Assembly (NCBI GenBank): GCA_024275095.1
Contig: JAJRZV010000010.1
Location: forward strand, 1 to 15,932
Length of the DNA stretch: 15,932 bases
Reading direction: 5' to 3'
Origin: a bacterium
Lineage (GTDB): Bacteria > JAJRZV01
The notes beneath the pieces are model-generated. The model was given only the letters and a program-made list of their open reading frames with translations, was not told the origin of the DNA and did no database searches. This document shows positions 1 to 15,932 of the stretch, one piece after another. Made by a program: the position numbers and the translations under genes. Position 1 is the first letter of the stretch, and each line of letters opens with the position of its first letter.

Positions 1-113
1 ATACTCCAGAAGATGTTCCCTCAGAACTTGCCAGAAGTTTTCCCTGTCAGGTTAAATCTCTTTTAACAGAGGGTGTTTCTTCATTTAACACCTCCTGGGA
101 CGAGATTTTTTAG
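1..113 (+). CDS. 3' end of an unidentified protein gene (partial)
   Basis: A reading frame is open from the left edge of the window (first full codon at 3) and ends at a TAG at 111-113. It encodes about 36 residues, ending in NTSWDEIF. The stop lies 5 nt before a strong plus-strand terminator hairpin, which is what one expects at the end of a transcribed gene. A second frame is also open from the edge but stops at 64-66, so the frame choice rests on the terminator spacing and is not certain. The fragment is too short for me to recognise a family. Confidence 0.45.
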   Translation, partial: TPEDVPSELARSFPCQVKSLLTEGVSSFNTSWDEIF

Positions 114-118
114 CTCTT

Positions 119-154
119 CCTGGGCCCTATATAGGGCCCAGGGTTTTTTATTTT
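119..154 (+). terminator. Rho-independent terminator
   Basis: A perfect 24-nt palindrome (119-142) can form a 10-bp GC-rich stem (CCTGGGCCCT paired with AGGGCCCAGG) around an ATAT loop. It is followed by G, six T, A and four T (144-154). This is a canonical intrinsic terminator for plus-strand transcripts arriving from the left. Read on the minus strand, the hairpin is followed by AAGAGC rather than a T run, so it should not terminate rpiB efficiently. Confidence 0.85.
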
Positions 155-203
155 CTTACTTCTATATCTCATTACACACTATTTTTTACACTACCAAACA
201 CCA

Positions 204-677
204 CTATGTGTTTTTTCCTTCAAGTTTTTTAAAATTTTGAGCTTCAATTTTTTCAATTTTTTCTATACGCTGAAGATGGCGGCCGCTGTCGAATGACGCG
301 GCAAGCCAGACCTTTACCAGACGAACGGCATACTCCGGACAAAGAATTCTACCTGGCAACACGAGAACGTTTGCGTTGTTGTGACGTACTGCGTACTCAG
401 CCATGAACTCATTCACCACAAGCGCAGCCCTCACCCCGTGGAATTTGTTCGCCACAATTGACATGCCAATTCCCGTACCACAAATGAGAACTCCCCTGTC
501 GATTTCTCCACGAGAAACACGGGCCGCCACAACCGCAGCTTCATCCGGATAATCTGTACGGTGTGTTGAAGACGAGGGACCATACTCCTCCACCTCATGA
601 CCCTCCGCCCGTAAGGACTCAACCACGGCCTGCCTTATGGCAACTCCGGCGTGGTCACTTCCCACAGCGATGCGCAT
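204..677 (-). CDS. rpiB: Ribose-5-phosphate isomerase B (RpiB/LacAB family)
   Basis: Interconverts ribose 5-phosphate and ribulose 5-phosphate in the non-oxidative pentose phosphate pathway; a cytoplasmic, normally dimeric enzyme. The 157-residue product opens with MRIAVGSDHAG, containing the substrate-binding Asp8-His9, and has the family motif CGTGIGMSIVANK (Cys66, Thr68), matching the catalytic base region of E. coli RpiB. It also has the RHNNANVL segment (His99) and a following GR. The ATG at 675-677 is chosen over an in-frame upstream ATG at 830 because AGGAGG (684-689) lies 6 nt upstream and family homology begins exactly there; the longer version would run through the divergent promoter region. 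The C-terminus is a lysine/glutamate-rich tail with a short EKI repeat encoded by A-rich DNA, slightly longer than usual. It stands alone and divergent from the hydrolase-pabBC operon. Confidence 0.95.
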   Translation of the reverse strand: MRIAVGSDHAGVAIRQAVVESLRAEGHEVEEYGPSSSTHRTDYPDEAAVVAARVSRGEIDRGVLICGTGIGMSIVANKFHGVRAALVVNEFMAEYAVRHNNANVLVLPGRILCPEYAVRLVKVWLAASFDSGRHLQRIEKIEKIEAQNFKKLEGKNT

Positions 678-683
678 CACCTT

Positions 684-689
684 CCTCCT
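684..689 (-). promoter_or_regulatory. Ribosome binding site that sets the rpiB start
   Basis: AGGAGG on the minus strand, 6 nt before the ATG at 677. It settles the start of rpiB against a longer in-frame reading that would begin at 830. Confidence 0.85.
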
Positions 690-706
690 TGTGTGGGATG
701 TGTCAC

Positions 707-735
707 AGTCTAAATCATGCATTATTTCTTTACAA
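707..735 (-). promoter_or_regulatory. Candidate sigma70-type promoter for rpiB
   Basis: Minus-strand TTGTAA (730-735) and TAGACT (707-712) are separated by 17 nt; each matches four of six consensus bases. The predicted start near 700 would give a short leader containing the AGGAGG site. The -35 overlaps that of the divergent hydrolase promoter. This is a sequence-match prediction only. Confidence 0.45.
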
Positions 736-757
736 ACATTCTTTGGCTTTGTATTAA
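729..757 (+). promoter_or_regulatory. Candidate sigma70-type promoter for the hydrolase-pabB-pabC operon
   Basis: TTTACA (729-734, five of six consensus bases) and TATTAA (752-757) are separated by 17 nt. The hydrolase ATG lies 30 nt beyond the -10, with a GGGAGG binding site in between. The element overlaps the rpiB -35 on the other strand. Confidence 0.5.
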
Positions 758-786
758 AATCTCCGATAAAAGCTCGGGAGGCAAAC

Positions 787-1830
787 ATGAAAAGGCTCCT
801 GGAACGACTGAAAAAAGATAGGGAACGCATGCTTCATTCAATTGAACATTATACTGTGACCACAAAAGACGGCTGGCCGATCCATCTTTTAAGACGGCGT
901 CCTGCAAAAACAAAAACAGGCAGTCCATTGCTTCTTATTCATGGATTCGGTCAAAATCGCTACACCTGGGAACCACCCGCCAGTAATTTCGCACCGTGGT
1001 TTGCATTACAGGGTATTGACACCTGGATTGTGGAACTGAGAGGGAGCGGCAGGAGCAAGAAACCCAGCATGCGCTATGACTGGACCTTCGAGGATTTCCT
1101 CACCAAAGACCTTCCAGCTGCCGTGGAGCACATTCGACAGCTCACGGGGGGCAGAAGAATCTTCATGTGCGGCCATTCCTTGGGCGGAACGCTTATTTAC
1201 TGCTATGCTGCATTAAGAGGGCGGGACCTGAGAGGTTTTATTTCCCTTGGAGGACCGGTTATTTATGGGCGTAACGCACTTGCTATGAAAGTCGGTGGTG
1301 TATACGCCTCTCTACCCGAAGCTTTCGGACTCAAGCCGGTCGTAGAGTATCTTCCATTCTTTCCACTCCAGCAGATGGGACATGTCGCGGTACTGGGTTA
1401 TCCCTTCCTGTCTACTCCATTTGAACCACTTATCCCCTTACATCCGTGGCATCGAAAAAATGTGAGTGCACATCGCATCATTCCGCGCATACTTCTGGGT
1501 TTTGAGAAAGTATCGCGTAAACTTGCAGCTCAACTTGTCATGTGGGTAAGCCGGGAAGGCCTGTTCAGTTACGATCTGAAGACCAACTATTTGAAATTCC
1601 TGCCCCGCATCAAAACCCCCTGCCTTTTGATCGCGGGTGATGTGGACCGCCTCGCTCCTCCTGCTTCCATCGAGCCCGCCTTTGAGGCCATAAAAAGCAA
1701 GGACAAAACATTCGTGATACTCTCACCTAAGAAGCACAAGACTCACTGGGGACACCTGGACCTCACCATGGGCAAAAACTGCGAAACAGTGCTCTTTCCT
1801 CTGCTCTTAAACTGGATTGTAAATCATTGA
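787..1830 (+). CDS. Alpha/beta-fold hydrolase, substrate unknown
   Basis: A 347-residue serine hydrolase of the alpha/beta fold. The catalytic set is visible: oxyanion-hole segment IHGFG (51-55), nucleophile elbow GHSLGG with Ser131, probable acid Asp285 or Asp287 in AGDVDRLAPP, and His323 in HWGHLD. A long insert between about residues 160 and 265 probably forms a lid, as in lipases and esterases. There is no signal peptide or membrane segment, so it is probably cytoplasmic. The ATG at 787 is preceded by GGGAGG (776-781) at 5 nt; an upstream in-frame extension would cross the promoter region. Its TGA stop overlaps the TTG start of pabB, so it is probably co-translated with the p-aminobenzoate genes. 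No known folate step needs such an enzyme, and the family does not predict the substrate. Confidence 0.9.
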   Translation: MKRLLERLKKDRERMLHSIEHYTVTTKDGWPIHLLRRRPAKTKTGSPLLLIHGFGQNRYTWEPPASNFAPWFALQGIDTWIVELRGSGRSKKPSMRYDWTFEDFLTKDLPAAVEHIRQLTGGRRIFMCGHSLGGTLIYCYAALRGRDLRGFISLGGPVIYGRNALAMKVGGVYASLPEAFGLKPVVEYLPFFPLQQMGHVAVLGYPFLSTPFEPLIPLHPWHRKNVSAHRIIPRILLGFEKVSRKLAAQLVMWVSREGLFSYDLKTNYLKFLPRIKTPCLLIAGDVDRLAPPASIEPAFEAIKSKDKTFVILSPKKHKTHWGHLDLTMGKNCETVLFPLLLNWIVNH

Positions 1831-2981
1831 GGGGCAACCCTTTCCTCATAATCAGCGACACTTTTATCGGAGGGAAAGGAGGCAACCTGCTCCAACCCAC
1901 GGGTAAAACAACTTCCATAATTTTTTCGAGTTCAGCCGCACGTTCTCAAGCTATTTCCAGTATTCTGTCTGTTATCGACGAATTCTGGCGTACTCATCCG
2001 TTCGTGTTTATGGTTGTATCCTACGATTTCGGTGCGCTTTTGCACTTCATCACCCACCCACGTCCTGCAAACGACCCACTGGTTATATTAGTGGGTTTTG
2101 ACGACCTCACACAGGCAAACCTCACGGGCCCGTGTACCAGTATTTCCGTCCATTCTTTGAAACCGCTCATGCCGGACCACGAGTTTATTCACGCAGTAAA
2201 ACCCGCTATTCAACACATGCAGGAAGGAGAATTTTACGTAATCAACATCTCCAGACCTTACGTGTTCAGGCATTCGGGCTCACCACTTTCTGCGTTTTAC
2301 AAACTGATGCGATGTCATCCCAGTCCCTACTCCTTTTATTTAAAAACTCCTCAAATCACGCTGGTGAGCAATTCTCCTGAACTGTTTGTCAAAATCAGTG
2401 GTTCAGAGATATGTGCTCAACCAATGAAAGGCACGCGACCGGCATCGGACAAAGCAGGTGGAAGCAGGCTTTCCGTTAATCCCAAAGAGCAGGCAGAAAA
2501 TTTAATGATTGTGGATCTTTTTCGGTCGGACTTAGGAAAAATCTGTACATTCGGAAGCGTCAGCGTAGAAGCTCTGTGGACGGTAAAACAATACGCGTCG
2601 GTTTTTCAGATGACCTCCACCATAAAAGGCACCTTGAAACCCGGGGTACACCTTTCTGATATGCTCACAGCCGCTTTCCCTTCCGGTTCAGTAACAGGAG
2701 CACCCAAAAGACGGGTTATGCAGGAAATCGCCTTGCTGGAGTCTCTCGGCAGAGGATTCTACTGCGGTTCGGCCTTTCTGAAATCTCCGGGTGGTGATGT
2801 CGTATCAAGCGTACTCATACGCACGGCATTGTTTTATCCTGATGGGAAGGGCCGCTACCATGCGGGAGCAGGAATTACAGTGGAGTCTATTCCTGAAAAA
2901 GAGCTGGAAGAACTCCAATGGAAACTTCAACCAGTAATAATTCTTCAACAATCCGGATCATCGGAGGTGGTTACACTGTGA
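1827..2981 (+). CDS. pabB: Aminodeoxychorismate synthase component I (PabB)
   Basis: Converts chorismate and ammonia to 4-amino-4-deoxychorismate, the first committed step to p-aminobenzoate and folate. The 384-residue protein is a chorismate-binding enzyme: a short N-terminal half (about 1-115) and a catalytic domain with PMKGTRP (199-205), ENLMIVDL (224-231), FPSGSVTGAPK (284-294), RGFYCGSAF (309-317) and AGAGITVES (347-355). Lys201 in PMKGT is the lysine typical of PabB; anthranilate synthases have alanine there. RSDLG replaces the usual RNDLG, and VFQMTST takes the place of the VHHLVS segment of E. coli PabB. The start is a TTG (1827-1829) overlapping the hydrolase stop as TTGA, with no good ribosome binding site, which suggests translational coupling. 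An AGGAGG lies about 50 nt inside the gene but leads to no ATG/GTG/TTG. PabA (glutaminase) is not in the window. Confidence 0.9.
   Translation: MRGNPFLIISDTFIGGKGGNLLQPTGKTTSIIFSSSAARSQAISSILSVIDEFWRTHPFVFMVVSYDFGALLHFITHPRPANDPLVILVGFDDLTQANLTGPCTSISVHSLKPLMPDHEFIHAVKPAIQHMQEGEFYVINISRPYVFRHSGSPLSAFYKLMRCHPSPYSFYLKTPQITLVSNSPELFVKISGSEICAQPMKGTRPASDKAGGSRLSVNPKEQAENLMIVDLFRSDLGKICTFGSVSVEALWTVKQYASVFQMTSTIKGTLKPGVHLSDMLTAAFPSGSVTGAPKRRVMQEIALLESLGRGFYCGSAFLKSPGGDVVSSVLIRTALFYPDGKGRYHAGAGITVESIPEKELEELQWKLQPVIILQQSGSSEVVTL
2963..2967 (+). promoter_or_regulatory. Ribosome binding site supporting the GTG start of pabC
   Basis: GGAGG lies 10 nt before the GTG at 2978. That GTG overlaps the pabB TGA as GTGA. 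The upstream in-frame ATG at 2918 has no comparable site and would place 60 nt of pabC inside pabB, so the GTG is preferred. Confidence 0.6.
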
Positions 2982-3841
2982 GACAACTCTTCGCATGGGA
3001 AACAAAAATTTTTAAACCTTCAGATAATTTAAGCGATGTTGTTATAAAAACACTTGCATCCCCGCAGACATGGGGGCTTTTCGAAACCATGAGGGTTATA
3101 CAGGGATGCATTCCACTGCTGGTGTTTCATTTCCAGCGACTCGAAAACAGCCTCAACAAGCTCGGCATTAAAAATGCAACTGCCTTCACAGCCTCTGCAA
3201 AGGTCATTGTACAAACAGTCGTTGAAAAAGACAGGCGCGACTTCTTCAATGAACTCTGGCGGCTCCGAATTTCCCTCATATTCCCGGAGGGGACAGAGCC
3301 TCCATTGCTGCTGTTATCCGCTGACCCTTACAAACCACCAGACGCTCCTGTAAGGCTCATGTTAGACTCAGAAAAAGGACTGCGATTCTCCTGCGATTCC
3401 ACTGTTTCGTTCAAACTTACAAACCGCTTTTTTCTGGAAAACTACAGAAAAAGCGCCGTACAGAAAGGATTTCACGACGCTGTGATCATTAATGAAAAGA
3501 AAGAAATATGTGAAACCACCCGATACAATATCTTCTTTGTAAAAGGTAAAAACCACTTCATCACCCCCTCCGTGAGTTCCGGTCTGCTCCCAGGGGTCAT
3601 GCGGGGAACAATTATCCAGGAACTCAGAAAGAGAAACATTCGTGTTCAGGAAAAACCTGTCAGATTACGAGACCTTGCGCAGTACCCCGGTTGTTTTATA
3701 ACCAACGCCCTGGCCGGGGCGCTTTCTGTAAGTGAAATATGGCCATATGCGAAATTTTCCGAAACACTATTGCCACCGTGCATAAACCAGGTCATGAGCG
3801 AATGTTTTACCGGACAGACACTTCATCTTCCACAGCACTGA
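2978..3841 (+). CDS. pabC: 4-amino-4-deoxychorismate lyase (PabC), class IV aminotransferase fold
   Basis: PLP enzyme that cleaves aminodeoxychorismate to p-aminobenzoate and pyruvate. With the GTG start it has 287 residues. Class IV features are in order: GLFETMRV near 33-40, an Arg in the HFQRLENSL segment, the PLP lysine in FKLTNR (Lys146), ICETTRYNIFFV with Glu179, ITPSVSSGLLPGVMRG (about 195-210) and a C-terminal FITNALAG. The fold is shared with branched-chain and D-amino-acid aminotransferases; position directly after pabB makes the lyase the best reading. The GTG overlaps the pabB stop (GTGA) and is preceded by GGAGG; an ATG at 2918 would add 20 residues of low-complexity Ser/Thr/Asn sequence. 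The last 35 nt overlap the 3' end of comM on the opposite strand. Confidence 0.87.
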   Translation: MRQLFAWETKIFKPSDNLSDVVIKTLASPQTWGLFETMRVIQGCIPLLVFHFQRLENSLNKLGIKNATAFTASAKVIVQTVVEKDRRDFFNELWRLRISLIFPEGTEPPLLLLSADPYKPPDAPVRLMLDSEKGLRFSCDSTVSFKLTNRFFLENYRKSAVQKGFHDAVIINEKKEICETTRYNIFFVKGKNHFITPSVSSGLLPGVMRGTIIQELRKRNIRVQEKPVRLRDLAQYPGCFITNALAGALSVSEIWPYAKFSETLLPPCINQVMSECFTGQTLHLPQH

Positions 3842-5363
3842 GGCGATATTGCACAGCCTCTGCCACGTGAGGAGCATCAATCTTTTCTGTACATTCGAGA
3901 TCTGCAATGGTTCGAGCTACTTTTACCACCTTAGAGATGCTTCTCGCTGAAAACGAGTATTTACGCGATGCTGCTTCGAGAATTCTGGCGGCTCCTTCTG
4001 TAAGAGTGCAGTGTTTCCTTGATTGCCTTTCACTCATGTGGCTGTTGAACATTCCCCTGCCCAGACGTTTCCTCTGAATTTCGACTGCACGTTCCACACG
4101 TGCTTTTATATCCTCGCTTCTTTCCCCGGCGGAACCGTGCTCCGTTGCCCATTCCGCATAATCAATGGGAGGTACTTCAATCTGTATATCTATCCTGTCC
4201 ATGAGGGGACCTGAGACGCGAGTCCTGTACTTTCTCATCTGCTGATAAGTGCATATACACTCTTTCTCCTCGTGTCCGAAATAACCACAGGGACACGGGT
4301 TCATAGCTCCCACAAGCATAAATCTGGCCGGATAGGAGATGTTCCCTCCCGCGCGGGAGATCACCACACGTCCCTCTTCAAGGGGCTGCCGCAGGATTTC
4401 CAGCACGTTACGTTTAAATTCAGGCATTTCGTCGAGGAAAAGCACGCCATTGTGAGCGAGACTGATCTCTCCCGGCCTGGGCACCTGCCCTCCCCCGGCA
4501 AGACCGGCATCCGAGATGGTATGATGGGGATTCCTGAAGGGTCTGAACTTCACCACATCCCCGTTTTTTCTCAGCAGACCCGCAACAGAGTAAATTTTGG
4601 TGGTTTCCAGGCATTCTTCTTCCGACATGACCGGCATAATTGTAGGAACGCACCTGGCAAGCATGGTCTTTCCACTTCCAGGAGGACCGATCATGAGGAC
4701 GTTATGCATGCCTGCAACAGCAACCTCGAGCGCACGTTTTGCAAAAAGTTGGCCCTTCACATCCGAAAAATCCACAGAATAGCCTTCGTTCTGAAGAGCA
4801 CATTCAACGCCTGCACCCTTCTGCAATGCTGCGTTCAACTTACCGTCCAGGTAAGCCACGACCTCACCAAGTGAAGCCACCGGCAGATACACGACATCTT
4901 CGACAAGATGAATTTCGCGGGCGTTATCCCGGGAAATAACCAGCATCAAATTTCTATCGCGCGCGTACTCAGCATATATAAGTCCCCCGCGCACACGCCG
5001 GACATCCCCGTTAAGCGAAAGCTCTCCAACAACGCACAAATCCGCAAACCTTCCTTTGTCGATAATCCTGGAAGCCGCAAGAATACCTACAGCAATGGGC
5101 AAATCCAGCCCCGTTCCTTCTTTTTTCACATCAGCAGGAGCAAGGTTCACGGTAATACGTTTGCGCGGAAATTCGAACCCTGTATGTGCAATGGCAGACC
5201 TTACGCGTTCCCGTGCCTCGCGCACAGTCCCTTCCGGCAAACCCACAACATTGAAAGCCGGAAGCCCTGGAGAAAGATCCACCTCCACGGCGACACTGAT
5301 GGGTTCGATACCCCTGTGTACAACGGTATGAACCACCGCAGAATGATGTCGAACAGGTCCCAT
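3807..5363 (-). CDS. comM: ComM/YifB family AAA+ ATPase (Mg-chelatase-like)
   Basis: A 518-residue AAA+ protein. The N-terminal ChlI/Lon-protease-like domain (about 15-135) carries VVGLPEGTVREARERV and ITVNLAPADVKKEG. The ATPase domain has Walker A GPPGSGKT (226-233), Walker B VLFLDEMPEF (307-316) and HHTISDAGLAGGG (280-292), then a cysteine cluster NPCPCGYFGHEEKECIC (355-371) that may bind a metal. A Mg-chelatase C-terminal helical domain follows (about 425-510). Length and motifs are complete. In naturally transformable bacteria ComM is a hexameric helicase that promotes branch migration of incoming single-stranded DNA; many non-competent bacteria also have it. GGAGGA (5371-5376) precedes the ATG by 7 nt. 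It is the last gene of the carB operon, 32 nt after alaC, and shares 35 nt with the tail of pabC, so no dedicated terminator fits between them. Confidence 0.93.
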   Translation of the reverse strand: MGPVRHHSAVVHTVVHRGIEPISVAVEVDLSPGLPAFNVVGLPEGTVREARERVRSAIAHTGFEFPRKRITVNLAPADVKKEGTGLDLPIAVGILAASRIIDKGRFADLCVVGELSLNGDVRRVRGGLIYAEYARDRNLMLVISRDNAREIHLVEDVVYLPVASLGEVVAYLDGKLNAALQKGAGVECALQNEGYSVDFSDVKGQLFAKRALEVAVAGMHNVLMIGPPGSGKTMLARCVPTIMPVMSEEECLETTKIYSVAGLLRKNGDVVKFRPFRNPHHTISDAGLAGGGQVPRPGEISLAHNGVLFLDEMPEFKRNVLEILRQPLEEGRVVISRAGGNISYPARFMLVGAMNPCPCGYFGHEEKECICTYQQMRKYRTRVSGPLMDRIDIQIEVPPIDYAEWATEHGSAGERSEDIKARVERAVEIQRKRLGRGMFNSHMSERQSRKHCTLTEGAARILEAASRKYSFSARSISKVVKVARTIADLECTEKIDAPHVAEAVQYRLSAVEDEVSVR

Positions 5364-5395
5364 CTTTCAATCCTCCGGATGATGATTAAAAAGCT

Positions 5396-6583
5396 TTACT
5401 CTCCTTTCAGAAATTTCCTGAAGAAGTACCTGATACCCCGGACAGCCTGCCTGATTCGATGCTCATTTTCTACCAGTGCAAACCTCACGTATCCTTCACC
5501 TCCTCGACCAAATCCAATTCCTGGAGAAACAGCAACCTTTCCTTCTGTCATGAGAACCTTGGAAAATTCAAGGGAACCCATCTTATCAAGAGGTTCCGGG
5601 ATTTTTGCCCAGACGAACATGGTTCCAAGCGGCTTTTTTACCTCCCAGCCCACACGCATCAGGCCCTCACACAGGGTGTCCCTGCGCGAACGATATACCT
5701 CCACCACTTCTTTAACCACCTGGTCTCCTTCATTAAGAGCGATGATGGCCGCAATCTGAATGGGTTGAAAAATTCCGTAGTCCAGGTAACTCTTTATGCG
5801 CGTAAGCGCATGTATCAGGCTCCGGTTGCCCGCGCAAAACCCTACCCTCCATCCGGGCATGTTATAGCTCTTGGAAAGGCTGAAAAATTCTACTGCCACG
5901 TCTTTGGCCCCCTTTGCCTGGAAAATGCTCGGCGCTTTGTAACCATCGAATGTAATATCCGCATATGCAAAATCGTGAATTACGTAAAGTTTGTTTTCAC
6001 GTGCAAAATCTACCAGTCTCTCGAAGAATGGTACATCTACCACTGCTGTTGTGGGATTGTGTGGATAGGAAACGATTACCACCTTGGGCCGCGGCCAGGA
6101 CTCTCTCACAGCTTCTTCAAGAGCATCTATGAAATCCTGGGGTTCGAGTGTAGGGATGGAACGAATGTCTCCCCCGGAAATAATCACGCTGTAAGCGTGA
6201 ATTGGATAGGTTGGATCCGGCACCATCACCAGGTCTCCAGGATTGAGAATGGCCAGCATGAGATGTGCAAGCCCTTCTTTCGAGCCAATGGTGACCACGC
6301 ATTCGCTCTCAGGATCCATTTCCACGCCAAAGCGCCTTTTATACCAGTTGGCAAGTGCAAGGCGGAGTTTGGGAATTCCCCGCGACATGGAGTAACGATG
6401 GTTACGGGGATTATCGGAAGCCTCTTTTAATTTTTCGATAATGAAACGAGGTGGAGGTTGATCCGGGTTCCCCATGCCCAGATCAATGATATCTTCACCT
6501 TCCCTTCTCAGGCGCGTTTTGAGTTCATTGACAATGTTGAACACGTATGGGGGGAGCCTTTTAATCCGCTGGAACTCTTCCAT
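5396..6583 (-). CDS. alaC: PLP-dependent aminotransferase, alanine transaminase AlaC type
   Basis: Class I/II (fold type I) aminotransferase of 395 residues that resembles E. coli AlaC along its whole length, including the N-terminal [23 protein letters not shown] and [14 protein letters not shown]. The PLP lysine is Lys238 in [11 protein letters not shown]. Asn176 (PHNPT), Asp204 and Tyr207 (HDFAYAD) line the cofactor, and Arg367 (YVRFAL) should bind the substrate carboxylate. The probable reaction is alanine + 2-oxoglutarate to pyruvate + glutamate. Relatives in other bacteria are often labelled LL-diaminopimelate or aspartate aminotransferase, so substrate assignment is less certain than the family. 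The ATG follows the lipA TGA directly (TGAATG), and its AGGAGG (6592-6597) lies inside the last codons of lipA, so the two are probably translationally coupled. Confidence 0.88.
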
Positions 6584-7474
6584 TCAGCTAACCTCCTGCC
6601 GTAATGTTTGCCGAAAAAAATCATGTGCCATATAAGAACTCCTCACGTACCTTCCTGCGAACACGTGGGTGATACCGGCTTTTTTCGCTGTTTCTGCCAG
6701 GTGCACAAATTCAGCGTCAGAATAATACCGCCTGACAGGCACATTTTCAAAAGAAGGCTGAAAATACTGACCGATGGCCAGCATGTTAACTCCCGCCCCT
6801 GCCAGAACGTGAAATAGTTCCTCGAGTTCATCCTCGGTTTCACCGAGGCCTGTCAGGACCGCCGTTTTCGCTCCTCCACGCACCCGTGCTATCGTACGCA
6901 ACACGGACAAACTTCTCTCAAAAGATGCCTGTGGCCTTACCTGAGGATAAAGAGAAGGGACTGTTTCCACATTGTGTCCCACCACATCCGCCGGAGAATT
7001 CGCCACGAGTATCACGAACTCTTCACATCCGTGAAGATCCGGAATGAGAAACTCCAGTCCCACGTGAGGTGCAACGCTTTTAAGCCGCACTGCCAGCTGT
7101 TGAAAAAAAGAAGCTCCACCATCAGGTAGATCATCACGGGTCACCGAGGTTACAACAAGGTACGAAGGAGATGTTTTCTCCACGTAGGTGATTATCCTGT
7201 TTACCTCGTCTTTCGGTTTCGCAAGGTTCGTGCCCTGCTTCCATACACTGCAAAACGAACAACGCCGTGTGCATCCGGGCCCGAGCGCTATGATGGTGGA
7301 GTGACCAAGCGAAAAGCACTCGCCGATATTAGGGCATCGTGCATTTTCACAAACGGTGCGAAGTCCAAGCTGTCTCAGTCGTGCTTTGTGCACATGCAGG
7401 CGACCCAGTGAACCAATATTTTTCTTGAACATTCTCCGGGTACCGCCTGGCGTACCTGCATTCTGTTTTTTCAT
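6584..7474 (-). CDS. lipA: Lipoyl synthase (radical SAM)
   Basis: Inserts two sulfur atoms into the octanoyl chain on lipoyl carrier proteins (GcvH or 2-oxoacid dehydrogenase E2), making lipoate in situ. The 296-residue protein has both 4Fe-4S sites: the sacrificial auxiliary cluster CX4CX5C (Cys42, Cys47, Cys53 in VCENARCPNIGEC) and the radical SAM CX3CX2C (Cys68, Cys72, Cys75 in CTRRCSFC). It also has TSVTRDDLPDGGA, GHNVETVPSLYPQVRP, LTGLGETEDE, IGQYFQPS and the C-terminal RSSY that supplies the serine ligand (278-281). It is somewhat divergent: GPGCTRRC replaces the usual GDxCTRxC. The ATG at 7472-7474 is preferred over an in-frame GTG two codons upstream, because AGGAG lies 7 nt before the ATG but only 1 nt before the GTG. 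No lipB or lplA is nearby. Confidence 0.94.
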   Translation of the reverse strand: MKKQNAGTPGGTRRMFKKNIGSLGRLHVHKARLRQLGLRTVCENARCPNIGECFSLGHSTIIALGPGCTRRCSFCSVWKQGTNLAKPKDEVNRIITYVEKTSPSYLVVTSVTRDDLPDGGASFFQQLAVRLKSVAPHVGLEFLIPDLHGCEEFVILVANSPADVVGHNVETVPSLYPQVRPQASFERSLSVLRTIARVRGGAKTAVLTGLGETEDELEELFHVLAGAGVNMLAIGQYFQPSFENVPVRRYYSDAEFVHLAETAKKAGITHVFAGRYVRSSYMAHDFFRQTLRQEVS

Positions 7475-7481
7475 CTGCACA

Positions 7482-7486
7482 CTCCT
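7482..7486 (-). promoter_or_regulatory. Ribosome binding site that sets the lipA start
   Basis: Minus-strand AGGAG with 7 nt to the ATG at 7474 but only 1 nt to the GTG at 7480. The spacing makes the ATG the likely initiation codon. Confidence 0.7.
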
Positions 7487-7501
7487 GCGTGACTCTTCCC
7501 T

Positions 7502-9886
7502 TCAGCCCGTCCTGGCAAGCTCCAATCTTTCTCCCCAGGCTGCATGTACATAGCGATACAGTATATCCCTTTCCACTTCCGAAAGGGCATACTCTTGAGA
7601 TACAACCTTAAACGCCTCCTTTCGTGCAAGGGAAAGAAGTTTCGGATCCGCGAGCATTTCCATCATGCGGCTGTCAGGAATACCCCACTGCCGCGTGCCG
7701 AAAATTTCTCCGGGCCCACGAATCTCCAGGTCTTTCTCGGCAATCTTGAATCCATCGGTTGTCTCTTCCATGATCTTCAGCCGGCTGATGCCCTTGCGTG
7801 AAATGGACGAAGAATAAACAAGAAACATGTAAGCCTGCTCGCGGCCCCGTCCGACCCTGCCCCTGAGCTGGTGAAGCTGAGAGAGCCCGAACCTTTCGGC
7901 GTTCTCCACTATCATAACGGCTGCATTGGGCACGTCTATACCCACTTCAATAACCGTGGTTGCCACGAGAAGTTGAATCTCACCTTCTTTGAACCGGCGC
8001 ATGATTTCTTCTCTCTCGTCACTCGGCAGGCGTCCGTGTAAAAGCCCCACGTTGAACCTGGCAAACATTCCAGAAGAAAGTTTTTCATACGTCTCAATGG
8101 CAGACCGTAGGTCAAGCTTTTCAGACTCTTCAATGAGAGGCAGTACCACATATCCCTGAAAACCCTTCTCCAGCAATTGCCTCATAAAAGTGTAGGGTGT
8201 GCTTCGCTGGTTCTCCCTGTATATGCGCGTGATCACCGGTTTTCTGCCGGGGGGCATTTCATCAATCACCGATATGTCAAGGTCGCCGTATATGGTCATG
8301 GCAAGGGTTCTCGGTATAGGGGTAGCAGTCATAACAAGAATGTGGGGCGAAACGCCCTTCTGTCTCAGGCGCGCCCGCTGAACCACACCAAAGCGATGCT
8401 GTTCATCCACAATCCCGAGGATTAAATTTTTGAACCCAACATCTTCCTGGATAATGGCGTGTGTACCAACCACTATGTGAATATCTCCCTGCCGTATGAG
8501 TCGCAGGTATCTTTGGCGCTGAGCCTTCCTGAGTGAGGATGTAAGGAGACACACCTGAACGCCCAGGCGTGAAAAAGCCTGCACAAACGTTTGATAATGC
8601 TGCTCTGCCAGAATTTCCGTCGGGGCCATCACTGCTACCTGATAACCGTTACCTATAGCCACAGATGCGGCTGCCATTGCAACCACTGTGTTACCACTAC
8701 CCACATCTCCCTGGAGGAGTCGATTCATGGGAGATGCCCTGCCGAGATCGCTGTTAATTTCCTCGATGACCCTTCGCTGGGCCCGTGTGAGTTTGAAAGG
8801 AAGTGAATCGATAAACCTTTTGAAAAGTTCCACATCTACTTTCAACGCCACCGCTTTCTCTGAACGAAACTGCTTTTTCCTCAGGGCCATACCCACTTCC
8901 AGGATGAAAAGTTCTTCAAACAGCACTCGCCTGCGCGCTTCTCGAAAAACATCTTCGGGGCTCCTGTCGTCCCCGCAGAACAATTCGGGTTCATGTATGG
9001 CACGAACAGCCTCGGAAAGACTCATGAGCTTCGCCGAATGTTCCACTTCCACAGGCACGACGCTGATGACGTATCGGGCATAATCCTCCACGGTTCTTTT
9101 TACAATGCGACGCAGATGTTTACCGTGGATACCTTCTATTTCAGGATATACAGGCATGTAACCCAGTGCTTCAGGACCGGGAGTACCAAACTCAACATCC
9201 GGGTGAACCATTTCCTTGTGGCCTCTGAAAATTCTGACTTCTCCCGAAACAACCAGTGGAATGCCCCGGCGGTAGGTCTTGCGCATGTAACCACGGTTGA
9301 AATTGAACCACTTGAGAGAAAGGAAGCCCGTACCATCAGAAATGACCACTTCAAACACCCGCCTGCCGCCGAAATTGAGCTCTTCCACGAGTTCGACTGT
9401 TCCTGATGTCACCTGGAACCGTCCGGGCTGGAGCCGGGCAATGGTGAGAAGTTCCCGCCGGTCTTCAAAGCGCCGCGGCGTCATGAACAAAAGGTCGCGT
9501 ACAGTGTGAATATCCTTTTTCCTCAGATATGCGGCAATACGAGGGCCCACTCCTTTAAGATATTGCACGTCCTTAAACAGGGCCTTCTGGCTTTCCTCGT
9601 AAGCACGGCTCAGTACTTCTCCACGAAGTGCGAGCATGCCCTTGAGAAACCTTTCCAGCTTTTCTGCCTTTTCGGATTCCGGGAAATCATCCAGCGCCTC
9701 AAGAGGAGCCACAAGTGTCTGTGCTCTCTTCAGCACCTCCGCAGAAACGCTATCCGATTCTTCCTGGAGCACTTTTTTAAAGTAATTGTCCAGTCCTTTT
9801 AGTCGCGCAATACCCCTGCCCGAAAGTTTCCGAGCAAGCAAAAGCGGCCTCATAAGCCGCTCAATAAGGCGAATATCCCCGGTCAT
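7502..9886 (-). CDS. recG: ATP-dependent DNA helicase RecG with altered Walker A
   Basis: Branch-migration helicase that remodels stalled forks and recombination intermediates. The 794-residue protein has a helical N-terminal extension (1-105) as in Thermotoga RecG, HhH-like YLKGVGPRIAAYL (109-121), an OB-fold wedge (about 155-235), helicase domain 1 (about 360-545: LTRAQ, APTEILAEQHY 421-431, DEQHRFG 494-500, MTATPIPRTLAM), helicase domain 2 (about 550-700: LLHGRL, ATTVIEVGID, QLHQLRGRVGRG) and the conserved tail with DLEIRGPGEIFGTRQWG (719-735). The anomaly is motif I, which reads GDVGSGNT (393-400): the ATP-binding lysine is Asn399 (AAC at 8690-8692, minus strand). The rest is full length and undamaged. 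The ATG at 9884-9886 has only a weak AAGAG site; a second in-frame ATG at 9853 is possible. It sits mid-operon, 54 nt after the DUF1858 gene and 27 nt before lipA. Confidence 0.95.
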   Translation of the reverse strand: MTGDIRLIERLMRPLLLARKLSGRGIARLKGLDNYFKKVLQEESDSVSAEVLKRAQTLVAPLEALDDFPESEKAEKLERFLKGMLALRGEVLSRAYEESQKALFKDVQYLKGVGPRIAAYLRKKDIHTVRDLLFMTPRRFEDRRELLTIARLQPGRFQVTSGTVELVEELNFGGRRVFEVVISDGTGFLSLKWFNFNRGYMRKTYRRGIPLVVSGEVRIFRGHKEMVHPDVEFGTPGPEALGYMPVYPEIEGIHGKHLRRIVKRTVEDYARYVISVVPVEVEHSAKLMSLSEAVRAIHEPELFCGDDRSPEDVFREARRRVLFEELFILEVGMALRKKQFRSEKAVALKVDVELFKRFIDSLPFKLTRAQRRVIEEINSDLGRASPMNRLLQGDVGSGNTVVAMAAASVAIGNGYQVAVMAPTEILAEQHYQTFVQAFSRLGVQVCLLTSSLRKAQRQRYLRLIRQGDIHIVVGTHAIIQEDVGFKNLILGIVDEQHRFGVVQRARLRQKGVSPHILVMTATPIPRTLAMTIYGDLDISVIDEMPPGRKPVITRIYRENQRSTPYTFMRQLLEKGFQGYVVLPLIEESEKLDLRSAIETYEKLSSGMFARFNVGLLHGRLPSDEREEIMRRFKEGEIQLLVATTVIEVGIDVPNAAVMIVENAERFGLSQLHQLRGRVGRGREQAYMFLVYSSSISRKGISRLKIMEETTDGFKIAEKDLEIRGPGEIFGTRQWGIPDSRMMEMLADPKLLSLARKEAFKVVSQEYALSEVERDILYRYVHAAWGERLELARTG

Positions 9887-9900
9887 TGCGTAACTCTTGA

Positions 9901-9929
9901 AAAATAATGCACGAGAGGGGTTTTAACAA
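9901..9929 (-). promoter_or_regulatory. Weak candidate internal promoter before recG
   Basis: In the 54-nt gap before recG, minus-strand TTGTTA (9924-9929) and TATTTT (9901-9906) are 17 nt apart, each with four of six consensus bases. The gap is the longest in the operon and AT-rich, so chance matches are likely. A run of eight T on this strand just upstream has no hairpin before it and is not a terminator. Confidence 0.22.
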
Positions 9930-9940
9930 AAAAAACTTAC

Positions 9941-10156
9941 TCAACGGGCGGAATGATTAATAATTTTTTTGATTTCCTGGAGCAACTCCTGTGGGTCGAG
10001 GCCATGTACAATTGCTGCTTTCCTGACAGATTCATGAACTCGACTGCTACACGGAACACAATCAAGTCCCCTTCGCTTTAGCAACTTCGCTACTTCCGGA
10101 TAATGTTCAAGGAGCTGAGCGATGGTAGTATCTTCTGTTACCTTCAACCTGCTCAT
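9941..10156 (-). CDS. DUF1858-type redox-disulfide domain protein
   Basis: A 71-residue protein matching the DUF1858 / hybrid-cluster-protein-associated disulfide family. It has an N-terminal DTTIAQLLEHYPEVAKLL helix, then RRGLDCVPCSS with a CXXC pair (Cys33, Cys36), and a C-terminal helix with HGLDPQELLQEIKK. Such proteins are thought to form a redox-active disulfide or bind a small ligand; the biochemical role is not established. It is cytoplasmic, with no signal peptide or membrane segment. The ATG lies 3 nt after the greA stop, and its GAGGAG binding site is inside the last greA codons, so it is translationally linked to greA. Expression with DNA-repair and biosynthetic genes gives no clear partner; no hybrid-cluster protein gene is in the window. 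Confidence 0.82.
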   Translation of the reverse strand: MSRLKVTEDTTIAQLLEHYPEVAKLLKRRGLDCVPCSSRVHESVRKAAIVHGLDPQELLQEIKKIINHSAR

Positions 10157-10159
10157 GTT

Positions 10160-10642
10160 TTACTCCTCATATCGTACGTCAAGAATTTCATATTCAATTT
10201 CTCCACGCGGCACTTTTACTATGACAGTATCACCCTTCCGTTTGCCCATCAGGCCTTTCGCAATAGGAGATTGAATTGATATACGACCCCTCGAAAGGTC
10301 CGATTCATCAGGTCCTACGATGGTGTACGTCACCTCCCTCTCCGTGTCCAGGTCCAGCAACCTCACTGTTGCTCCAAAAGCCACACGATCGCTGTCCTTT
10401 CTATCCCTTGTATCCACCACATAAGCGTGGGAAATCTTATATTCCAGCTCCCGTATTCGTGCTTCAATCAGTCCCTGTTTTTCCTTGGCGGCTTCATATT
10501 CGGCATTTTCGGAAAGGTCCCCGTAAGAGCGGGCAGTTTCTATCTCCTTGATAATTTTTGGGCGCTCCACCTTTTTTAAACGTTGTAGTTCCGCCTTTAA
10601 CTTTTCAAGACCCTCGCGGGTTATTGGTATGCGCTCACTCAT
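10160..10642 (-). CDS. greA: Transcription elongation factor GreA
   Basis: Binds the RNA polymerase secondary channel and stimulates cleavage of the 3' end of backtracked RNA, rescuing arrested complexes. The 160-residue product has the N-terminal coiled coil (about 1-75) with the tip motif YGDLSENAEYEAAKEKQ; Asp42 and Glu45 are the acidic residues that act at the polymerase active site. It is followed by an FKBP-like C-terminal domain ending KVPRGEIEYEILDVRYEE. Length matches E. coli GreA (158). The ATG at 10640-10642 fits the family start and has GGGGG (10651-10655) 8 nt upstream; an in-frame upstream ATG at 10702 would add 20 residues inside carB. It lies 13 nt after carB, an order also found in some Desulfobacterota. 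Confidence 0.96.
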   Translation of the reverse strand: MSERIPITREGLEKLKAELQRLKKVERPKIIKEIETARSYGDLSENAEYEAAKEKQGLIEARIRELEYKISHAYVVDTRDRKDSDRVAFGATVRLLDLDTEREVTYTIVGPDESDLSRGRISIQSPIAKGLMGKRKGDTVIVKVPRGEIEYEILDVRYEE

Positions 10643-10655
10643 GGCGAACACCCCC

Positions 10656-13600
10656 TTACCCCTGTACTCCCCTTTTGAACTGAGCCAGCCCGTACTGTTC
10701 ATAATACTCCTGGATGGACTTTACAGTGAAGGGTTTTGTCTTGAGTGACTCGATGGCTTCCACCGCCGCCCTTGCCCCTTCAACAGTTGTGAAATACGGA
10801 ATCCCCAGGGATATAGCAGTACGTCGAATGGACTTTGAATCTTCGATGGACTTTTTACCCCAGGTGGTGTTGATTACCAGAGACACCTCCCTGTTCTTCA
10901 TGCGATCAACAATATGGGGGCGAAGTTCCTCGATGACCTTGTAAACCAGGACTGACGGCACTCCGTGATTTTTGAGAAACTCGTGTGTACCCCGTGTAGC
11001 GTAAATCCGAAACCCCATCTCAACCAAGCGCTTTGCAAGGGGCAGAACCTTGCGCTTGTCATCATCTTTTACCGATATAAAGACAACTCCCTCCCGCGGC
11101 AACAGGTTATCTGCCGCGGCCTGGGCCTTGTAAAAGGCGTGGCCAAAATCCTCGTCTATTCCCATCACCTCACCCGTAGATTTCATCTCCGCTCCGAGAA
11201 TGGTATCCACGTCCGGAAACTTTATGAACGGAAACACCGCTTCTTTCACGGCCATGTACTGCAGAGTTATACCCTCAAGGGGCACGAGTTCTCTCAGGGG
11301 TACTCCCATCATTACCTTCGCTGCGACCTTGGCCAGAGGTATGCCCGTGGCCTTGGATATAAAAGGTACCGTGCGTGAAGCCCTCGGATTGACTTCCAGC
11401 ACATAAACCTCTCCATCTTTTACAGCGTACTGGACATTGATGAGACCCTTTACGTCCAGTTCAAGAGCAAGTTTCCGCGTCGCCTCTTCCATGGCACGTA
11501 TCACGTCCTCAGAAAGTGTCCTCGGGGGGATCGAGCAGGCGCTGTCGCCTGAGTGAACGCCCGCCTCTTCGATATGTTCCAGCACGCCTCTGATGTACAC
11601 GTCTCTTCCATCAGCCACTGCATCAACATCTACTTCCACAGCATCTTTTAAAAACCGGTCGATAAGCACGGGATGATCAGGCGAGGCCTGAACAGCCTCT
11701 CTCATGTATTCTGTCAGTTCATCATCAGAATATACTGTCACCATCGCTCGCCCACCGAGAACATAGGAAGGCCTTACCATCACAGGGTAACCAATGGACC
11801 GCGCCACCTTCAGGGCCTCTTCCAGGTTACGTGCAACGCCATTTTCCGGTTGTTTGAGCCCGAGCTTCTTTAAAAGTTCTTTGAACCGGTCTCTATCTTC
11901 GGCGATGTCAATACTCTCCGGTGAGGTCCCCAGCACGCGCACACCCGCCCTGGCCAACGGCACGGCAAGTTTAAGAGGCGTCTGTCCTCCAAATTGAAGC
12001 ACAACCCCCAGAGGTTTTTCCTGCGAAACAATCTCCAGCACATCTTCAGCTGTAATAGGTTCAAAGAACAGGCGGTCAGAAGTATCGTAATCAGTACTGA
12101 CGGTTTCTGGATTACAGTTGACCATGACCACCTGATATCCCAGCTCCTGAAGTGCAAAGCAACAATGCACACAGCAATAATCGAATTCCACTCCCTGCCC
12201 GATGCGATTGGGGCCGCTTCCGAGTACAACAACCGTCTTCTCACCCAGGCGCCCGACCTCAGGTACAGGATCATACGAGGAATACATGTAGGGAGTGTAA
12301 GCCTCGAATTCGGCTGCGCAGGTATCCACGCATTTGTATGCAGGCTTTACGCCTGCCCTGTTGCGCAAACTTCTTACCTCTTCTTCCGTAACTCCCATGA
12401 GGCGTGCCAGCCGGGCATCTGAAAACCCCATCTTTTTCAGCTCGCGAAGTTTTGCCGGAGACTGCAGAAGGACACTTCCCACCTTTTTAATTGTGTCTTC
12501 TGCCTGAATAATTTTTTCAATTTCTCTTAAAAACCAGGGATCTATCTTTGAATATTCATGTATCTCTTTAATTGAATATCCGTGTCTAAAAGCCTCGGCT
12601 ATATACCACAATCGTCGGGGACCCGGAACCTTCAATGCTCGATTAATTTCTTCAACTCTTCGTTGTATATCCATGTCCTTCAATTCAGAAACTTCATCGA
12701 AACCGGTATAGCCCTGTTCAAGTGACCGAATTGCCTTCTGTAAAGATTCCTGAAACGTCCTTCCTATGGCCATTACTTCACCAACCGATTTCATTTGGGT
12801 GGTAATCACAGGCGGTGTCTGGGGGAACTTTTCAAAATCAAAGCGTGGAATTTTTACAACAACATAATCGATTGTCGGTTCAAAACAGGAAGGTGTCTTC
12901 CTGGTAATATCATTGGGGATTTCATCCAGGGTATAACCAACAGCAAGCTTGGCCGCAATTTTTGCAATGGGAAATCCTGTGGCTTTGGAAGCGAGAGCCG
13001 ACCTCCGTGAAACCCTGGGGTTCATCTCAATGACCACCATTTCGCCGTTTCCAGGATTCACAGCAAATTGAATGTTCGATCCACCGGTATCCACCCCTAT
13101 TTCTCGAATGATCCGTATCGCCGCATCACGCATGATCTGGTATTCCCTGTTGGTGAGTGTCTGGGCTGGAGCTACAGTTATACTGTCGCCGGTATGGACC
13201 CCCATCGGGTCGAAGTTTTCGATCGAACAGATGATCACCACGTTGTCTGCGCCGTCCCTCATCACTTCCAGTTCAAACTCCTTCCACCCAAGAACCGATT
13301 CCTCCAGGAGCACGCTCCCGACCATAGACTGCTTGATCCCCCACTCTACCTGCTCCACCAGTTCTTCAGCATTGTAAGCCACGGATCCGCCGGTGCCTCC
13401 TAAGGTAAAAGAAGGTCGAATAATCACGGGAAAACCAATCTCCTCTATCAACGAACGGGCTTCCTCTACACTGTGTACGTAACCGCTTTTTGGTACTCTC
13501 AGTCCAATGTTTTCCATGGCCTTTTTGAAAAGTTCGCGGTCTTCTGCCTTGCGTATGGCTTCCACGCTGGCACCGATAAGTTCCACAGAGTATTTCTCCA

Positions 13601-13922
13601 GGAACCCGGCTTCGCTGGCGGCTACTGCAAGGTTCAGTGCCGTTTGACCCCCGAGCGTTGGCAGGATCGCATCAGGTCTCTCCCTTTTAAGAATCTCCTC
13701 CAGGACCTCCAGGGTTATGGGTTCAATGTACGTGCGGTCGGCAAATTCAGGATCTGTCATAATGGTGGCAGGATTGCTGTTGAGAAGAATAAGAAAATAT
13801 CCCTCCTCCTTCAGTGCCTTGAGGGCCTGCGTTCCAGAATAATCAAATTCACAGGCCTGGCCAATAACAATAGGCCCCGACCCAATTATGAGAATTCGTT
13901 TGATATACGTACGTTTCGGCAT
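10656..13922 (-). CDS. carB: Carbamoyl-phosphate synthase large subunit
   Basis: Makes carbamoyl phosphate from bicarbonate, ammonia (from the CarA glutaminase) and two ATP, feeding arginine and pyrimidine synthesis. The 1088 residues cover the full CarB architecture: carboxyphosphate domain with an ATP-grasp fold (1-400; [44 protein letters not shown]), oligomerisation domain (about 400-555; DTCAAEF), carbamoyl-phosphate domain (about 560-935; [49 protein letters not shown]) and C-terminal allosteric domain (about 940-1075). The oddity is [13 protein letters not shown] (301-313), where the near-universal motif is SRSSALASK; residue 307 is Arg (AGG at 13002-13004) instead of Ser. The start is clear from family alignment, but no good Shine-Dalgarno precedes it. 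CarA is absent: upstream is divergent ligA and downstream is greA. Confidence 0.97.
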
Positions 13923-13948
13923 GTGATAGTCAAAGGTAAGTTTTTGAA

Positions 13949-13978
13949 ATCTTACATTAGAGCCCTTCCCAAAAGCAA
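13949..13978 (-). promoter_or_regulatory. Candidate promoter for the carB operon
   Basis: Minus-strand TTGCTT (13973-13978) and TAAGAT (13949-13954) are 18 nt apart, with a TG just before the -10 hexamer. A start about 7 nt further on would leave a leader of roughly 20 nt before the carB ATG. I saw no attenuator-like hairpin plus T run in this short leader. Confidence 0.35.
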
Positions 13979-14082
13979 TATGAATCAGCCCTGCAAGGTT
14001 TGAGGCTTCACTTTTTTAAAGTTCAGGGCGGATGAAGTAATACGTGTGTATCACTCCCGTGAACTGTAAGGTAAAATTACTC

Positions 14083-15932
<1,850 letters not shown>

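What the first reader, a model, noticed from the sequence alone, without database searches (positions are those of the whole stretch)
8687..8710. RecG with the catalytic Walker A lysine replaced by asparagine
Seen: motif I reads GDVGSGNT, with codon AAC at 8690-8692 on the minus strand. Known: RecG from E. coli and Thermotoga have GDVGSGKT, and this lysine contacts the ATP phosphates in superfamily 2 helicases; replacing it normally abolishes ATPase activity. Every other motif, including DEQH and the C-terminal tail, is intact and the 794-codon frame is open. Only the third codon base differs from a Lys codon. Inference: a sequencing or assembly error, a very recent loss of function, or an unusual RecG that binds DNA without translocating.
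Basis: partly seen in the sequence, partly recalled or inferred. Interest (0 to 1): 0.75.

Follow-up and report, generated by a model that had tools for sequence, protein, structure and literature searches.

The report
RecG active-site change, probably assembly error
A DNA-repair motor protein in this draft genome appears to have lost its essential ATP-binding lysine, but the same draft carries false-looking stops and frameshifts in other indispensable genes, so the change is most likely a wrong base in the assembly rather than new biology.

Summary
The recG gene (7502-9886, minus strand, 794 codons) reads GDVGSGNT, with AAC at 8692-8690, where E. coli RecG has Lys302. All 109 RecG homologues fetched have lysine at this column. 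A pattern scan of 386 genomes found no other RecG with asparagine there. The protein is otherwise an ordinary, conserved RecG: it is the only RecG in the genome, and one other position of 76 near-invariant columns differs (C687M).

The genome is a 136-contig draft with no close relative held. In about 200 kb of it that homology covers, five other conserved genes carry one-base lesions: premature stops in mfd, mtaB and a biotin carboxylase, and frameshifts in an RND pump and an NtrC-type regulator. Control genomes had none in 285 kb. A sixth, dapL, has TAA at codon 343; it appears to be the only diaminopimelate route, although the mur ligases are intact. A living cell should not tolerate that, so consensus errors are the likeliest source.

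I judge K399N a probable base error (about 0.8), possibly a real recent null (about 0.15). A RecG adapted to work without ATP is unlikely (about 0.03). Reads are needed to settle it and were not available.

The parts
7502..9886 (-). recG, 794 codons, ordinary RecG apart from residue 399
   Evidence: ORF; NCBIfam RecG models over cut-off; only RecG wedge domain in the genome
8687..8710 (-). Walker A / motif I, reads GDVGSGNT (expected GDVGSGKT)
   Evidence: sequence; 109 of 109 homologues have K
8690..8692 (-). codon 399 AAC (Asn) where Lys is invariant; one base away from a Lys codon
9089..9571 (-). RecG wedge domain (PF17191)
   Evidence: E 3.2e-30

Best explanation
The AAC codon is most likely a wrong base call in a draft assembly with a raised density of single-base errors. 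The living organism most likely has Lys399 and an ordinary RecG that uses ATP to translocate on branched DNA and regress stalled forks. Shown: the codon, its uniqueness, the intact remainder of the gene, and one-base lesions in six other conserved genes of the same assembly. Inferred: that those lesions and this one are consensus errors rather than real mutations.
For: The lysine is invariant in 109 homologues and no Asn version of the RecG motif was found in 386 genomes. The rest of RecG shows no decay. In about 200 kb of homology-covered sequence the assembly carries mfd TAA, mtaB TAA, biotin carboxylase TAG, an RND-pump one-base loss and an NtrC-type frameshift. Three control sets had none in 285 kb, p about 0.012. 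dapL has TAA at codon 343, although DapD, DapH and Ddh were not detected and Mur ligases are intact, so it should be essential. The three nonsense sites imply about 4e-4 wrong substitutions per base (range 0.8e-4 to 1.2e-3), or about 6 in a window of this size.
Against: No reads or second assembly were available. The lesion excess rests on few events (5 against 0). The invariant-column test in CarB, YifB, the aminotransferase and Mfd does not show the genome to be worse than its homologues, so a very high error rate is excluded. The genome is 97% complete, so a second diaminopimelate route could be missing from the assembly.
Confidence: 0.8

Rival explanations
1. A real, very recent missense mutation that inactivated RecG as a motor in the sampled strain. 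The protein would still fold and perhaps bind forks, but could not hydrolyse ATP.
For: RecG loss is tolerated in E. [quoted passage not shown] All other motifs are intact, as expected of a fresh mutation. Mfd, a related repair translocase, is also interrupted.
Against: Lesions of the same kind hit genes unrelated to repair and one gene that should be essential (dapL), which fits random base errors better than selective loss of repair motors.
Confidence: 0.15
2. A functional RecG variant that works without the Walker A lysine, as a structural fork-binding protein or with altered ATP chemistry.
For: The frame is open and the rest of the protein is conserved.
Against: No other RecG with Asn was found in 109 homologues or a 386-genome pattern scan. 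There is no compensating change in other motifs, and no relaxation of the other motor motifs that would be expected if ATP use had been abandoned. The equivalent E. coli mutant is inactive.
Confidence: 0.03
3. AAC is read as lysine in this organism (codon reassignment).
For: None found.
Against: The Walker lysines of the ABC and related ATPases checked in the same genome are AAA or AAG. Several AAC codons in recG fall at columns where homologues have Asn.
Confidence: 0.005

Closest known systems
RecG (NCBIfam NF008168/TIGR00643; T. maritima 1gm5, 693-residue RecG 9wm0)
   Same: Full length, wedge domain, all SF2 motifs except motif I, intact C-terminus
   Different: Asn instead of Lys in Walker A; C687M
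Laboratory mutant E. coli RecG K302A
   Same: Substitution of the same lysine; that mutant lacks ATPase and unwinding activity (PMC2764109)
   Different: Engineered Ala, not Asn; here the change may not exist in the organism
Mfd (transcription-repair coupling factor) of the same genome
   Same: Related translocase module; its Walker A lysine is present; it too carries a one-base lesion, an in-frame TAA
   Different: Nonsense rather than missense

Membership tests
RecG | Score over the curated cut-off of a RecG model | tested here: met
   NF008168 916 bits against 718; NF008165 820 against 711; TIGR00643 731 against 659
RecG | N-terminal wedge domain | tested here: met
   PF17191, E 3.2e-30
RecG | Walker A GDVGxGKT with lysine | tested here: not met
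   GDVGSGNT in the assembly; may be a consensus error
RecG | Walker B DEQH and remaining SF2 motifs | tested here: met
   74 of 76 near-invariant columns match; the exceptions are K399N and C687M
RecG | ATP-driven fork regression | not testable with these tools
   needs protein
Catalytically dead RecG (natural variant) | Non-Lys residue shared by related strains or species | tested here: inconclusive
   None in 109 homologues or the 386-genome pattern scan, but no genome of the same phylum was offered

The most novel reading that the evidence does not exclude
A natural RecG that has lost the Walker A lysine but is kept as a fork-binding protein without motor activity.
Probability: 0.03. Interest if true: 0.6.

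Novelty: not a real feature. Interest (0 to 1): 0.1.

Why it matters
If real, it would be a natural catalytically dead fork-remodelling motor. Most likely it instead warns that isolated active-site changes in draft metagenome-type assemblies should be checked against reads before being read as biology; this genome carries several such lesions.

Tried and rejected
1) Codon reassignment was rejected because other Walker lysines use AAA/AAG and AAC aligns with Asn elsewhere. 2) A second, intact RecG in the genome: none found. 3) Other genomes with GDVGxGN: three hits outside the window, none a RecG. 4) Viral contig searches for an independent copy found nothing. 5) A coding-potential scan for interrupted genes was too weak to use because codon bias is low. 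6) The invariant-column test in CarB, YifB, the aminotransferase and Mfd did not discriminate. 7) An apparent stop after uvrA is uvrA's own stop followed by an in-frame downstream gene that looks like tilS. 8) Several stop hits are antisense alignments to recG or other loci and were discarded by strand filtering.

Full report
Observation. The minus-strand frame 7502-9886 is an open 794-codon recG and reads GDVGSGNT in motif I; codon 399 is AAC at 8692-8690. NCBIfam places the protein over the cut-off of three RecG models, and it holds the only RecG wedge domain in the genome. In the PDB alignments N399 lies opposite Lys of 1gm5 and Lys at chain position 302 of 9wm0. In E. [quoted passage not shown]

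Rarity. All 109 RecG homologues obtained (29 from the genome search, 80 from genome contigs; about 38-48% identical) have Lys at this column, as does the genome's own Mfd. A degenerate pattern for GDVG[small]GN-T was searched in 386 genomes. Apart from this window it hit three places, none of them a RecG. The Lys version of the pattern matches all 109 RecG loci, so the pattern is sensitive. The relatives offered by the tool share only the domain with this organism, so residue 399 could not be read in a close relative.

The rest of the protein. Of 76 columns at least 98% conserved in the homologues, the protein deviates at two, K399N and C687M. Among columns that are fully invariant in all homologues it deviates only at K399N; 12 of 109 homologues show one or two such deviations of their own at other positions. 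The gene therefore shows no general decay. The Walker lysines of the ABC and related ATPases checked in the genome are AAA or AAG, and AAC codons elsewhere in recG often align with Asn, so the code is standard.

State of the assembly. The window is one contig of a 136-contig, 2.45 Mb draft, 97% complete. About 710 kb was sampled and compared with 1446 open frames from other genomes. Roughly 200 kb was covered by homology, and five conserved genes proved broken by one-base lesions. mfd has TAA (C32, 26048). An mtaB-type methylthiotransferase gene has TAA (C108, 4219). A biotin carboxylase has TAG (C76, 5342). An RND efflux pump has lost a base, probably in a run of A (C96, about 24105). An NtrC-type regulator has a frameshift (C108, about 16680). 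The same scan in two complete genomes and in stretches from 20 others gave no credible lesion in 285 kb; the chance of a 5 to 0 split is about 0.012. A sixth, found outside that scan, is dapL, with TAA at codon 343 (C59:24877-24879). DapD, DapH and Ddh were not detected while Mur ligases are intact, so dapL should be essential.

Inference. Premature stops in an apparently essential gene and in several unrelated housekeeping genes are hard to reconcile with a living cell and easy to reconcile with a draft carrying wrong bases. The three nonsense sites in the homology-covered sample imply about 4e-4 wrong substitutions per base (95% range 0.8e-4 to 1.2e-3), or about six in a stretch the size of the window. 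One of these landing on a catalytic codon and being picked out by a reader who looks for anomalies is unremarkable. CarB in the same window has a second candidate, S307R (AGG), at a column invariant in 29 homologues.

Limits. The error density rests on few events, and the test of invariant columns in four other proteins does not set this genome apart from its homologues. A real, recent null allele remains possible (about 0.15). A functional lysine-free RecG is not excluded but has no support (about 0.03).

Verdict. The sequence observation is right. The likely cause is an assembly or sequencing error, and the organism most likely has an ordinary RecG.

Noticed in passing
window 10656-13922 (-), CarB residue 307: S307R (codon AGG) at a column invariant in 29 homologues; one base from a Ser codon; possibly another wrong base.
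   Followed up: partly
G000 C59:24877-24879 (L342): LL-diaminopimelate aminotransferase gene dapL interrupted by TAA at codon 343; no DapD, DapH or Ddh found in the genome, Mur ligases intact.
   Followed up: yes
G000 C32 about 26048 (L112, L149:6048): mfd interrupted by an in-frame TAA; both halves otherwise conserved.
   Followed up: yes
G000 C108:4219 and about 16680 (L238): mtaB-type gene with TAA and NtrC-type regulator with a frameshift on the same contig.
   Followed up: partly
G000 C76:5342 (L244) and C96 about 24105 (L155): Biotin carboxylase with TAG; RND efflux pump with a one-base loss.
   Followed up: partly
window 3807-15932: Neighbourhood is ordinary housekeeping: yifB, alanine/diaminopimelate-type aminotransferase, lipA, recG, greA, carB, then a plus-strand frame (14142 to the window end) that looks like NAD-dependent DNA ligase.
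   Followed up: partly
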